The notes under the pieces: model-generated
Database searches by the model: none
Seen by the model: only the letters and a program-made list of their open reading frames with translations
What the model was told of the DNA's origin: nothing
Assembly (NCBI GenBank): GCA_024636495.1
Contig: JAGXGZ010000056.1
Span: 1-64,000, forward strand
DNA length: 64,000 nt
Source: Roseobacter sp.
GTDB taxonomy: Bacteria; Pseudomonadota; Alphaproteobacteria; Rhodobacterales; Rhodobacteraceae
Direction: 5' to 3'
Shown: positions 1 through 64,000 of the stretch, in pieces
Layout of the letters: the number at the start of each line of letters is the position of its first letter
Numbering within the stretch: the stretch's first letter is position 1
Position numbers and translations under genes: made by a program

Positions 1-28
1 ACGTGGCGGAAATCAGGAAGAGGTAACT

Positions 29-1045
29 ATGAATAAATCCGTATTTTTTGGTGCGATGACAGTGGCTGGCGTTCTTGCCGGTGCATCTGCTGCCGCAACA
101 CTTGACGACGTAAAAGCACGCGGCAAACTGAACTGTGGTGTGACAACCGGTCTGGTTGGTTTTGCTGCGCCAAACGCCAATGGCGAATGGGAAGGTTTTG
201 ACGTTGCAGTATGCCGCGCCGTTGCAGCCGCCATTTTCGCTGACCCAACAGCAGTTGAATTCATCCCGACAACCGGCAAGACCCGCTTTACAGCACTTGC
301 ATCGGGCGAGATCGATTTCCTTGCGCGCAACACCACGTGGACATTCTCCCGCGATACAGACCTGAAGTTCGACTTCATCGGCGTAAACTACTACGATGGT
401 CAGGGCTTTATGGTGCCAAAAGCGCTTGGCGTTTCGTCCGCCAAGGACCTGGACGGGGCGACTGTCTGCATTCAGACCGGTACAACAACCGAACTGAACT
501 TGGCTGACTTCTTCCGCGCAAACAACATCTCGTACGAGCCCGTGCCAATTGAGACAAACGCCGAAGGCCAGCAGCAGTACCTTGCCGGTGCGTGCGACAC
601 GTACACAACAGACGCCTCCGGTCTGGCTTCCACACGTGCGACATTCGAGACACCTGGCGATCACATCATTCTGCCAGAAATCATCTCGAAAGAGCCTTTG
701 GGCCCGTTGGTTCGCCACGGCGACAACGACTGGGGCGACATCACGCGTTGGGTTCTTTATGCTCTGGTCGCAGCTGAAGAGCTGGGTGTCACATCGGCAA
801 ACGTCGAAGAGATGGCAACAAGCACAACCAACCCAGAAGTTGCCCGCCTGTTGGGCACCGAAGGCACATTGGGTGCGATGATCGGTCTTGAAGCTGATTG
901 GGCCAAGAACGCAATCGCGTCCCAAGGCAACTATGGTGAAATCTTTGCCAAGAACATCGGCGAAGAAACACCAATCGGTCTGGCCCGCGGCTTGAACGCT
1001 CAGTGGACAGATGGCGGCCTGATGTACGCGCCTCCTTTCCGCTAA
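29..1045 (+). CDS. aapJ: General L-amino-acid ABC transporter, periplasmic substrate-binding protein (AapJ/BztA)
   Basis: The product is 338 residues with an N-terminal hydrophobic signal peptide (about residues 1-22, ending ASAAA), followed by a type-2 periplasmic binding protein fold of the polar-amino-acid class. The segment TTGLVGFAAPNANGEWEGFD is typical of AapJ/BztA, and the length matches that family (about 340). It should capture glutamate, glutamine, aspartate and related amino acids in the periplasm and deliver them to the AapQ-AapM permease. The start is supported by GGAAGAGG just upstream. It is the first gene of aapJQMP and is separated from aapQ by 121 bases that hold a hairpin, which fits higher expression of the binding protein than of the membrane subunits. 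The promoter lies outside the window. Confidence 0.95.
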   Translation: MNKSVFFGAMTVAGVLAGASAAATLDDVKARGKLNCGVTTGLVGFAAPNANGEWEGFDVAVCRAVAAAIFADPTAVEFIPTTGKTRFTALASGEIDFLARNTTWTFSRDTDLKFDFIGVNYYDGQGFMVPKALGVSSAKDLDGATVCIQTGTTTELNLADFFRANNISYEPVPIETNAEGQQQYLAGACDTYTTDASGLASTRATFETPGDHIILPEIISKEPLGPLVRHGDNDWGDITRWVLYALVAAEELGVTSANVEEMATSTTNPEVARLLGTEGTLGAMIGLEADWAKNAIASQGNYGEIFAKNIGEETPIGLARGLNAQWTDGGLMYAPPFR

Positions 1046-1055
1046 ATACTTTGGC

Positions 1056-1083
1056 AAGGGGCGCGGTTCATGCCGCGCCCCTT
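1056..1083 (+). terminator. Intercistronic hairpin between aapJ and aapQ
   Basis: A perfect 11-bp stem (AAGGGGCGCGG and its complement) with a six-base loop begins 11 bases after the aapJ stop and is followed by the moderately T-rich GTTCCTTTTGTG. It can act as a partial terminator or a 3'-end stabiliser, so that aapJ mRNA exceeds aapQMP mRNA. Such hairpins are common after binding-protein genes in ABC operons; the role here is inferred. Confidence 0.7.
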
Positions 1084-1166
1084 GTTCCTTTTGTGACCAA
1101 AAACAAACCCGGCCAGTGACGTCGAATGACGCGCAATAAATAGGTCCGGAACACAGGGATAATCTG

Positions 1167-2381
1167 ATGACGACAATGTCCGACCCTCAACAGGGTTCGT
1201 TCCGGCTGTCGATGTTGCTCAACGACACCCGCTACAGATCTTATACATTCCAGTTTATCGCTTTGATCCTTCTCATCGCGTTGATGGCGTTTTTAGGCAT
1301 CAATCTGGTGCGGAACCTTGCAAGCGCTGGTTTGAATATTTCGTATGAATTTCTGAACGTTCCTGCGGGCTATGACGTTCAACAGACTTTGATCGACTAT
1401 AACAGTCAGTCCAGTAATCTTCGTGCCGCGATGGTCGGGATCATCAATACGCTCTTGGTTGCGTTCTTGGCGTGCGTAACGGCAACGATACTCGGGGTCA
1501 TCGCAGGCGTTGCACGATTGTCGAAAAACTGGCTCGTGTCGAAGCTGATGTCTGTCTACGTCGAGATCTTTCGCAATATCCCTGTGTTGATCTGGATCCT
1601 GATGATCTACACGCTGATGACTGCGGTGCTGCCTGCGCCGAATGCGTTTCGTGGTGACAATGCTACGTCCAGCATGTTGTTCGATGCCTTTGCCTTTACC
1701 AACCGCGGTGTTTATATCCCCGCGCCTGTTTGGGGTCCGGGGTCGATGATCGTTGTTGCGACTTTTATTTTGTCGATCATCGCCGTAATCTTCTACCGCC
1801 GCTACGCAGTAAAACTGCTGTTTGATACCGGCAAGCTGCTGCCCACGGGGTGGCCGACGCTTGCAATCCTCGTAGTCCCGACGTTGCTGATGTTCTTTAT
1901 CATGGGCCGCCCGGTAGGTTTGGATTATCCGGCCTTGCGCGGCTTCAACTTTCAAGGTGGCATCCAGATTGGTGCGCCGTTGATTGCACTTTGGCTGGCG
2001 CTTTCTGTCTATACGGGTGCTTTCATTGCAGAAAACGTGCGTGCGGGTATTCAGGCGATTTCCAAAGGCCAGACCGAAGCAGCATCGTCACTGGGCTTGC
2101 GCCCCAAGCGTGTGATGAACCTTGTCGTGCTGCCCCAAGCGCTGCGCGTGATCATTCCGCCGCTGATTTCCCAGTACCTGAACATCACCAAGAACTCATC
2201 ATTGGCCATCGCCGTGGGCTACGCGGATATCACTGCGACGCTTGGTGGGATCACCTTGAACCAGACAGGCCGCGCCATTGAATGCGTTTTGTTGCTGATG
2301 CTTTTCTATCTCACGATCTCGCTGTCGATTTCCGCAATCATGAACGTCTACAACAACAACGTCAGCCTGAGGGAGCGGTAA
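1167..2381 (+). CDS. aapQ: General L-amino-acid ABC transporter, permease subunit (AapQ/BztB)
   Basis: This 404-residue inner-membrane protein has about eight hydrophobic segments and a C-terminal HisM/GlnP-type permease domain. The EAA signature around QTEAASSLGLRPKRVMNLVVLPQA (broken here by position, about residues 306-330) contacts the ATPase. The long N-terminal extension with the extra periplasmic loop is characteristic of AapQ/BztB rather than of short amino acid permeases. It pairs with the next gene to form the translocation channel. The gene after it starts one base past its stop, so the two are translated from one message. The start could be the first ATG or the in-frame ATG three codons later; the sequence does not decide. 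Confidence 0.94.
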   Translation: MTTMSDPQQGSFRLSMLLNDTRYRSYTFQFIALILLIALMAFLGINLVRNLASAGLNISYEFLNVPAGYDVQQTLIDYNSQSSNLRAAMVGIINTLLVAFLACVTATILGVIAGVARLSKNWLVSKLMSVYVEIFRNIPVLIWILMIYTLMTAVLPAPNAFRGDNATSSMLFDAFAFTNRGVYIPAPVWGPGSMIVVATFILSIIAVIFYRRYAVKLLFDTGKLLPTGWPTLAILVVPTLLMFFIMGRPVGLDYPALRGFNFQGGIQIGAPLIALWLALSVYTGAFIAENVRAGIQAISKGQTEAASSLGLRPKRVMNLVVLPQALRVIIPPLISQYLNITKNSSLAIAVGYADITATLGGITLNQTGRAIECVLLLMLFYLTISLSISAIMNVYNNNVSLRER

Positions 2382-2382
2382 T

Positions 2383-3678
2383 ATGTCAGATACACATGCC
2401 CAAACCGTAACCTATGTCCGTGACACGATGTTGCCTCAGGCGGCACCACCGTCCACGACGCAAGGCCCGGTTAAATGGATGCGCGAAAGCCTGTTTTCGT
2501 CTATCCCTTACACGATACTGACAATTGCTGCGATCTACGTGATCTACGTGGTGCTTTCGGGGTTCCTGCCCTGGCTCTTGGGTGGCGTCTGGACAACGTC
2601 GAACATCCGTGAATGCCGCGAAGTCCTTGATGGGGCCTCGGGGGGCTGTTTTTCAGTCCTTTCAGAGCGTTGGAATCAGTTGCTGTTCGGTATTTCCTAT
2701 CCTCAAGACGGCTACTGGCGTCCAACATTGGCGTTTATTCTGCTGTTTGTCGCAATCGCGCCTGTTTTGTTTTCGTCCGTACCCCGCAAATTGTTTATCG
2801 TCACCGGCCTGTATCCTTTCATTGCGTTCTGGTTGATTTGGGGTGGGACTATTCTGGTGCCACTCGCAGCTTTGTTGAGCATTGCGGCTGGCTATGTCGT
2901 CTATAGCAAGTTGGTTAAGACGAACTTTGCTGCTGCATTGGCTGCCGGTGTGGTCGTTGCCGCCGTGATCTGGGTGATCCTTGGGTTCATCACACCAAGC
3001 CTGTCGGGCCTCTTTGCACTTGAGGAAGTCGCTTCGCGCAACATGGGGGGCTTTATGCTTAACATGATCCTCGGGGTGATCTGCGTGTCGCTGTCGTTGC
3101 CCTTGGGCATCGTGCTGGCACTGGGCCGGCAGTCCAGCCTGCCGATTATCAAGCTGATCTGCGTGGTCTTCATCGAATTCATTCGGGGTGTGCCGTTGAT
3201 CACCTTGCTTTTCGTGGCAAACGTAGTTCTGGCATATTTCCTACCGCCCGGAACGAATTTTGACCTTATCTTGCGCGTGATCATCATGATCACCATGTTC
3301 GCCTCGGCTTATATCGCCGAGGTGATCCGAGGGGGGCTGGCAGCGTTGCCGCGCGGTCAGTACGAAGGGGCCGAAAGCCTTGGGCTGGACTATGCGCAGT
3401 CCATGCGCCTGATCATCCTGCCGCAAGCGCTGAAGATTTCGATCCCGGGTATCGTTAACGTGGCCGTGGGTCTGTTCAAGGACACAACACTGGTCTCGAT
3501 CATCTCTATGTTCGATCTAGTGGGCATGATCCGGGGCCCGATCCTTGCCTCAACCGATTGGAACGGCGTCTACTGGGAGCTTTGGGGCTTTGCCGCGCTG
3601 CTGTTCTTTGTCGTTTGTTACGGCATTTCGCAATATTCACAATGGCTGGAACGTCAACTCCAGACCGAGCACCGTTAA
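2383..3678 (+). CDS. aapM: General L-amino-acid ABC transporter, permease subunit (AapM/BztC)
   Basis: The product is 431 residues, the second and larger permease of the Aap/Bzt system. Its N-terminal half has several membrane segments and a cysteine-containing periplasmic loop (about residues 70-95). The C-terminal half is the canonical permease domain with the EAA loop GQYEGAESLGLDYAQSMRLI (about residues 326-345). It forms the heterodimeric channel with AapQ. GGGAGCGG, which lies in the end of aapQ, supplies the ribosome-binding site, and only one base separates the two genes. AapP follows after 15 bases. Confidence 0.94.
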   Translation: MSDTHAQTVTYVRDTMLPQAAPPSTTQGPVKWMRESLFSSIPYTILTIAAIYVIYVVLSGFLPWLLGGVWTTSNIRECREVLDGASGGCFSVLSERWNQLLFGISYPQDGYWRPTLAFILLFVAIAPVLFSSVPRKLFIVTGLYPFIAFWLIWGGTILVPLAALLSIAAGYVVYSKLVKTNFAAALAAGVVVAAVIWVILGFITPSLSGLFALEEVASRNMGGFMLNMILGVICVSLSLPLGIVLALGRQSSLPIIKLICVVFIEFIRGVPLITLLFVANVVLAYFLPPGTNFDLILRVIIMITMFASAYIAEVIRGGLAALPRGQYEGAESLGLDYAQSMRLIILPQALKISIPGIVNVAVGLFKDTTLVSIISMFDLVGMIRGPILASTDWNGVYWELWGFAALLFFVVCYGISQYSQWLERQLQTEHR

Positions 3679-3693
3679 GGAAAGGCTGAACTT

Positions 3694-4464
3694 ATGGCTG
3701 AACAAGCACAAGCATTGAAGGTCTCGGACGAGGTCGCCATCAGCATCGAGAAGATGAACAAGTGGTACGGTACTTTCCACGTGCTGCGCGACATTGACCT
3801 GACCGTTTATCGGGGCGAGCGTATTGTCATCGCAGGCCCGTCGGGGTCCGGAAAATCAACGCTGATCCGTTGCATCAACGCCTTAGAAGAACACCAAAAA
3901 GGACGGATTGAGGTAGACGGTACGGTTTTGTCTTCTGATGTGAAAAATATTGATAAAATCCGGTCAGAGGTGGGCATGTGCTTTCAGCACTTTAACCTGT
4001 TCCCACATCTGACGATCCTAGAGAACTGTACTCTGGCCCCGATCTGGGTTCGTAAAACACCCAAGAAAGAGGCCGAGGAAATAGCGATGCATTTCCTCGA
4101 AAAAGTTAAGATCCCCGATCAGGCCGATAAATATCCCGGTCAGCTTTCAGGTGGTCAGCAACAGCGCGTGGCGATTGCGCGCTCTTTGTGCATGCGTCCG
4201 CGGATCATGTTGTTCGATGAACCGACATCCGCGCTCGACCCTGAGATGATCAAGGAAGTTCTGGATACGATGGTAGAACTTGCCGAAGAAGGCATGACCA
4301 TGCTGTGCGTGACCCACGAGATGGGTTTTGCCCGTCAGGTCGCCAATCGGGTGATCTTTATGGATGAAGGTCAAATCGTTGAACAGAACGAACCTGAAGA
4401 GTTCTTTAACAACCCACAAAGCCCACGAACCAAGCTGTTCCTGAGCCAGATATTGGGTCACTAA
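3694..4464 (+). CDS. aapP: General L-amino-acid ABC transporter, ATP-binding subunit (AapP/BztD)
   Basis: This 256-residue ABC ATPase shows Walker [10 protein letters not shown] (about residues 48-56), the Q-loop [10 protein letters not shown], the signature LSGGQQQR (about residues 151-158), Walker [13 protein letters not shown] and the switch histidine in CVTHEMGFA. This is the polar-amino-acid (GlnQ/HisP) type. It powers the AapQ-AapM channel at the cytoplasmic face. AAGGAAAGG precedes the start. It is the last gene of the operon and is followed within ten bases by a GC-rich hairpin. Confidence 0.95.
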
Positions 4465-4473
4465 GACAAAGTC

Positions 4474-4495
4474 AGGGCGGGGATGTCCCCGCCCT
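4474..4495. terminator. Hairpin between convergent aapP and sixA-like genes
   Basis: A nearly self-complementary GC-rich block (AGGGCGGGGA, two bases, TCCCCGCCCT) lies between the aapP stop and the TAG stop of the minus-strand phosphatase, overlapping the latter by two bases. On the minus strand it is followed by a T-rich stretch (CTGACTTTGTCTTAG). It probably ends both transcripts. Confidence 0.6.
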
Positions 4496-4997
4496 AGGTT
4501 GGCGCAGGCAGATCGCGCGGCACGACGATACTGTTTACTTTTCCAATGCCCCACGATACATCAGCCCAGTTATCGACATCAAAGGTCGCCACAATTGTCG
4601 CCCCAGTGGGATAGTGGTGAATGCCATCAGGGTTTGGTGGCGTCTTAACCATTTGCTCTGCCATAATGGCAATGCCGGGATTATGACCGATCAAAAGAAC
4701 GGTGTCATCTTTGGCTGAGTGCAGAACTTTCAATATTTCGTCTGCATCCGCCAGATAAAGCGTTTTTTCAAAGCGTATTTCCGGCGTTCCCTCAACAGCT
4801 AGCATATCCAAGGTTTGCCGCGTTCGGGTCGCCGTTGAACAAAGCACCGTTTTCGGGACAAGTCCCTTTTCTTTCAACCATATACCAAGCGAGGTGGCAT
4901 TCATTTTGCCGCGATCATTCAGCGTGCGGTCATGGTCCGAGGCTCCTGCCTTGGACCAATCTGACTTTGCATGCCGCATCAGTATCAGACGTTTCAT
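4494..4997 (-). CDS. SixA-like histidine phosphatase family protein
   Basis: This is a 167-residue protein of the histidine phosphatase (phosphoglycerate-mutase-like) superfamily. The catalytic RHG-type motif sits at the very N-terminus (LILMRHAKSDW), and the second catalytic histidine is in LLIGHNPG. Size and motifs match the SixA group, which removes phosphate from phosphohistidine proteins; the actual substrate is unknown. I start it at the ATG giving MKRLILMRHAKSD because longer in-frame starts would run into argB. That ATG lies one base before the argB stop codon, so it follows argB directly on the minus strand. Confidence 0.85.
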   Translation of the reverse strand: MKRLILMRHAKSDWSKAGASDHDRTLNDRGKMNATSLGIWLKEKGLVPKTVLCSTATRTRQTLDMLAVEGTPEIRFEKTLYLADADEILKVLHSAKDDTVLLIGHNPGIAIMAEQMVKTPPNPDGIHHYPTGATIVATFDVDNWADVSWGIGKVNSIVVPRDLPAPT

Positions 4998-4998
4998 A

Positions 4999-5862
4999 TC
5001 ACCCCTTGCGGATAATACTGCCGGCCCCATGCTCGGTAAAGAGTTCAAGCAGGCAGGCATTTGGCGCACGGCCGTCAAGGATAACAGCAGCACGTACACC
5101 ACCCTCGATCGCCTGAAGCGCGGTTTCGGTTTTCGGGATCATACCGCCCGCAATCGTACCATCTGCAACCATTTCGCGGATTTGAGCCGCAGTAAGTTCC
5201 GTCAATACTTCGCCTTGGGCGTTCTTCACCCCGGCGACGTCGGTCAGCAACAGCAGCCGGTCCGCTTTAAGCGCAGCAGCAATTGCGCCCGCTGCCGTGT
5301 CACCGTTGATATTGAACGTCTCGCCGTTGCGCCCCATCCCAAGTGGCGCGATGACAGGAATGATCCCTTTATCGGCCAGGTCGCGCAGCAGACGCGGATT
5401 AACCTCGGTTGGTGCGCCGACAAGGCCCAGTTCAGGGTCTTCTTGATCACAAATGATCAAGCCGCTGTCTTTTCCAGACACACCCACACAGCGCCCGCCT
5501 TGGGCTGTGATGGCCTGAACAATGCGAGCGTTAACCAAGCCAGACAAAACCATCTCGACCACTTCCATGGTCGCAGCATCTGTAACACGCTTGCCGTTAA
5601 TAAACTCTGACTTGATATCAAGCCGCTTCAGCATGGCGTTGATCATCGGGCCACCGCCATGGATGATCACGGGGTTCACACCGACTTGGCGCATCAATGC
5701 GACGTCGCGTGCGAACTCTTCCATTGCTTCATCGCTGCCCATGGCATGGCCGCCCAGTTTGATAACAACTGTCGCATCGGCATAGCGTTGAAGGTAGGGC
5801 AGCGCTTGACTAAGCGTTTGTGCCGTGGCGATCCAGTCGCGATTCATGTCTTGTTTTCTCAT
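4999..5862 (-). CDS. argB: Acetylglutamate kinase
   Basis: ArgB phosphorylates N-acetyl-L-glutamate with ATP, the second step of arginine synthesis, in the cytoplasm. The 287-residue product shows the amino-acid-kinase fold motifs KLGGHAMG (phosphate-binding lysine and glycine-rich loop), IHGGGP, and [20 protein letters not shown] near the nucleotide site. The length fits the family. I chose the ATG giving [10 protein letters not shown] because TAAGG stands eight bases before it; an ATG five codons later is possible but has no clear ribosome-binding site. The gene lies directly downstream of engB on the minus strand with a 29-base gap. Confidence 0.94.
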
Positions 5863-5891
5863 TCTATGCCTTAGGCGTCCGCCAATATACT

Positions 5892-6542
5892 CTACTCTAA
5901 CGTGCTGATAATGGCACGTAATGTGGGAATACCCCAACCTTTTTCGGATGATGTCACAACGATTTCGGGATAAGCGGCGGGGTGCTTGGCCAAGGCACTG
6001 CGGACCTGATCAAGTATCTTGGCGCGCTCGGTTTCCTTGACTTTATCGGACTTTGTCAAAACACATTGAAACGTTACGGCAGAGCTGTCGAGCAGGGACA
6101 TAATTTCATCGTCGACTTTCTTGACCCCATGGCGTGCGTCGATCAGCACAAAGGCGCGGCGTAGTGTTTGACGCCCAGAAAGGTATTGCTTGAGCAACCG
6201 TTGCCATTTTTCGACAATGGGCAGGGGCGCGTTTGCATAGCCGTAACCCGGCAAATCGACCAGATACGTTTCTTCACCGGCAGTGAAAAAGTTAATCTCT
6301 TGCGTGCGACCCGGCGTGTTAGAGGCACGCGCCAGCGCCTTCATCCCGGTAAGGGCATTGATAAGCGTGGATTTACCCACGTTTGAACGACCGGCAAAAC
6401 ACACCTCCATCCGATCGGCGGGCGGCAATCCGTCCATCGCAACAACGCCTTTAACGAATAGGGTGTCGCCCGCGAACAAAAGCCGCCCCTTTTCAGCAGT
6501 CATTGCGTCGGGTTCTTCTGCGATTTTAAATTGTATTTGCAT
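5892..6542 (-). CDS. engB: Ribosome biogenesis GTP-binding protein EngB (YsxC/YihA)
   Basis: This 216-residue TRAFAC GTPase assists large-subunit ribosome assembly. Visible motifs are the G1 P-loop GRSNVGKST (about residues 51-59), G3 DLPGYG, and G4 TKSDK. Size and the compact single G-domain match EngB. Its ATG overlaps the stop of the upstream MOSC gene (ATGA), so translation is probably coupled. It belongs to the minus-strand run yidC-MOSC-engB-argB, an order common in Rhodobacterales. Confidence 0.95.
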
Positions 6543-7294
6543 CAGATCACCTGTGCTTTGTCACCCAGCGAAAGGTCGCCAGATTGGATTACTTCGGCAT
6601 AAACACCGAAGTCTTGATGGCCAAAAACGCTGTTTAACACATTAAGTGTTTCGGTGTCGCGCAAGCCCGTTATGGGGTTGGTATTGGTTACCATACACCG
6701 CTTGATTGGTTCGCGGATACGCAAAATAGCTGTACCAATTTGCATCTGGCGTCCGATCCATCCGAATTCTGCCCAAGCCGCAACATCGTCCAGCCAAATA
6801 TTGCCGCGCCAGCGTTCTTTTGTGATTGGCTGGCCCAAACCATCAGCAACAGCCGCGTGTGACGCCGTGGTCATGATCGATATCGAGGGGTAGGGGCTGT
6901 CGGTCATTCCGCAATCCGGGACGCTCACGATGTCTTTGGGCGTACTTCGTTCAAGCGGGCAAAGGGGTGAGACCCACGCAATAAAACGCGCCACACCGGC
7001 TTTGGTGTCGGGGGCAAATGTAAGCGGTTCAAGATCCTGATGTGTCAGGGTCACGCGGCGTTCATCCTCGTTCAAAGTTGCCCAAATCCCCGCAAGGCCG
7101 GGCGTGCGGGATCCGATCATAAAGTTCTGGCAGCTCGCCCATTCGGGTTGTGCGGCGTCAAATTTGGTCGCCTCGTGTGTAACGGCCCAAACGCGGTCCC
7201 ATGGCATCGTGCGCCCGACGGTCAGGCGCACGGTTTCAATCGCTTCGCGCCCGTGGCTTTTTATCGGATGCCGGTAAAGCGCATGGACCTGCAT
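6542..7294 (-). CDS. MOSC domain-containing protein
   Basis: The 250-residue product has an N-terminal MOSC_N beta-barrel-like region (ALYRHPIKSHGREAIETVRL) and a C-terminal MOSC domain ending in GVYAEVIQSGDLSLGDK. MOSC proteins are related to the C-terminal domain of Mo-cofactor sulfurase and bind sulfur or Mo-pterin; the YcbX/YiiM group reduces N-hydroxylated compounds. No such activity can be assigned here from sequence alone. The single conserved cysteine expected of YcbX-like proteins may be the one in KRCMVTN. It overlaps yidC by one base upstream (TAATG) and engB downstream. Confidence 0.85.
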   Translation of the reverse strand: MQVHALYRHPIKSHGREAIETVRLTVGRTMPWDRVWAVTHEATKFDAAQPEWASCQNFMIGSRTPGLAGIWATLNEDERRVTLTHQDLEPLTFAPDTKAGVARFIAWVSPLCPLERSTPKDIVSVPDCGMTDSPYPSISIMTTASHAAVADGLGQPITKERWRGNIWLDDVAAWAEFGWIGRQMQIGTAILRIREPIKRCMVTNTNPITGLRDTETLNVLNSVFGHQDFGVYAEVIQSGDLSLGDKAQVI

Positions 7295-9141
7295 TACTTT
7301 TTGCCTTTGCTCGGCGCCTTGCTGTCATTTGTCGCTGTTTTTGGCTTTCGCTTTAGGCCGCCTGTAATGTTCCCAAGAAGGTCGGGTTTGTACCCCTGAC
7401 TGCGCATGATCAGATATTGCTGGGTGAATGTGATCGTGTTGTTGGCAATCCAGTATACGACCAGGCCCGAAGCAAACCCGCCCAGCATGAACATGAATAC
7501 CCAAGGCATCCACGCAAAGATCATTTGTTGCGTAGGGTCCGTAGGGGCCGGGTTCAGCTTTTGTTGTAAGAACATAGAGATGCCCAAAAGCAGCGGTAGA
7601 ATACCAATAAACACCAGCGCCATGATCGACCCCGCATCGGGTGCTGCCCACGGCAGCAAACCGTAGAAGTTAAAGATCGAGGTGGGGTCAGGCGCGCTCA
7701 GATCTTGGAACGGGCCAAAGAAGGGTGCATGACGCAGTTCGAGTGTTACAAAGATAACCTTGTAGAGCGAGAAGAAGATCGGGATTTGCATAATAATCGG
7801 CAAACAGCCGGCGGCCGGGTTCACCTTTTCACGCTTATAAAGCTCCATCATGCCTTGCTGAAGTTTCTGGCGATCTTCGCCAGCGTCCTTTTTCAGCTTT
7901 TCCATCTGTGGCTGGAGTTCCTTCATCTTCGCCATCGAGACGTAAGATTTGTAAGCCAGTGGGAACAGCAGGGCTTTGATCAGCAAGGTCAGGCCGATGA
8001 TAGCGACACCCATGTTGCCGATTAGGATATTGAGGTGGTGAAGCACCCAGAAGATCGGCTTGGTCAAGAAAAAGAACCAACCCCAATCAATCGAGTCGAT
8101 GAACTTGTAGACACCTTTAGCCTCATACTCACGCAAGGTTTCCCATTCTTTTGCGCCAGCAAACAACTGCGTCGTGACTGTAGCTGTTGAACCCGCCGTA
8201 ATCGTTTGGGTCGGCAGAACAGCCTCTGTCTGGAAAATATCAGTTGTTGGCAGGTATTTCACGGTCAGCCGCGAGGCCTGGGCAGGGTCCGGGATCAGGT
8301 TTGTCATGAAATAATGGCCGGTGAAACCGATCCAGCCGTTGGTGACGCCGTCAATGCGTTCGGATGGCACACCATTTACGGCATCAAGGTCGGGAATATC
8401 CTTCCAGCCTGTTTCAAGGAGTTCACCATTGTTCATGGCGACCATACCCTCGTGCAGGATGAAAAAGTTCTGCGCATCCGACGGAATTCCATGGCGCGCG
8501 ATTATGCCGTAGGGGGCCATGGTCACGGATGTTTCGGACGTATTTTCAACCGATTGTTCCACATCAAACATGTAGTTATCGTCGATCGAAATCACACGCG
8601 TGAAAATCTGTCCTGCGCTGTTATCCCAAGAAATGGTAATGGGCGAGCCGACCGACAGTGTTTCACCATCAACCAGCGACCAAAGCGTATTGGGGCCGGG
8701 GACTTGTTCAGGTGCGATCCCCGCGCCGGCGGCCCAACCGTACAGTGCGTAGTAAGCATCTTGCGTGCCTGCGGGTGATAATAGCGTCACGATTGGTGCG
8801 TCGTCGTCAATCGTGGTGCGGTAATCCTTGAGCAAAAGGTCGTCGACCCGGCCACCTAGCAGTGAAATGGATCCTGACAGACGCGTCGTAGCAATCGGAA
8901 CACGAGGGGCTTGCTCAAGCGCTTCGGCGCGTGTTTCTGCTGGGTTGGCAACCGTTTCGGTTGCTGCAGCCGCGGGTGCAGCGGCATTTGGCGCTGTAAC
9001 ACCTGACGGGGCTGATGTCGTAGCGGTGGCACCGTCGACAGGTGGCACCGTTTCTGGGGGCGGAAACAATAAGAACCAACCAAGGATCACTATGAAACTT
9101 AGAACTGTCGCCAGAATGAGATTCTTGTTCTGATCGTCCAT
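7294..9141 (-). CDS. yidC: Membrane protein insertase YidC
   Basis: YidC inserts and folds inner-membrane proteins, alone or with Sec. The 615-residue product has an N-terminal membrane anchor (about residues 7-26), an alanine/threonine/proline-rich linker, the large periplasmic P1 domain (about residues 80-340) and the conserved five-helix core. The core starts near FFFLTKPIFWVLHHLN and includes the cytoplasmic hairpin KMKELQPQMEKLKKDAGEDR. A lysine-rich tail ends the protein, as in Gram-negative YidC. Unlike the common rpmH-rnpA-yidD-yidC order, it is separated from rnpA here by an EAL gene, ttcA and a lipoprotein gene. Confidence 0.96.
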   Translation of the reverse strand: MDDQNKNLILATVLSFIVILGWFLLFPPPETVPPVDGATATTSAPSGVTAPNAAAPAAAATETVANPAETRAEALEQAPRVPIATTRLSGSISLLGGRVDDLLLKDYRTTIDDDAPIVTLLSPAGTQDAYYALYGWAAGAGIAPEQVPGPNTLWSLVDGETLSVGSPITISWDNSAGQIFTRVISIDDNYMFDVEQSVENTSETSVTMAPYGIIARHGIPSDAQNFFILHEGMVAMNNGELLETGWKDIPDLDAVNGVPSERIDGVTNGWIGFTGHYFMTNLIPDPAQASRLTVKYLPTTDIFQTEAVLPTQTITAGSTATVTTQLFAGAKEWETLREYEAKGVYKFIDSIDWGWFFFLTKPIFWVLHHLNILIGNMGVAIIGLTLLIKALLFPLAYKSYVSMAKMKELQPQMEKLKKDAGEDRQKLQQGMMELYKREKVNPAAGCLPIIMQIPIFFSLYKVIFVTLELRHAPFFGPFQDLSAPDPTSIFNFYGLLPWAAPDAGSIMALVFIGILPLLLGISMFLQQKLNPAPTDPTQQMIFAWMPWVFMFMLGGFASGLVVYWIANNTITFTQQYLIMRSQGYKPDLLGNITGGLKRKPKTATNDSKAPSKGKK

Positions 9142-9256
9142 ATGACCGCCACCTGATGTCTATAATATCAGCGTGGTTTCAACAGAGTGCAGCGTCAAAG
9201 GTCAAGCGGATTCGGCCCTTTGCAGCAGGTATTGAAGGATGCTGAAGCTGTGCAAG

Positions 9257-10849
9257 CTAAGCTTTTCCGCTCATTATACGGGGCATATCGCGAAGTTTGG
9301 CAGTGTGATCCGTGATCCAAGCCATCGTTTGATCAACCGGCATGGGACGTGCGATGCCGAAACCTTGAACGTGATCACAGCCCAATTGCGCCAGGATCAC
9401 ATGCTCTCCGACGGTTTCAACACCCTCTGCCAAAGTCTCTACGCCCAGACGGTCCGCCATTGTGAGGATTGCACTGATCATGCGCTGCTGCTCGGGATCC
9501 TTGTCGGCCTTCATGACGAAAGACCTGTCGATTTTGATGCGGTTAACCCCAAAGCGACGGATCGAGGCAAGCGATGCGTGGCCGGTGCCAAAGTCGTCCA
9601 GATCGATGCGGCAACCCAGCGCCCCAAGCGCATTGATGTTTCTGGTAATCATGTCATCGGGTGCACGTGCAACCACGGTCTCAAGAACTTCGATGGCCAG
9701 TCTGTCGGCGCTAAGATCAAAGCGATCAAGATCCCAATTGATTTTTTGGATCAAAAGCGGATTGCTTAGTTCCGATCCTGCAAAATTTACCCCTATTTGA
9801 GGTACGTTTGCGCCAGCAGCATCCCAACCTTTCAGTGCAGCAAATGAATGAAATATCATTATCTCTGCCAGCCGCTCAAGCAGATCAGCCTGTTCGAGCG
9901 CGGGCAGGAAATCTGCAGGCAGCAGCACCCCGCGGGTAGGGTGTGACCAACGTGCCAGCGCCTCGAACCCACTGATCTGCCCTGTGTCCGTAGAGAGCTG
10001 TGGCTGAAACCAAGGTGTTATCTGCCCATTTTCAAGGGCATGGGCGACCTCGTCAACCAAGGCGGCCGAATGTTCGGTAGGGGGCAGCATACGATCGGAA
10101 AATGCGCGTATGCCAGATGGCCCGTGGCGAACAGCCTCGCTTAGGGCGGTTATCGCGGCTTGCAGCCACGCGTCGCCCTTTTTTTGCGGGGAACGTGCGT
10201 GTTGGCAAAATCCGGCGCAAACAGAAACATATATGACAGTGCCATCAACCAAAATCGGTTCTTCCACAGCGCGCTGCAACCGGGCCGCCATTTGAATGCA
10301 CAGCTCCAGATCAAGATGTCTGACCGGGTCAAGGCAAACGCCGAAAGTTGCGGGCCCAAATTCTGCAGTGCTGTCTTTATCGCGCAACGCAGAGATCAGC
10401 CGTTCACCGGTCTTGGTGCGAACGTGATCTGCTGCGCTGGCGCCATAGCGGCGCGCCAATTCAGCGAAGTCTTCGATTTCAAAGCAGAACACTGCTGATT
10501 TCCAACCGACTTCTTCCGTGTAGGTGAATATCTGGTTGACCAATTCTTCAAATGCGCGGCGCTGCAAGACACCGGGCGATCCTTCGCGGGCAAGCAAAAG
10601 CTGAGACGTCGAACCACGCAAGGCCCCCAAACCCAGATAGATGATCGGGATTGCTGCGGCGCAGATCAACAGCGCCCCTTCACCGCCGAACCAGAACGCC
10701 GACAGACAAACTGCGGGCAAAAAGGCAAGCGCAGGCGGACCAGTCATGATTATCGAAATGCTGCGCCCCATACGCAGGATCGCCATTTTAAAACTGCTGA
10801 ACATCGCACAAAGCCCCATGCTGATGCGGTCTGTGCATCGCTGGGCCAT
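9257..10849 (-). CDS. EAL-domain protein (cyclic-di-GMP phosphodiesterase) with a degenerate GGDEF domain
   Basis: This 530-residue protein has two hydrophobic segments near the N-terminus (about residues 30-75). A GGDEF-like domain follows (about residues 105-255) in which the GGDEF signature is replaced by FGPATFG, so cyclase activity is unlikely. A complete-looking EAL domain ends the protein (about residues 275-520), with FEALARW, DDFGTGHASLASIRRF and ETLAEGVET. The family cleaves cyclic-di-GMP to pGpG, and the GGDEF remnant may bind GTP and tune activity. Several in-frame ATGs occur in the first 40 codons and none has a convincing ribosome-binding site, so the start is uncertain. It lies between ttcA and yidC. 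Confidence 0.85.
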   Translation of the reverse strand: MAQRCTDRISMGLCAMFSSFKMAILRMGRSISIIMTGPPALAFLPAVCLSAFWFGGEGALLICAAAIPIIYLGLGALRGSTSQLLLAREGSPGVLQRRAFEELVNQIFTYTEEVGWKSAVFCFEIEDFAELARRYGASAADHVRTKTGERLISALRDKDSTAEFGPATFGVCLDPVRHLDLELCIQMAARLQRAVEEPILVDGTVIYVSVCAGFCQHARSPQKKGDAWLQAAITALSEAVRHGPSGIRAFSDRMLPPTEHSAALVDEVAHALENGQITPWFQPQLSTDTGQISGFEALARWSHPTRGVLLPADFLPALEQADLLERLAEIMIFHSFAALKGWDAAGANVPQIGVNFAGSELSNPLLIQKINWDLDRFDLSADRLAIEVLETVVARAPDDMITRNINALGALGCRIDLDDFGTGHASLASIRRFGVNRIKIDRSFVMKADKDPEQQRMISAILTMADRLGVETLAEGVETVGEHVILAQLGCDHVQGFGIARPMPVDQTMAWITDHTAKLRDMPRIMSGKA

Positions 10850-10930
10850 AGGTAAATTGTAAGATGTGTCGGGCGGGTTAAGACAGCTGCTTTCTGACGG
10901 AACAAATGCAGAAAATTCAAGGAAAACCGT

Positions 10931-11758
10931 TTAAGGTTTCCGCGCCAACCCGGTAAAATTGAATAGATTTGGGTCTAAAAGATGCGACGGGCGTGCATTC
11001 ATCAGGGCGCGAAACATGACCTGACGGCGGCCGGGGCTGTTGGCCTCCCAACCGTCAAGGATGGCTTTCACCTGCTGGCGTTGCAGCCCATCCTGAGACC
11101 CGCAAAGATCGCATGGAATAATGGGGTATTTCATCGCCTTGGAGAACTTTTCGCAATCGGCCTCGGCGACATGCGCAAGGGGGCGATACACAAAAAGATC
11201 GCCTTCCTCGTTCAGCAGTTTGGGGGGCATCGTCGCAAGGCGCCCACCGTGAAATAGGTTCATAAAGAACGTCTCGAGAATATCATCGCGGTGATGGCCA
11301 AGGACGACTGCAGTGCAGCCTTCCTCGCGGGCAATGCGGTAAAGATGGCCACGGCGCAATCTGCTGCAAAGCGCGCAAAAGGTACGGCCAGCGGGGATTT
11401 TGTCCATCACGATGGAGTAGGTATCTTGATATTCAATTCGGTGGGCTACACCCATTTTTTCAAGAAATGCGGGCAGAACGGTGGCGGGAAAGTTGGGCTG
11501 ACCCTGATCCAGATTGCAGGCCAAAATCTCGACCGGAAGCAAGCCGCGCCATTTCAACTCATGCAAAATAGCCAGCAATGTATAGCTGTCTTTGCCGCCC
11601 GACATACACACCAACCATTTGCCGCCCGGTTCAATCATGCCGTATTGGTCAATCGCCTCGCGGGTATGGCGCACAAGGCGTTTGCGCAGCTTGCGGAAAT
11701 CGGTGCTGTGGGGGGCACCGTAAAAAAGCGGGTGAATATCGTCAGGTTGATCCAGCAT
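10931..11758 (-). CDS. ttcA: tRNA 2-thiocytidine biosynthesis protein TtcA
   Basis: TtcA thiolates cytidine 32 in the anticodon loop of certain tRNAs using ATP and an iron-sulfur cluster. The 275-residue product shows the PP-loop [10 protein letters not shown] (about residues 54-63), the paired cysteines CALC, and a further cysteine pair in CDLCGSQ. All match TtcA rather than TilS. It stands alone on the minus strand, 63 bases from the divergent lipoprotein gene. Confidence 0.93.
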
Positions 11759-11821
11759 AGCTTTGGCTTAGATCAACTACATGCGCCGATCAAGCGACGG
11801 ATTAAAAAGTTGGGATGAGTA

Positions 11822-12352
11822 ATGCGATATTTAGTGATGACGCTGGCCGTACTGGCCGGATTGGCGGGTTGCACTGGAAAACCAAACGCGGATGATCCGC
11901 TGTTGTCGGAACGGGTGCTTAAGATCGAGGAGTACTTTGACGGGCATGTTGTGGCCACGGGGCAGTTTCAAGATACCCTAGGCACGGTTCGCCGACGTTT
12001 CGTTGTGGATATTCAGGGGTCGTGGGACGGTCAAACACTGACGTTGGTCGAAGACTTCGTTTATGAGGATGCTTCGACCGAGCAGCGTATCTGGAAGATG
12101 ACCAAGACCGATGCAGACACATGGACGGGCCAAGCCGATGGCGTCATTGGCACCGCAAAGGGTGTAGCGCGGGGCGATACGTTCAACTGGACCTATAAGA
12201 TCGATTTGCCCGTGCCCGATGGCACCTTGCGCGTCAATTTTAACGACTGGTTCTGGAAGCTGAGCGATACCCGCGTTTATAATCGTGCCTACATGAAGAA
12301 ATACGGCGTTGATATCGGCGAAGTGCAAATCACTTTCGACAAGAAAAGCTAG
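11822..12352 (+). CDS. DUF3833-family lipoprotein
   Basis: The 176-residue product starts with a lipoprotein signal peptide whose lipobox is LAGC (about residues 14-17), so it should be lipidated and anchored in the envelope. The remainder matches the DUF3833 type: an early FDG segment ([20 protein letters not shown]), a central W/D-rich beta-strand pattern and the C-terminal [10 protein letters not shown]-like segment. No biochemical function is known to me. It ends inside the same CTAG that ends the convergent yidD gene. Confidence 0.8.
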
Positions 12353-12570
12353 TCCGGGACGTTGTCGATGCCGCTGCCGCCCCAAGGGTGGCAGCGCGCT
12401 ATGCGTCGAAGGGAGAGCCAGCCACCTTTAATACCCCCGTGCCTGTTCAAGGCTTCCAGGGCATAGGCGCTGCAGGTGGGCTGATAGCGGCAGTTTTGCC
12501 CAAGCCAAGGGCTGAAAGCCAACCGATAGACTTTGACTGGCATGGATAGCAGACGCGCAAAAGGCGTCAT
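12349..12570 (-). CDS. yidD: Membrane protein insertion efficiency factor YidD
   Basis: The 73-residue product has the YidD pattern [20 protein letters not shown] with an amphipathic N-terminus and conserved cysteines, and ends in [12 protein letters not shown]. It helps YidC-dependent membrane insertion. It starts within the rnpA stop (ATGA overlap). Its TAG stop shares the palindrome CTAG with the stop of the convergent lipoprotein gene. Confidence 0.93.
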
Positions 12571-12983
12571 TTCAGCTTTCCATGCAAGATATCCAGCGCT
12601 TTAAAGAAGTCGGCCTGCAACTTATCAAAGGGCAGGTCGGCCGTAGCGCCCTGACGCCCCACCAGCACATAATCCGTGCCCAAGCGCCCATGATCAGGCA
12701 AAGTAAGGCGCGCGATCTCGCGCAAGCGACGCTTTGCACGGTTTCGCGCCACAGCATTTCCAACCTTTTTTGAACAGGTGAATCCAACACGAATGCCGTC
12801 AGCCTCGCCCTCTGGGCGTTTGCGCATCTGAAGGATAAAACCGGCCATCGCAACACGTGGCGAACGTGTGACCCGTTGAAAATCGGGTCTGTTCTTAAGT
12901 GTTGTCACACGCAAAGAAACCGCCGGTAGCATGTCCATCTGGTTGGCTGTTGGGCCTTCCATTGGTGCCTCCGGCGGTGTCAT
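12567..12983 (-). CDS. rnpA: Ribonuclease P protein component
   Basis: RnpA is the basic protein subunit of RNase P, which matures the 5' end of tRNAs with the RnpB RNA. The 138-residue product has the central motif [20 protein letters not shown] and RRLREIAR, the canonical RNR region. It carries an N-terminal extension of about 25 residues upstream of the usual [10 protein letters not shown] start. The gene follows rpmH after 25 bases and overlaps yidD. Confidence 0.95.
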
Positions 12984-13008
12984 ATCGTCTTTGCCTTGAT
13001 GGCGCTGC

Positions 13009-13143
13009 TTACGCGCTCAGCTTCGCACGGCCTTGCGCACGACGCGAGTTAATGATCTTGCGGCCTGCTTTTGTTGCCATACGTGCACGAAAACCGTGGC
13101 GCCGCTTGCGCACAAGGTTTGAAGGTTGAAAGGTGCGTTTCAT
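13009..13143 (-). CDS. rpmH: Ribosomal protein bL34
   Basis: A 44-codon frame gives a short, very basic protein beginning [20 protein letters not shown] and ending GRAKLSA. This is the complete L34 protein of the large ribosomal subunit, with the conserved KRTFQPS start and the GFRARMAT core. It is the first gene of the rpmH-rnpA-yidD operon on the minus strand. Confidence 0.97.
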
Positions 13144-13434
13144 CGCTCCGGCTCCACTTAATACGTTAGATCAGCACCAGATTCGGCGCGTCACTGTCAA
13201 TTCAAGCCCTGCCTCTAAAGGTGCATTGCATCCAAGTCAAACCCTTGGCGCCGCTAATTTCGCGTCTCTGCAATAAAAACGCAGGTTAGTGCGGGTGAAT
13301 GTTTCAGTCTGACCTGATAACTCTGGCTTTCTGCAACATCCGAAGGTTTATGATCAAGCACCCGTGATCACCCTATCAGCCAGCGCAACAATGACCCATT
13401 TATATTATGTGACAGTTTTTCAATAAAGTAGAGA
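13144..13434. promoter_or_regulatory. Divergent control region between rpmH and the TVP38 gene
   Basis: These 291 bases hold no gene I can support. On the minus strand a perfect TTGACA (13195-13200 in plus coordinates) lies about 52 bases before the rpmH start and is the best -35 candidate; no good -10 box is seen at the usual distance. The half nearest the TVP38 gene is AT-rich and may hold its promoter. No DnaA box was found here, although rpmH lies near the origin in some bacteria. Confidence 0.4.
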
Positions 13435-14181
13435 GTGACCACAGGCATGGCAGATCAGATAACAGATAAACCCATATGGCTAAGATATCTGCCGCTTCTG
13501 GTCATCGTCCTTGTGGCTGCTACAGGGTTTTTCACACTGCGTGATTACCTGAGTTTCGATACGCTGCGCGACAATCGAGAGGCGTTGATCGCGTTTCGAG
13601 ACGCGAATTATCTGCTGACGGTTCTGATCTTTATCACGGCCTACATCCTGATCGTCGGTTTTTCGCTGCCGGGGGCCGGGATTGCGACGATAACCGGGGG
13701 CTTTTTGTTTGGCTCCGTCTTCGGTGTGATTTTCAACGTGGCCGGCGCAACACTTGGGGCTGTGTTGATCTTTTTGGCCGCCCGGATGGGGTTGGGGGAA
13801 AAGCTTAAGGCGCGGATGGAAGCGTCTGACGGGATGGTGCGCAAGATCAAGGCCGGCATAGATGAAAACCAGTGGTCCATGTTGTTTTTCATTCGTCTGG
13901 TGCCTGCGGTCCCGTTCTTTGTGGCCAACTTGATCCCGGCGTTTCTGGGTGTGCCGCTTTACCGCTTTGTGGTTTCGACGTTTCTGGGGATCATTCCCGG
14001 ATCGTTGGTGTATACGTCGGTCGGGGCGGGGCTGGGTGCCGTTTTCGCCCGGGGCGAGACGCCGAATTTCGGGATCATATTCGAACCACATATCCTGTTT
14101 CCCATATTAGGCCTTTGTGCCCTGTCTTTGCTGCCCGTGATTATCAAAGCTGTAACCGGTAAAAAGGAACTCCTCAAATGA
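13435..14181 (+). CDS. TVP38/TMEM64 family (DedA-like) membrane protein
   Basis: The 248-residue product has about five to six hydrophobic segments and the VTT/SNARE-associated core: the re-entrant region GAGIATITGGFLFGSVFG, the FIRLVPAVPFFVANLIPAFLG-type segment split over about residues 145-167, and GIIPGSLVYTSVGAGLG. DedA-superfamily proteins move lipids or small ions across the inner membrane; the substrate here is unknown. The start may be the GTG used here or an ATG four codons on. It overlaps the flavoprotein gene by four bases. TVP38 and lipoamide-dehydrogenase-like genes occur together in many bacteria. Confidence 0.88.
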   Translation: MTTGMADQITDKPIWLRYLPLLVIVLVAATGFFTLRDYLSFDTLRDNREALIAFRDANYLLTVLIFITAYILIVGFSLPGAGIATITGGFLFGSVFGVIFNVAGATLGAVLIFLAARMGLGEKLKARMEASDGMVRKIKAGIDENQWSMLFFIRLVPAVPFFVANLIPAFLGVPLYRFVVSTFLGIIPGSLVYTSVGAGLGAVFARGETPNFGIIFEPHILFPILGLCALSLLPVIIKAVTGKKELLK

Positions 14182-15596
14182 ACCGCATCAAAACCGATCT
14201 TTTAATCATTGGCGCGGGTTCGGGGGGGCTGTCTGTTGCTGCGGGTGCGGCACAGATGGGTGCAGACGTTGTTTTGCTTGAGGGCCATAAAATGGGCGGC
14301 GATTGCCTGAATTACGGCTGTGTCCCGTCCAAAGCGCTGATTGCGACGGGAAAGGCCGCTCACGCCCAACGCCACTCTGCGCAGTTTGGCGTGGCGGATG
14401 CTGCGGGCGAAGTTGATTACGCCGCTGCCAAGGATCACGTGGCCGATGTGATTGCGCAGATCGCACCAGTGGACAGTCAGGAACGCTTTGAAAGCTTCGG
14501 TATTACTGTGATCCGCGAATTCGGGCGCTTTATCTCGCATGACGAGGTGCAAGCGGGTGATACGATCATCAAAGCACGGCGCATCGTGATCGCAACAGGA
14601 TCGTCGCCCTTGGTGCCGCCGATTCCGGGGCTGGATAAAACGCCCTACGAGACGAACGAGACCCTGTTTGATCTGCGCGAAAAGCCGGATCATTTGCTGA
14701 TCATCGGCGGGGGCCCCATCGGGATGGAAATGGCCCAGGCGCATATTCGCATGGGCTGCAAGGTTACTGTGATCGAGGGAGACAAGGCGCTGGCCAAGGA
14801 TGACCCCGAAATGGCGCAGATCGTGCTGCAATCCCTGAAAGACGAGGGCGTCGAGATTGCGGAAGGTGCACTTGCTGCTGAAATTCGCGGCGACGTCGGC
14901 ACAATAGAGGTCGAAGCCAAGGATGGCCGAATCTTTAAGGGCTCGCATTTGTTGGTGGCGGTGGGGCGCAAAGCCAACACTGACAAGCTGGATCTTGAAA
15001 AGGCAGGCGTTGAGCCGATCAAGAACGGCATCAGGGTGGATGCATCCCTACGGACCACCAACAGCAAGGTCTATGCGATTGGCGACGTGGCGGGGGGGCT
15101 CCAATTTACGCATGTTGCAGGCTATCATGCAGGTGTTGTGATCCGGTCGTTGATGTTTGCGATCCCGTCCAAGGCCAAGACCAGTCATATCCCTTGGGCG
15201 ACGTATACCGACCCGGAATTATCGCAAGTGGGCCTGACCGAGGCACAGGCGAAAGACCAGCATGGCGACAAGGTGGAGGTCGTGCGTTTTCACTACAACC
15301 ATAACGACCGCGCCATCGCAGAACGTAAAACCAAAGGCCTGATCAAGGTTATGGTGGTCAAGGGCCGTCCGGTCGGGGTCAGCATTGTCGGGTATCAGGC
15401 GGGCGAGCTGATCAATCTGTGGGCATTGGCGCTGGCAAATAACATAAAAATGAGCCAGATTGCAGGTATGGTTGCACCGTACCCCACAATCGGCGAAGTC
15501 AACAAACGCGCGGCGGGTGCCTATTTCAGCCCGCGCCTGTTCGAAAGTGATCTGGTCAAAACGGTGGTGCGTTTCGTGCAGCGTTTCATCCCCTAG
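14178..15596 (+). CDS. Dihydrolipoamide-dehydrogenase/mercuric-reductase-like flavoprotein
   Basis: This 472-residue FAD- and NAD(P)-dependent disulfide oxidoreductase has an N-terminal FAD fold (GAGSGGLSVAAGAAQMG), the redox disulfide GGDCLNYGCVPSK, a second Rossmann fold (IIGGGPIGMEMA), the FAD motif YAIGDVAG and a C-terminal dimerisation domain. It lacks the N-terminal heavy-metal domain and the C-terminal cysteine pair of true mercuric reductase, so that function is unlikely. It is translationally coupled to the TVP38 membrane protein, which suggests a membrane-linked redox role with an unknown partner. Confidence 0.88.
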   Translation: MNRIKTDLLIIGAGSGGLSVAAGAAQMGADVVLLEGHKMGGDCLNYGCVPSKALIATGKAAHAQRHSAQFGVADAAGEVDYAAAKDHVADVIAQIAPVDSQERFESFGITVIREFGRFISHDEVQAGDTIIKARRIVIATGSSPLVPPIPGLDKTPYETNETLFDLREKPDHLLIIGGGPIGMEMAQAHIRMGCKVTVIEGDKALAKDDPEMAQIVLQSLKDEGVEIAEGALAAEIRGDVGTIEVEAKDGRIFKGSHLLVAVGRKANTDKLDLEKAGVEPIKNGIRVDASLRTTNSKVYAIGDVAGGLQFTHVAGYHAGVVIRSLMFAIPSKAKTSHIPWATYTDPELSQVGLTEAQAKDQHGDKVEVVRFHYNHNDRAIAERKTKGLIKVMVVKGRPVGVSIVGYQAGELINLWALALANNIKMSQIAGMVAPYPTIGEVNKRAAGAYFSPRLFESDLVKTVVRFVQRFIP

Positions 15597-15606
15597 AAAG
15601 CGGTTG

Positions 15607-16992
15607 ATGTTCAGATCTCTCTCAGGACGATTGTTGATCCTTACCACCATCTTCGTGATGCTGGCCGAGATCTTGATCTTTGTGCCCTCGATTGCGCGGT
15701 TCCGCGAAGAATATATGATGAACCGGCTTGAGCGGGCGCAGATTGCGTCGCTGACGCTGTTGGCCAATGACATGATCGATCCCGCCCTTGAGGCAGAGTT
15801 GTTGCGCACGGCCGAGGTTTTCAACGTTGTGCTGCGTCGCGACGAGGTGCGCCAGCTTGTGCTGTCCTCGCCTATGCCGCAATCGATCATGGGCACGTTT
15901 GATTTGCGCGATCCTTCGCCGTTGATCTTGATCCGGGATGCGTTCTTGCAGCTTGCAAACACTCAGGACGGTGTGATCCGGGTGATCGGGGCACCGGTTC
16001 AGGACGCGGGTTCATTAATCGAAATTACGATGCAGACGGTTCCGCTGCGCAACGCGATGATCGACTATGGCATCCGTATTTTGATCCTGTCGGCCGTTAT
16101 CTCTGTTATCACCGCGTTCTTGCTGTTCCTCGCCCTTAGGGCGTTCTTGTTGAAACCTATCAAGAGCGTCGTCGGCCACATGCAAAACTATGCGCTGGCC
16201 CCCGAAGACGCGCGGCGCATCATCGCGCCCTCTGCCGGTGTGACCGAAGTGCGCGAGGCCGAAGAGGCGCTGATGAAGCTGGAAACCGAATTGACCCAAG
16301 CCTTGCGGCAAAAAGAACGTCTGGCCCAACTGGGGCAGGCCGTCAGCAAAATCAGCCATGATCTGCGCAATATCTTGACCACAGCGCAATTGTTTACTGA
16401 CCGGATTGAGATGTCAGAAGATCCAAGCGTCAAGCGGATGGCCCCCAAGCTGGTAAGCTCGATCACCCGCGCTGTTCATTTGTGCGAATCCACGCTGGCC
16501 TTTGGCAAAGCCGAGGAGCCAAGCCCGACATTGACGGTGACCTCTCTTGACCAGATCGTGCAAGACGTTGTCGAAAGCGAACGTTTGGCCGTTGGCGACG
16601 CACCGATTGAATTTGTCACGTCGATCCCCAATGGCCTGAAACTTCGCGCTGATCCAGAACAGCTGTTCCGGGTTCTGGCCAATCTGACGCGCAATGCACG
16701 ACAGGCGATCATGGCAACAGGCAAACCCGGAGAGATATGTCTGACCGCCATCGATGAACCAAAGAACTGGATCATCAAGGTGCAGGATACAGGCCCCGGC
16801 TTGCCCCCTAAAGCCCGAGAGCACCTGTTCACCGCCTTTCGCGGGGGCGCGCGCAAGGGGGGCTCGGGCCTTGGCCTTGCCATCGCTTCAGAATTGGTGC
16901 GCGGCCATGGCGGAATGCTTGAACTGTCAAAAACCGACGCATCCGGAACGGTTTTCAGCGTATGCCTGCCCAAAGGGGACGGTACATTCTAG
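15607..16992 (+). CDS. Sensor histidine kinase
   Basis: This 461-residue protein is a membrane-bound histidine kinase. It has one membrane segment near residues 9-29, a periplasmic sensing region of about 120 residues, a second segment near residues 155-180 and a short HAMP-like linker. The phosphoacceptor motif is SKISHDLRN (histidine in HDLRN), followed by an ATPase domain with NLTRNARQAI, DTGPGLP and GSGLGLAIA. The start is placed at MFRSLSGRL, ten bases after the upstream stop; a longer frame would overlap the flavoprotein gene. No response regulator is adjacent, so its partner must be elsewhere. Confidence 0.88.
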   Translation: MFRSLSGRLLILTTIFVMLAEILIFVPSIARFREEYMMNRLERAQIASLTLLANDMIDPALEAELLRTAEVFNVVLRRDEVRQLVLSSPMPQSIMGTFDLRDPSPLILIRDAFLQLANTQDGVIRVIGAPVQDAGSLIEITMQTVPLRNAMIDYGIRILILSAVISVITAFLLFLALRAFLLKPIKSVVGHMQNYALAPEDARRIIAPSAGVTEVREAEEALMKLETELTQALRQKERLAQLGQAVSKISHDLRNILTTAQLFTDRIEMSEDPSVKRMAPKLVSSITRAVHLCESTLAFGKAEEPSPTLTVTSLDQIVQDVVESERLAVGDAPIEFVTSIPNGLKLRADPEQLFRVLANLTRNARQAIMATGKPGEICLTAIDEPKNWIIKVQDTGPGLPPKAREHLFTAFRGGARKGGSGLGLAIASELVRGHGGMLELSKTDASGTVFSVCLPKGDGTF

Positions 16993-17070
16993 GGTGGACC
17001 AAAGAAATTACGTTTAGGGCCAAACAAGGGGTTGCAAAGCCGCTCGCCTGAAACTAAACCGCCGCGTAGT

Positions 17071-17147
17071 GCACCCGTAGCTCAGCTGGATAGAGTACCT
17101 GACTACGAATCAGGGGGCCGGGCGTTCGAATCGCTCCGGGTGCACCA
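17071..17147 (+). tRNA. tRNA-Arg (anticodon ACG)
   Basis: A 77-base cloverleaf with a 7-bp acceptor stem (GCACCCG with CGGGTGC), D-arm GCTC...GAGT, anticodon stem CCTGA/TCAGG with loop CTACGAA, T-arm GGGCG-TTCGAAT-CGCTC, discriminator A and an encoded CCA end. The anticodon ACG is read as ICG and decodes CGU, CGC and CGA arginine codons. Confidence 0.97.
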
Positions 17148-17175
17148 ACTTCCTTCCAGAATTTATATTGATACT

Positions 17176-17195
17176 CAGCTCTAATTTGCGAGCTG
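17176..17195. terminator. Weak hairpin after tRNA-Arg
   Basis: A six-base stem (CAGCTC and GAGCTG) with an eight-base loop lies between the tRNA gene and the convergent DUF3047 gene and is followed by TTAATCT. It may end one or both transcripts but is short. Confidence 0.3.
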
Positions 17196-17209
17196 TTAAT
17201 CTAGGGTCG

Positions 17210-17857
17210 TTACTGCAACCTTAACCCGGATATGCGTGCCGAAATCGCGGTGTTCGTATCGTCGCTGTCGGCCGAGACTGCCAGACCAACCAGCCTTTGT
17301 GCTGCTTCGCCAAATGCACGTTGATAATCCTGTGCAAGATCGACACCCTCAGACGCTGTACCTGTGCCAGCACCCCGCTTGATGATGCTGCGACCACGCG
17401 CGCCCAGATAGGGGCTGGGCAAAATTTGTCCTCGGGTATGGGATCCGCCCCAGATGTACATCAAAACGCGCACATCCGGATTGTCCAGCAACGATCGGAC
17501 GCCTTTGCCCTGTGCTGCTTGCGCTGCCGCTTCCGGTAAAAATATAAAGTACATGGCCAGATTGCGGTCATCGCCCCCTTTTTTGGACAGGTCCGTAGCG
17601 GGCACCGATGTGTCTACCGCCCAATCCCAGCTTGCCTGCGTACTGACCCACATGGTTTGAGGGAGGGCCGTCCATAATAGCGAAACGGTGTCGCTTGATT
17701 TGACGCCAAGGCTGCCACCATTCAGCGCAAAATCGTTGCTGCCAAACAATGAGAATTTCTGTTCCTTCCAGTTGCTGCCAAAACTCACTTGCTGACTGCT
17801 TGCTAGGGTCGGGGCGACCATCAAAAGACATGCCACGGCTGCTGCTATTTTTTTCAT
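17210..17857 (-). CDS. DUF3047 domain-containing exported protein
   Basis: The 215-residue product begins with a signal peptide (about residues 1-21, ending LASSQ). The rest fits DUF3047: an early W-KEQKFSLFGSNDFAL segment, the tryptophan-rich strand ASWDWAVD, the hallmark DLSKKGGDDRNLAMYF (about residues 90-106) and a YIWGGSH segment. Proteins of this family are periplasmic or secreted and without a known activity. It is a single gene converging on the tRNA gene. Confidence 0.82.
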   Translation of the reverse strand: MKKIAAAVACLLMVAPTLASSQQVSFGSNWKEQKFSLFGSNDFALNGGSLGVKSSDTVSLLWTALPQTMWVSTQASWDWAVDTSVPATDLSKKGGDDRNLAMYFIFLPEAAAQAAQGKGVRSLLDNPDVRVLMYIWGGSHTRGQILPSPYLGARGRSIIKRGAGTGTASEGVDLAQDYQRAFGEAAQRLVGLAVSADSDDTNTAISARISGLRLQ

Positions 17858-17943
17858 GATCGAACTCCTCTGGGTTCCAATCTAGCGGAAAACGCGCGGT
17901 TGTCCGCAGCCCATCATATCAACTCTGCGTCATAGATGTGACG

Positions 17944-17969
17944 AAGCGCGCCCATTTCTGAGCGCGCTT
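17944..17969 (-). terminator. Hairpin downstream of the first TRAP operon
   Basis: An eight-base GC-rich stem (AAGCGCGC and GCGCGCTT) with a ten-base loop lies about 30 bases past the dctM stop on the minus strand. No long T-tract follows on either strand, so its strength as a terminator is unclear. Confidence 0.4.
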
Positions 17970-18000
17970 GTAACCGGACTAACCGCACTTTGCGGCCAAA

Positions 18001-19314
18001 TCAGCCGTAAAAAAGCCTTGGGAAGTACAACGCGATTTCCGGGAAAAGGATGATCAATGCCACGCCGATTAACGTCACGACGACATAAGGGAACACCGAT
18101 GCATAGATGTCGCCCATAGTGATGTCTGGCGGGGCGACCCCTTTTAGGTAGAACAGGTTAAAGCCAAAGGGCGGCGTCATATATCCGACCTCCATCATGA
18201 TGATGAACAAGATGCCAAACCAGATCGGATCAAAGCCGGCGTCGCGAACAACTGGCAAAAAGACGGGCAGCGTGATCAACATGATACCGACAGGATCAAG
18301 CACCATGCCGAAAAAGAACAGCACGACCAGCATGAAGAACAGCGCGCCCCAGCGGCCACCGGGGATGTAGGCCATCAGATCAGAGATCAGGCTTTGCGCC
18401 CCCAACGCGGTGTAGGCGGTCGAAAACGCATGTGCCGCAAACAGGATCCACATAACCAATGCCGTCAATTTCAACGTGGCGATGGACGCTTCGTGGATCA
18501 CCTTTGTATTCAGCTGTCCATTGATCAGCGTCGCGACAAGAGAACCGAACACACCGATTGCAGCGGCTTCGGTCGGGGTGGCAAACCCGCCAAATATTGC
18601 GCCCAAAACGATTGTGACGATCATGATGGGCAAGATCACCGCCTTGAGGGATTTCAGTTTCATCGGCCAGCTTGCACGTTCGTCGGGTGGTAACGCCGGA
18701 CCCAGTTCAGGCTGCAACCAGCAGCGCCCGCCGATGTAGATCGTGACAAGAATGAACAGGGTCAGACCCGGACCGATTCCTGCTGCAAACAAACGGCCAA
18801 CCGATACTTCGGTTAGCAAGGAATAAAGCACCATCAAGATCGACGGCGGGATAAGGATGCCCCAGCCGCCCCCTGCATTGATTGCCCCCAATGCCAGCTT
18901 TTTATCGTATCCCCGTTCCAGCATCTTTGGCAGGGCAATGGTCCCCATCGTGACGACAGCAGCACCGGAAATGCCAGACATCGCTGCGAAGATCACACAG
19001 ATCAGCACGGTCCCGATGGCCAGCCCGCCGCGCAAGCCGCCGAACCATTGGTGCATCATATCGTAAAGGTCATTCGCGACCCCCGATTTTTCAAGCAAGA
19101 TCGCCATGAAGACGAAGAGCGGCACCGCCATCAGGGTCGGTGACTGCATGGTTTCCCACATTTTCGAGGCAAGCAAATAGAACCCTATTGGACCCATCTC
19201 GAAATACAAAAAGACGACGGAAACACCGCCCAGCACGAAGGCGAGCGGAGTTCCGAGCATCAAAAACACCAAAAGGGCGCCGAAAAACAGCAGTGTAAGA
19301 AGTTCGACGCTCAT
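18001..19314 (-). CDS. dctM: TRAP transporter large permease (DctM-type), first system
   Basis: This 437-residue inner-membrane protein has about 12 hydrophobic segments and the DctM/SiaM features LMLGTPLAFVLGGV near the start, FVFMAILLEKSGVA, GGLRGGLAIGTVLICVIFAA and GFATPTEAAAIGVFGSLVA. It couples sodium-gradient energy to uptake of the ligand delivered by the DctP protein. The start giving MSVELLTLLF overlaps the small permease stop by four bases (ATGA); longer frames would overlap that gene heavily. It is the last gene of rpiR-dctP-dctQ-dctM on the minus strand. Confidence 0.93.
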   Translation of the reverse strand: MSVELLTLLFFGALLVFLMLGTPLAFVLGGVSVVFLYFEMGPIGFYLLASKMWETMQSPTLMAVPLFVFMAILLEKSGVANDLYDMMHQWFGGLRGGLAIGTVLICVIFAAMSGISGAAVVTMGTIALPKMLERGYDKKLALGAINAGGGWGILIPPSILMVLYSLLTEVSVGRLFAAGIGPGLTLFILVTIYIGGRCWLQPELGPALPPDERASWPMKLKSLKAVILPIMIVTIVLGAIFGGFATPTEAAAIGVFGSLVATLINGQLNTKVIHEASIATLKLTALVMWILFAAHAFSTAYTALGAQSLISDLMAYIPGGRWGALFFMLVVLFFFGMVLDPVGIMLITLPVFLPVVRDAGFDPIWFGILFIIMMEVGYMTPPFGFNLFYLKGVAPPDITMGDIYASVFPYVVVTLIGVALIILFPEIALYFPRLFYG

Positions 19315-19877
19315 CGCTGCATCTCCTGTGTATCTGCTGTTGGTGCGTCGGGGTCGCCCGGTTTTCCAAACACATCTGCTGGAATGGGCAAGCCACGCAA
19401 AACGCGGATATCCGACCATAGCCGAACGATGCCTTGCAACAGCAGCAAGATCGCAGCGACGGGGATAAGCGCCTTGGTCGGCCAAAGCGGTGCCTTCCAG
19501 ACAGAGTTCGAGCGTTCAAGATCCTCAATTGCCTCAACGGCGATATCCCACCCTTGCCAAAGCAGAACCCCGACAAAAAGCAGAAACAGGGGCCAGGTTA
19601 GAATGTCCAATAGCGCGCGGCGTTTTTGGGTCATCCGGCCATAGAAAATATCGACGTTTACGTGCCCGCGTTCAGACAGCAGATAGCCGCCGCCGATAAT
19701 GGCGTAGACGCCAAATATTAATGTCGCAAGCTCGGCGGTCCAGATTGTGGGGCTGCCCACTAGATAGCGCATGGCCACGTCTGCCAGCAAAAGCGCAAAG
19801 ATGAGCAGGACGCCCAAGGACATCCATCGCCCAATAAATTGGTTCACGCGCGTGATCGTACGGGCCAGCTGCAACAT
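19311..19877 (-). CDS. dctQ: TRAP transporter small permease (DctQ-type), first system
   Basis: The 188-residue product has four membrane segments typical of DctQ, with the conserved middle region TIWTAELATLIFGVYAIIGGGY and RGHVNVDIFYGRM. It has a hydrophilic C-terminal tail of about 30 residues. It forms a tight complex with DctM and interacts with the loaded binding protein. It overlaps dctM by four bases and lies 82 bases after dctP. Confidence 0.9.
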   Translation of the reverse strand: MLQLARTITRVNQFIGRWMSLGVLLIFALLLADVAMRYLVGSPTIWTAELATLIFGVYAIIGGGYLLSERGHVNVDIFYGRMTQKRRALLDILTWPLFLLFVGVLLWQGWDIAVEAIEDLERSNSVWKAPLWPTKALIPVAAILLLLQGIVRLWSDIRVLRGLPIPADVFGKPGDPDAPTADTQEMQR

Positions 19878-19959
19878 GCCTGCATGCTCCTTTAGCGAAA
19901 AGGGGGAAGGGGGTGGCGCATCTGACGCGCGCCACCTTTCTTATCGTGCGAAACCGGAC

Positions 19960-21003
19960 TTAAACGTAGCCCATGTCCTTCATCAGCGAACGGTAGATGT
20001 CAGCTGCTTTGGCGGCGCGTTCGCCTTTCTGGCCTTCGGTCTCAAGAATCTGCGCGGATGCTGTGGCAAGCATTTCAAGCACGTCGTCGGGCAATTGCAC
20101 GATCTCGATCCCGTCATTTGCAACGCCTTCGGCAAGGGCGATGGCTTCGAAATGCTGATACTCTGCCGAGCGCAGGAAGAACCGCTTGTCGATGGTATCA
20201 ATCAGCGCGTTGCGCAGATCTTCTGGCAGGCCTTCAAGCGCGTCCTGGTTGAAAATGAACGCGTCTGTGGTTTGCGCCAGAACAGGCTTGTAGTGGTACT
20301 TGCACACTTCCCAAAGCGACATCGATTGCGCGCCGATGGCAGCACCCCAATGTGCACCGTCAACAACACCTGAACTCAGCGATTGATACAGCTCGGACCC
20401 CGGAATGTATTGCGGTGCCGCACCAGCGGCTGCCAGATAATCCAGCATGGCACCCGAAGACCTGATTTTCAGACCTTGGAAGTCAGCAGCGGATTCGATC
20501 TTTTTGGACAAGACCATTTCCGTGGGCAGCACTTTTTCGCACATCAGATGCACGCCGTCTGCGTTCAGATCCTCGTTTACCAGCGCCTCGACGCCGAGGT
20601 TCTTCATCGCGTGTTCCATTTCCCACGCCTGTCGCAGGGTCCCGGGGATGCCATAGACAAAGGTGGCTGCTTGCGCTTGATCCGAAATGTACGAGGGGCT
20701 GATTGTACCCATCGGCACAACGCCCTTGCGCACGATATTGTAGATGTCCGGCCCCTTGGCAAATTCGCCGGCACCGAGCAGTTCAAGTTTGAATGCGCCT
20801 TCGGTCTTTTCTTCCAGCTGTGAGGCGACGACCCCAAGACTGTCGGTAAAGGAGCTGGACGCCTTGGGCCAATGGGCCTGAACGCGCCACGTCACCTCTC
20901 CTGCGGCGATCGCTTTGCCGACCAGCGCCGGAGATGCCACGGCAGCGACAGCGGCACCGCGCAAAACAGACCGGCGGTTCAGCTTCATGTTCACTTTATT
21001 CAT
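19960..21003 (-). CDS. dctP: TRAP transporter substrate-binding protein (DctP family, TakP-like), first system
   Basis: The 347-residue product starts with a twin-arginine signal (NRRSVLRGAAVAAVASPALVG), which predicts export in folded form. The mature part is a DctP-family binding protein; WRVQAHWPKASSSFTDSLG and the arginine-containing GLKIRSSGAMLDYL (likely carboxylate-binding arginine, about residue 170) resemble the TakP group that binds 2-oxo acids and related carboxylates. The ligand cannot be named. GGAGGAAG stands five bases before the ATG. It lies 133 bases downstream of rpiR in the same direction. Confidence 0.9.
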   Translation of the reverse strand: MNKVNMKLNRRSVLRGAAVAAVASPALVGKAIAAGEVTWRVQAHWPKASSSFTDSLGVVASQLEEKTEGAFKLELLGAGEFAKGPDIYNIVRKGVVPMGTISPSYISDQAQAATFVYGIPGTLRQAWEMEHAMKNLGVEALVNEDLNADGVHLMCEKVLPTEMVLSKKIESAADFQGLKIRSSGAMLDYLAAAGAAPQYIPGSELYQSLSSGVVDGAHWGAAIGAQSMSLWEVCKYHYKPVLAQTTDAFIFNQDALEGLPEDLRNALIDTIDKRFFLRSAEYQHFEAIALAEGVANDGIEIVQLPDDVLEMLATASAQILETEGQKGERAAKAADIYRSLMKDMGYV

Positions 21004-21073
21004 GTCTTCCTCCCAATATTTTTAAAATCGATGTGCCATCTATCAAGCACGCCAATCTCGCCGGCATATCCAG

Positions 21074-21082
21074 CGAAATTTC
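21074..21082. promoter_or_regulatory. Possible RpiR operator upstream of dctP
   Basis: The perfect palindrome GAAATTTC, within AAGAAATTTCGC on the minus strand, lies about 75 bases before the first dctP gene. It resembles the AGAA-AAA-TTCT palindrome found in the rpiR divergent region. Short palindromes arise by chance, so this is only a candidate site. Confidence 0.25.
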
Positions 21083-21136
21083 TTCCCGTTTGTTGATCCT
21101 GACAAATGTCCGGTTCAATCTCAACAAGTTAATTAT

Positions 21137-22003
21137 TTAATTGCTGCGGAAGATCCGGGATTCGCCGATCATCTGCTCAAGTGCGGCGATGCGCTCTGCG
21201 CTTTGATCCGAACTGCGCGATTGCACTTCGGCCACCAGCGCTTCGATCAGAAAATTGATGGCAAGCGTGGAATCCCAGCTCGACGGGACTTCGACCATCG
21301 ACCGAAAGCAGAACCGCGCGTATTTCTCGATCGGTGATCCCCAGGCATCGGTGAAAAGAACGATGCTGGCACCTTGTTTGACCGCCAGATTTGCCAGCTT
21401 TTCCAGCTCTTTCTCGTATCGGCGGATATCGAAGATGACCAGAACAGCGCTGGCGTCCATGTCCAGCAAGGATTGCGGCCAAACGCTTGGCGACGAATCC
21501 AGCAGCGTAACCTGAGGACGGATGATCTGAAGATGGTTGAAAAAGTAGTGCGCATTCGACCGTGTGATGCGACCGCCTAACAGATATAGACGGCGCCGGG
21601 GGTCGGAGAGCACTTCTGCCACCTGGTCGAATTCGGCCAGATCAAGCCTGTCGAGCGTTCGGTTGATGTTGTCTGATACGGCCTTGATGAACCGTGAAAC
21701 AATATGATCAAGGCTGCCAGAAGGGGCGGTGGCATCCAGCTTTGCAAGCGGTTGTTTCATCCGCGCGCCAATCTCATCGCGGATCGCGTCTTGCATGTCC
21801 GAGAAGCCTTCGAACCCCAGCTTGCGGGCGAGCCGAATTATCGTGGGCGATGACACTTCAGCGCATTCCGCAAGTTTGTTGATGGATTGCAATCCTGTCA
21901 GCAGGGAATCGTCGAGCAAAACGGCTGCTAGTTTGCGCTCTGCCGCCGTAAGTTCAGCCTGCTTTTCTTTAAGCAGGTCTCGGACCAATGCTTTTTTATG
22001 CAA
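21137..22003 (-). CDS. MurR/RpiR-family transcriptional regulator
   Basis: The 288-residue product has an N-terminal RpiR helix-turn-helix domain (about residues 1-77, with VSSPTIIRLARKLGFEGFSD) and a C-terminal SIS sugar-isomerase-like sensing domain (about residues 115-255). RpiR regulators bind phosphosugars or other small metabolites. Its start is a TTG with AAGGAA seven bases upstream. It lies between two divergent TRAP gene sets and is the natural candidate to control both. The 115-base region shared with the divergent operon contains repeated operator-like sequence. Confidence 0.9.
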   Translation of the reverse strand: MHKKALVRDLLKEKQAELTAAERKLAAVLLDDSLLTGLQSINKLAECAEVSSPTIIRLARKLGFEGFSDMQDAIRDEIGARMKQPLAKLDATAPSGSLDHIVSRFIKAVSDNINRTLDRLDLAEFDQVAEVLSDPRRRLYLLGGRITRSNAHYFFNHLQIIRPQVTLLDSSPSVWPQSLLDMDASAVLVIFDIRRYEKELEKLANLAVKQGASIVLFTDAWGSPIEKYARFCFRSMVEVPSSWDSTLAINFLIEALVAEVQSRSSDQSAERIAALEQMIGESRIFRSN

Positions 22004-22050
22004 ACGTTGTTCCTTTCGGTACAGAGGCGTACTTTATGAAGCAAAGGTTA

Positions 22051-22082
22051 CAGAAAAATTCTTGACACGCCAGAAAAATCTG
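22051..22082. promoter_or_regulatory. Divergent promoter region with paired operator-like repeats
   Basis: Two copies of CAGAAAAAT start at 22051 and 22071, exactly 20 bases apart (about two helical turns). Each forms a small palindrome: AGAA-AAA-TTCT in the first copy and CAGA-AAAA-TCTG in the second. A perfect TTGACA (22062-22067) lies between them, oriented toward the amidohydrolase gene. A repressor bound here would cover the -35 box. The RpiR protein encoded next door is the likely binder; this is inferred. Confidence 0.5.
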
Positions 22083-22118
22083 TAGTGATGGGGGAAACAG
22101 CAAGGAAGAGTTAGTACC

Positions 22119-22871
22119 TTGGATCACGACTGGACAGCAGCACAAGTCATGAACAGCGGCGGGCAGGGGTCCGTTTTGCTGGTGTGCGAACACGCGTCCA
22201 GTTTCATCCCTGACGATCTGGATGGCTTGGGGGCAAGCGCCGATGCGCGCCGATCTCACGCGGCTTGGGACATTGGCGCACTGGATGTCGCCACCGCGTT
22301 GTCGCAGCTTCTGGATGCGCCGTTGGTTGCGGGTGCGATTTCGCGGTTGGTCTATGATTGTAACCGTCCTTTGTCCGCGCCTGACTGTATCCCAGTGCGC
22401 AGCGAAATCTACGAGATTCCGGGCAATGCAGATCTTGGCGAGGCCGACAAACAGGCGCGTTTTGACCGTGTCCACACGCCCTTCCATGATACTGTTGCAA
22501 ATCAAAGCGGTATGGCCAACCCCGCAATTTTGGTGACGATCCACAGCTTTGCGCCTATTTTTAATGGCATCGCTCGTGAGGTTGAGCTTGGCTTTTTGTA
22601 TCATAACGACCCAGCCCCGGCTCAGGCGCTGCTGGCGCAAGAGCAAAAGCAAGGCGTCTTTCGATCAGCTTTGAATGAACCTTATGCGGCAAAGGACGGT
22701 GTGACCTACACGCTGGATAAACACGGCGAAGCGCGCAGGGTGCCTGCGGTCATGATCGAAATACGCAACGACCTGATCGACACGGGCGAAAAAGCGCAAG
22801 CCATGGCGCAGCATCTTAGCGTGTCAATCAACGCCGCTTTCCCAGACATTCGTCAAAAGGCCACCCGATGA
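22119..22871 (+). CDS. N-formylglutamate amidohydrolase family protein (HutG-like)
   Basis: The 250-residue product matches the FGase family: LLVCEHASSFIPD near the start, the AAWDIGALDVA segment, RLVYDCNRP and ILVTIHSFAPIFNG. Members hydrolyse N-formyl-L-glutamate or related N-acyl/gamma-glutamyl amides, probably with a bound metal. No histidine-utilisation gene is nearby. A gamma-glutamyl ligase and two dehydrogenases lie downstream, so release of a gamma-glutamyl group from an oxidised intermediate is an attractive alternative role. Its start is TTG, with AGGAAGAG eight bases upstream; the later ATG has no ribosome-binding site. It overlaps the small permease gene by four bases. Confidence 0.85.
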   Translation: MDHDWTAAQVMNSGGQGSVLLVCEHASSFIPDDLDGLGASADARRSHAAWDIGALDVATALSQLLDAPLVAGAISRLVYDCNRPLSAPDCIPVRSEIYEIPGNADLGEADKQARFDRVHTPFHDTVANQSGMANPAILVTIHSFAPIFNGIAREVELGFLYHNDPAPAQALLAQEQKQGVFRSALNEPYAAKDGVTYTLDKHGEARRVPAVMIEIRNDLIDTGEKAQAMAQHLSVSINAAFPDIRQKATR

Positions 22872-23389
22872 ACGCGATGCGCAGATATGTATCATTGGTT
22901 GACGGCTTTAACTACGGGCTTGGTCGGATCGCGATGTACGGCATCTTCGTGCTGATGGGCATCTTGCTGTGGTCGTCGATGAACAAGACGTTTTTCAGCC
23001 CCTCGCTCTGGACGCTGGAAATGGCGCAGTTTGTGATGGTCGGCTACTATATCTTGGGCGGGCCTTACGCCATGCAGATGGGGTCAAGCGTGCGGATGGA
23101 TCTGTTTTATGCTGAACTGACACCGCGCAAAAAGGCCTGGACAGATAGCATTACAGTGCTGTTTTTGCTGATCTATTTATTCATCCTGCTGTGGGGCGGC
23201 ATCGAATCTACGATATATTCGTTCAAATATGGGGGCGAACGCAGCCCGACCGCCTGGCGGCCCTATATGTGGCCCGTCAAAGTGACGATGTGCATCGGCA
23301 TCTTCTTGATGTTGTTGCAAGCTGTGTCTGAGCTTTTCAAGGACATCCTTTTCCTCAAATCCGGTGAGGACACGCGCGATGCCCTATGA
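22868..23389 (+). CDS. dctQ: TRAP transporter small permease (DctQ-type), second system
   Basis: This 173-residue inner-membrane protein has four hydrophobic segments and the DctQ pattern LWTLEMAQFVMVGYYILGGPY followed by MQMGSSVRMDLFYAEL. It couples with the large permease encoded next and overlaps both neighbours: ATGA with the amidohydrolase, 11 bases with the large permease. The sequence is clearly different from the first DctQ in this window, so the two systems are not recent duplicates. Confidence 0.9.
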   Translation: MNAMRRYVSLVDGFNYGLGRIAMYGIFVLMGILLWSSMNKTFFSPSLWTLEMAQFVMVGYYILGGPYAMQMGSSVRMDLFYAELTPRKKAWTDSITVLFLLIYLFILLWGGIESTIYSFKYGGERSPTAWRPYMWPVKVTMCIGIFLMLLQAVSELFKDILFLKSGEDTRDAL

Positions 23390-24704
23390 ACTGATCGCCA
23401 TATTGATGTTTTCGACCATGATGCTGATGTTGCTGACTGGGCAGCGGGTGTTCGGGGCCATCGGCTTTGTTGCCGTGATCGCCGCGCTGTTTTTATGGGG
23501 CGACCGGGGCGGCTATGACATCGGATTTTCTGCCGCGATCAAGCTGATGCGCTGGTATCCGTTGCTGACCCTGCCGATGTTCATTTTCATGGGCTATGTG
23601 CTGTCGGAATCCAAGATTGCCGATGACCTTTACAAGATGTTCCACGTCTTTATGGGCGGGCTGCGCGGGGGGCTGGCGATTGGCACGATCGGCCTGATGG
23701 TGCTGATTTCCGCAATGAACGGGCTGTCGGTCGCGGGTATGGCGATTGGGGCGACAATTGCCTTGCCCGAGCTGTTGAAACGCAATTACGACAAGCTGAT
23801 GGTGACCGGGGTCATTCAGGCCGGATCAAGCTTGGGCATTCTGGTGCCGCCTTCGGTCGTGCTGGTGCTTTATGCGATGATCGCCCGCCAGCCGGTGGGG
23901 CAATTATGGCTGGCTGGGGCCATTCCGGGGCTGATGATGGCCACGATGTTCATCATCTACATTGCGATCCGCTGCCGGATTAACCCCGAGTTGGGGCCTG
24001 TTCTGCCGCCCGAAGAACGCGATGTCGGCTGGCCCGAAAAGCTGCGCCTGTTGCGCGCTGGGCTGCTGCCTATGGTGATCTTTGCGGTGATGATGGTGCC
24101 CTTTGTGAACGGCTGGACCTCGCTGGTCGAAAGCTCGGCCATTGGGGCAATCGCCGCCTTTGTTGCGGCTGTGTTGAAGGGGCGGATGACACGTCAGGTG
24201 TTCGAGACATCGGTGCGCCAGACGTTGGCCATTACCTGCATGTTCATGTGGATCATCCTCGCTGCACTTGCCTTTGGTGCGGTGTTCGATGGCTTGGGCG
24301 CGGTCAAGGCGATTGAGGCGCTGTTTACCGAACAATGGGGGCTGAACCCTTGGGTGATCCTGATCCTGATGCAGCTGTCGTTTTTGGTGATGGGTACGTT
24401 TTTGGATGACACGGCGATGCTGGTCATTGTTGCCCCGCTTTATGTGCCCTTGGTCGGTGCGCTTGGGTTCGATCTGGTGTGGTACGGTGTGCTGTATACG
24501 ATCACCTGCCAGATCGCCTACATGACGCCGCCCTTTGGCTACAACCTGTTTTTGATGCGCGCCATGGCCCCGCCCGAGATCACGATCACCGATATCTACC
24601 GGTCGATTATTCCGTTCGTGGGCGTGATGATACTGGCCTTGGCTGTTGTGATGATATTTCCGCAGATCGCCCTGTGGCTGCCCAACTATGTCTATGGAAA
24701 ATAA
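23379..24704 (+). CDS. dctM: TRAP transporter large permease (DctM-type), second system
   Basis: The 441-residue product has about 12 membrane segments with LTGQRVFGAIGFVAVIAAL, LPMFIFMGYVLSESKIADD, GGLRGGLAIGTIGLM and VESSAIGAIAAFVAAVL. These are the standard landmarks of the large TRAP subunit. I chose the ATG giving MPYELIAIL because GAGGA lies eight bases upstream; a GTG five codons earlier is possible. The pair of permease genes sits between the amidohydrolase and the binding-protein gene. Confidence 0.92.
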   Translation: MPYELIAILMFSTMMLMLLTGQRVFGAIGFVAVIAALFLWGDRGGYDIGFSAAIKLMRWYPLLTLPMFIFMGYVLSESKIADDLYKMFHVFMGGLRGGLAIGTIGLMVLISAMNGLSVAGMAIGATIALPELLKRNYDKLMVTGVIQAGSSLGILVPPSVVLVLYAMIARQPVGQLWLAGAIPGLMMATMFIIYIAIRCRINPELGPVLPPEERDVGWPEKLRLLRAGLLPMVIFAVMMVPFVNGWTSLVESSAIGAIAAFVAAVLKGRMTRQVFETSVRQTLAITCMFMWIILAALAFGAVFDGLGAVKAIEALFTEQWGLNPWVILILMQLSFLVMGTFLDDTAMLVIVAPLYVPLVGALGFDLVWYGVLYTITCQIAYMTPPFGYNLFLMRAMAPPEITITDIYRSIIPFVGVMILALAVVMIFPQIALWLPNYVYGK

Positions 24705-24765
24705 CCAAAACGTGGCTGGATGAACCAGCCCTATTCACCCTGAAACCCGACAAGGAGAGTTCGAC

Positions 24766-25803
24766 ATGACAACCAGACGTAAGTTTCTTAAAGGGGCTGC
24801 AATTGCTGGCCCCGCGACCCTCGCAGCACCATCGATCTTGCACGCCCAAGAGCCGATCCGCTGGCGTTTTCAAACCTACGCAGGCGCGGCCCTTGGTGAA
24901 GAAGTAACCAAGCCCGCCATAGACGCGATCAATGCGGCGGCCCAAGGCCAGCTTGAGATCGAATTGTTCTATGCCGATCAGATTGTCCCCACCGGAGAGC
25001 TGTTCCAGGCGCTTCAGCGCGGCACGATTGACGGCGTTCATTCGGACGACGATTCAATGGCGTCGCCCACGCCGGTCCGGTCTTTCGGCGGCTATTTCCC
25101 CTTGGCGACAAAGCATGCTTTGGACGTGCCTGTACTGTTCAATCAATACGGTCTGGCGGACATCTGGCGCGAAGAATACGCCAAGGTCGGCGTGCATTGG
25201 CTGTCTGCGGCGGGTCAGGATCCGTGCAACTTTAACACGGTCAAACCGATCCGGTCGCTTGCCGATATGGACGGGCTCAAGCTTTATACCTTCCCGACGG
25301 CGGGTCGTTTCTTGTCGCAGTTTGGCGTTGTTCCGGTAAACATCCCCTATGAGGACGCCGAAGTCGCTGTGCAAACAGGCGAATTGGACGGTATGGCGTG
25401 GTCGGGCATCACCGAAGACTACACCGTGGGCTGGGCCGATGTGACCAACTATTTCTGCACCAACAACATCTCGGGTGCATGGATAGGATCGTTCTTTGTC
25501 AACGCGGAGAAATGGGCAGAACTGCCTGATCACCTCAAGCAGATCGTGTCGTCGGCGATTGATGCCAGCCACACCTACCGCAACCAGTGGTATTGGGGCG
25601 GCGAAGCACGTCTGCGTGCGTCTGGCGAAAAGCTGGAACTGACGTCGATCCCGCAGGAAGAGTGGAAAACCGTCGAAGAGGCGGCCGTCACCTTCTGGGA
25701 TGAAATGGCCCAAGAAGGCGAAACGGCGGCCAAGATCGTTCAGATCTTCCGGGACTATAACGAAGTCATCTCGAAAGCGGGTCCGCCCTACACCTTCGGC
25801 TGA
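24766..25803 (+). CDS. dctP: TRAP transporter substrate-binding protein (DctP family), second system
   Basis: The 345-residue product carries a twin-arginine signal (TRRKFLKGAAIAGPATLAA, cleavage near ILHAQE). Its mature sequence, WRFQTYAGAALGEEVTKPA onward, is DctP-family and distantly like the TakP group. Ligand contacts probably include the tyrosine/threonine-rich GLKLYTFPTAGRFL region (about residues 170-184) and the acidic DDDSMAS region. Several tryptophans and an unusual acidic pocket could suit an amine-bearing ligand, but that is speculative. AAGGAGAG stands eight bases before the start. Confidence 0.9.
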   Translation: MTTRRKFLKGAAIAGPATLAAPSILHAQEPIRWRFQTYAGAALGEEVTKPAIDAINAAAQGQLEIELFYADQIVPTGELFQALQRGTIDGVHSDDDSMASPTPVRSFGGYFPLATKHALDVPVLFNQYGLADIWREEYAKVGVHWLSAAGQDPCNFNTVKPIRSLADMDGLKLYTFPTAGRFLSQFGVVPVNIPYEDAEVAVQTGELDGMAWSGITEDYTVGWADVTNYFCTNNISGAWIGSFFVNAEKWAELPDHLKQIVSSAIDASHTYRNQWYWGGEARLRASGEKLELTSIPQEEWKTVEEAAVTFWDEMAQEGETAAKIVQIFRDYNEVISKAGPPYTFG

Positions 25804-25873
25804 ACGCGCGTATAGTCTGACAAAGGGGCGGTGCAGCTGTGCCGCCCTACACATGCAAAAGGGACCTCTGCAC

Positions 25874-27235
25874 ATGGGCAATCTTTCATTCAACACGCTC
25901 AAGGAAATGGCCGCCGCAGGCGAGATCGACACCGTGCTGGTCGCATTGGTCGATATGCAGGGCCGCCTAATGGGCAAACGTTTTCACGTCAGCAATTTCA
26001 TCGACCATTCCCATGCGGAAACCCATTGCTGCAATTATCTGTTGGCCACCGATCTGGTGATGTCCACGCCCGAGGGGTTTGCCTCGACCAGTTGGCAAAC
26101 CGGCTATGGCGACTATGTGCTGCGCCCTGATCTGTCGAATATGCGGCGGGTGCCGTGGCTGGAAAAAACAGTGCTGGTGTTGGGCGATGTGCTGGATCAC
26201 CACACTCACGAACCCGTGCCCCATTCGCCCCGCGCCATGTTGCAAAAACAAATCGCGCGTCTGGACGCTTTGGGCTTTGACGCGATGATGGCGACCGAGT
26301 TGGAGTTTTTCTTGTTCGAGGGCGATTACCGGACCCTTCAAAAAGAGAAATACGCCAACCTTGTGCCGTTGAACGGTCACAACGAAGATTATTGCCTGTT
26401 CCAGACCTCGAAAGAGGAGGCATTCCTGCGGCCCTTGCGCAACCATCTGGTTGCCGCTGGCGTCCCGATTGAATGCACCAAGGGCGAGGCTGAAACTGGC
26501 CAGCAAGAGCTGAACATTCGTTATGCCGATGCGCTTGCCTGTGCGGATAACCACACAATTTCCAAGCAGGCGGTCAAGGAAATCGCCTTTCAACAGGGGT
26601 TTTCCGCGTCGTTCCTGCCCAAGTGGGCGGCGGATAAGGTCGGATCGTCCAGCCACGTGCATATGTCGCTTTGGAAAGACGGTGTACCTGCGTTTTTCGA
26701 CAAGGATGCCAAGCTGGGGATGTCCGACCTGATGCGGCATTTCATGGTCGGGTTAATCACCTATGCGCCTGATATCACGTATTTTTTGGCCCCTTATATC
26801 AACAGCTACAAACGTTTCGCCAAAGGCACCTTTGCGCCCACAAAAACGGTTTGGTCTGTCGATAACCGCACCGCTGGCTTTCGCCTATGTGGTGATGGCA
26901 CCAAGGGCATTCGTGTTGAATGTCGCATTGGCGGGTCGGACCTGAACCCCTATCTGGCGCAGGCCGCATTGCTTGCGGCGGGCCTAAAGGGCATCGAGGA
27001 AAAACTGACCTTGCAAGAGCCGACGATGGGTGATGTCTACGAGGATGCAGGCGTCACGGAAATCCCCCGGACGTTGCGCGCTGCGACCGAAACCCTGCGC
27101 AATTCCGCGATGTTGCGCGCCGCACTTGGGGACGACGTCGTCGACCACTACACCCGCGCCGCCGAATGGGAGCAGGAAGAATACGACAAGGTCGTGACCG
27201 ATTGGGAAATCAACCGCGGATTTGAGCGAGCATAA
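25874..27235 (+). CDS. Glutamine-synthetase-family gamma-glutamyl ligase
   Basis: This 453-residue protein has both glutamine synthetase domains: an N-terminal beta-grasp (TVLVALVDMQGRLMGKRF) and the catalytic barrel with TELEFFLFE, GEAETGQQELNIRYADAL, SSHVHMSLW and GIRVECRIGGSDLNPYL. The metal and ATP residues look intact. Gene context points away from ammonia assimilation and toward ATP-dependent gamma-glutamylation of an amine, as in PuuA, IpuC or GMAS. The amine is unknown. The ATG chosen follows AAGGGA by about ten bases; an ATG seven codons earlier lacks such a site. The aldehyde dehydrogenase gene follows after three bases. Confidence 0.88.
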   Translation: MGNLSFNTLKEMAAAGEIDTVLVALVDMQGRLMGKRFHVSNFIDHSHAETHCCNYLLATDLVMSTPEGFASTSWQTGYGDYVLRPDLSNMRRVPWLEKTVLVLGDVLDHHTHEPVPHSPRAMLQKQIARLDALGFDAMMATELEFFLFEGDYRTLQKEKYANLVPLNGHNEDYCLFQTSKEEAFLRPLRNHLVAAGVPIECTKGEAETGQQELNIRYADALACADNHTISKQAVKEIAFQQGFSASFLPKWAADKVGSSSHVHMSLWKDGVPAFFDKDAKLGMSDLMRHFMVGLITYAPDITYFLAPYINSYKRFAKGTFAPTKTVWSVDNRTAGFRLCGDGTKGIRVECRIGGSDLNPYLAQAALLAAGLKGIEEKLTLQEPTMGDVYEDAGVTEIPRTLRAATETLRNSAMLRAALGDDVVDHYTRAAEWEQEEYDKVVTDWEINRGFERA

Positions 27236-27238
27236 GCA

Positions 27239-28615
27239 ATGACAAAGACCCTGAAATGTATCTCACCGATTGACGGATCGGTTTATCTGGAACGCCCTGT
27301 GCTATCGCTGGACGCTGCGCGCGAAGTGTGCGCGCGGTCCAAGGCAGCGCAGGCGGATTGGGCGGCACGCCCCTTGTCCGAGCGCATTGATCTGGTGCGC
27401 GCAGCCGTTGCCGAAGTGGGCAAAACCACGGACCGCATGGCCGTTGAACTGGCCCATCAAATGGGCCGCCCCGTGCGCTATGGCGGTGAATTTGGCGGCT
27501 TTAACGAGCGCGCCAGCTATATGGCCGATATCGCGGAACAGGCTCTGGCCCCGATGATCATCGAGGATAGCGAGAAAGCCACCCGCAAGATTACCCGCGA
27601 AGCGCGCGGCGTTGTGCTGGTGGTGGCCCCGTGGAACTATCCTTACATGACGGCAATCAACACGGTGGCACCAGCGCTGATCGCGGGCAATACCGTTGTG
27701 CTGAAACATGCGACGCAAACCTTGCAAGTGGGCGAACGTCTGGCCGAAGCGTTCCATGCCGCTGGCGTTCCTGATGACGTTTTCCAAAACGTGTTTCTGG
27801 ATCATGACACCACATCGACCCTGATTTCGGAACGCCATTTCGGCTTTGTCAATTTCACCGGCTCGGTCGGGGGCGGCAAGGCGATGGAGGTTGCGGCGGC
27901 TGGCACGTTCACGCCCGTTGCGACCGAACTCGGGGGCAAAGACCCAGGATATGTGCGCGCTGACGCCGATGTTGGCGCGGCGGTTGACGGGCTGATGGAT
28001 GGCGCGATGTTCAACGCGGGCCAATGTTGCTGTGGGATTGAACGGATATATGTCCACGAAAGCCTATATGATGCGTTTGTTGAAAAGGCCGTGACTTGGG
28101 TCAACGCTTTGACGCTTGGGAACCCGTTGAATCCGGAAACCACGATCGGCCCGATGGCCAACGTGCGCTTTGCCGCCGAAGTCCGCGCCCAGATCGCCGA
28201 AGCTGTGGCCGATGGTGCGACCGCGCTGATCAAACCCTTTGCCCAAGATGACGGTGCCGCCTATCTGACGCCGCAAATCCTGACGAATGTAACCCATAAA
28301 ATGCGCGTCATGCGCGACGAAAGTTTTGGCCCGGTGGTCGGCATCATGCCGGTCAAGGACGACGCCGAAGCGATTGCGCTGATGAATGATTGCCAGTTCG
28401 GTCTGACGGCAGCGATCTTTACCAAAGACGCGGATGCTGCCGATGCGATTGGCGCGCAGCTTGAAACCGGCACGGTGTTTATGAACCGGTGTGATTACCT
28501 TGATCCCGCGCTGTGCTGGACGGGTTGCAAGGACACCGGCCAAGGTGCCGGCCTGTCGGTTCTGGGCTTTCAGGCGCTGACGCGTCCCAAATCTTACCAC
28601 CTTAAAAAGGCGTGA
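27239..28615 (+). CDS. NAD(P)-dependent aldehyde dehydrogenase
   Basis: The 458-residue product has the ALDH signatures APWNYPYMTAINTVAPALIAGN (split over about residues 130-151), the glutamate in TELGGKDPGYV and the catalytic cysteine region NAGQCCCGIER (about residues 261-271). NFTGSVGGGK marks the cofactor-binding loop. The family oxidises aldehydes to acids. Within this gene set it would act on the aldehyde formed by the following alcohol dehydrogenase, possibly as a gamma-glutamyl derivative. Three adjacent cysteines at the active site are notable but occur in other ALDHs. Confidence 0.92.
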   Translation: MTKTLKCISPIDGSVYLERPVLSLDAAREVCARSKAAQADWAARPLSERIDLVRAAVAEVGKTTDRMAVELAHQMGRPVRYGGEFGGFNERASYMADIAEQALAPMIIEDSEKATRKITREARGVVLVVAPWNYPYMTAINTVAPALIAGNTVVLKHATQTLQVGERLAEAFHAAGVPDDVFQNVFLDHDTTSTLISERHFGFVNFTGSVGGGKAMEVAAAGTFTPVATELGGKDPGYVRADADVGAAVDGLMDGAMFNAGQCCCGIERIYVHESLYDAFVEKAVTWVNALTLGNPLNPETTIGPMANVRFAAEVRAQIAEAVADGATALIKPFAQDDGAAYLTPQILTNVTHKMRVMRDESFGPVVGIMPVKDDAEAIALMNDCQFGLTAAIFTKDADAADAIGAQLETGTVFMNRCDYLDPALCWTGCKDTGQGAGLSVLGFQALTRPKSYHLKKA

Positions 28616-28620
28616 TCCTC

Positions 28621-29766
28621 ATGGAGCTGAAAAACAACTGGTCCTACCCCACCGCCATGCGCTTTGGCGCGGGCCGCATTGCCGAGATCGGTCAGGCTTG
28701 TGTGGCCGCTGGCATCAAAAAGCCGCTGCTTGTCACCGACAAGGGACTTGCCAAAATGGAGATCACCACCAACACGCTTGATCTGCTTGAGGCTGCTGGC
28801 TTTGGTCGTGCGATGTTTTCCGAAGTGGATGCAAACCCGACCGAGATCAACCTTGAGGCGGGCCTTCAGGTCTACCGCGACGGGGGCCATGACGGGGTTA
28901 TCGCCTTTGGCGGCGGGTCCGGCCTTGATCTGGGCAAGATGGTCGCGTTCATGGCGGGCCAAACGCGCCCTGTGTGGGATTACGAGGATGTAGGCGATTG
29001 GTGGACCCGCGCCGATGCGGATGCTATCGCACCCATCATCGCGGTGCCGACAACGGCAGGCACCGGATCAGAAGTGGGCCGCGCGTCGGTGCTGACCAAT
29101 TCGCTGACCCATGTGAAAAAGATCATCTTTCACCCCAAAGTACTGCCAACGGTGGTGATTTGTGACCCTGAACTGACGGTTGGCATGCCCAAGCATATCA
29201 CCGCAGGCACGGGCCTTGATGCTTTTGCGCATTGCGTCGAGGCGTTTTCCAGCCCGTTTTATCATCCGATGTCCCAAGGCATTGCGCTGGAAGGCATGCG
29301 GTTGGTCATCGATTATCTGCCCCGCGCCTATGCGGACGGCACCGACATCGAGGCGCGCGCGCAGATGATGTCGGCGGCCGCCATGGGGGCGACGGCGTTT
29401 CAAAAAGGTCTGGGTGCAATCCACGCGATGAGCCACCCGATAGGGGCGGTTTTCAACACACATCACGGCACCACCAACGCCGTCTGTATGCCTGCGGTTC
29501 TGGACCTGAACGAAGCGATGATCCGCGAACGGTTTGACCGCGCGGCAGGGTATTTGCGCATCGATGGTGGCTATGACGGTTTCCGCAGCTTTGTGCAGGA
29601 TTTCAATGACAGCTTTGCCATTCCACGCAAGCTGTCCGACATGGGCGTGACAGCCGACCGGATGGACGATCTGGTTGCCATGGCGCTGGAGGATCCATCT
29701 TGCGGGGGCAACCCTGTCAAGCTGACGTCGGATAACCTGCGCAAGCTGTTCGAGGCGACGATTTAA
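28621..29766 (+). CDS. Iron-containing alcohol dehydrogenase
   Basis: This 381-residue group III (Fe-ADH) protein has the NAD-binding GVIAFGGGSGLDLGKM, PTTAGTGSEVGRASV, and the metal ligands within DAFAHCVEAF and GAIHAMSHPIGAVFNTHHG. It should reversibly oxidise a primary alcohol with NAD(P). I used the ATG giving MELKNNWSYPTAMRFG, the usual family start; a GTG three codons earlier overlaps the upstream stop. It is the last gene of the plus-strand catabolic set and is followed by two hairpins. Confidence 0.92.
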   Translation: MELKNNWSYPTAMRFGAGRIAEIGQACVAAGIKKPLLVTDKGLAKMEITTNTLDLLEAAGFGRAMFSEVDANPTEINLEAGLQVYRDGGHDGVIAFGGGSGLDLGKMVAFMAGQTRPVWDYEDVGDWWTRADADAIAPIIAVPTTAGTGSEVGRASVLTNSLTHVKKIIFHPKVLPTVVICDPELTVGMPKHITAGTGLDAFAHCVEAFSSPFYHPMSQGIALEGMRLVIDYLPRAYADGTDIEARAQMMSAAAMGATAFQKGLGAIHAMSHPIGAVFNTHHGTTNAVCMPAVLDLNEAMIRERFDRAAGYLRIDGGYDGFRSFVQDFNDSFAIPRKLSDMGVTADRMDDLVAMALEDPSCGGNPVKLTSDNLRKLFEATI

Positions 29767-29788
29767 GCTGATCGTCTGAATAAAAGGT

Positions 29789-29816
29789 GTCCCGGCAAAG
29801 CTTCCTTTGCCGGGAC
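29789..29816. terminator. Terminator hairpin between the alcohol dehydrogenase and degP-like genes
   Basis: A perfect 12-bp stem (GTCCCGGCAAAG and its complement) closes on a CTTC tetraloop. On the minus strand it is followed by ACCTTTTATTC, which makes it a good terminator for the protease gene. On the plus strand it begins 22 bases after the alcohol dehydrogenase stop and may work there too. Confidence 0.75.
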
Positions 29817-29882
29817 GGTTAGACCACACTGCAACTGAGTGGACTACCTTTGACAGGTTGAGGAACCCGCCAAAGCTTTGGA

Positions 29883-29911
29883 CCGGCGGCGGCCAGAAAC
29901 TGGGCCGCCGG
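29883..29911. terminator. Second hairpin at the convergent junction
   Basis: An eight-base stem CCGGCGGC/GCCGCCGG lies nine bases beyond the protease stop. On the plus strand it is followed by AATTTCGTTTT, fitting termination of plus-strand transcripts that read past the first hairpin. Confidence 0.55.
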
Positions 29912-29920
29912 AATTTCGTT

Positions 29921-31033
29921 TTAGGCGTCGGCCGGTTTCAATGTCCCGATTGTGACAGCGCGGGTCACTTCCTGCCCCTTGTGCAAGACAACCACATCGG
30001 CGGTTGCATCTGGGTCGGTGTCGGCCACTGCGCGGGTCAGATCGCGCAGCTCTTCAATCGCTGTCCCATTGAAAGACAGAATGATGTCACCTTTCACCAA
30101 ACCTGCTTTCTTGGCGGGGCTATCGTCGCCGACGGCTTCGATCACAGCGCCTTTTGGTGTGCCATACCCAAGCACTTCGGCGACTTCCTGGGTCATCGGG
30201 CGAATTTGAACGCCCAGCCAACCGCGTGTGATTGTGCCATCATCCGCTAGATCAGCGACGATGTTTTGAACCAGATCGGAGGGCACTGAGAACCCAATGC
30301 CGACTGATCCACCGCCAGGCGACAGAATGGCAGTGTTCACGCCGATAACTTCACCCGCATTGTTAAACAGCGGGCCACCCGAGTTGCCCCGGTTAATCGC
30401 AGCGTCGGTCTGGATGAAGTCATCATAGGGGCCGGAGTTGATATTGCGCGATTTGGCTGAAACGATACCCGTTGTGACGGTGCCGCCCAAACCAAATGGG
30501 TTGCCCATTGCGACAACTTCGTCGCCTACACGCATTGCATCAGACGATCCGAAGGTCACGGCAGGCAGATCTACGTCGGCTTTGATTTTCAGCAATGCGA
30601 TGTCGGTCATCGGGTCGCTACCGACGACTGTCGCTTCAAATTCGCGACCATCTGACAGTTTGACCGTCACTTTGTCTGCGCCTTCAACCACGTGGTTGTT
30701 GGTTACGATTTGTCCGTCCTTAGAGATGATGAAACCTGATCCCAAACCCTGAACAGGCTGCGCTTTTGTTTCTGGCATCATCTGTTCAAAACGCTTGCGC
30801 AACTCTTCCGGCATACCTTCGGGCATCTCCATTTCGGGACCTGCTGCTGCAGATTTACCGGTCACTTCGATAAACACGACGGAAGGAGAGATGGTTTCGA
30901 CCAGATCGGCATACCCGCCAGCGGGGACGGCCAATGCAGTTGTCGGTGAAATGGCCACTAACGATGTGGTGGCCAATGCTGCTGCAAGTACCAAAGGCAT
31001 CGCGCGGCGGGGGCATTTAAAAAAGGGTGTCAT
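29921..31033 (-). CDS. DegP/DegS-like trypsin-type serine protease with one PDZ domain
   Basis: The 370-residue product has a signal peptide or anchor (about residues 12-35), a protease domain with the triad His (TNNHVVEG), Asp (TDIALLK) and Ser (GNSGGPL), and one PDZ domain (about residues 260-355). A second PDZ, present in classical DegP/MucD, is missing, so it is closer in layout to DegS or HhoB. It should degrade or sense misfolded periplasmic proteins. An AAGGAAG ribosome-binding site precedes the start. It is divergent from a two-component system, which may control it. Confidence 0.92.
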   Translation of the reverse strand: MTPFFKCPRRAMPLVLAAALATTSLVAISPTTALAVPAGGYADLVETISPSVVFIEVTGKSAAAGPEMEMPEGMPEELRKRFEQMMPETKAQPVQGLGSGFIISKDGQIVTNNHVVEGADKVTVKLSDGREFEATVVGSDPMTDIALLKIKADVDLPAVTFGSSDAMRVGDEVVAMGNPFGLGGTVTTGIVSAKSRNINSGPYDDFIQTDAAINRGNSGGPLFNNAGEVIGVNTAILSPGGGSVGIGFSVPSDLVQNIVADLADDGTITRGWLGVQIRPMTQEVAEVLGYGTPKGAVIEAVGDDSPAKKAGLVKGDIILSFNGTAIEELRDLTRAVADTDPDATADVVVLHKGQEVTRAVTIGTLKPADA

Positions 31034-31191
31034 ATGTGCTTCCTTGCATCATCCGTTATGACACCCAAATGGCAGTCAGTTCTTACAGAGCGTTTTTGTG
31101 GGCTATACAAATATGTTAGATTGCAATGCACTGCTGCCAGACGCCCCTAAATGAGGTATCGCCAAGGGGTATTTGGAACGGAATTGATGAA

Positions 31192-31863
31192 ATGAAGCTG
31201 CTTGTTGTAGAAGATGACGCCACCACGGGCACCTATATTGCACGCGGATTGCGCGAAGAGGGGCATACCGTTGATCTGGTGGCCCAAGGTCGCGAAGGGC
31301 TGATTCAAGCCACAGCCGGAAGTTACGACGTGCTGATTGTGGACCGCATGCTGCCCGAGGTCGATGGGCTGACGCTGGTCAAGACCCTGCGCGGGGCGGG
31401 CAATACAACGCCTGTCTTGTTTCTAACGGCGATGGGCAGCGTCGATGACCGTATCAGTGGGCTGAATGCGGGGGGGGATGATTATCTGGTAAAACCTTTT
31501 GCGTTCGGCGAATTGTCTGCGCGTGTGGCAGCGCTTGCGCGGCGCCCGCAAGCGCTGGAACAGGAAACGGTTCTACGGGCTGGTGATCTTGAGATGCATC
31601 TAATCACCCGCAAGGTGACGCGCGCAGGGCAGGAAATTGATTTGCTGCCGCGCGAATTTGCGCTGCTGGAACACCTGCTGCGGCGCAAGGGCAGGGTGCA
31701 GACCCGCACCATGTTGCTCGAGGCCGTGTGGGACATCAGCTTTGATCCGATGACCAATGTCGTTGAAACCCATATCAGCCGCTTGCGGGCCAAGGTCGAC
31801 AAGCCGTTCGAGCGTGAATTGATCCAGACCGTGCGCGGTGCCGGATACAGGATCGATGGATGA
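31192..31863 (+). CDS. OmpR/PhoP-family response regulator
   Basis: The 223-residue product has a receiver domain (acidic pair in LVVEDDA, phosphoacceptor Asp in LIVDRMLP, conserved lysine in YLVKPFAFGEL). A C-terminal winged helix follows with LLPREFALLEHLLRRKGRVQ and VVETHISRLRAKVDK. The start is set at MKLLVVEDD; a frame 22 codons longer has no family support. It overlaps the kinase gene (ATGA). Divergent placement from the DegP-like protease suggests envelope stress as a possible signal. Confidence 0.92.
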   Translation: MKLLVVEDDATTGTYIARGLREEGHTVDLVAQGREGLIQATAGSYDVLIVDRMLPEVDGLTLVKTLRGAGNTTPVLFLTAMGSVDDRISGLNAGGDDYLVKPFAFGELSARVAALARRPQALEQETVLRAGDLEMHLITRKVTRAGQEIDLLPREFALLEHLLRRKGRVQTRTMLLEAVWDISFDPMTNVVETHISRLRAKVDKPFERELIQTVRGAGYRIDG

Positions 31864-33203
31864 GCGACCGCATTCGACAGGTGTGGCGCTCGATGCCAGT
31901 GCGGTTGGCGCTTTTGCTGGTGCTGCTGTTTTCGGTCGTCAGCCTTTTAAGTCTTGCGGCCAGTTATGCAGTAACCAAAAACTCGTTTGAAACGGCGATC
32001 CGCGCCGATTTGCAACAGGACATGGCCGGGTTTCGGGCCGCGCCGAATTTTCGCGCTGTGGCGCTTTTGGTGGAAGCTGAATCGCGCCAGACCGATCCGG
32101 ACCGGGTGATCATCAGTTATATCACGCAAGGCGGTCAGGTCTACGGGAACGGTGCGATTGCGCGCGACGATGAAGGCTATCATATTGTATCTCTGGCCGA
32201 AGAACGCAGCAAATACGAGGGGGATTATCTGTCCCTGACGACAAGGCTTTATGGTGGGCAGCTGACCGTCGCGCGCAGCCTTGCGCAGATCGAAGCGCTG
32301 CGCACCGTGTTCTTGAACATCCTTTTGATCAGCCTGTTGCCGACCGTGCTGGTCGCCCTTTCGGGGGGCCTGTATCTTGCGCGGCGCAGCAAGCGCCACG
32401 TCGAAGTGATTGGCGGCACGCTGGATGATCTGACCAACGGCGATCTGTCAGCGCGGGTCAGTTTGGGCCCACGTTGGGCTGATGATCTGCTACGCATCGG
32501 GGCCAAGGTGAACCAGATGGCGCGCGCGCAAGAGGCACAAACCCAGATGTTACGGCAGGTATCATCGGACATTGCGCATGACCTCAAGACACCGATCCAG
32601 CGCGTTGCGGTGCATCTGGATGATCTGGCACGCACGGTGCCTGCGGCATCAGACGAAGGCGCATTGCTGGGCAAGGCACAAGAGGAAGTCACCGGGATCG
32701 CGTCGGTTTTTCAGTCGCTATTGCAGATTGCATCAGTTGAATCAGGATCGCCCAAAGCGCATTTCAAACCGGTTGATTTAAACCTGCTGTGCCAGACCAT
32801 GACCGAAGTCTACGATCCAGCCGCCGCTGCCAATGGCCAGACCCTGATCTGCGAAGTGCCCGCCGAGCAGGTGCAGGTGATGGGGGACAAGAACCTGTTG
32901 GGTCAGGTGCTGGCCAATTTGATCGAAAACGCCATGCGCCATACGCCAAAAGGCAGCCAGATCACGGTCAGCCTTGCGAAAGACGCGCGCCGCGCCGTGC
33001 TTGAGGTGGCAGATAATGGTCCGGGCATCCCCAAGGGCGAACACGAGAACGTCCTGCGCAGGCTTTACCGACTGGATGCCAGCCGCCACACGCCGGGCAA
33101 CGGGCTGGGGTTGAGCCTTGTCGAGGGGGTCGTGAAGCTGCACGGAGGGACTATGACATTGATCGATAACGCGCCTGGGCTTAAGGTCAGCATCAGTATC
33201 TAG
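31860..33203 (+). CDS. Sensor histidine kinase paired with the preceding response regulator
   Basis: This 447-residue membrane kinase has a first membrane segment at about residues 14-36, a periplasmic domain of about 105 residues, a second segment at about residues 145-167 and a HAMP linker. The phosphoacceptor is in SDIAHDLKTPIQRV, and the ATPase domain shows NLIENAMRHTP, DNGPGIP and GNGLGLSLVEG. Together with the regulator it forms a complete EnvZ/OmpR-type pair. The cytochrome bd genes follow after 110 bases. Confidence 0.92.
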   Translation: MSDRIRQVWRSMPVRLALLLVLLFSVVSLLSLAASYAVTKNSFETAIRADLQQDMAGFRAAPNFRAVALLVEAESRQTDPDRVIISYITQGGQVYGNGAIARDDEGYHIVSLAEERSKYEGDYLSLTTRLYGGQLTVARSLAQIEALRTVFLNILLISLLPTVLVALSGGLYLARRSKRHVEVIGGTLDDLTNGDLSARVSLGPRWADDLLRIGAKVNQMARAQEAQTQMLRQVSSDIAHDLKTPIQRVAVHLDDLARTVPAASDEGALLGKAQEEVTGIASVFQSLLQIASVESGSPKAHFKPVDLNLLCQTMTEVYDPAAAANGQTLICEVPAEQVQVMGDKNLLGQVLANLIENAMRHTPKGSQITVSLAKDARRAVLEVADNGPGIPKGEHENVLRRLYRLDASRHTPGNGLGLSLVEGVVKLHGGTMTLIDNAPGLKVSISI

Positions 33204-33268
33204 GGCACATCCTGCTGCGTCGATTTGTTCGTGTGACATCCCCCGCGCAGAGGACTAGTTGCACGATA

Positions 33269-33296
33269 TGGCCGCAAAGATTAGGTTTTGTGGCCA
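33269..33296. promoter_or_regulatory. Inverted repeat in the cydA leader
   Basis: TGGCCGCAAA, eight bases, TTTGTGGCCA: nine of ten positions pair and the tenth forms a G-U pair in RNA. It ends 17 bases before the cydA ATG, just upstream of the AAGAGG ribosome-binding site. It may be an operator, an attenuating hairpin or the terminator of the kinase gene; sequence alone does not separate these. Confidence 0.45.
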
Positions 33297-33313
33297 CAAC
33301 CAAGAGGTTTGAC

Positions 33314-34729
33314 ATGTTTGATGGTTTTTCCGCTGAAATTCTGGCGCGGGTACAATTCGCTTTCACCGTTTCGTTTCACATCATTTTTCCGGCGTTTTCG
33401 ATCGGCTTGGCAAGTTTTCTGGCCGTTCTGAACGCGCTTTGGCTGTGGACCAAGGATGAAACCTATCAGATATTGTTTAACTACTGGAAAAAGATATTTG
33501 CGGTCGCCTTTGGCATGGGGGTCGTGTCGGGCATCGTGATGTCCTATCAGTTTGGCACCAACTGGTCGGTTTTCTCGGACAAGGCAGGGCCGGTGATCGG
33601 GCCGCTGATGGCCTATGAGGTCCTGTCGGCATTCTTTCTTGAGGCCGGTTTTTTGGGGATCATGCTGTTTGGTTTGAAACGCGTGGGTCCGGGCCTGCAC
33701 ATGTTTGCCACAGGTATGGTCGCCTTTGGCACCTTGCTTTCGGCGACTTGGATTTTGTCGGTAAACAGCTGGATGCAGACACCTGCGGGCTTCGGCATCA
33801 ACGAGGTTGGCCAATATATTCCGCTTGATTGGTGGAAAATCGTCTTTAACCCGTCCTTCCCTTACCGTTTGTTGCACATGGTGCTGGCTGCCTATCTGAC
33901 GACGGCTTTGGTGGTGGGGGCCGTTGGCGCGTGGCATCTTTTGAAAGATAACCGCGGGCCTGCATCGCGGCGCATGTTTTCGATGGCGATGTGGATGTTG
34001 ATCTTTGTCACGCCGTTGCAAATCGCGGCGGGGGATTTCCATGGCATTAACACGCTGGAACACCAGCCCGCCAAAGTTATGGCCATGGAGGGGCATTACG
34101 ACAGCCACCCTGACGGCGCTCCGCTGATCCTGTTCGGTATACCCAACCCTGCGGAGAAGCGGATCGATTATGCGATCGAGATTCCCAAGCTCTCTTCCTT
34201 GATCCTCAAGCACGACCTGAACGCGCCATTGGATGGCTTGGACACAATCCCCGACGAAGATGAACCGCCCGTGGCAATCGTATTCTTTTCCTTCCGTGTG
34301 ATGGTGGGGCTGGGCTTTGCTATGCTGGGGCTTGGCCTATGGGGGGCAATCGCGCGCTGGCGTGGTAAACTGCATACCTCCCCCATGTTGCACCGTGCCG
34401 CAATCGTGATGGGCCCGATGGGTTTCGTCGCGGTGTTGGCCGGGTGGGTCACAACCGAAGTCGGGCGCCAGCCATTTACGATCTACGGCCTGCTGCGCAC
34501 ATCAGACAGTCTGGCCCCGGTCAGCGCCCCTGCTGTGGCTGCATCGTTGACAGCGTTTATCATTGTATATTTCTTTGTTTTCGGGGCAGGGGTCTATTAC
34601 ATTTTGCGGCTTATGAAGAAACGGCCGCAGGTCGGATCTGTCGGCGAAATGGATGATGGGCCGATCCGCTCAGCCGGAACCACCCAGATCGCGCAGAAAG
34701 GCCCCAAGGGCCTGAAGCCGGCGGAATAG
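33314..34729 (+). CDS. cydA: Cytochrome bd-type (CioA) quinol oxidase subunit I
   Basis: The 471-residue product has the subunit I landmarks: the N-terminal VSFHIIFPAFSIGLASF with the heme ligand histidine, the second heme histidine in LLHMVLAAYLTTA, and GWVTTEVGRQPFTIYGLLRT near the third heme site. The quinol loop is short, as in the cyanide-insensitive CioA group. It oxidises ubiquinol and reduces oxygen to water without proton pumping. The start giving MFDGFSAEIL has AAGAGG six bases upstream; a longer frame lacks support. CydB follows after ten bases. Confidence 0.94.
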   Translation: MFDGFSAEILARVQFAFTVSFHIIFPAFSIGLASFLAVLNALWLWTKDETYQILFNYWKKIFAVAFGMGVVSGIVMSYQFGTNWSVFSDKAGPVIGPLMAYEVLSAFFLEAGFLGIMLFGLKRVGPGLHMFATGMVAFGTLLSATWILSVNSWMQTPAGFGINEVGQYIPLDWWKIVFNPSFPYRLLHMVLAAYLTTALVVGAVGAWHLLKDNRGPASRRMFSMAMWMLIFVTPLQIAAGDFHGINTLEHQPAKVMAMEGHYDSHPDGAPLILFGIPNPAEKRIDYAIEIPKLSSLILKHDLNAPLDGLDTIPDEDEPPVAIVFFSFRVMVGLGFAMLGLGLWGAIARWRGKLHTSPMLHRAAIVMGPMGFVAVLAGWVTTEVGRQPFTIYGLLRTSDSLAPVSAPAVAASLTAFIIVYFFVFGAGVYYILRLMKKRPQVGSVGEMDDGPIRSAGTTQIAQKGPKGLKPAE

Positions 34730-34739
34730 GATAGACATC

Positions 34740-35747
34740 ATGTTTGGACTTGAGCTTTCTTTTATATGGGCGGGGATCATCGCCTTGGCGGTGTTGATTT
34801 ATGTGATCCTTGACGGCTTTGACCTTGGGGTGGGGTTGCTTTTTCCGCTCTCCAAGGACGAGGAAGAGCGCAACGTGATGATGAATTCGATTGCGCCGAT
34901 CTGGGATGGCAACGAGACATGGCTGGTCTTGGGCGGCGGGGGCCTGTTCGCGGTATTCCCGCTGGCCTACGCGACGGTGATGCCAGCGCTTTACATGCCT
35001 ATCATCCTGATGCTGCTTGGGCTGGTGTTTCGCGGTGTGGCGTTTGAATACCGCTGGCGGACGACCCGCTGGAAGGGCTTGTGGGACATCTCATTTTTTG
35101 GCGGATCTTTTGTCGCGGCATTCTGCCAAGGCATTGCCTTGGGCGCGCTGGTACAAGGCATCGAGATCGAGAACCGTGCCTATGCAGGCGGCTGGTGGGA
35201 TTGGCTCACGCCGTTTTCGATCCTGACCGGGATTGCTGTGACCACAGGCTATGCCATGCTGGGGGCAACCTGGCTGAACATGAAGCTTGAGGGGCGCATC
35301 CAAGCGCATATGCGCCGTCTTGCATGGCCTTTTGCCATTGCCACTGTGGTCTTCATGGGCATCTTCAGCATCTGGACGCCCTTCCTAGAGGCCGAGTATT
35401 TCAGCCGCTGGTTTGCCTTTCCAACGGCGATCTTTACGTTTTTGGTGCCTGCATTGGTGGCCGCTGCTGTTTTCGGGTTGTTCCATGGGTTGAATCGGAA
35501 TTGGGACGTGACACCATTCCTATGTGCCTTGGCGCTGTTTGTGCTGGGGTTCATTGGGATCGGGATCAGCTTTTACCCCCATATCGTGCCGCCATCCCTG
35601 ACCATCGTCGAGGCCGCCGCACCTGACAGCAGTCTTAAATTCGCGCTAGTGGGCACGTTGGTTTTGCTGCCAATGATCCTTGCCTATACGGCCTACACCT
35701 ATTGGGTGTTTCGCGGTAAAATTGATCCCAGCGAGGGCTATCATTGA
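34740..35747 (+). CDS. cydB: Cytochrome bd-type (CioB) quinol oxidase subunit II
   Basis: This 335-residue inner-membrane protein has about eight to nine segments and the subunit II pattern: FIWAGIIALAVLIYVILDGFDLGVG at the start (about residues 8-32), WDGNETWLVLGGGGLFAVFP, FRGVAFEYRWR and the C-terminal YTAYTYWVFRGK. It supports heme binding by subunit I. The stop overlaps the ATG of the following 36-codon gene by one base (TGATG), so the accessory peptide is translated in step. Confidence 0.94.
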   Translation: MFGLELSFIWAGIIALAVLIYVILDGFDLGVGLLFPLSKDEEERNVMMNSIAPIWDGNETWLVLGGGGLFAVFPLAYATVMPALYMPIILMLLGLVFRGVAFEYRWRTTRWKGLWDISFFGGSFVAAFCQGIALGALVQGIEIENRAYAGGWWDWLTPFSILTGIAVTTGYAMLGATWLNMKLEGRIQAHMRRLAWPFAIATVVFMGIFSIWTPFLEAEYFSRWFAFPTAIFTFLVPALVAAAVFGLFHGLNRNWDVTPFLCALALFVLGFIGIGISFYPHIVPPSLTIVEAAAPDSSLKFALVGTLVLLPMILAYTAYTYWVFRGKIDPSEGYH

Positions 35748-35857
35748 TGCGCCGCAATTGGGTGTCCAAAACTGGTTGGTTTGTGCTGATCTGGGTGCTG
35801 AGCGTCTTGGCCCTTGGTGTTGTTGCTTATGCCATCAAGCTGGCGATCGTCCCGTAG
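35747..35857 (+). CDS. DUF2474-family small subunit of the cytochrome bd oxidase
   Basis: A 36-residue peptide starting MRRNWVSKTGWFVLIWVLSV has one membrane helix (about residues 11-34). It matches DUF2474, whose genes follow cioAB in many proteobacteria and are considered counterparts of the CydX/CydS peptides that stabilise the oxidase. The ATG overlaps the cydB stop by one base. It is too short for routine gene callers and easily missed. Confidence 0.85.
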   Translation: MRRNWVSKTGWFVLIWVLSVLALGVVAYAIKLAIVP

Positions 35858-35878
35858 GCGGCGATCATGGGTGCCTGA

Positions 35879-35928
35879 AAAAGGGCCGGAGGATGGGGTT
35901 GCAAAACCGCTGATCCTCTGGCCCTTTT
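35879..35928 (+). terminator. Rho-independent terminator of the cydAB operon
   Basis: AAAAGGGCCGGAGGAT pairs with ATCCTCTGGCCCTTTT (16 positions, one G-U), with an 18-base loop that itself contains GGTT/AACC. The right arm ends in TTTT followed by G. The A-rich left and T-rich right flanks would also work for minus-strand transcripts. It follows the DUF2474 stop by 21 bases. Confidence 0.85.
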
Positions 35929-35957
35929 GTACATGAGCTTAGACAAGGATCCACCCG

Positions 35958-36923
35958 ATGCGCGCCATGCAAGTCACCGCCTATGATCAGCCTTTGACGC
36001 TGCAAACCCTTGAAATGCCGATGCCTGCTGCGGGCGAGGTATTGGTAAAGGTCGAAACCTGTGGTCTGAATTTTGGCGATACGTTGTTGATCAAAGGGAC
36101 CTATCAGGAAAAACCTGCGCTACCATTCACCTTGGGGATGGAGTTGTCGGGGGTGATCACGGCCCTTGGTGAGGACGTAGATGGACTTGCCGTTGGCCAA
36201 CGCATCGCGGCCTATAGCGGGTTTAACGGTTTGGCCGAATATGCAGCGGTGCCCGCCGATATTTGCGTGGCGATCCCGGATGCGATGGATGCGGTCGATG
36301 CCGCCGCGTTTTTGATTGCCTATGGCACCAGCCATGTGGCGCTGGACTATAAGGCGCGGCTACAGACCGGCGAACGCCTGTTGGTTCTGGGCGCGTCGGG
36401 GGGCGTTGGGCTGACGGCGGTTGAATTGGGTAAGCTGATGGGGGCCGAGGTGATCGCCTGCGCGCGTGGCCAAGCCAAGCTTGATATCTGCCGCGCGGCG
36501 GGGGCTGACCATCTGATCGATTCCGACGTGGATGACATCCGCGAAATCGTCAAATCACTGGGCGGCGCGGATGTGGTTTACGACCCCATTGGCGGCGACC
36601 AGTTCAAAGCGGCGATGCGGGCCTGCAACCCCGAGGCGCGGCTTTTGCCGCTTGGCTTTGCCTCGGGCGAGGTGCCGCAGATCCCTGCAAATATCTTGTT
36701 GGTTAAGAACCTGAACGTGCTGGGGCTGTTCTGGGGCGGCTACAAGAAATTCAAACCCAAGGTTCTGACCGACAGCTTTAAGGTGCTGATTGACTGGTAT
36801 GTGGCGGGCAAGCTGATACCGCATGTCAGTCACGTGATGCCACTGGATCAGGCGAACGCCGCGTTGGACCTGCTGCGCACCCGCAAAGCGACCGGCAAGG
36901 TGGTTGTACGTGTTTCCGACTAA
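35958..36923 (+). CDS. NADPH:quinone reductase-like zinc-independent MDR oxidoreductase
   Basis: The 321-residue product belongs to the medium-chain dehydrogenase superfamily, quinone-reductase group: LTLGMELSGVITALGEDVDG in the N-terminal GroES-like fold, and the NADPH-binding LVLGASGGVGLTAVELGKLMG (cofactor loop at about residues 143-162). Catalytic-zinc ligands are absent. It probably reduces quinones or enones with NADPH. It is read from its own start just after the cyd terminator, and its stop overlaps the stop of the convergent exporter gene. Confidence 0.88.
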   Translation: MRAMQVTAYDQPLTLQTLEMPMPAAGEVLVKVETCGLNFGDTLLIKGTYQEKPALPFTLGMELSGVITALGEDVDGLAVGQRIAAYSGFNGLAEYAAVPADICVAIPDAMDAVDAAAFLIAYGTSHVALDYKARLQTGERLLVLGASGGVGLTAVELGKLMGAEVIACARGQAKLDICRAAGADHLIDSDVDDIREIVKSLGGADVVYDPIGGDQFKAAMRACNPEARLLPLGFASGEVPQIPANILLVKNLNVLGLFWGGYKKFKPKVLTDSFKVLIDWYVAGKLIPHVSHVMPLDQANAALDLLRTRKATGKVVVRVSD

Positions 36924-37900
36924 CCCGTTCTGAGGGGGCGTGTTTTCAGCAAGCTGCGGGCTTTTTGACGTTCGCGCAAAAACACGAACAGACCCGATCC
37001 CAAGATCAGCGCGATGCCGACCCAAACCTCCCACACCGGCAGGTCACCAAAGATCACCAAGCCCCAGAAGACAGCGAGCGGTAGTCCGATATATTCGAAG
37101 GGGGCAACTGTTGCGGCGTCTGCGATCCGGTAGGCTTGACTTAGGCAGTAACCGATGACAGCCGCATTCAGGCCAAGACCTAAAAACACCCATATGTCGC
37201 CTTGAGCGGGCCAGACCCATGCCCGCAGCAGAAACTGCATGGAAGGTGTGCTATCGACACCGACAAAGCGACCATCGCCCGCGACCAGGAAAAACCCCAT
37301 GGATACGACCAGAAACGTTCCTTGTATGTAGATCGCCAGCGCTGATGCTTTGCTATTTACACCAAGTTTGCGCGTCATCAACTGGTTCAACGCATAGGTC
37401 AGCGCCGCAACAACGGGTAGCAGCAGCACCAGCCGCGACGCTTGCAACGTTTGCGCATCCGCCCAAGGGCGCTGCATGATGACAACACCCAGAAACCCAA
37501 CGGCCACCGCGCCAAGCCGCATAGGCCCAACCTTTTCGCCCAAGATCGGGATCGACAGCAGCGTGATGAACAAGGGCGCTACAAAGAACAACGCCGTCGC
37601 GTCCGCCAAGGGGAGCGCTGCAAGCGCAAGAAAAAATGTCATATTGGCGATCACAACCAAGATACCGCGCAAGAAATGCCAGTGCCACTGCGAGGTCTTG
37701 AGGATGCGCCATCCACCCTCAAGCTGAACAAGGCCAAGGCCGAACAAAATCCCTATCAATGCGCGGGCAAAGACGATCTCGTGCAAGGGATAGCCGCCCG
37801 AAAGCTGTTTGATCAGCATGTCGTTAATCGAAATCGCGAACACGCCAGCGAAAACAAAGGCAATGGCGGCAGTGGCCCGGTTTTGTGCATATGCATTCAT
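36920..37900 (-). CDS. EamA/DMT-family transporter
   Basis: This 326-residue inner-membrane protein has ten predicted hydrophobic segments in two EamA halves. The first half shows ALPLADATALFFVAPLFITLLS with PILGEKVGPMR, the second YCLSQAYRIADAATVAPFEY and a closing VWEVWVGIALILGSGLFVFL. These are typical of the RhaT/S-adenosylmethionine-transporter-like DMT group of alphaproteobacteria. The substrate is unknown. It is a single gene, converging on the quinone reductase. Confidence 0.88.
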   Translation of the reverse strand: MNAYAQNRATAAIAFVFAGVFAISINDMLIKQLSGGYPLHEIVFARALIGILFGLGLVQLEGGWRILKTSQWHWHFLRGILVVIANMTFFLALAALPLADATALFFVAPLFITLLSIPILGEKVGPMRLGAVAVGFLGVVIMQRPWADAQTLQASRLVLLLPVVAALTYALNQLMTRKLGVNSKASALAIYIQGTFLVVSMGFFLVAGDGRFVGVDSTPSMQFLLRAWVWPAQGDIWVFLGLGLNAAVIGYCLSQAYRIADAATVAPFEYIGLPLAVFWGLVIFGDLPVWEVWVGIALILGSGLFVFLRERQKARSLLKTRPLRTG

Positions 37901-38008
37901 ATTTCAGACCTATCATTTTCGCGTATCCTGTCCAGCGTGTTTCATCTTGGCGTAGGTGGCGGAACTGCGTTAGATTGCCTGGAATATTTCCTTTAGGAGG
38001 ACACACCG

Positions 38009-38533
38009 ATGCAAATGTCAGAAACCCGCCAGATCGCTGCCAGCCCAGCTGAGGTTTATGCCGCGTTGCTGGACCCCGACATGCTGATCAAATGCGTCCC
38101 AGGTGCAACCGAAGTGACAGGATCACCTGAAGAAGGGTTCGAGGCCACGGTGGTCCAAAAAGTCGGACCTGTAAAAGCGACCTTCAAAGGTCAGGTTACG
38201 ATGACCGACATGGTGCCCGACCGGTCGATTAAGATCAGCGGCGAAGGCAAAGGCGGTGCTGCCGGCTTTGCCAAGGGCGGTGCAGACGTGACGCTGGTGG
38301 CCAAGGATGGCGGCACCGAATTGACCTATGATGTCGAGGCGAAAGTCGGCGGCAAGCTGGCGCAGCTTGGCAGCCGTATCATCGATGGTTTTGCCAAAAA
38401 GATGGCCGATCAGTTTTTCAACAACCTGCAAGAAACCCTTGAAGGACCACCTGAGGGCGATGCGGCAGAGACCGTTGAAGTCGCGGAAGATGCACCCAAG
38501 AAAAAGGGCTGGTTTGGCCGGGCAAAATCTTAG
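38009..38533 (+). CDS. CoxG-like SRPBCC family protein
   Basis: The 174-residue product has the CoxG (carbon monoxide dehydrogenase subunit G) fold: MSETRQIAASPAEVYAALLD at the start, a GSPEEGFEATVVQKVGPVKA segment and GSRIIDGFAKKMADQFF in the final helix. CoxG proteins recruit CO-dehydrogenase-type enzymes to the membrane or handle their assembly. No cox genes lie nearby, so it may have another role of the START-like superfamily. A hydrophilic tail rich in acidic residues and KKK ends it. AGGAGG precedes the start. Confidence 0.85.
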   Translation: MQMSETRQIAASPAEVYAALLDPDMLIKCVPGATEVTGSPEEGFEATVVQKVGPVKATFKGQVTMTDMVPDRSIKISGEGKGGAAGFAKGGADVTLVAKDGGTELTYDVEAKVGGKLAQLGSRIIDGFAKKMADQFFNNLQETLEGPPEGDAAETVEVAEDAPKKKGWFGRAKS

Positions 38534-38598
38534 CATGACGGCTCTGTTAACTTAGTCCCAATCAGTCTAGTTTTCGGCCAAATAGACCGGAGGCTTTG

Positions 38599-39528
38599 AT
38601 GCCAGATATCGTAGAAATTCACAACTTACGCAAAGCCTATAGCGATGGTTTCGAGGCGCTCAAGGGCGTAACGCTGAACATCAAACAGGGCGAGATTCTT
38701 GCCCTGCTTGGCCCCAATGGTGCGGGTAAAACCACTTTGATTTCAACTGTCTGTGGCATCACAACCTCTACCAGCGGGTCCGTCAAAGTGGGGGGGCATG
38801 ATACCCTGACCGATTACCGTGCGGCGCGTGCGATGATTGGGCTGGTGCCCCAGGAAATTAATCTGGAACCCTTCGAGAAGGTCATCAGCACTGTGCGGTT
38901 TTCGCGGGGATTGTTCGGTAAACCCAAAGATGACGCTGCGTTGGAAAAAATTCTGAGGCAGTTATCGTTGTGGGACAAAAAAGACAGCCAGATCCGGGCG
39001 CTTTCGGGCGGCATGAAGCGCCGCGTGCTGATTGCAAAGGCGCTTGCTCATGAACCCCGGGTGCTTTTCCTTGATGAACCGACCGCCGGTGTCGATGTGG
39101 AATTGCGCCGGGACATGTGGGAAATCGTGGCAGACCTGAAGGCCGACGGTGTGACGATCATCTTGACCACGCATTACATAGAGGAGGCCGAGGCGATTGC
39201 AGACCGGATCGGTGTCATTGCCCATGGCGAATTGCTGTTGGTGGAAGATAAAAACAAGTTGATGGCGCGCATGGGTAAAAAGCAGCTTGTCGTGCAGTTG
39301 ACGAAACCTGTTGATACCTTGCCCAAGGCATTGGTGTCAGACGCGGTGACACTGTCGGAAGACCGCACCAAATTGATCTATACATATGACACGCGGGCCG
39401 AACGCACGGGTATTACGAAACTGCTGTCCGATGTTGCAGCGGCTGGTTTGGTCCTGACCGATCTTGAAACCTCGCAAAGCAGTCTGGAAGAGATTTTCGT
39501 GGGCTTGGTAAAGGAGGACGCGGCATGA
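38599..39528 (+). CDS. ABC-2 type transporter ATP-binding protein (YadG-like)
   Basis: This 309-residue ATPase has Walker [10 protein letters not shown] (about residues 40-48), Q-loop VPQEINLEP, signature LSGGMKRR, Walker [13 protein letters not shown] and the switch histidine [11 protein letters not shown]-terminal extension of about 80 residues follows. Size and sequence type match YadG, the partner of YadH. I start at the ATG with GGAGG six bases upstream. It overlaps the permease gene by four bases. Confidence 0.9.
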
Positions 39529-40286
39529 ACTGGATCGCTGTTACATCCATCTACAAATTCGAGATGGCGCGCTTTTTCCGGACGATGACACAAAGTTTTG
39601 TGTCTCCGGTCTTGTCGACTTCGCTGTATTTCGTAGTCTTTGGGGCCGCGATCGGCAGCCGCATCCAAGAGGTTGAAGGGATAAGCTATGGCGCGTTTAT
39701 CGTGCCTGGCCTGATCATGCTCAGCGTGATCACGCAGTCGATTTCGAACGCGTCTTTTGGCATCTACTTTCCAAAATTTATCGGCACCGTGTTCGAACTG
39801 CTTTCCGCCCCGATCAGCTTTATCGAGATCGTGTTGGGCTATGTCGGGGCTGCGGCAACAAAGGCGTTGTTTATCGGGGTGATCATTCTGATTACCGCGT
39901 TTTTCTTTGTCGACATTACAATACTTCACCCTTTCTGGATGGTCATCTTCCTGCTGCTGACCTGCGTCAGCTTTGCTTTGTTTGGCTTTATCATTGGCAT
40001 CTGGGCCGGGAATTTTGAGCAATTACAACTGGTACCGTTGTTGATCATTACACCTTTGGTGTTTTTAGGTGGATCGTTCTATTCGATCTCTATGTTGCCG
40101 CCGGTCTGGCAGGTCATCTCGCATTTCAACCCTGTTGTGTACCTTATCTCGGGCTTCAGATGGTCGTTTTTCGGCGCTGCTGACGTGCCTATTGTGACCA
40201 GCCTATTCGCGATTGCGGGGTTCACAGCACTTTGTCTGGCGGTGATCTGGTGGATTTTCCGCACAGGCTGGCGGATTCGGCAATAA
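39525..40286 (+). CDS. ABC-2 type transporter permease (YadH-like)
   Basis: The 253-residue product has six hydrophobic segments of the ABC-2 membrane domain, with [37 protein letters not shown] and [19 protein letters not shown]-like landmarks. Length and order after a YadG-type ATPase agree with YadH. Together they probably export a lipid, polymer or drug; the substrate is unknown. Confidence 0.9.
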
Positions 40287-40338
40287 GTATCCGCTGCTCG
40301 CCTTGTTTGGCGGCGGGTCGCACTCTACATGGAGGGGT

Positions 40339-41136
40339 ATGAGAAAATACATTCCCTTTTTGTCTTCGCACCCCGTCGTTGCTGTTATTCGTTTGTCGGG
40401 TGTGATCGGCGGTCGTGGGCCTAGCGGTTTGAACGACGAAAGCATCGGGCCAGCGATTGAAAAGGCATTCACTCGGGGCAAGCCTGTTGCGGTCGCCCTT
40501 GAAATCAGCTCGCCCGGCGGAAGCCCCGTTCAGTCATCGCTGATCGGTGCGCGAATCCGGCGCCTGTCCGAGGAAAAAAATATTCCCGTCATCGCGTTCG
40601 TGGAAGACGTGGCCGCATCCGGTGGCTACTGGCTGGCTGCGGCGGCGGATGAAATCTACGCAGACCCCAGTTCGGTCGTAGGGTCTATCGGTGTCATCTC
40701 GGCAAGTTTCGGGGCGAATGAACTGATCAATCGCTACGGAATAGAACGGCGCGTCTACACGGCGGGCCAGTCGAAATCCATGCTTGATCCATTTCGGCCA
40801 GAAAAGGCAGAGGACGTTGAGCGTTTGAAAACGCTGCTTAACGACATCCACGGCAATTTTATTGATCACGTTAAAGAACGTCGTGGGGCCAAGCTGCCCC
40901 CCGAGACGGATCTTTTCACCGGCGAGATTTGGTTGGCAAAGCGCGCAACCGAACTGGGGCTGATTGACGGTATCGGTCACTTGCGCCCGATGCTGAAAGA
41001 ACGGTTTGGCGACAAGGTAAAGTTTGTGCGTTATGGCAATAAAAAAGGGCTACTGTCGCGCTTTGGGGCCCAAATTCTTGGGAACGCCTTTGACAGCATA
41101 GAAGAACGTGCCGCTTACGCGCAGTTCGGTCTATAA
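40339..41136 (+). CDS. S49-family signal-peptide-peptidase-like serine protease (SppA-like)
   Basis: This 265-residue protein is a short S49 peptidase. The catalytic serine lies in VEDVAASGGYWLAAAADEIY (about residues 86-105) and the catalytic lysine in AGQSKSMLDPF, giving the Ser-Lys dyad. The glycine-rich EISSPGGSP segment forms the substrate groove. It lacks a clear membrane anchor. The ATG used has GGAGG three bases upstream; a TTG 12 codons earlier has no ribosome-binding site. The next small gene begins three bases after its stop. Confidence 0.88.
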   Translation: MRKYIPFLSSHPVVAVIRLSGVIGGRGPSGLNDESIGPAIEKAFTRGKPVAVALEISSPGGSPVQSSLIGARIRRLSEEKNIPVIAFVEDVAASGGYWLAAAADEIYADPSSVVGSIGVISASFGANELINRYGIERRVYTAGQSKSMLDPFRPEKAEDVERLKTLLNDIHGNFIDHVKERRGAKLPPETDLFTGEIWLAKRATELGLIDGIGHLRPMLKERFGDKVKFVRYGNKKGLLSRFGAQILGNAFDSIEERAAYAQFGL

Positions 41137-41139
41137 GTC

Positions 41140-41307
41140 ATGGTTCTCAAGGTTGTTCTGCTATTCTTGGTCGGTATGGGCGTGCTTGCTTGGTTTGGCA
41201 AAATGCACTGGCTTGGCAGCAAACGCCTGAGCCAGACAAAATGTAATTCCTGCGGTCGATACCGCATTGGCAAAGGCCCCTGTGGCTGTGGGGGTACGCG
41301 GGGATGA
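41140..41307 (+). CDS. Small membrane-anchored cysteine-rich protein
   Basis: The 55-residue product starts with a membrane helix (MVLKVVLLFLVGMGVLAWFG). A short basic, cysteine-rich tail follows: CNSC and CGC spaced by nine residues, which could hold one zinc ion as a miniature ribbon. It lies three bases after the S49 peptidase stop and overlaps the antiporter start (ATGA), so all three are probably made together. I do not recognise a named family. Confidence 0.7.
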   Translation: MVLKVVLLFLVGMGVLAWFGKMHWLGSKRLSQTKCNSCGRYRIGKGPCGCGGTRG

Positions 41308-42263
41308 TCATGCCATGGGTGCTCAGCATACTGGGTCTGGTAATCTTGCTTTTGGCCGGTGATGCACTGGTCAAAGGTGCCGTGAACCTGTCCTTGCGTC
41401 TTGGCGTACCTGCGCTGATCGTAAGCCTGACGATTGTCGCGTTTGGCACATCTGCACCCGAATTGCTGGTATCCATCAAGGCAGTGTTGGACGACGTGCC
41501 GGGCATTGCCCTTGGTAATGTTGTTGGGTCAAACACGGCGAATATTCTGTTGGTTCTTGGTGTGCCCGCCTTGTTGGCGACGATGCACACCTCTGAACAC
41601 AACACGCGCAAGACCTACAATATGATGATCGGCGCGACGGTTTTGTTTATGCTGCTGGCGATTCGGGGTGTGTTCGATTTCTGGGCCGGAATTGTCTTGC
41701 TTGGCTGTCTTGCGTACGTCTTGTTCGATGCCTTCAAAGAGACCCGAAAGCATCGCGCAGACGCCAATAGCCAAGTGGAAGACGACGTCGAAGAGCCCGA
41801 AGGTGCAGACCCCGACATGCCGAGCTGGCGCATTGCCGTGTTCTTGGTCCTTGGTCTGATCGGTTTGCCCCTTGGCGCAAGCTTGCTTGTGGATAACGCT
41901 TCGATAATTGCGCGGGCCTACGGCATGAGTGACACAGTTATCGGCCTTACGCTGGTCGCAATCGGGACGTCTCTGCCGGAGCTTGCCACGACTGTGATGG
42001 CCGCGCTGCGCCGACAGGCGGACGTGGCGCTGGGCAACGTCATCGGCTCTAACATATTCAACCTGCTGGGTATTATTGGTGTGGCAAGTCTTGTTGGGCC
42101 AATCGATGTCGATCCGCAGTTTATGCGGTTTGATTTCTGGGTCATGCTGGCTGCGTCATTGTTAATCATTCCCTTCGTGTATTTGGGCCGCGACATCACC
42201 CGCGTGTGGGGAATTTTGCTGTGCGGACTATATGCGTTGTATCTGACAGTTATTTTGATCTGA
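41304..42263 (+). CDS. Calcium/sodium antiporter (CaCA family, YrbG-like)
   Basis: The 319-residue product has about ten membrane segments in two inverted halves. Each half carries the alpha-repeat: VAFGTSAPELLVSIKAVLDD with ALGNVVGSNTANILLVLG in the first, and VAIGTSLPELATTVMAALRR with ALGNVIGSNIFNLLGIIG in the second. The acidic residues of both PEL motifs bind the cation. An acidic cytoplasmic loop (VEDDVEEPEGADPD) separates the halves. It probably extrudes Ca2+ in exchange for Na+ or H+. Confidence 0.92.
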   Translation: MIMPWVLSILGLVILLLAGDALVKGAVNLSLRLGVPALIVSLTIVAFGTSAPELLVSIKAVLDDVPGIALGNVVGSNTANILLVLGVPALLATMHTSEHNTRKTYNMMIGATVLFMLLAIRGVFDFWAGIVLLGCLAYVLFDAFKETRKHRADANSQVEDDVEEPEGADPDMPSWRIAVFLVLGLIGLPLGASLLVDNASIIARAYGMSDTVIGLTLVAIGTSLPELATTVMAALRRQADVALGNVIGSNIFNLLGIIGVASLVGPIDVDPQFMRFDFWVMLAASLLIIPFVYLGRDITRVWGILLCGLYALYLTVILI

Positions 42264-42276
42264 GAAAGGCCAGTTC

Positions 42277-43056
42277 ATGAAGCATGCATTGGTAACTGGG
42301 GCCGGTGCACGGTTGGGCCGTGCGATGGCGCTTTATCTTGGCGACCGGGGTTTTGACGTCGCCGTACACTATCACACATCATCTCAAGGTGCCGACGAGG
42401 TCGTTTCGGCGTTACAGGCAAAAGGCCAACGCGGCGTGGCCGTGCAGGCCGATCTGTTGGATGAAGCGGAAACATACAGCTTGTTTGGACGCGCAACCGA
42501 GGCTTTGGGCGGGCCGATTACCTGTCTGGTCAATAACGCGTCGATCTTTGAGTATGACAGCATAACCACCGCGACGGCCAAAAGTTGGGACCGACACATC
42601 GGCAGCAACCTGCGCGCGCCCTTCGTATTGACGCAGGCCATGGCTGCGCAGGGGTTGGAGCCTGTTACGGATGATAGGGGTGAACCCAAGGCGGTCGGAT
42701 TGATCGTCAACATGTTGGACCAGCGTGTTCGCAAGCTGACGCCCGAATTCATGACGTATACCATCGCCAAGATGGGGCTATGGGCGATGACGCAGACCAC
42801 GGCGCAGGCTTTGGCCCCGGCGATCCGTGTTAACGCAATTGGTCCCGGACCCACGTTGCAAGGGGCCAATCAAAGCGCGGATCACTTTGCCAAGCAACGG
42901 TCGCGGATCATACTGAGACGGGGATCAAATCCGGAAGACATTACCGCGGCCCTTGGGTATTTCCTTGATTCGCCCTCTGTCACCGGCCAACTTTTGTGCA
43001 CGGACGGTGGGCAGCATTTGGGATGGCAGACCCCTGACGCACAGGGGCTAGAGTAA
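42277..43056 (+). CDS. Short-chain dehydrogenase, pteridine-reductase-like (FolM/PTR1 type)
   Basis: This 259-residue SDR has the NADPH motif TGAGARLGRAMA, whose arginine after the glycines is typical of pteridine reductases. It also has NNASIFEYDSI, and the catalytic YTIAK (Tyr and Lys about four residues apart). A C-terminal VTGQLLCTDGGQHL segment ends the fold. It may reduce dihydrobiopterin or dihydromonapterin. It lies 13 bases after the antiporter gene. Confidence 0.82.
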   Translation: MKHALVTGAGARLGRAMALYLGDRGFDVAVHYHTSSQGADEVVSALQAKGQRGVAVQADLLDEAETYSLFGRATEALGGPITCLVNNASIFEYDSITTATAKSWDRHIGSNLRAPFVLTQAMAAQGLEPVTDDRGEPKAVGLIVNMLDQRVRKLTPEFMTYTIAKMGLWAMTQTTAQALAPAIRVNAIGPGPTLQGANQSADHFAKQRSRIILRRGSNPEDITAALGYFLDSPSVTGQLLCTDGGQHLGWQTPDAQGLE

Positions 43057-43341
43057 GACCCATTGAAAAGTTTTGCACGTTTGCGGAATCGTTAACAAAA
43101 CCGTTACAAATTAGATCGTGTTATCAGGGGTTTGCGGGCGGAATATAAAAGTTTTGTGTTTTATCAGTAGCTTGATGATGTGCTTAAAAATAAGGCGTTT
43201 GACGGAAGCCTGCTGAAAACAAGGAAAAATCCACTCTCACAGAAAGTTATATGCAAGGTTATCCACAGGAGTCGGGGGTATGTTTCCTCTTGTTCCTAAG
43301 CCCCAAGCATTGCAGCGACTTGCGTAAAGAATTGCGAATCA
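43057..43341. promoter_or_regulatory. AT-rich region upstream of uvrC with a DnaA-box match
   Basis: No gene is seen in these 285 bases. They are clearly richer in A and T than the surroundings and contain one perfect DnaA-box sequence, TTATCCACA, at 43259-43267. Further TTATCAG-like and GTTAACAAAACCGTTAC sequences occur upstream. The most likely content is the uvrC promoter. The single box could make it DnaA-responsive. Confidence 0.4.
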
Positions 43342-45207
43342 ATGACTGAAACATCTGACACACCAAAGACCGGCTATGAGATAATCCAAGGGTATCTCAA
43401 GACCATTGACGGGTCTCCGGGTGTGTACCGGATGCTTGATACCGAAAGCCGCGTTTTGTACGTAGGCAAAGCGCGTAATCTGCGTGCGCGGGTCAGCAAC
43501 TATGCACGACCTTCTGGCCATTCGGGGCGCATTGCGCGGATGATATCGAACACGGCGTCGATGATGTTTCTGACAACCAAGACAGAAACCGAAGCGCTGC
43601 TGTTGGAACAGAACCTGATCAAGCAGCTCAAGCCTAAATTCAACGTGTTGCTGCGCGATGATAAAAGCTTTCCCAACATTCTGGTGACGGCGGATCAGGA
43701 TTATCCGCAAATTAAAAAGCATCGCGGTGCCAAGAAGGAAAAAGGGAACTACTACGGGCCTTTCGCCAGCGCGGGTGCCGTGAACCGTACCTTGAACCAG
43801 CTGCAACGGGTCTTTCTGCTGCGCGATTGTTCGAACGCGATGTTTGAAAGCCGTACGCGGCCTTGTTTGCAACACCAGATCAAGCGGTGCTCGGCCCCCT
43901 GTGTCGGAAAGATCAGCCCGACCGAGTATCAAAAGACCGTGCAAGATGCGCAGAAGTTCCTGAACGGAAAATCCACTGACATTCAGGCCCGGCTTGCGTC
44001 TGATATGGCTCAAGCCTCGGAAGATATGGAATTCGAGCGCGCAGCGGCTTTGCGCGACCGTATCAAAGCCTTGACGCAGGTGCAGACGGCACAAGGGATC
44101 AACCCGCAAGGCGTGTCCGAGGCCGATATTATCGCGCTGCATCTGGATCAGGGCCAAGCCTGCGTTCAGGTGTTTTTTATCAGGGCAAATCAAAACTGGG
44201 GCAACCGTGATTACTATCCCCGTGTCGGTCCCGATGTGGACGCCGCCGAGGTGTTGGAGGCCTTCATCGGCCAGTTCTATGACACGCGCGAACCGCCACG
44301 GCAGCTGATCTTATCCAACGAAATTGAAAACCCCGATCTAATGGCTGATGCTTTATCGGGCAAGTTGGGTCGAAAGGTCGAATTGCTGGTGCCCAAGCGG
44401 GGCGAAAAGGCCGAACTGGTTGATGGTGCATTGCGCAATGCGCGCGAGTCGCTGGCGCGCAAGCTGGCCGAGACGGCAACCCAGACCAACCTGCTGAAAG
44501 GTCTTGCTGAAGCGTTCGATCTGGACGGCCCCCCGCAGCGTATCGAAGTCTACGATAACTCGCATATCCAGGGCACCAACGCGGTGGGGGGAATGATTGT
44601 CGCGGGACCGGACGGGATGATGAAAAACCAGTACCGCAAATTCAACATTCGCGGCGAAGAACTGACCCCCGGCGATGATTTTGGCATGATGAAAGAGGTT
44701 CTGACACGGCGCTTTAAACGTCTGCTTAAGGAAGATCCTGATCGTAAACTGGGCATGTGGCCGGAACTGTTGCTTATCGACGGGGGGGCTGGTCAGGTCA
44801 GCGCCGTAGCCTCGATCATGCGCGAATACGGGGTCGAGGATATTCCCATGGTTGGCGTGGCCAAAGGGATCGACCGCGATGCGGGAAAAGAAGAATTCTA
44901 CCGCGTCGGAAAACGCCCGATGGCGCTGCGGCACAATGATCCGGTGCTGTATTTTATCCAACGGTTGCGCGACGAGGCACACCGCTTTGCCATCGGTACG
45001 CACCGGGCCAAGCGTGCCAAGGCCGTGGGGGTCACGCCGCTGGACGAGGTGCCCGGTGTCGGTGCCGCGCGCAAGCGGGCACTGTTGGCGCATTTTGGGT
45101 CGGCCAAGGCGGTGGGGCGTGCGAACCTAAGCGATCTGCTTGCGGTTGACGGGGTATCGAGCGCTTTGGCAGAAAGAATTTATGCGTTTTTCCACGAACG
45201 CGGCTGA
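43342..45207 (+). CDS. uvrC: Excinuclease ABC subunit C
   Basis: UvrC makes both incisions around damaged DNA in nucleotide-excision repair. The 621-residue product has the N-terminal GIY-YIG nuclease (GVYRMLDTESRVLYVGKARNL split by position, about residues 27-47), a UVR domain (about residues 210-245) and the RNase-H-like UvrC domain (YDNSHIQGTNAVGGMIV). Two helix-hairpin-helix motifs close the protein (DEVPGVGAARKRALLAHFGS). Its length matches the family. Confidence 0.96.
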   Translation: MTETSDTPKTGYEIIQGYLKTIDGSPGVYRMLDTESRVLYVGKARNLRARVSNYARPSGHSGRIARMISNTASMMFLTTKTETEALLLEQNLIKQLKPKFNVLLRDDKSFPNILVTADQDYPQIKKHRGAKKEKGNYYGPFASAGAVNRTLNQLQRVFLLRDCSNAMFESRTRPCLQHQIKRCSAPCVGKISPTEYQKTVQDAQKFLNGKSTDIQARLASDMAQASEDMEFERAAALRDRIKALTQVQTAQGINPQGVSEADIIALHLDQGQACVQVFFIRANQNWGNRDYYPRVGPDVDAAEVLEAFIGQFYDTREPPRQLILSNEIENPDLMADALSGKLGRKVELLVPKRGEKAELVDGALRNARESLARKLAETATQTNLLKGLAEAFDLDGPPQRIEVYDNSHIQGTNAVGGMIVAGPDGMMKNQYRKFNIRGEELTPGDDFGMMKEVLTRRFKRLLKEDPDRKLGMWPELLLIDGGAGQVSAVASIMREYGVEDIPMVGVAKGIDRDAGKEEFYRVGKRPMALRHNDPVLYFIQRLRDEAHRFAIGTHRAKRAKAVGVTPLDEVPGVGAARKRALLAHFGSAKAVGRANLSDLLAVDGVSSALAERIYAFFHERG

Positions 45208-45314
45208 GCATGTTGTTTAAGCGCGCGGCGCGGACCATTGGCCGGGCAGGGAACTTGCAAACAGGCGATATCTTGGCGCTTTCCCCTATCTCGGTCTCGC
45301 TGTAGAGTGCCGAA

Positions 45315-45980
45315 ATGAAATGGAATATCCCTAATACCCTGACGTTGTTGCGTCTGATCGCGGCACCCGGCATCGCCGTGATGTTTTTATATTTTACACG
45401 CCCCTACGCTGACGGATTTGCCATGCTGTTGTTTATCGCAGCCGCGATCACCGATTGGTTTGACGGCTATCTTGCCCGCGCCTGGAAGCAGGAAACCAAG
45501 CTTGGTGCGATGCTGGATCCGATTGCAGACAAGGCAATGGTGGTGATTGCTTTGATGGTTATAATCGCGTTTTCAAGCTGGTCGCCTTGGTTGGTTCTGC
45601 CTGCCACAGTCATCCTGTTTCGCGAGGTATTCGTATCGGGACTGCGCGAGTATCTGGGCGATGTTTCAGGCACCTTGAAGGTGACACAGCTTGCCAAGTG
45701 GAAAACCACAGCCCAGATGGTCGCGATTGCGGTCTTGTTCAGCCAAGGTGTGTTTGAACATTACTTTGGGATGTCGATCATCGGCATGGACACTGACATG
45801 ATCGACGACATCCTGACCGGCGAGGAGGAAGATCTTTTGGGTCTCAACTGGAAGCTTGATGGCATGATTTGGGCGGGGCGCGTCGGGTTGGCCTTGCTAT
45901 GGATTGCGGCTGCCCTGACTGCGATCACCGGATTTGACTATCTTCGCAAGGCGATGCCGCACCTGAGAGAGGGACAATAA
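45315..45980 (+). CDS. pgsA: CDP-diacylglycerol-glycerol-3-phosphate 3-phosphatidyltransferase
   Basis: PgsA makes phosphatidylglycerol phosphate, the precursor of phosphatidylglycerol. The 221-residue product starts MKWNIPNTLTLLRL and has the CDP-alcohol phosphotransferase motif ITDWFDGYLARAWKQETKLG...LDPIADK (about residues 50-78), with the essential aspartates in place. A 30-residue insertion (MDTDMIDDILTGEEEDLLGL) between the last membrane segments is unusual in its acidity. The moaD gene starts on the last base of its stop. Confidence 0.94.
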   Translation: MKWNIPNTLTLLRLIAAPGIAVMFLYFTRPYADGFAMLLFIAAAITDWFDGYLARAWKQETKLGAMLDPIADKAMVVIALMVIIAFSSWSPWLVLPATVILFREVFVSGLREYLGDVSGTLKVTQLAKWKTTAQMVAIAVLFSQGVFEHYFGMSIIGMDTDMIDDILTGEEEDLLGLNWKLDGMIWAGRVGLALLWIAAALTAITGFDYLRKAMPHLREGQ

Positions 45981-46225
45981 TGGACGTTCTCTACTTTGCT
46001 TGGGTGCGCGAACGCATCGGCCTGCCGCGCGAACATATTGTTACCCAAGCCGCGACCGTGGCTGATCTGGTTGCCGAATTGCGCGCGCGCGAAGACCGCT
46101 ATGATCTGGCGTTCTCTGACCTTAGCAGTCTGCGCGTCGCGGTTGACCAAGAACTTGCGGATTTTGACGCTCCTTTGGCGGGCGTACGAGAGGTTGCATT
46201 TTTTCCACCAATGACCGGAGGCTGA
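45980..46225 (+). CDS. moaD: Molybdopterin synthase small subunit MoaD
   Basis: This 81-residue ubiquitin-fold sulfur carrier starts MDVLYFAWVRERIG and ends in the required Gly-Gly (FFPPMTGG). The terminal glycine carries the thiocarboxylate that MoaE inserts into precursor Z. It overlaps pgsA by one base and precedes moaE by one base. Confidence 0.95.
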   Translation: MDVLYFAWVRERIGLPREHIVTQAATVADLVAELRAREDRYDLAFSDLSSLRVAVDQELADFDAPLAGVREVAFFPPMTGG

Positions 46226-46226
46226 G

Positions 46227-46670
46227 ATGCGGGTTTCCGTTCAGCAAGAAGCATTTGATCTAGGGGCGGTGTCTGCTGAATTTGCCGGTGGTCACAAAGA
46301 TATGGGCGCAATCGTTACCTTCACGGGCATCGTGCGCGATCTGCCGGACGACCCGTTGCAAGCCATGGAAATCGAACACTATCCCGGCATGACAGAGGCT
46401 GCGTTACGCGGCATGGCCGAGCATGCGATGACGCGGTTTTCGCTGGGCGATGCGTTGGTCATTCACCGCTATGGCACCTTGGTGCCGGGGGAAATGATCA
46501 TGATGGTTGCGACCGCTGCACGTCACCGCAAAGACGCGTTCGAGGCGGCAGAGTTCCTGATGGACTACCTTAAATCACGCGCGCCCTTCTGGAAGCGCGA
46601 GATTACAGCGAATGGGTCTGAATGGGTCGCGTCCAAAGACGAGGACGAGAACGCACTTTCGCGCTGGTGA
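46227..46670 (+). CDS. moaE: Molybdopterin synthase large subunit MoaE
   Basis: The 147-residue product is the catalytic subunit that converts precursor Z to molybdopterin with sulfur from MoaD. Key segments are GAIVTFTGIVRD, LEIEHYPGM-like EIEHYPGMTE, RYGTLVPGE, ARHRKDAFEAAEFLMDYLK with the conserved RH and the lysine in APFWKRE. Its TGA is directly followed by the complement of the next gene's stop, forming TGATCA. Confidence 0.95.
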   Translation: MRVSVQQEAFDLGAVSAEFAGGHKDMGAIVTFTGIVRDLPDDPLQAMEIEHYPGMTEAALRGMAEHAMTRFSLGDALVIHRYGTLVPGEMIMMVATAARHRKDAFEAAEFLMDYLKSRAPFWKREITANGSEWVASKDEDENALSRW

Positions 46671-46997
46671 TCAACCTGCCTGCTGGCGCTCGATATAGAC
46701 GCGCATTTCTTCGGCTTCGTGACGGGCATCGCGCAGTCCGTCCATGGCCGCACGCAACTCTGCTTCTGTCTGGTTTAGCTGGTTGGTCAACTCGGCTTCG
46801 CGTTGTTGAAGATAGGTAATCGCCTGATCGCGCGTTTCTTCGGCTTCGTGCAGTTCCTGGCTCATCCGGTCAAGCTGGGCAACGTCGCCCGCGGCAACGC
46901 GTGTAAAGCGGTGCAGCAGCCAGTTGGCAAACCAACCCATGCAAAAGGCGACGAACAGGATAATCGCAGTCGCGATAACAAACTCGGTTCTGCTCAT
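46671..46997 (-). CDS. Small membrane protein with coiled-coil tail
   Basis: The 108-residue product has an N-terminal membrane segment (about residues 6-27) and then a charged heptad-rich region (about residues 38-105, LHEAEETRDQAITYLQQREA), a likely coiled coil. I do not recognise a named family. It begins one base after the stop of the OmpA/BON gene, and the two probably share a message. That pairing suggests a structural role in the envelope. The start MSRTEFVIA was chosen because the longer frame overlaps the upstream gene. Confidence 0.75.
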   Translation of the reverse strand: MSRTEFVIATAIILFVAFCMGWFANWLLHRFTRVAAGDVAQLDRMSQELHEAEETRDQAITYLQQREAELTNQLNQTEAELRAAMDGLRDARHEAEEMRVYIERQQAG

Positions 46998-46998
46998 G

Positions 46999-48888
46999 TC
47001 AGTTGCCTTCCTGCGTGGTCGTAGATGTCCCTGCGTCTGTATCGCTGGTATCGTCGGCGTTTTCCAGCGCTGTTTCGCCTGCATCCGGGCGGATCAGTCG
47101 GAACTCGATCCGGCGGTTCGCTTCGCGCCCGTCTTCTGTATCGTTTGAAGCGACAGGGCTTTCCTCGCCAAAACCTTTGGCGATAAAGGATGCTGTAAGG
47201 ACCCGGCGGGCGCGCAGTTCGTTCAGCACCGATTGTGCCCGCGACTGGCTTAGCGCAAGGTTCATTTCCTCGCGGCCCTGGCTGTCGGTATAGCCTTGAA
47301 CCTCAAGTGCGATATCGCCACATTTTTGCAAAATATCGGCGATCTTGTCCATTGTGGACAGCGCCGAAGAATCGATTGTTGCGCTGCCCGGTTCAAAGTT
47401 GATTTTACCTTCGGCGACAACGGCTCCGATCTGGGCCTCGCATTCTTCCGGGGTGGGCAGGCCCAATACAGGGTCAAGTTGCTTTTGATACACCACGGCC
47501 ACGTCATAATCCTGGCCTTCTCCCAACTTGCCCGCCAGCAATGTTGCAATTTGTGTGCCTGCATCTGGGTTTCCGGTGTTGCCGGTAACGCTGATTGTGT
47601 CCGGTCTGACAACCACAGTCCCATCAGACAGCTTTGAAAGTGCATCAAGGCCCGATAGCACACGGGTGGGCCAATCGTTTGGCAAGTCATCAACGATCCG
47701 CGCAGCCGTATAAACCTTGTCGGAACCGAAACTGGCTTTTGCATAGCTGTCCGCAAGTTCGCGCAGGGCTTGATCGCTTAGCCGTCCGCGCAACTGAACA
47801 TCGCCCTCGGGGGACAAGGTTGCTACGAATTCCGGCGGCCCTGCGTTCGGGTCAGAAGCGACGGGCAAGTCTGCATTCAGCGCGAAAACATCGGGCAACG
47901 AGGTTTCAAGCTCGCCGATGATACGGTCGAACAATGCTTGATCCGTGCCAGCCACGGCCACCAGATTTATGTCGGCATCTGCAAAGCTGACCGAACCGCC
48001 CCCGATCTTTGCAAGTGCTTTGATCGCGGTTTCTACCGCATCGGCCCAACGGGGGGTCGGCACACCCAAGCCTACTGTACAGCGCTGCCCTTCGGGTGCT
48101 CCAGCATTGGTTGCCGCCGTTAAAATTTGGGCGCGTGCTGCATCGGTGTCGGCGCTGCAGGCATCGAAACCGGCCTTTTCTTCGCCGATCTGGAACCGCA
48201 GGGTGAAGGGCGTGATGACGGGCCGTGGGGCCGCAATATCCAAGGTCACGGTAATGCCCGGAGGGGTCGCACGGCGCAGCTGTGTTTCAAGGCGCTCCTT
48301 TGCTTCAGGGCTGTCAGAAATCGCCGTAATTGAGACGATGCCCGCAGCGACAGAGACCTTGGCACGTGGCAATTTCTCCATCGCGGAAATGGCAAAGCCA
48401 AACGCGTCTTCCCACCCATCTGGCGACGCATAATTCGCTGATTCCAGAAAATCGGCGACTTTGTCTTTGCCGGCCATCGCGTTGAAGCGGTCAATCGCTG
48501 CGTCGCGGTCGGTTGTGGTCGGGATCAAGCCGCTGATCGAGAGCCCCGAATCGTTCCGCAGGATTTCTACTGAAAACCGTGGGGCTGCAATTGCGGCTTG
48601 GGATTCGACTGCCATCAGGTCAATCACCCGCGCCGCATCAACAATGGTGCCTGCGGTGCTTAGGGCGTTAAAGCGGATGACTTCGTTGGGGGCGGTTCCC
48701 GAAAGCGAAACTTGAAGGCCGTCTGCCTCTACCTCGGCCCATGTCATCCCTTTTTCATCTAACGCGTCACGCACGCCTATTTCCGAATTTTCTTCGATCA
48801 ACGTGACCGAGAAATTCGCCGCAACAAGCGACAGCATGGCGGCTGCTGAAAATGTCAGCACGATGATCAGGATGGCAGACAGGCGCAT
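46999..48888 (-). CDS. OmpA-family protein with BON-like repeats
   Basis: This 629-residue protein has an N-terminal membrane segment or signal (about residues 3-24). A long region then contains repeated BON-like units, for example around LPRAKVSVAAGIVSITAISD and GTVVVRPDTISVTGNTG. A C-terminal OmpA peptidoglycan-binding domain completes it (about residues 500-610), with NFEPGSATID, GYTDSQGREEMNLALSQSRA and NRRIEFRL. The layout recalls the mycobacterial ArfA type. It probably ties the envelope to peptidoglycan. The start MRLSAILII is chosen for its hydrophobic leader. Confidence 0.85.
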   Translation of the reverse strand: MRLSAILIIVLTFSAAAMLSLVAANFSVTLIEENSEIGVRDALDEKGMTWAEVEADGLQVSLSGTAPNEVIRFNALSTAGTIVDAARVIDLMAVESQAAIAAPRFSVEILRNDSGLSISGLIPTTTDRDAAIDRFNAMAGKDKVADFLESANYASPDGWEDAFGFAISAMEKLPRAKVSVAAGIVSITAISDSPEAKERLETQLRRATPPGITVTLDIAAPRPVITPFTLRFQIGEEKAGFDACSADTDAARAQILTAATNAGAPEGQRCTVGLGVPTPRWADAVETAIKALAKIGGGSVSFADADINLVAVAGTDQALFDRIIGELETSLPDVFALNADLPVASDPNAGPPEFVATLSPEGDVQLRGRLSDQALRELADSYAKASFGSDKVYTAARIVDDLPNDWPTRVLSGLDALSKLSDGTVVVRPDTISVTGNTGNPDAGTQIATLLAGKLGEGQDYDVAVVYQKQLDPVLGLPTPEECEAQIGAVVAEGKINFEPGSATIDSSALSTMDKIADILQKCGDIALEVQGYTDSQGREEMNLALSQSRAQSVLNELRARRVLTASFIAKGFGEESPVASNDTEDGREANRRIEFRLIRPDAGETALENADDTSDTDAGTSTTTQEGN

Positions 48889-48951
48889 AAGCTCGTTTCT
48901 GGAACCGTTAATATCAGGATAAGTGATACGCCCGAGGGCAAGGCAGCGCAA

Positions 48952-49926
48952 TCATGCCATCAGCGCTGCTGCAAAAAATAAGAGCGGAATCATGCCGGTA
49001 TCGCGGTTAAGTCGAAACAGTTTCAACAGCTTTTCGTTATTGTCGATGTCGAGGCTTCGCAATTGCCATGCCATATGCCATCCCATTGCCCAAGGCCCTG
49101 CAATCGCAAGAACCATCGCAAGGAACGATGCACTGTCGCGCAGCGCGAAAACCACGGCCAACCCCATCAACCCGACGGTCGCGATCAAAAAGCGCCGCAG
49201 CCATTGTGCGGTGTTTTCTCCAAACAGGCGTGCGGTTGATTTAATGCCGATCAAGGCATCGTCTTCGGTATCCTGATGGGCGTAGATTGTATCGTAAAAC
49301 AGGGTCCATGCGATACCGGCCATATACAAGACCACGGCAGGGGCGCCCAACGATCCGGTATGCGCAGTCCAAGCTAACAGTGCCCCCCAGTTGAACGCGA
49401 TGCCCAAAAACACCTGCGGCCACCACGTGATCCGCTTGGCAAAGGGATAAACAGCCACCGGCAGCAAGGCCAGAATACCAAGCAAAATCGCGGCCCAATT
49501 GAACGTCAGCAAAATACAAAACGCGATCAGCGCCTGGATGATCATCCATAGCACGGCACCTTTTACACTGACCTGTCCTGACGGGATCGGCCTTGACCGG
49601 GTGCGGGCCACCTGCGCGTCAAAGTCCCGATCGGTAATGTCATTCCACGTGCAACCGGCCCCGCGCATCAGCCATGCACCAAGCCCGCAACCGACAAAGA
49701 TCCACAAATCAAACCAGCGCGCTTGCTGATCGAAAAGCATGGCCAGTGCCAGCCCCCACCAGCACGGCAACAACAAAAGCCAAGTTCCGATTGCGCGGTC
49801 CGCACGGCTTAGCCGCAGATAGGGGCGTGAAAAAGCAGGCGCATATAGGTCGACCCAATTGTCGGGTGTCGCATCCGCGACACGATCATTTTCACTGCCA
49901 TCTGGTGCAGGGGGGATGTCTTGCAT
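48952..49926 (-). CDS. ubiA: 4-hydroxybenzoate polyprenyltransferase
   Basis: UbiA attaches the polyprenyl tail to 4-hydroxybenzoate in ubiquinone synthesis at the inner membrane. The 324-residue product has about eight or nine membrane segments and both aspartate-rich motifs: NDITDRDFDAQVARTRSRP (first, about residues 100-118) and DTIYAHQDTEDD (second). The N-terminus is about 30 residues longer than in E. coli, starting MQDIPPAPDG. Its start lies 12 bases from the divergent rsmE start, so their control sequences overlap. Confidence 0.94.
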   Translation of the reverse strand: MQDIPPAPDGSENDRVADATPDNWVDLYAPAFSRPYLRLSRADRAIGTWLLLLPCWWGLALAMLFDQQARWFDLWIFVGCGLGAWLMRGAGCTWNDITDRDFDAQVARTRSRPIPSGQVSVKGAVLWMIIQALIAFCILLTFNWAAILLGILALLPVAVYPFAKRITWWPQVFLGIAFNWGALLAWTAHTGSLGAPAVVLYMAGIAWTLFYDTIYAHQDTEDDALIGIKSTARLFGENTAQWLRRFLIATVGLMGLAVVFALRDSASFLAMVLAIAGPWAMGWHMAWQLRSLDIDNNEKLLKLFRLNRDTGMIPLLFFAAALMA

Positions 49927-49938
49927 ATATCGATGCCT

Positions 49939-50661
49939 ATGAACGCGAAAATCAGACTTTATGTAGAGCATCCACTGGGGCAGGGGCAATCCGTTCCTTT
50001 GGACAAGGCGCAGGCGCATTACCTTTTTGGGGTAATGCGACAAGCCGTCGGCGCACAAATCTTGCTGTTTAACGGCAAAGATGGCGAATGGCGTGCGCAA
50101 GTGGCCGAGGCGGGCAAGCGCGGAGGCGTTCTGGTCTGTGTCGAGGCCACACGCGCCGTACAAGTGCCGCCTGATCTTTGGCTGGTTTTTGCACCGATCA
50201 AAAAGGCGCGCACTGATTTCATCGTTGAAAAAGCAACCGAAATGGGCGCGCGGCGCATTGTTCCTGTCCAGACCGAATTTACCAATGCGGGCCGTGTGCA
50301 ACGGGACCGTTTGCAGGCCCATGCCGTCGAAGCGGCAGAGCAATGCGGTGGTACCTTCGTGCCCGAAGTGGCCGAAATGATAAAACTCGACCGGCTATTG
50401 GATCAATGGGACACCGCGCGGTCGTTGATGTTTTGTGACGAAGCTCTGGCGGGCGAAACGGCTGGGCTCGGGCAGGCTCAAACGGGGCCGTGGGGCATAT
50501 TAATCGGGCCCGAGGGTGGATTTTCCGACCGCGAACGTACGCGGCTCAGAGGGTTGGACTATTCGAAGCCTGTGACACTGGGGCCGCGCATACTTCGGGC
50601 CGATACGGCTGCTGTGGCGGCAATGACCGTCTGGCAGCAGGCGCTTGGGGATTGGACGTGA
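49939..50661 (+). CDS. rsmE: 16S rRNA (uracil(1498)-N(3))-methyltransferase
   Basis: The 240-residue product is a SPOUT methyltransferase that modifies U1498 of 16S rRNA. It has the N-terminal PUA-like part (AHYLFGVMRQAVGAQILLFN), KATEMGARRIVPVQTEFT, and the knotted SAM site GPWGILIGPEGGFSDRER with LGPRILRADTAAVAAM. The start may be the ATG used here or one two codons upstream. It overlaps the next gene by four bases (GTGA). Confidence 0.93.
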   Translation: MNAKIRLYVEHPLGQGQSVPLDKAQAHYLFGVMRQAVGAQILLFNGKDGEWRAQVAEAGKRGGVLVCVEATRAVQVPPDLWLVFAPIKKARTDFIVEKATEMGARRIVPVQTEFTNAGRVQRDRLQAHAVEAAEQCGGTFVPEVAEMIKLDRLLDQWDTARSLMFCDEALAGETAGLGQAQTGPWGILIGPEGGFSDRERTRLRGLDYSKPVTLGPRILRADTAAVAAMTVWQQALGDWT

Positions 50662-51185
50662 GTTTTCTGCGACCCGAAGCAAAGGCGGCCCTATGGCGCT
50701 GGCGCGAAGTATTCGCAGGGCTTGGCGTGGCGGCTTTCGGGCTTTGGCTGATCGTCGGCCCGGGGCTTTTGCTGGCGGTGCCGGGCTATGCCTTGCTGGC
50801 AGGTGGCGGTGCATTTATCTGGCTTGGCGTGCAGCGCGGCCGCTTTCGTAAAAGCGGGATGGGAGCTGGTGCCGTGCAGGTCGACGAAGGGCAGATTGCC
50901 TATTTCGGGCCGCTTACCGGCGGCGTGATTGCCCTGAGCGAAATGGAGCGGTTAAGCCTTGAGCGTGGCGCGTACCCTGCCCATTGGAAGCTTGAGCAGC
51001 CCGGACAGGAAGCCGTGCTGATCCCCGTGGATGCCGCTGGATCTGAAGCATTATTTGATGCGTTCGCCGCACTGCCGGGCCTGAGAACCGAGCGAATGCT
51101 GGCTGAACTGGCCGATGATAAAACACTGTCGGTCGTCATTTGGGAAAAAAGGCCGATGCGGCCAACAAGTGTCCTGTTGCATTGA
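50658..51185 (+). CDS. Small two-helix membrane protein of unknown function
   Basis: The 175-residue product starts at a GTG inside the rsmE stop (GTGA) with VSFLRPEAKAALWRWRE. It has two hydrophobic segments (about residues 20-60) separated by a short turn, then a soluble beta-rich tail (about residues 75-160) that resembles a PH-like cytoplasmic domain in its strand pattern (GQIAYFGPLTGGVIALSEME). No named family is recognised. It is probably co-expressed with rsmE. Confidence 0.75.
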   Translation: MSFLRPEAKAALWRWREVFAGLGVAAFGLWLIVGPGLLLAVPGYALLAGGGAFIWLGVQRGRFRKSGMGAGAVQVDEGQIAYFGPLTGGVIALSEMERLSLERGAYPAHWKLEQPGQEAVLIPVDAAGSEALFDAFAALPGLRTERMLAELADDKTLSVVIWEKRPMRPTSVLLH

Positions 51186-51208
51186 CACCCCCAAGAAATC
51201 GCTACATC
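51182..51208 (+). promoter_or_regulatory. Putative gshA promoter
   Basis: TTGACA (51182-51187) and TACATC (51203-51208) are separated by 15 bases, somewhat short for a sigma-70 promoter. The -35 box overlaps the end of the upstream gene. It lies 38 to 64 bases before the gshA start. Confidence 0.35.
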
Positions 51209-51245
51209 CCTAAATCTAAGTGAAATCATTTCGGAGCCACCTTCC

Positions 51246-52616
51246 ATGTCCATCCCTCAATCCGGCGGCGGCCCGATCGAACATCACGACCAACTGGCGC
51301 AATATTTGGCCGATGGTTGCAAGCCCAAGGAAGATTGGCGCATTGGCACCGAGCACGAAAAGTTCGGGTATAACAAGGAAACGCTGCTGCCTCTCCCTTA
51401 TGAGGGTGACTGTTCGATCCTTGCCATGCTGGAAGGCTTGCGCGACGGCCATGGCTGGGCACCGGTCGAAGAGGGCGACAAGCTGATCGGACTGGTCAAA
51501 GACGGGGCCAACGTATCGCTCGAGCCCGGCGGCCAGCTTGAGCTTTCCGGCGCTCCGGTCGAGACGATCCACGAGACCTGCGACGAGGTGAACGTGCATC
51601 TGCGTGAAGTGCGCGATGTGGCAGACCGCATCGGCGCGGGATTTATCGGGCTGGGTGCAGCACCCGAGTGGAGCCACGACCAGATGGATTTGATGCCCAA
51701 AGGGCGTTATAAATTGATGAACGAATACATGACCAAGGTCGGCACGATGGGCCGGGTCATGATGCGTCGGACCTGCACAGTTCAGGTGAACCTTGATTTC
51801 GGATCAGAAGCGGACATGGTGCAAAAACTGCGCGTGGCATTGGCTTTGCAGCCGGTGGCAACCGCGCTTTTCGCCAACTCTCCGTTCTTTGAGGGCAAGC
51901 CGAATGGTCATAAATCATGGCGCAGCCGTGTTTGGCGCGATCTGGATTCCGCGCGCACGGGCATGTTGCCTTTCGCATTCGAAGACGGCATGGGGTTCGA
52001 GCGTTGGGTGGAATACGCGCTCGATGTGCCGATGTATTTTGTGTACCGCAATGGCGAATATATCGACGCTTTGGGCCAGTCCTTTCGCGATTTTCTGATC
52101 GGTAAGCTGCCCGCACTACCGGGCGAAAAACCGACGCTTAGCGATTGGGCCGATCACCTGACCACCGCCTTTCCAGAGGCGCGGATCAAGAAATTCATAG
52201 AAATGCGCGGAGCCGATGGCGGCCCTTGGCGCAGACTGTGCGCCTTGCCTGCCTTCTGGGTCGGTCTGATGTATGACCAAGATGCGTTGGACGGGGCATG
52301 GGATTTGGCCAAAGGCTGGGATGCCGAAACCCGCGAGGGTCTGCGCGTTGCTGCATCGGTCGATGGCTTGCAGGCCGAATTCAACGGCGTGAAAATGCAC
52401 GATCTTGCCCGTGAGGCAGTGGCTTTGTCCGAGCATGGCCTTAAGGCCCGTGCGCGCAGCGGTGCCGGTGGTATGGTCCCTGACGAGACGCATTTTTTGA
52501 ATGCGCTCAAGGAAAGCATCGAGACCGGCAAAACACCTGCTGACGAGCTGATGGATGACTACAACGGTAAGTGGGGTGGCGATCTTAGCCGGATCTATAG
52601 CGACTATTCTTATTGA
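51246..52616 (+). CDS. gshA: Glutamate-cysteine ligase (plant/alphaproteobacterial type)
   Basis: This 456-residue enzyme joins glutamate and cysteine, the first step of glutathione synthesis. It is of the GCS2/plant-type family: IGTEHEKFGYNKETLLPLPY near the start, VSLEPGGQLELSGAPVETIH, LGAAPEWSHDQMDLMPKGRY, MMRRTCTVQVNLDFGSE and HKSWRSRVWRDLDSARTGML-type segments. Length agrees with this class, not with the E. coli type. CGGAGCC precedes the start. A long inverted repeat starts 20 bases after the stop. Confidence 0.95.
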   Translation: MSIPQSGGGPIEHHDQLAQYLADGCKPKEDWRIGTEHEKFGYNKETLLPLPYEGDCSILAMLEGLRDGHGWAPVEEGDKLIGLVKDGANVSLEPGGQLELSGAPVETIHETCDEVNVHLREVRDVADRIGAGFIGLGAAPEWSHDQMDLMPKGRYKLMNEYMTKVGTMGRVMMRRTCTVQVNLDFGSEADMVQKLRVALALQPVATALFANSPFFEGKPNGHKSWRSRVWRDLDSARTGMLPFAFEDGMGFERWVEYALDVPMYFVYRNGEYIDALGQSFRDFLIGKLPALPGEKPTLSDWADHLTTAFPEARIKKFIEMRGADGGPWRRLCALPAFWVGLMYDQDALDGAWDLAKGWDAETREGLRVAASVDGLQAEFNGVKMHDLAREAVALSEHGLKARARSGAGGMVPDETHFLNALKESIETGKTPADELMDDYNGKWGGDLSRIYSDYSY

Positions 52617-52619
52617 AAA

Positions 52620-52877
52620 TCAGGTCTCTAACGTAAGTCCACAGACAAACTCGATCACTTTGTCTGTGGACATCTCGCAGGGATAAAGCCGTGCGCCGCT
52701 TTTCAATTCATAAAGATTAAGACTGATGTAGTCTTGTCCGCCCAGTTCCTCGGCGACCAGTTTCCAACTTTTCCCATTATTAAAAGCGCTTTTGGAAACT
52801 ACATAGCGTTTGCCGTGGCAGACCCCTGTGTGTGTGCCCAAAGGGATCGTGTGAAAGGAGGCTAAAAACGCGTTCAA
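52620..52877 (-). CDS. Conserved hypothetical protein (85 residues)
   Basis: The product has a conserved-looking core VAEELGGQDYISLNLYELKSG (split, about residues 41-61) and CEMSTDKVIEFV. It has no signal peptide or membrane helix. Similar short proteins occur in other alphaproteobacteria as far as I recall, without known function. The start is a TTG six bases after the plsY stop, with GAAGACC upstream in the end of plsY; no ATG is available. It appears to be the last gene of the pyrB operon. Confidence 0.7.
   Translation of the reverse strand: MNAFLASFHTIPLGTHTGVCHGKRYVVSKSAFNNGKSWKLVAEELGGQDYISLNLYELKSGARLYPCEMSTDKVIEFVCGLTLET
52637..52671. repeat. Perfect 13-bp inverted repeat downstream of gshA
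   Basis: GTCCACAGACAAA, nine bases, TTTGTCTGTGGAC. All 13 positions pair. It lies inside the last codons of the minus-strand 85-residue gene and 20 bases past the gshA stop on the plus strand. As RNA it could end either transcript, though no T-tract follows on either side. Confidence 0.7.
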
Positions 52878-52883
52878 AACGGC

Positions 52884-53501
52884 TCAGGTCTTCTTTGCGC
52901 CGATCTTGGGCTCTGTTCCGGCCTTGATCCGTTTGATGTTCTCGCGGTGCCGCCAAAAGATCAGCAGGGTTAGCAGTATGCCAAGCACCAAGGCGCTGCC
53001 GTGGCCCATGAACACCAGTAAAAATGTCGAAGCCGAGGCTGCAACGATGGCACCCATTGACGAAATCTTTGTGGTGAACGCGCCGATCAGCCATGCAGCG
53101 CAGCAGGCCAGCCCGACAGGCCACGCCAGCGCCAGAAGGATGCCCAGAAATGTCGCGACGCCTTTGCCACCTTTGAATTTCAGCCACACAGGATAGCAAT
53201 GACCAAGCATTGCAGCCAGCGCTGCGATTTGTGCTGCATCTTCGCCCGCAAAATAACGCGCCAGCAAGACCGCCACGGCCCCTTTGCCGCCGTCAAAAAT
53301 CAGCGTCAAAGCCGCAGCTTTCTTGTTCCCGGTGCGCAACACGTTTGTCGCACCAATGTTGCCGGACCCGATTGCACGCAGATCGCCAAGGTTCATCAAG
53401 CGTGCCAGCACCAAGCCAAATGCGATGGAACCGATAAGATAGCCAAGCACAGCCCAAAGGGCGAGGACGGCAACTGTAGAGTCGATAATGGGCATAATCA
53501 C
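52884..53501 (-). CDS. plsY: Acyl-phosphate:glycerol-3-phosphate acyltransferase
   Basis: PlsY makes lysophosphatidic acid from acyl-phosphate and glycerol 3-phosphate in the inner membrane. The 205-residue product has five membrane segments and the three PlsY motifs: GSGNIGATNVLRT, FDGGKGAVAV and the third around KFKGGKGVATFLG. Its ATG overlaps the stop of the dihydroorotase-like gene (ATGA). The acyl-phosphate maker plsX is not in this window. Confidence 0.95.
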   Translation of the reverse strand: MIMPIIDSTVAVLALWAVLGYLIGSIAFGLVLARLMNLGDLRAIGSGNIGATNVLRTGNKKAAALTLIFDGGKGAVAVLLARYFAGEDAAQIAALAAMLGHCYPVWLKFKGGKGVATFLGILLALAWPVGLACCAAWLIGAFTTKISSMGAIVAASASTFLLVFMGHGSALVLGILLTLLIFWRHRENIKRIKAGTEPKIGAKKT

Positions 53502-54775
53502 AGGGCCTTATAAATGCATTTTCCGGAAACGTAAGTTTCCAAGACCTTACCTTGCATGCGCATTCCGTCAAAGGGCGTGTTGCGCGATTTCGATTTCAGG
53601 GTTTCGCGGTCCATGACAAACGGTGCGCCGTCATCAAACAACACCAGATCGGCGGGCGTGCCAGGGCTTAGGCGGCCACCGGGCAGGCCAAGACGGTGGG
53701 CCGGATTGAATGACAGAGCCCGCCAAAGCGTTGCGATATCCATCATTTCGGAATGGACCAAACGCAGGGCTGCGGGCAGCAGCGTCTCAAGGCCAACGGC
53801 ACCCGAAGCCGCCTCTTCGAACGGCAGGCGTTTGGATTCTTCGTCTTGGGGGGTGTGCATCGAACAGATGATGTCGATCAGCCCAGAGGCCACGGCCTCG
53901 ACCACGGCGATACGGTCTTCTTCGTCGCGTAAGGGGGGCTTGAGTTTAAAGAATGTACGGTAATCGGCCACGTCCAGCGCATTCAGCGTCAGGTGGTGAA
54001 TGCCCACGCCTGCGGTGATATCAAGGCCGTTTTTCTTGGCGCGCTCCAGCGCGGGCAGGGCGCGTGCCGTCGTGATTTGATCGGCGTGATAGCGGGCACC
54101 TGTCATCTCGATCAGCGCAATGTCGCGGTCCAGCCCCATGCGTTCGGCCATGGGTGATACGGCGGGCAGGCCCCGAAGTGACGCGAATTTGCCCGACGTG
54201 GCAGCGGCCCCTTTGCTCAGGATCGGCTCTTGAGGGTGGGCTATGACCAGCGCCCCGAGGCTGCGCGCATAGGTTAGCGCACGCGAAAACACCTTGGTGT
54301 CGGTGATCACGCTGTCGCAATCGGTAAAGGCAATTGCACCGGCATCCATCAAAAACCCGATCTCGGTCATCTCGCGGCCTGCGCGCCCCTTGGTCAGGGC
54401 AGCCATGGCGACCACATGCACGGGGGAAACCTCGTTCGCACGGCGGGTGACGAATTCCAACACTTCGGGGCTGTCGATGGCGGGGTTGGTATCGGGCCGT
54501 GTGATCATCGTGGTGACCCCACCCGCCGCCGCCGCCATTCCAGCCGATCGAAAGCTTTCTTTGTGACGCTCGCCCGGTTCGCACACTTTTACGCCCAGAT
54601 CCACAATGCCGGGTGCCAGAAATTTGCCTCGGCAATCGACGATTGCACTGTCACCGGGGATCGGCGCGCCCTCAGGCAGGATCGCAGTAATCATGGTTCC
54701 CTCGACCTGCAACGTGCCATGGGTGACGGTGCGCGCTTCAGGATCGATAAGTTTGGCATTAATAAAGTGCAGCAT
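53498..54775 (-). CDS. Dihydroorotase-like protein lacking catalytic metal ligands (PyrC-like, pseudo-enzyme)
   Basis: This 425-residue protein has the class I dihydroorotase fold with LIDPEARTV at the start, SFRSAGMAAAAGGVTTMITRPDT-like segments and the C-terminal GRLSPGTPADLVLFDDGAPF. The metal-binding DxHxH is replaced by DLGVKVCEPG (about residues 59-68), and the usual DHAPH segment reads SMHTPQDEESK, so key histidines and the catalytic aspartate are gone. Inactive homologues (pDHO, PyrX) hold aspartate transcarbamoylase in a larger complex. PyrB is encoded upstream in the same operon, which supports that role. A GTG six codons upstream is an alternative start. A functional dihydroorotase must lie elsewhere. 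Confidence 0.88.
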   Translation of the reverse strand: MLHFINAKLIDPEARTVTHGTLQVEGTMITAILPEGAPIPGDSAIVDCRGKFLAPGIVDLGVKVCEPGERHKESFRSAGMAAAAGGVTTMITRPDTNPAIDSPEVLEFVTRRANEVSPVHVVAMAALTKGRAGREMTEIGFLMDAGAIAFTDCDSVITDTKVFSRALTYARSLGALVIAHPQEPILSKGAAATSGKFASLRGLPAVSPMAERMGLDRDIALIEMTGARYHADQITTARALPALERAKKNGLDITAGVGIHHLTLNALDVADYRTFFKLKPPLRDEEDRIAVVEAVASGLIDIICSMHTPQDEESKRLPFEEAASGAVGLETLLPAALRLVHSEMMDIATLWRALSFNPAHRLGLPGGRLSPGTPADLVLFDDGAPFVMDRETLKSKSRNTPFDGMRMQGKVLETYVSGKCIYKAL

Positions 54776-54799
54776 TGCGTTGTTATCTTTCACAAAGGA

Positions 54800-54904
54800 T
54801 CACCCGCCGATCCATACCATCATTCCGACCACGCCAAAGGCGACAAGCAGCGCAATCATTGCGATGCGGCCCGACATCTTGGGATCTGGTTTGGGTTCTT
54901 TCAT
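54800..54904 (-). CDS. Tiny single-helix membrane protein
   Basis: A 34-residue product starts MKEPKPDPKMSGRIAMIALL and has one membrane helix (about residues 13-32). The ATG overlaps the stop of the preceding gene (ATGA), and the dihydroorotase-like gene follows within 25 bases, so translation is plausible. No family is recognised. It is below the size that gene callers normally report. Confidence 0.55.
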   Translation of the reverse strand: MKEPKPDPKMSGRIAMIALLVAFGVVGMMVWIGG

Positions 54905-55437
54905 AGCAGCCACCAAAGAAGCAGGCCCGCCCCGACAAGCATTGCCAGCAGAATCATCGCCCCCCCGGCACGACCACGCGGCGGGGTGATTGGCGTCAGG
55001 TTTGGCACGCCTGTGTAGGGTTGGGCTGCGTCTGCCGTAAGGGGTGATGCAGTCATCGCGGGTTGTTCTTCGCCATACGTGCCGATCAGCGTCAGCTCAG
55101 GGCCAATCTCAAGCGTGGTTTCCGCTCCGTCGAAAGCCGATGAGAATAGTAGCAAAATATAGCCATCAAGCGCGTCCAATCGCGCACGGTCGCGCGTGAT
55201 CTGTGCAGCAGTCACCGTGTAGCCATCGGTCAGATAGCGCGGCAGGCCGACACCTGTCAGGTCGGACACGGCGAATAATTCGGCTGTGTTCGGGGCGGCA
55301 TCAAATCCAAGAAGGTCGGTAATAACTTGGGTCTTGTCGGAACTGCGTAACGCACGCGTCATTGCGTCAATGGGTCGGTTCACGGCGAAAAGCCTGATCT
55401 GGCCGAACTCTCCCATAGGGATGTTGAGGAGTGTCAT
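54901..55437 (-). CDS. Membrane-anchored protein of unknown function in the pyrB operon
   Basis: The 178-residue product has a soluble N-terminal part of about 150 residues (TLLNIPMGEFGQIRLFAVNR onward) and a single C-terminal membrane helix (about residues 158-177, MILLAMLVGAGLLLWWLL). Such tail anchoring puts the body in the cytoplasm. No known domain is recognised; database names for relatives that mention aspartate carbamoyltransferase would only reflect neighbourhood. It overlaps both neighbours by four bases. Confidence 0.75.
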   Translation of the reverse strand: MTLLNIPMGEFGQIRLFAVNRPIDAMTRALRSSDKTQVITDLLGFDAAPNTAELFAVSDLTGVGLPRYLTDGYTVTAAQITRDRARLDALDGYILLLFSSAFDGAETTLEIGPELTLIGTYGEEQPAMTASPLTADAAQPYTGVPNLTPITPPRGRAGGAMILLAMLVGAGLLLWWLL

Positions 55438-55949
55438 GTGTCTGTGCCTTTGTAACTGGTAGCCATCAAACCCATTAAACTGTCGCTTTCTTTGATATAT
55501 TCAAATCCCAGATGGGCGGCGAGTGTGGGATTGTCGCCGCGTTCTTGGCGGATAAAGAACACCGATGGGGGGCTTGTGGCCTTGATATCAGGTTTTGTCT
55601 CGGCGCTGCGGGGGAAGGCTTTGACGCGGGTTTCGCCTTTATGTAGCCGAAAAAACAAGGCGCGGTGGTTGGTCAGGGCGTATCTTGTCCGGGTCAATTC
55701 CGCCCACCGGTTCAGCCCCCTGACCAATGACAATACGACAAGCGCGATAATCACGGCCAGAATGACCGATTGAGATACTGGCAGATCATTATAAGTCAAC
55801 AAAAGCCCGCCAGCGATTACGGTGCCAAAGGCCCCTATAAATGGCCCGAGCAACTGGAAATTGCGCAAAGATAAATGCGGCTTCGGCCTGCCGGTCCACA
55901 GCAATTCCTCGCCGTTTTCCAGCACTTTCGCCCAGAAGTCATCTGTCAC
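55434..55949 (-). CDS. PH-like-domain membrane protein
   Basis: The 171-residue product has two adjacent membrane segments (about residues 30-80) preceded by GEELLWTGRPKPHLSLRNF, the common entry to bacterial PH (bPH/YdbS-like) membrane proteins. A beta-rich tail follows with RTRYALTNHRALFFRL, the typical second element. It starts at a GTG overlapping the upstream stop. Function is unknown. Confidence 0.78.
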   Translation of the reverse strand: MTDDFWAKVLENGEELLWTGRPKPHLSLRNFQLLGPFIGAFGTVIAGGLLLTYNDLPVSQSVILAVIIALVVLSLVRGLNRWAELTRTRYALTNHRALFFRLHKGETRVKAFPRSAETKPDIKATSPPSVFFIRQERGDNPTLAAHLGFEYIKESDSLMGLMATSYKGTDT

Positions 55950-56386
55950 AGCGCGGCCTCCCTTGCGGTGGCGATCTGCGCCTTGGTTTCACGCACATTT
56001 GGCACAAGGGGCAGGGTGATGCTTTGGCGGGTCGGTAGGCGCAGGGTGATTGACCAAAAAGACAATTTCCCGATGGCTGCAATATCAGTTAATGCCAGTT
56101 CAAGCGGTTCAATGTTTTCTGGATCATTGATGTAAAGCGCCCTGTTGGTCAGTCGCCAAACGGTGTTGCGGTTTTCGAACCAAATCTGGAAATCGTCGAA
56201 AATCCACATATAAAACAAAGCCGAAAGAACCGAAGCTAAAGCCCAAGTTGCAACGTTGAAATAGGGAAGGATCGGCGCGCAAATAAGCATGGTCAGCACC
56301 ATCAGCGCTGCAGAGCGCCAGAAAAATGCCCGCAGTGAAATGCGCCAGCTTAGCAAATCGCGTTCCTCCGAAGGCTGCGGCGTCAT
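55946..56386 (-). CDS. Second PH-like membrane protein in the pyrB operon
   Basis: This 146-residue product has two membrane segments (about residues 20-70) and a tail with [20 protein letters not shown] and [20 protein letters not shown], the same strand-turn pattern as its downstream neighbour. The two may form a pair in the inner membrane. It overlaps pyrB by four bases (ATGA). Confidence 0.75.
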
Positions 56387-57330
56387 GCGGCCCCCTTTCG
56401 GCTTTCGGCAAGGTTGCGCGCCAGCAGGTCCATCGCTGCCATTCGGACGGCGACGCCCATCTCGACCTGATCCTGAATGACGCTGCGATTGATGTCATCA
56501 GCCAAGGTTCCGTCGATCTCGACCCCGCGGTTCATCGGGCCGGGATGCATCACGATAGCGTCCGGCTTGGCATGGCCCAGTTTTTCGGCATCCAGACCAA
56601 ATCTATGATAATATTCGCGTTCGCTGGGGATAAAGCCGCCATCCATGCGTTCTTTTTGCAAGCGAAGCATCATGACAACGTCTACGTCTTTCAGCCCTTT
56701 TTCCATGTCATCGAACACCTCGCCCCCGAATTCACCGATTTGTGCAGGCATCAAAGTGGGGGGGCCGATCAGGCGGATGCGGTTCTCCATCTTGCCCAAT
56801 AGCATGATGTTCGAACGCGCCACACGGCTGTGCGCGATATCGCCGCAGATCGCGATCGACAAACGGTGCAAGCGGCCTTTGGCGCGGCGAATGGTCAAAG
56901 CGTCCAGCAAGGCTTGGGTCGGGTGTTCGTGGCGCCCGTCACCGGCGTTAAGCACGGCGCAGTTTACTTTTTGCGCCAGCAAATCCACAGCGCCTGATTG
57001 CGGGTGCCGCACCACCAAAAGATCAGGATGCATCGCGTTCAACGTCATTGCTGTATCAATCAGCGTTTCGCCCTTTTTGATGGATGACGCCTGCATCGCC
57101 ATGTTCATCACATCCGCCCCAAGACGCTTGCCCGCGATTTCGAAACTGGCCTGCGTTCGGGTAGAGTTTTCAAAGAACATGTTGATCTGGGTCAGACCCT
57201 TAAGCGCATCGCTGTGCTTGTGGGGTTGGCGGTTCAGATCGGCGTAGGTATCGGCCAGATCCAGCAGCGTCGTAATGTCATCCTGGGACAGCGGTTCGAT
57301 GCCAAGAAGATGACGGTGTGCGAAACTCAT
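56383..57330 (-). CDS. pyrB: Aspartate carbamoyltransferase catalytic subunit
   Basis: PyrB condenses carbamoyl phosphate with aspartate, the first committed step of pyrimidine synthesis. The 315-residue product has the carbamoyl-phosphate signature [13 protein letters not shown] (about residues 51-63), the loop [17 protein letters not shown] and the aspartate-domain [12 protein letters not shown] and [10 protein letters not shown]. No PyrI is present. This is the first gene of an eight-gene minus-strand operon that includes the inactive dihydroorotase homologue. Confidence 0.95.
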
Positions 57331-57483
57331 AAGGTCGACCCCACATTATTTAAGGCGTTATAGGGGGCTGTGCGGGTGCGGGCAAGGCGTCGGGCGGTGC
57401 ATCTTGTGGCTGCGGTAGGTTGGATTTAAAACCATTTGGAAGATGGGATTTTTATTAGCTTCGCCAACGCGTAAGTTGGGGGC

Positions 57484-58257
57484 ATGGAATCAGCGGAATA
57501 TCATCAGGCGTTAGCGCTTTTGCATTGGCAGATCGAATTGGGCGTGACCGAGTCGATCTGCGATATGCCGGTCAATCGCTATGAAGTGCCGTCGGTCGTT
57601 GAAAAGCCGAAACCGGCCAAGCCTGCCGGGGGCGCGGCATTTCCAACCTTTACCGATGTTGACCCCGTCGCCGAGGCCGAACGCGCGGCCAAGGGGGCGC
57701 AGTCGCTTGAGGAATTGCGCGCAGCGATGTACGCGTTCGAGCATTGCGAATTAAAGCGTGGCGCACGCAACCTGGTCTTCTCGGATGGGACGCCGGGCGC
57801 GCGTGTTATGATCATAGGCGAGGCACCGGGCCGCGACGAGGACCGCGAGGGCAGGCCGTTTGTGGGCCGCGCAGGTCAGTTGCTGGACAAGATGTTGGCC
57901 GCAATTGATATGGGCCGCGCGCATGCGCAGGCCCCGGTTTATATCACCAATGTTCTGCCTTGGCGCCCGCCGCAAAACCGCGACCCCAAGCCGGATGAAA
58001 TCGCAATGATGAAGCCATTTTTGGCGCGCCATATCGAACTGGCCAATCCCGAAGTGCTTGTGATTGTGGGTAATTGGTCGGCTCAAGCCTTGCTGGGCAA
58101 GCGCGGGATCACCCGGTTGCGAGGGCAGTGGACCCAAGCTTTGGGATTGCCAGCGCTGCCGATGTTTCACCCGGCTTATCTGCTGCGCAGTCCCGAATTC
58201 AAACGCGAGGCTTGGGCCGATCTGCTTGAATTGAAGGCAAAGTTGAGCCGTGGTTGA
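57484..58257 (+). CDS. Uracil-DNA glycosylase, family-4-like
   Basis: The 257-residue product has the family 4 motif [20 protein letters not shown] (about residues 112-131), [19 protein letters not shown], and the C-terminal [11 protein letters not shown]. It should remove uracil from DNA. Family 4 enzymes usually hold a [4Fe-4S] cluster with four cysteines; this protein has only two (about residues 26 and 88), so a normal cluster cannot form. An N-terminal extension of about 75 residues is present. It overlaps the LysE gene by eight bases. Confidence 0.88.
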
Positions 58258-58855
58258 TCCGCTGACGCTTTTGGCATTCGTGCCCGCCGCCTTGGCGCTG
58301 AACCTGACGCCGGGGGCGGATATGATGTTTTGTCTGGGCCAAGGGCTTCGCTTTGGGCCTGCGGCATCGGTTGCGGCAAGTGCTGGGATTTCGTTGGGCG
58401 GCATGGTGCATGTCACGCTTGCGGGTCTGGGCCTTGGGGCGCTGGTGGCCGCCGCGCCGTGGGCATTCGATGTTATCCGTTGGGTTGGTGTGGCCTATCT
58501 TTTGTGGCTTGCTTTCCAGACGTTGCGCGGGGGGCGCGCGCAGTCAGATGGTGCAGTACCGCCATCGGCTTTTCGGGGAGCGTTGGTTGTGAGTTTGACA
58601 AACCCAAAGGTGATCCTATTTGTCTTGGCCTTCGTACCGCAATTTGTGGTGCCAGAAGCAGGGCCTGTCCTGCTTCAGTTCCTGATTTTCGGGGCGGTCT
58701 TATCGCTTGGGGGCTTTGTCATCAATGCTTTGGTAGGCATCTTTGCCGGTGGCTTGGGGCGTAAATTTGCGCGCGGGGGCAGGGCCTTACGTTGGATCAG
58801 CAGTGGAATTTTCGTGGCACTGGCCGCGCGATTGGCAGTATTGGAGCGGGCATGA
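58250..58855 (+). CDS. LysE/RhtB-family exporter
   Basis: The 201-residue product has six membrane segments and family features: LALNLTPGADMMFCLGQGLR near the start, GISLGGMVHVTLAGLGLGAL, and AFRGALVVSLTNPKVILFVL. Such proteins export amino acids, homoserine lactones or related compounds; the substrate is unknown. The start is GTG, inside the end of the glycosylase gene. It overlaps moaB by four bases. Confidence 0.9.
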   Translation: MVDPLTLLAFVPAALALNLTPGADMMFCLGQGLRFGPAASVAASAGISLGGMVHVTLAGLGLGALVAAAPWAFDVIRWVGVAYLLWLAFQTLRGGRAQSDGAVPPSAFRGALVVSLTNPKVILFVLAFVPQFVVPEAGPVLLQFLIFGAVLSLGGFVINALVGIFAGGLGRKFARGGRALRWISSGIFVALAARLAVLERA

Positions 58856-59394
58856 GCCGTATTGACGAGACGATTGATTTTATTCCTGTCCGCATCGCGG
58901 TGCTGACAGTATCAGACACACGAAAGCTGGCGGACGACAGGTCGGGTGATGTGCTGGTGAACCGGATCGAGCAGGCGGGGCACCTGCTGGTGCAGCGCGC
59001 TATTGTGCAAGATGAACGCACGCTGATTTCAGATCAATTGCGCGCTTGGTGTGCTGACGCAAATATAGATGTGATTATCAGCACAGGCGGCACCGGGCTG
59101 ACCGGTCGCGATGTCACTGTGGAAGCGCACCGCGATGTCTATGAGAAAGAAATTGATGCGTTCGGCACCATTTTTACGATCGTATCGATGCAAAAAATAG
59201 GCACCTCGGCGGTACAAAGCCGTGCCACGGCGGGTGTCGCACTAGGCACATATCTTTTTGCGCTGCCCGGATCCCCCGGCGCGTGCAAGGATGCATGGGA
59301 TGAGATTTTGCTTAAGCAATTGGATTACCGGCATAAACCCTGCAATTTCGTCGAAATCATGCCCCGATTGGATGAACATCAGCGCCGCAAATAA
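58852..59394 (+). CDS. moaB: Molybdenum cofactor biosynthesis protein B
   Basis: This 180-residue MoaB/MogA-family protein adenylylates molybdopterin before metal insertion. It has the fold landmarks VRIAVLTVSDTR, ISTGGTGLTGRDVTVEA (substrate site, about residues 77-93) and FALPGSPGACKDAWDEIL. The ATG giving MSRIDETIDF overlaps the LysE stop (ATGA). moaD and moaE lie 12 kb away in this window. Confidence 0.93.
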   Translation: MSRIDETIDFIPVRIAVLTVSDTRKLADDRSGDVLVNRIEQAGHLLVQRAIVQDERTLISDQLRAWCADANIDVIISTGGTGLTGRDVTVEAHRDVYEKEIDAFGTIFTIVSMQKIGTSAVQSRATAGVALGTYLFALPGSPGACKDAWDEILLKQLDYRHKPCNFVEIMPRLDEHQRRK

Positions 59395-59517
59395 AAAAAG
59401 ACACTTCTTCGATAGTGTTGCGACGGAATTCGATCAGACCCGCGTATCATAACTGTGACTTGGTTCTCCCCTCGTAAGAGCTATTTTCATCACAGGTGCA
59501 ACTAAGATCGGATCAAG

Positions 59518-60969
59518 ATGCGTTTTCTGAGGCAAAGTATGTTTGGCCTGTTTCTGGCTGCCACGGCTTTGGGTCTTTTGATCTTTGCCGCAGATCTGAT
59601 CGGCGGTGCCGTTCAGAAACGGCTGGCAGACGAACCCGAAGCGCGCACGCCGCGCGAACGTATCTTTTCAGTTAATGTTGTCCAAGCCGTTTCTGGAACA
59701 GAAGTGCCAATCCTTGAGAGTTTTGGAGCGATCCAAAGCCGCCGCCAGCTTGAACTGCGTGCCGCTGTGGCGGGGCGCGTGATCGAACTTGCCTCAGGCT
59801 TTGAAGATGGCGGCGAGGTACAGGCTGGCCAAGTGTTAATCCGTCTGGACCGCGCAGATGCGATGGCCGAAGTGTCACGCGCGAAAAGTGCTATTCTGGA
59901 TGCCGAAACAGAGGGGCGCGATGCGGCCCGCGCCTTGGATCTGGCCCGCGACGAGCAGGCCGCAGCGCAAGAACAGGCCGCTTTGCGCGAAGGCGCATTT
60001 CAGCGGCAAAGTGATCTGGCCGACCGGGGTGTCGGGACGGCGACCGCCACGGAAACTGCTGAACTGGCGGCATCCAGTGCACGGCAGGCCGTATTGGCGC
60101 GTCGCCAGATCGTGACGCAGACCGAAGCGCGTATTGATCAGGCGACCAGCCTGTTGTCGCGCCTGCAGATCGCGCTTGCTGATGCAGAGCGACGTTTGGA
60201 GGAAACCACAATCGTCGCCCCCTTTGACGGCACGCTAAGCGATCCGTCCGTTGTTGAGGGACGGTTGGTTTCGGCTAATGAGCGATTGGCCGATCTGATC
60301 GATACGACTGATCTGGAGGTGTCGTTTCGCGTGTCGACGGCGCAATACGCGCGGCTGATTGATGACAACGGCGCATTGATCAAAGCCGATGTCGTGGCAT
60401 CGTTGGATGTCGCCGGGCTGGATCTGGAGGCGACGGGTCAGATCACCCGTGCCAGTGCCGCCGCAGGCGAGGGCGCCAGTGGCCGGCTGATTTTTGCTTC
60501 GCTCACACAGGCACCGGGGTTCAAGCCGGGTGATTTTGTCACCGTACGCATTCGCGAGCCTGAACTTACTGCAGTGATCCGGTTGCCAAGCTCCGCCCTT
60601 GATGCGCAGGGCCGCGTCTTGGTGTTGGATGCAGACAACCGACTTGAGACCGAAACTGTCGTGGTGCTGCGCCGTGTCGGTGACGAGATTTTGGTGCGTG
60701 GCAATATTGTCGGACGAGATGTGGTTGAATCGCGGTCGCCCTTGTTGGGTGCAGGCATCGCCGTCAAACCCTTGCGCCCCGGTGTCACTGCCCCCACCGA
60801 TCCTGCCATGGTCGAGCTGACAGAGGAACGTCGCGCCCAGTTGGTCGCCATTGTCGAGGCCAACACCGGAATGCCCGAGGCAGCCAAGGCGCGCGTTTTG
60901 GCGCAGTTGTCACAGACGCAAGTGCCCGCCCAGATGATTGAACGTATTGAAAGCCGGATGGGGGGATAA
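59518..60969 (+). CDS. RND efflux system periplasmic adaptor subunit (HlyD/MFP family)
   Basis: The 483-residue product has an N-terminal membrane anchor (about residues 8-28), a barrel-sandwich/lipoyl part (LRAAVAGRVIELASGFEDGG), and a long alpha-helical hairpin (about residues 115-220, alanine, glutamate and glutamine rich). The return strand IVAPFDGTLSDPSVVEGRLV and the beta-barrel and membrane-proximal domains follow. It bridges the pump in the inner membrane to an outer-membrane channel not encoded here. A 123-base leader precedes it; the pump gene starts four bases after its stop. Confidence 0.92.
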   Translation: MRFLRQSMFGLFLAATALGLLIFAADLIGGAVQKRLADEPEARTPRERIFSVNVVQAVSGTEVPILESFGAIQSRRQLELRAAVAGRVIELASGFEDGGEVQAGQVLIRLDRADAMAEVSRAKSAILDAETEGRDAARALDLARDEQAAAQEQAALREGAFQRQSDLADRGVGTATATETAELAASSARQAVLARRQIVTQTEARIDQATSLLSRLQIALADAERRLEETTIVAPFDGTLSDPSVVEGRLVSANERLADLIDTTDLEVSFRVSTAQYARLIDDNGALIKADVVASLDVAGLDLEATGQITRASAAAGEGASGRLIFASLTQAPGFKPGDFVTVRIREPELTAVIRLPSSALDAQGRVLVLDADNRLETETVVVLRRVGDEILVRGNIVGRDVVESRSPLLGAGIAVKPLRPGVTAPTDPAMVELTEERRAQLVAIVEANTGMPEAAKARVLAQLSQTQVPAQMIERIESRMGG

Positions 60970-60972
60970 CGG

Positions 60973-63900
60973 ATGGCCCGCAGCGTATCACGCACGACGG
61001 GGGGCATCTTGTCGTATTTTGTCCGTCACAAGACGGCAGCGAACCTATTGCTGGTCATGCTTTTGGTGTGTGGCGCTGTCGCAGCCCCCAACATGCGGGC
61101 GCAGTTTTTCCCCGATGTGATCATCGACAGTGTCACCGTCTCGACCGTTTGGTCGGGGGCCGGTGCCGAAGACGTCGACAGCGCCATAGTTCAGGTGCTT
61201 GAGCCTGCTTTGTTGACAGTTGAAGGCGTTGAAGGGTCGTCGGCGGCATCGCGCGAAGGAAGTGGCACGGTCACGTTGGAGTTTGAACCGGGCTGGGACA
61301 TGGCGCGGGCGGCGACAGATGTGCAAACTGCGGTTGATGCGATTTCAACCTTGCCGGGAGACGCGGAAGACCCCGTTGTGCGCCGTGGAATTTGGCGCGA
61401 CAGGGTCACGGATGTGGTGATTACAGGGCCAATCAGCCCCGAACAGCTGGGACGGTTTGCGGATGAATTTGTCACCCGTTTGTTTGCGGTTGGTGTGACA
61501 CGCAGCACGATACAAGGCGTCGCCTCGCCTCAAACGCTGATCGAAGTGCCGTCAACCAAGTTGATCAGCTACGACATCTCTATGGCCGACATCGCGACTG
61601 CTATCGCCGCCGAGGTAGATGCCGATCCCGCTGGTGACGTGACGGGTGCGAATGCCCGCGTGCGCACCGGAACGGCCAAACGCAGCGCCGAAGAGATTTC
61701 CGGCATTGTGCTTCGCTCGAACCCGGATGGGTCGTCGCTGACTGTGGGGGATGTGGCCCGCGTGATCGAAAAGGGCACGGACCGTGAAGTTGGGTATTTT
61801 GTCGGCCAGAATCCAGCCATCTCCGTGCGGGTTGACCGCTCGGATGGGGGCGATGCGATCGGGATTCAAAACAGCGTCGAAGATGTCGCAGCCGACATGG
61901 CGGTGATGCTGCCCCGAGGTGTGGCGATTGAACTGATCCGCACAAGGGCCGCCGCAATCACCGGGCGGCTGGATCTGTTGATCGACAACGGCCTGATGGG
62001 GTTGGCTTTGGTGGTTGGCTTGCTGTTTTTATTTCTGAATGCGCGAACGGCGTTTTGGGTTGCCGCCGGTATTCCCGCGTCGATGGCTGCTGCGATTGCG
62101 CTGATGTATGCGGGTGGGATCACGATCAACATGATCTCGCTGTTCGGTTTGATCATTACTTTGGGCATTGTCGTGGATGACGCAATTGTGGTGGGGGAAC
62201 ACGCCGATTACCGGCACAAGGAACTTGGCGAAAGCCCGATGGTAGCGGCAGAGAATGCAGCACGGCGCATGGCGATGCCGGTCTTTGCTGCGACAATGAC
62301 CACGATCATTGCGTTTTTCGGGTTGCTGGCAGTCGGTGGTCGCTTTGGCAGTCTGATCGCGGATATCCCTTTGACTGTTATCGCAGTTCTGGCGGCGTCG
62401 TTGGTGGAATGTTTCTTGATCCTGCCCAACCACATGGCACATGCAATGGCCGCCGGGGCCAAGGAACATTGGTATGATCTGCCAAGTCGGGTGGCAAACA
62501 AAGGGTTCGTTTGGGCCCGCGAAACTGTGTTTCGCCCCTTTATGGCAGGCGTGATCAAGGCGCGGTATGTGGTGCTGGCCGGGGTTGTCGCGGTGCTGGC
62601 GTCCCAAGTGGCGCTGTTCATTCAGGGTGATGTGCAATGGCGGTTCTTCAACGCGCCCGAACAAGGGTCAGTTACGGGTAACTTTGCCATGGTCGAAGGT
62701 GCCAGCCGCGAAGATACGCTTGAGATGATGCGCGAGATGCAACGCGCGACGGAAGCCTTGGGTGCCGACTATGCAGAGCGCTACGGGGCCAACCCGATCG
62801 ATTATGTGATCGCTCAGATCGGGGCCAACGCGGGGCGCGGTCTGGAAGGATCTGACAGCAAGGATGCGGATCTTTTGGGCGGTATTTCGATCGAATTGAT
62901 TGATGCCGATCTGCGTCCCTATTCCAGCTTTGCGTTTGTGGCAGAACTGCAAGATGCGGTTGTGAACCATCCGCTGGCCGAGACAGTCAGTTTTCGCGGC
63001 TGGCGGTCTGGCCCGGGGGGGGACGCGCTGGATGTGCAGTTTTACGGGGCTGATACGGCTGTGTTGAAAGCCGCATCCGAAGACATGCAAGATGCGCTGC
63101 GTCAATTCCCCGAGGTCAGCGCGGTTCAGGACAATCTGGCTTATGATAAGGAAGAGGTCATTCTTGATCTGACGCCACAGGGTCAAGCGCTGGGGTTTAC
63201 CATTGACGCGCTGGGCCGTGTGTTGCGCAACCGTTTGGGTGGGATCGAGGCGGCAACCTATCCCGATGGTCCGCGCTCGGCCACGATTCAGGTCGAACTG
63301 CCCGAGGGCGAGCTGACAGCGGATTTTCTGGACCGAACACAGATGCGCACGCCGGGCGGGCAATACGTCCCACTCGCCGATATTGTCAGCGTTGAGCGGC
63401 GCACGGGGTTCAGCACGGTGCGGCGCGAAAACGGCATCAGGCTGATTTCCGTCACGGGTGACATCTCTGAGGATGATCCGGTACGCGCGACCGAGATTAC
63501 CACGGCTCTGCAAGAAGAAATCTTGCCCAAAATTGCATCAGAGCGTCAGGTCGAATTCCGTATTTCGGGGCTGAGCGAACAGGAAGACACTTTCTTGTCA
63601 GAGGCGCTGACCGGGCTCATTCTGGTGCTGACTGGGATTTATCTGGTGCTGGCTTGGGTGTTTGGCAGTTGGACGCGCCCCATGGTGGTAATGGCCGTGA
63701 TCCCCTTTGGGCTGGTCGGCGCGATCTATGGCCACGCGCTGTGGGATGTGCCGCTAAGTATGTTCACGGTCGTGGGACTGCTGGGGATGACGGGCATTAT
63801 CATCAACGATTCCATTGTCTTGGTGGGCACGATTGACGAATACGGAGAGACACGCGGTGTGATCCCTTCGATCATCGACGGCGCCTCTGACAGGTTGCGG

Positions 63901-64000
63901 CCGGTGATGCTGACCACGCTGACCACGGTTTTGGGGATGGCCCCGCTGCTTTACGAACAAAGCCAGCAAGCGCAATTTCTGAAACCAACCGTAATCACGC
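60973..64000 (+). CDS. RND efflux transporter permease subunit (partial, runs off the window)
   Basis: The reading frame is open from its ATG to the window end, giving at least 1,009 codons of an AcrB-type pump that normally has about 1,030 to 1,100. It begins MARSVSRTTGGILSYFVRHK, with the first membrane helix near residues 24-40 followed by the QFFPDV segment. The proton-relay acidic pair appears in helix 4 as GIVVDDAIVVGEH (about residues 396-408), and helix 10 carries GMTGIIINDSIVLVG where AcrB has its lysine. That difference is common in this non-AcrB branch. The substrate is unknown. The 3' end lies outside the window. Confidence 0.92.
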   Translation, partial: MARSVSRTTGGILSYFVRHKTAANLLLVMLLVCGAVAAPNMRAQFFPDVIIDSVTVSTVWSGAGAEDVDSAIVQVLEPALLTVEGVEGSSAASREGSGTVTLEFEPGWDMARAATDVQTAVDAISTLPGDAEDPVVRRGIWRDRVTDVVITGPISPEQLGRFADEFVTRLFAVGVTRSTIQGVASPQTLIEVPSTKLISYDISMADIATAIAAEVDADPAGDVTGANARVRTGTAKRSAEEISGIVLRSNPDGSSLTVGDVARVIEKGTDREVGYFVGQNPAISVRVDRSDGGDAIGIQNSVEDVAADMAVMLPRGVAIELIRTRAAAITGRLDLLIDNGLMGLALVVGLLFLFLNARTAFWVAAGIPASMAAAIALMYAGGITINMISLFGLIITLGIVVDDAIVVGEHADYRHKELGESPMVAAENAARRMAMPVFAATMTTIIAFFGLLAVGGRFGSLIADIPLTVIAVLAASLVECFLILPNHMAHAMAAGAKEHWYDLPSRVANKGFVWARETVFRPFMAGVIKARYVVLAGVVAVLASQVALFIQGDVQWRFFNAPEQGSVTGNFAMVEGASREDTLEMMREMQRATEALGADYAERYGANPIDYVIAQIGANAGRGLEGSDSKDADLLGGISIELIDADLRPYSSFAFVAELQDAVVNHPLAETVSFRGWRSGPGGDALDVQFYGADTAVLKAASEDMQDALRQFPEVSAVQDNLAYDKEEVILDLTPQGQALGFTIDALGRVLRNRLGGIEAATYPDGPRSATIQVELPEGELTADFLDRTQMRTPGGQYVPLADIVSVERRTGFSTVRRENGIRLISVTGDISEDDPVRATEITTALQEEILPKIASERQVEFRISGLSEQEDTFLSEALTGLILVLTGIYLVLAWVFGSWTRPMVVMAVIPFGLVGAIYGHALWDVPLSMFTVVGLLGMTGIIINDSIVLVGTIDEYGETRGVIPSIIDGASDRLRPVMLTTLTTVLGMAPLLYEQSQQAQFLKPTVIT

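Follow-up and report, generated by a model that had tools for sequence, protein, structure and literature searches.

We found that the plus-strand gene run at positions 22119-29766 is, with a probability of roughly 0.93, an operon for ethanolamine catabolism by gamma-glutamylation. It lies in a stretch of 64,000 nucleotides from Roseobacter sp. (contig JAGXGZ010000056.1, positions 1 to 64,000 of the forward strand), hereafter called the window. The pathway, by which bacteria of the sea and of soil use ethanolamine, a head group of membrane lipids, is already described and not new, and the window carries an ordinary, well conserved copy of it. A sequence-only reading of this DNA had proposed a complete gamma-glutamylation route beside two divergent TRAP systems around an RpiR regulator, and had known of no described pathway with this set of genes. 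The chemistry of that interpretation stood, whereas its novelty and its grouping of the two TRAP systems did not.

All eleven genes named in that reading were present as open frames and belonged to the families it had given, as judged from the list of open reading frames and from Pfam and NCBIfam searches. The sole correction concerned the ligase, the longest frame of which begins at 25700, within dctP. If the protein is started at 25868, alignments with homologues begin at about its residue 3-6; therefore, the true start was placed near this position. The near-continuous spacing claimed for the plus-strand genes was also borne out, with overlaps or small gaps across the run. In order, the plus strand encodes an FGase-family amidohydrolase (22119..22871; PF05013, 129 bits in Pfam), the TRAP small permease DctQ (EtoV, 22868..23389; PF04290), the TRAP large permease DctM (EtoW, 23364..24704; PF06808), the TRAP binding protein DctP (EtoX, 24766..25803), a glutamine synthetase (GS)-like ligase (25868..27235; PF00120, 325 bits), an aldehyde dehydrogenase (ALDH, 27239..28615; PF00171, 374 bits) and an iron alcohol dehydrogenase (Fe-ADH, 28612..29766; PF00465, 161 bits). 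An RpiR-family regulator (21137..22003, minus strand; PF01418 and PF01380) is divergent from the operon.

EtoVWX would import ethanolamine, EtoX being the expected ethanolamine-binding TRAP protein. The ligase, expected to be an ethanolamine gamma-glutamylase (ETAGA), would use ATP to join ethanolamine to the gamma-carboxyl group of glutamate. The Fe-ADH, as the expected gamma-glutamylethanolamide dehydrogenase, would convert gamma-glutamylethanolamide to the aldehyde, and the ALDH, as the expected gamma-glutamylacetaldehyde-amide dehydrogenase, would convert that aldehyde to gamma-glutamylglycine. Finally, the FGase-family hydrolase, expected to be a gamma-glutamylglycine amidohydrolase (GGAH), would release glycine and regenerate glutamate. 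The RpiR regulator probably controls the operon in response to the substrate. For the proteins of the window, every one of these steps is inferred, as is the regulation. PuuABCD (putrescine) and GMAS (methylamine) follow the same gamma-glutamylation logic with other substrates and other final hydrolases.

The set that had been thought undescribed is described in Phaeobacter sp. MED193, the ethanolamine operon of which comprises MED193_10021-10056 (PMC10132767), and has been proposed for Chromohalobacter salexigens (C. salexigens). The legend and table text of the MED193 paper, in which strands are not given, list the locus tags in the order RpiR, GGAH, EtoV, EtoW, EtoX, ETAGA, GAADDH and GETADH, where GAADDH is gamma-glutamylacetaldehyde-amide dehydrogenase, GETADH is gamma-glutamylethanolamide dehydrogenase and ETAGA is ethanolamine gamma-glutamylase (PMC10132767). 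The tags include rpiR (MED193_10021), the amidohydrolase (MED193_10026), the ALDH (MED193_10051) and the Fe-ADH (MED193_10056) (PMC10132767). The window holds the same content (PF00120, PF00171, PF00465 and PF05013 with TRAP DctQ/M/P and RpiR), and its eight genes stand in identical order, including EtoV, EtoW and the two dehydrogenases; this comparison is one of gene content and order. The window differs from MED193 in an extra, unlinked TRAP cassette downstream of rpiR. In MED193 growing on phosphoethanolamine, proteomics showed raised levels of the amidohydrolase, EtoX, the ligase and both dehydrogenases, and the Kd of EtoX for ethanolamine is 7.9 uM (PMC10132767). In that account, the published evidence consists of EtoX binding and the proteome, and the later steps are assigned from protein family and induction (PMC10132767). 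The ligation, alcohol oxidation, aldehyde oxidation and amide hydrolysis postulated from the sequence thus match the MED193 operon and the published set; the FGase-family enzyme as final hydrolase agrees with the described ethanolamine pathway, and the amino alcohol imported by TRAP is ethanolamine, which was on the list of amines suggested for assay.

Two further systems share this chemistry. The C. salexigens pathway comprises PF00120, PF00465, PF00171 and PF05013 (PMC9397018), four enzyme families in common with the window; one source treats it as an in silico prediction (PMC6529630) and another as demonstrated (PMC10132767). The Streptomyces coelicolor GlnA4 pathway (SCO1611, 1612, 1613 and 1615) has four proposed steps that match those of the window, the last assigned to a member of the formylglutamate-amidohydrolase family, and activity was shown for its ligase GlnA4; it differs from the window in phylum and regulator, and the passages on it name no TRAP transporter (PMC6529630).

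EtoX matched PDB chain 4uab at E 7.7e-147, with 212 of 325 aligned residues identical (65%), and the next distinct PDB sequence followed at E 9.1e-19. We take 4uab to be Csal_0678, the solute-binding protein (SBP) of the C. salexigens ethanolamine pathway, which reportedly goes back to Vetting et al. 2015. Csal_0678 binds ethanolamine and is without the arginine by which TRAP proteins hold carboxylates (PMC4646407). Reading the alignments at this selectivity-filter position, we found Tyr in EtoX and Phe in 4uab. EtoX is therefore homologous to an ethanolamine-binding SBP and lacks the carboxylate Arg, and the Tyr fits the non-carboxylate ligand expected for it. Among the matches listed, the nearest EtoX proteins were those of Sulfitobacter, at 96-97% identity, so that the window probably comes from a Sulfitobacter.

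Judged by family names alone, the ligase and the FGase might instead form a glutamine synthetase and N-formylglutamate (histidine) salvage cluster without gamma-glutamylation. However, the ligase did not reach the NCBIfam cut-offs for type I or III glutamine synthetase (246 against 429 bits and 238 against 470 bits) or for gamma-glutamylputrescine synthetase (200 against 650 bits). We aligned it with three other PF00120 proteins of the same genome and read the four-sequence alignment by eye, placing the residues presumed to be D50, E327 and N264 by motif. The glutamates and the histidine of the metal site were retained in the ligase, as were the arginines, i.e., the metal and phosphate residues of GS were kept. 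The MFDGSS motif with D50, found in the presumed GlnA of the genome, was absent from the ligase; the E327 position was Phe, and the N264 position of the GS glutamate site was Val. Judging from this alignment, the ligase appears to be without two glutamine synthetase residues needed for glutamine formation. Loss of D50 and E327 has been reported for GlnA4 and PauA7, so that the S. coelicolor ligase resembles that of the window in this respect, and the N264 position of GlnA4 is likewise changed, to Glu (PMC6529630). The operon FGase matched no NCBIfam family at E 0.001, the HutG-type N-formylglutamate hydrolase included, and two further FGase members of the genome both scored above it. With the ligase far below the synthetase cut-off, D50 and E327 gone and two higher-scoring FGase members elsewhere in the genome, a salvage cluster is hardly conceivable.

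At a match threshold of E at most 1e-120, the ligase was found in 139 of 196 genomes of the order Rhodobacterales, that of the window included, and in 59 of 87 genera. We fetched 67 of the other 138 ligase loci, i.e., all nine found in the window's genus plus a single locus from each of 58 other genera, and 48 of these 67 showed the full order of divergent RpiR and seven genes. Further named loci were found through an alignment of 12 EtoX proteins, and the best 80 of at least 574 confirmed loci were kept; the order was complete in 60 of these best 80. The two sets overlap (the contigs of L045 and L048 recur as L140 and L142, at the least), and in both we discarded tblastn matches that spanned under half of the query. 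Because the order is complete in 48 of 67 and 60 of 80 overlapping loci, its conservation goes far beyond chance, which answers the search for the seven-gene neighbourhood in other Rhodobacterales that the sequence-only reading had called for.

Six of the 19 incomplete ligase loci had small gaps: L037 had no ALDH, L044 no ADH in the stretch, L085 no SBP, L099 no FGase, and L081 and L088 neither RpiR nor FGase. In the remaining 13, the ligase stood without a TRAP nearby; 12 of them had the ADH, and seven of those 12 also the ALDH (besides L086, which has both and is truncated at its contig end). In L100, neither dehydrogenase was near the ligase. The ALDH was absent from seven of the 67 loci (L037, L068, L069, L073, L078, L083 and L100), and whole-genome searches for six of these seven gave no ALDH match at E 1e-100. 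Several of the other 20 loci among the best 80 were short contigs (e.g., L116, L161, L191 and L192), and at least seven named loci of about 17 kb had an EtoX-like TRAP with no ligase nearby (L139, L154, L168, L184, L187, L188 and L189). EtoX relatives were also found by tblastn in 17 plasmid records; two were opened, from Ruegeria sp. B32 and from Paracoccus denitrificans PD1222, and in both all eight genes stand in the same order.

Within the 115 bp that separate rpiR from the FGase gene, the divergent promoter region has a conserved core at 22049..22089 (plus strand). This core contains TTGACA (22062-22067), flanked by the two arms of the inverted repeat TACAGA-N24-TCTGTA (22049-22054 and 22079-22084). 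When the window was aligned with five close relatives, the right arm was identical in all six sequences, the left arm in five (TACAGG in L117), and TTGACA was kept in five (TTGACT in L115). The inverted repeat is a candidate RpiR site.

On the minus strand, a second TRAP cassette consists of DctM (18001-19317), DctQ (19311-19877) and DctP (DctP2, 19960-21003). It is not part of the pathway and appears to be a separate transporter, an unrelated neighbour of the operon. The two TRAP systems had been grouped as one, and they would form a functional unit under RpiR if the minus-strand system imported a related substrate; rpiR and dctP2 are indeed co-directional and 133 bp apart. However, none of the 67 or the best 80 overlapping loci, some of them cut by contig ends, had a second TRAP of more than 50% identity at the operon, and L049 had a relative there of 23-30% identity. 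A close DctP2 (E at most 1e-90) occurred in eight of 196 genomes, and three of these had no ligase. In G070, G193 and G036 it shared a contig with the ligase, but at a distance of at least about 0.85 Mb, also on the assumption of a circular contig. In addition, the alignment showed that the second DctP retains the Arg typical of carboxylate binders, suggesting that this TRAP is probably for a carboxylate. We rejected the pairing, to which we assign only a very slight probability: the second TRAP has no conserved linkage to the operon and lies elsewhere in relatives, no other examined locus pairs the two, and the site holds other cargo in relatives.

This site extends from a tRNA-Arg gene (17071-17147), which is also present in L035, L036, L114, L115 and L117, to rpiR, and is variable among near relatives. 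In the window, it holds a DUF3047 gene and the second TRAP; in L117, it is 0.3 kb long with no large gene; L115 has a LysR-family gene as well as a protein of 321 residues that matched no NCBIfam family; and L114 has nspC with a carboxynorspermidine-synthase-like gene that scores under the family cut-off, near-identical genes to this pair being found in L035 and L036. Transcription of rpiR might read through into the inserted TRAP and RpiR might control it, in which case ethanolamine uptake would be wired to carboxylate import via insertion at the tRNA-Arg gene, a very doubtful proposition.

The neighbours of the second TRAP vary by genome, save in G070 and G193. Across the seven other genomes, no neighbour outside the cassette was shared beyond two exceptions, namely ABC ATPases of L107 and L109 that match at 26%, and the near-identical pair G070/G193, in which pobA (4-hydroxybenzoate 3-monooxygenase) lies near the cassette. 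An assignment of the ligand from neighbours was set aside, as the shared context was too little. No plasmid-borne relative of the second DctP was matched at E 1e-60.

Ethanolamine is a marine nitrogen source derived from membrane lipids (PMC10132767). An operon that serves ethanolamine may take the place of the EutBC route. EutB (PF06751) was over its family cut-off in 17 of 196 genomes from 11 genera, leaving out G024, which has two weak end-of-contig fragments. EutB and the ligase occurred together in one genome, with 12.1 expected (two-sided Fisher p 6e-9, kinship ignored); these counts assume that the same 196 genomes were drawn in every search, as the handles suggest. The ligase of that sole genome, G159, was the second weakest of the list, at 56% identity, and had none of the other operon genes in the stretch examined. 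EutB likewise occurred with EtoX in one genome, G139. EtoX and the ligase, meanwhile, were found together in 121 genomes, with 88 expected; 18 of the 139 ligase genomes were without EtoX at the cut-off used, and three of the 124 EtoX genomes were without the ligase. Two controls showed no association with the ligase, namely the hydrogenase family PF00374 (26 genomes over the cut-off, leaving out G020 with one weak match; p 0.64) and the second DctP (eight genomes; p 0.69). Three genera (g6, g7 and g13) each mix genomes of either route. In the genome of the window, at 94.6% completeness, there was no match to EutB of the canonical Eut route (EutBC ethanolamine ammonia-lyase). Likewise, the EutB query had no match among the 67 operon loci, the 80 (the best of at least 574) or L198-L200; it matched L201 only, which is the EutB locus of G139 itself.

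The near mutual exclusion with EutB points to ethanolamine itself as the substrate. The same chemistry could act on another small amino alcohol (3-aminopropanol, alaninol or isopropanolamine), with ethanolamine as a side substrate, since the families fit any primary amino alcohol; the RpiR and FGase relatives, moreover, vary far more from locus to locus, with identities as low as 34% and 38%, than do the transporter permease and the oxidoreductases. We consider this very unlikely in view of the exclusion and of the close match of EtoX to a structurally solved ethanolamine-binding relative. The exclusion gives independent genomic support for the published assignment of ethanolamine as the substrate, and gamma-glutamylation looks to be the commoner ethanolamine route in the order, with the ligase in 139 of 196 genomes compared with 17 for EutB.

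Among the 196 surveyed genomes of the order, EutB (ethanolamine ammonia-lyase) and the GS-like gamma-glutamylation ligase were nearly mutually exclusive: EutB was present in 17 genomes and the ligase in 139, and both were found in only one. Three genera (g6, g7 and g13) each included some genomes with EutB and others with the ligase.

EtoVWX-like TRAP genes occurred in all three genomes that contain EtoX, the expected ethanolamine-binding DctP, and lack the ligase (G139, L198; G024, L199; G115, L200). Because G139 also encodes EutB, on a different contig from these TRAP genes, EtoX may feed the Eut route in that genome.

At seven loci (L037, L068, L069, L073, L078, L083 and L144), the ligase and Fe-ADH genes were present, with an ALDH gene neither between them nor nearby. 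A search of six of the corresponding genomes (G107, G035, G122, G029, G118 and G023) for the operon-type ALDH yielded no match at E 1e-100; therefore, another enzyme may perform the aldehyde step at the ALDH-less loci, or the product may differ.

Genome G000 carries two more GS-like ligases on contig C75 (36723-39763; L002 and L004), with catalytic domains approximately 1 kb apart; an FAD amino-acid-oxidase-like gene adjoins one of them. Both score under the GS cut-offs and may thus belong to a distinct gamma-glutamylation system that acts on other amines.

Gene content at the site between tRNA-Arg(ACG) and rpiR varied among the compared loci; in the window this site spans 17071-21137 and contains DUF3047 and TRAP genes. 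This site holds a LysR-family gene and a gene for a 321-residue protein in L115, and nspC with a carboxynorspermidine-synthase-like gene in L114, L035 and L036; in L117 it contains no large gene. The second TRAP cassette, judged to be outside the pathway, is close to pobA (4-hydroxybenzoate 3-monooxygenase) in G193 and G070 (L110 and L111), the assignment of pobA being tested on the L111 copy. This proximity provides a lead to an aromatic carboxylate as the ligand of the second TRAP system.
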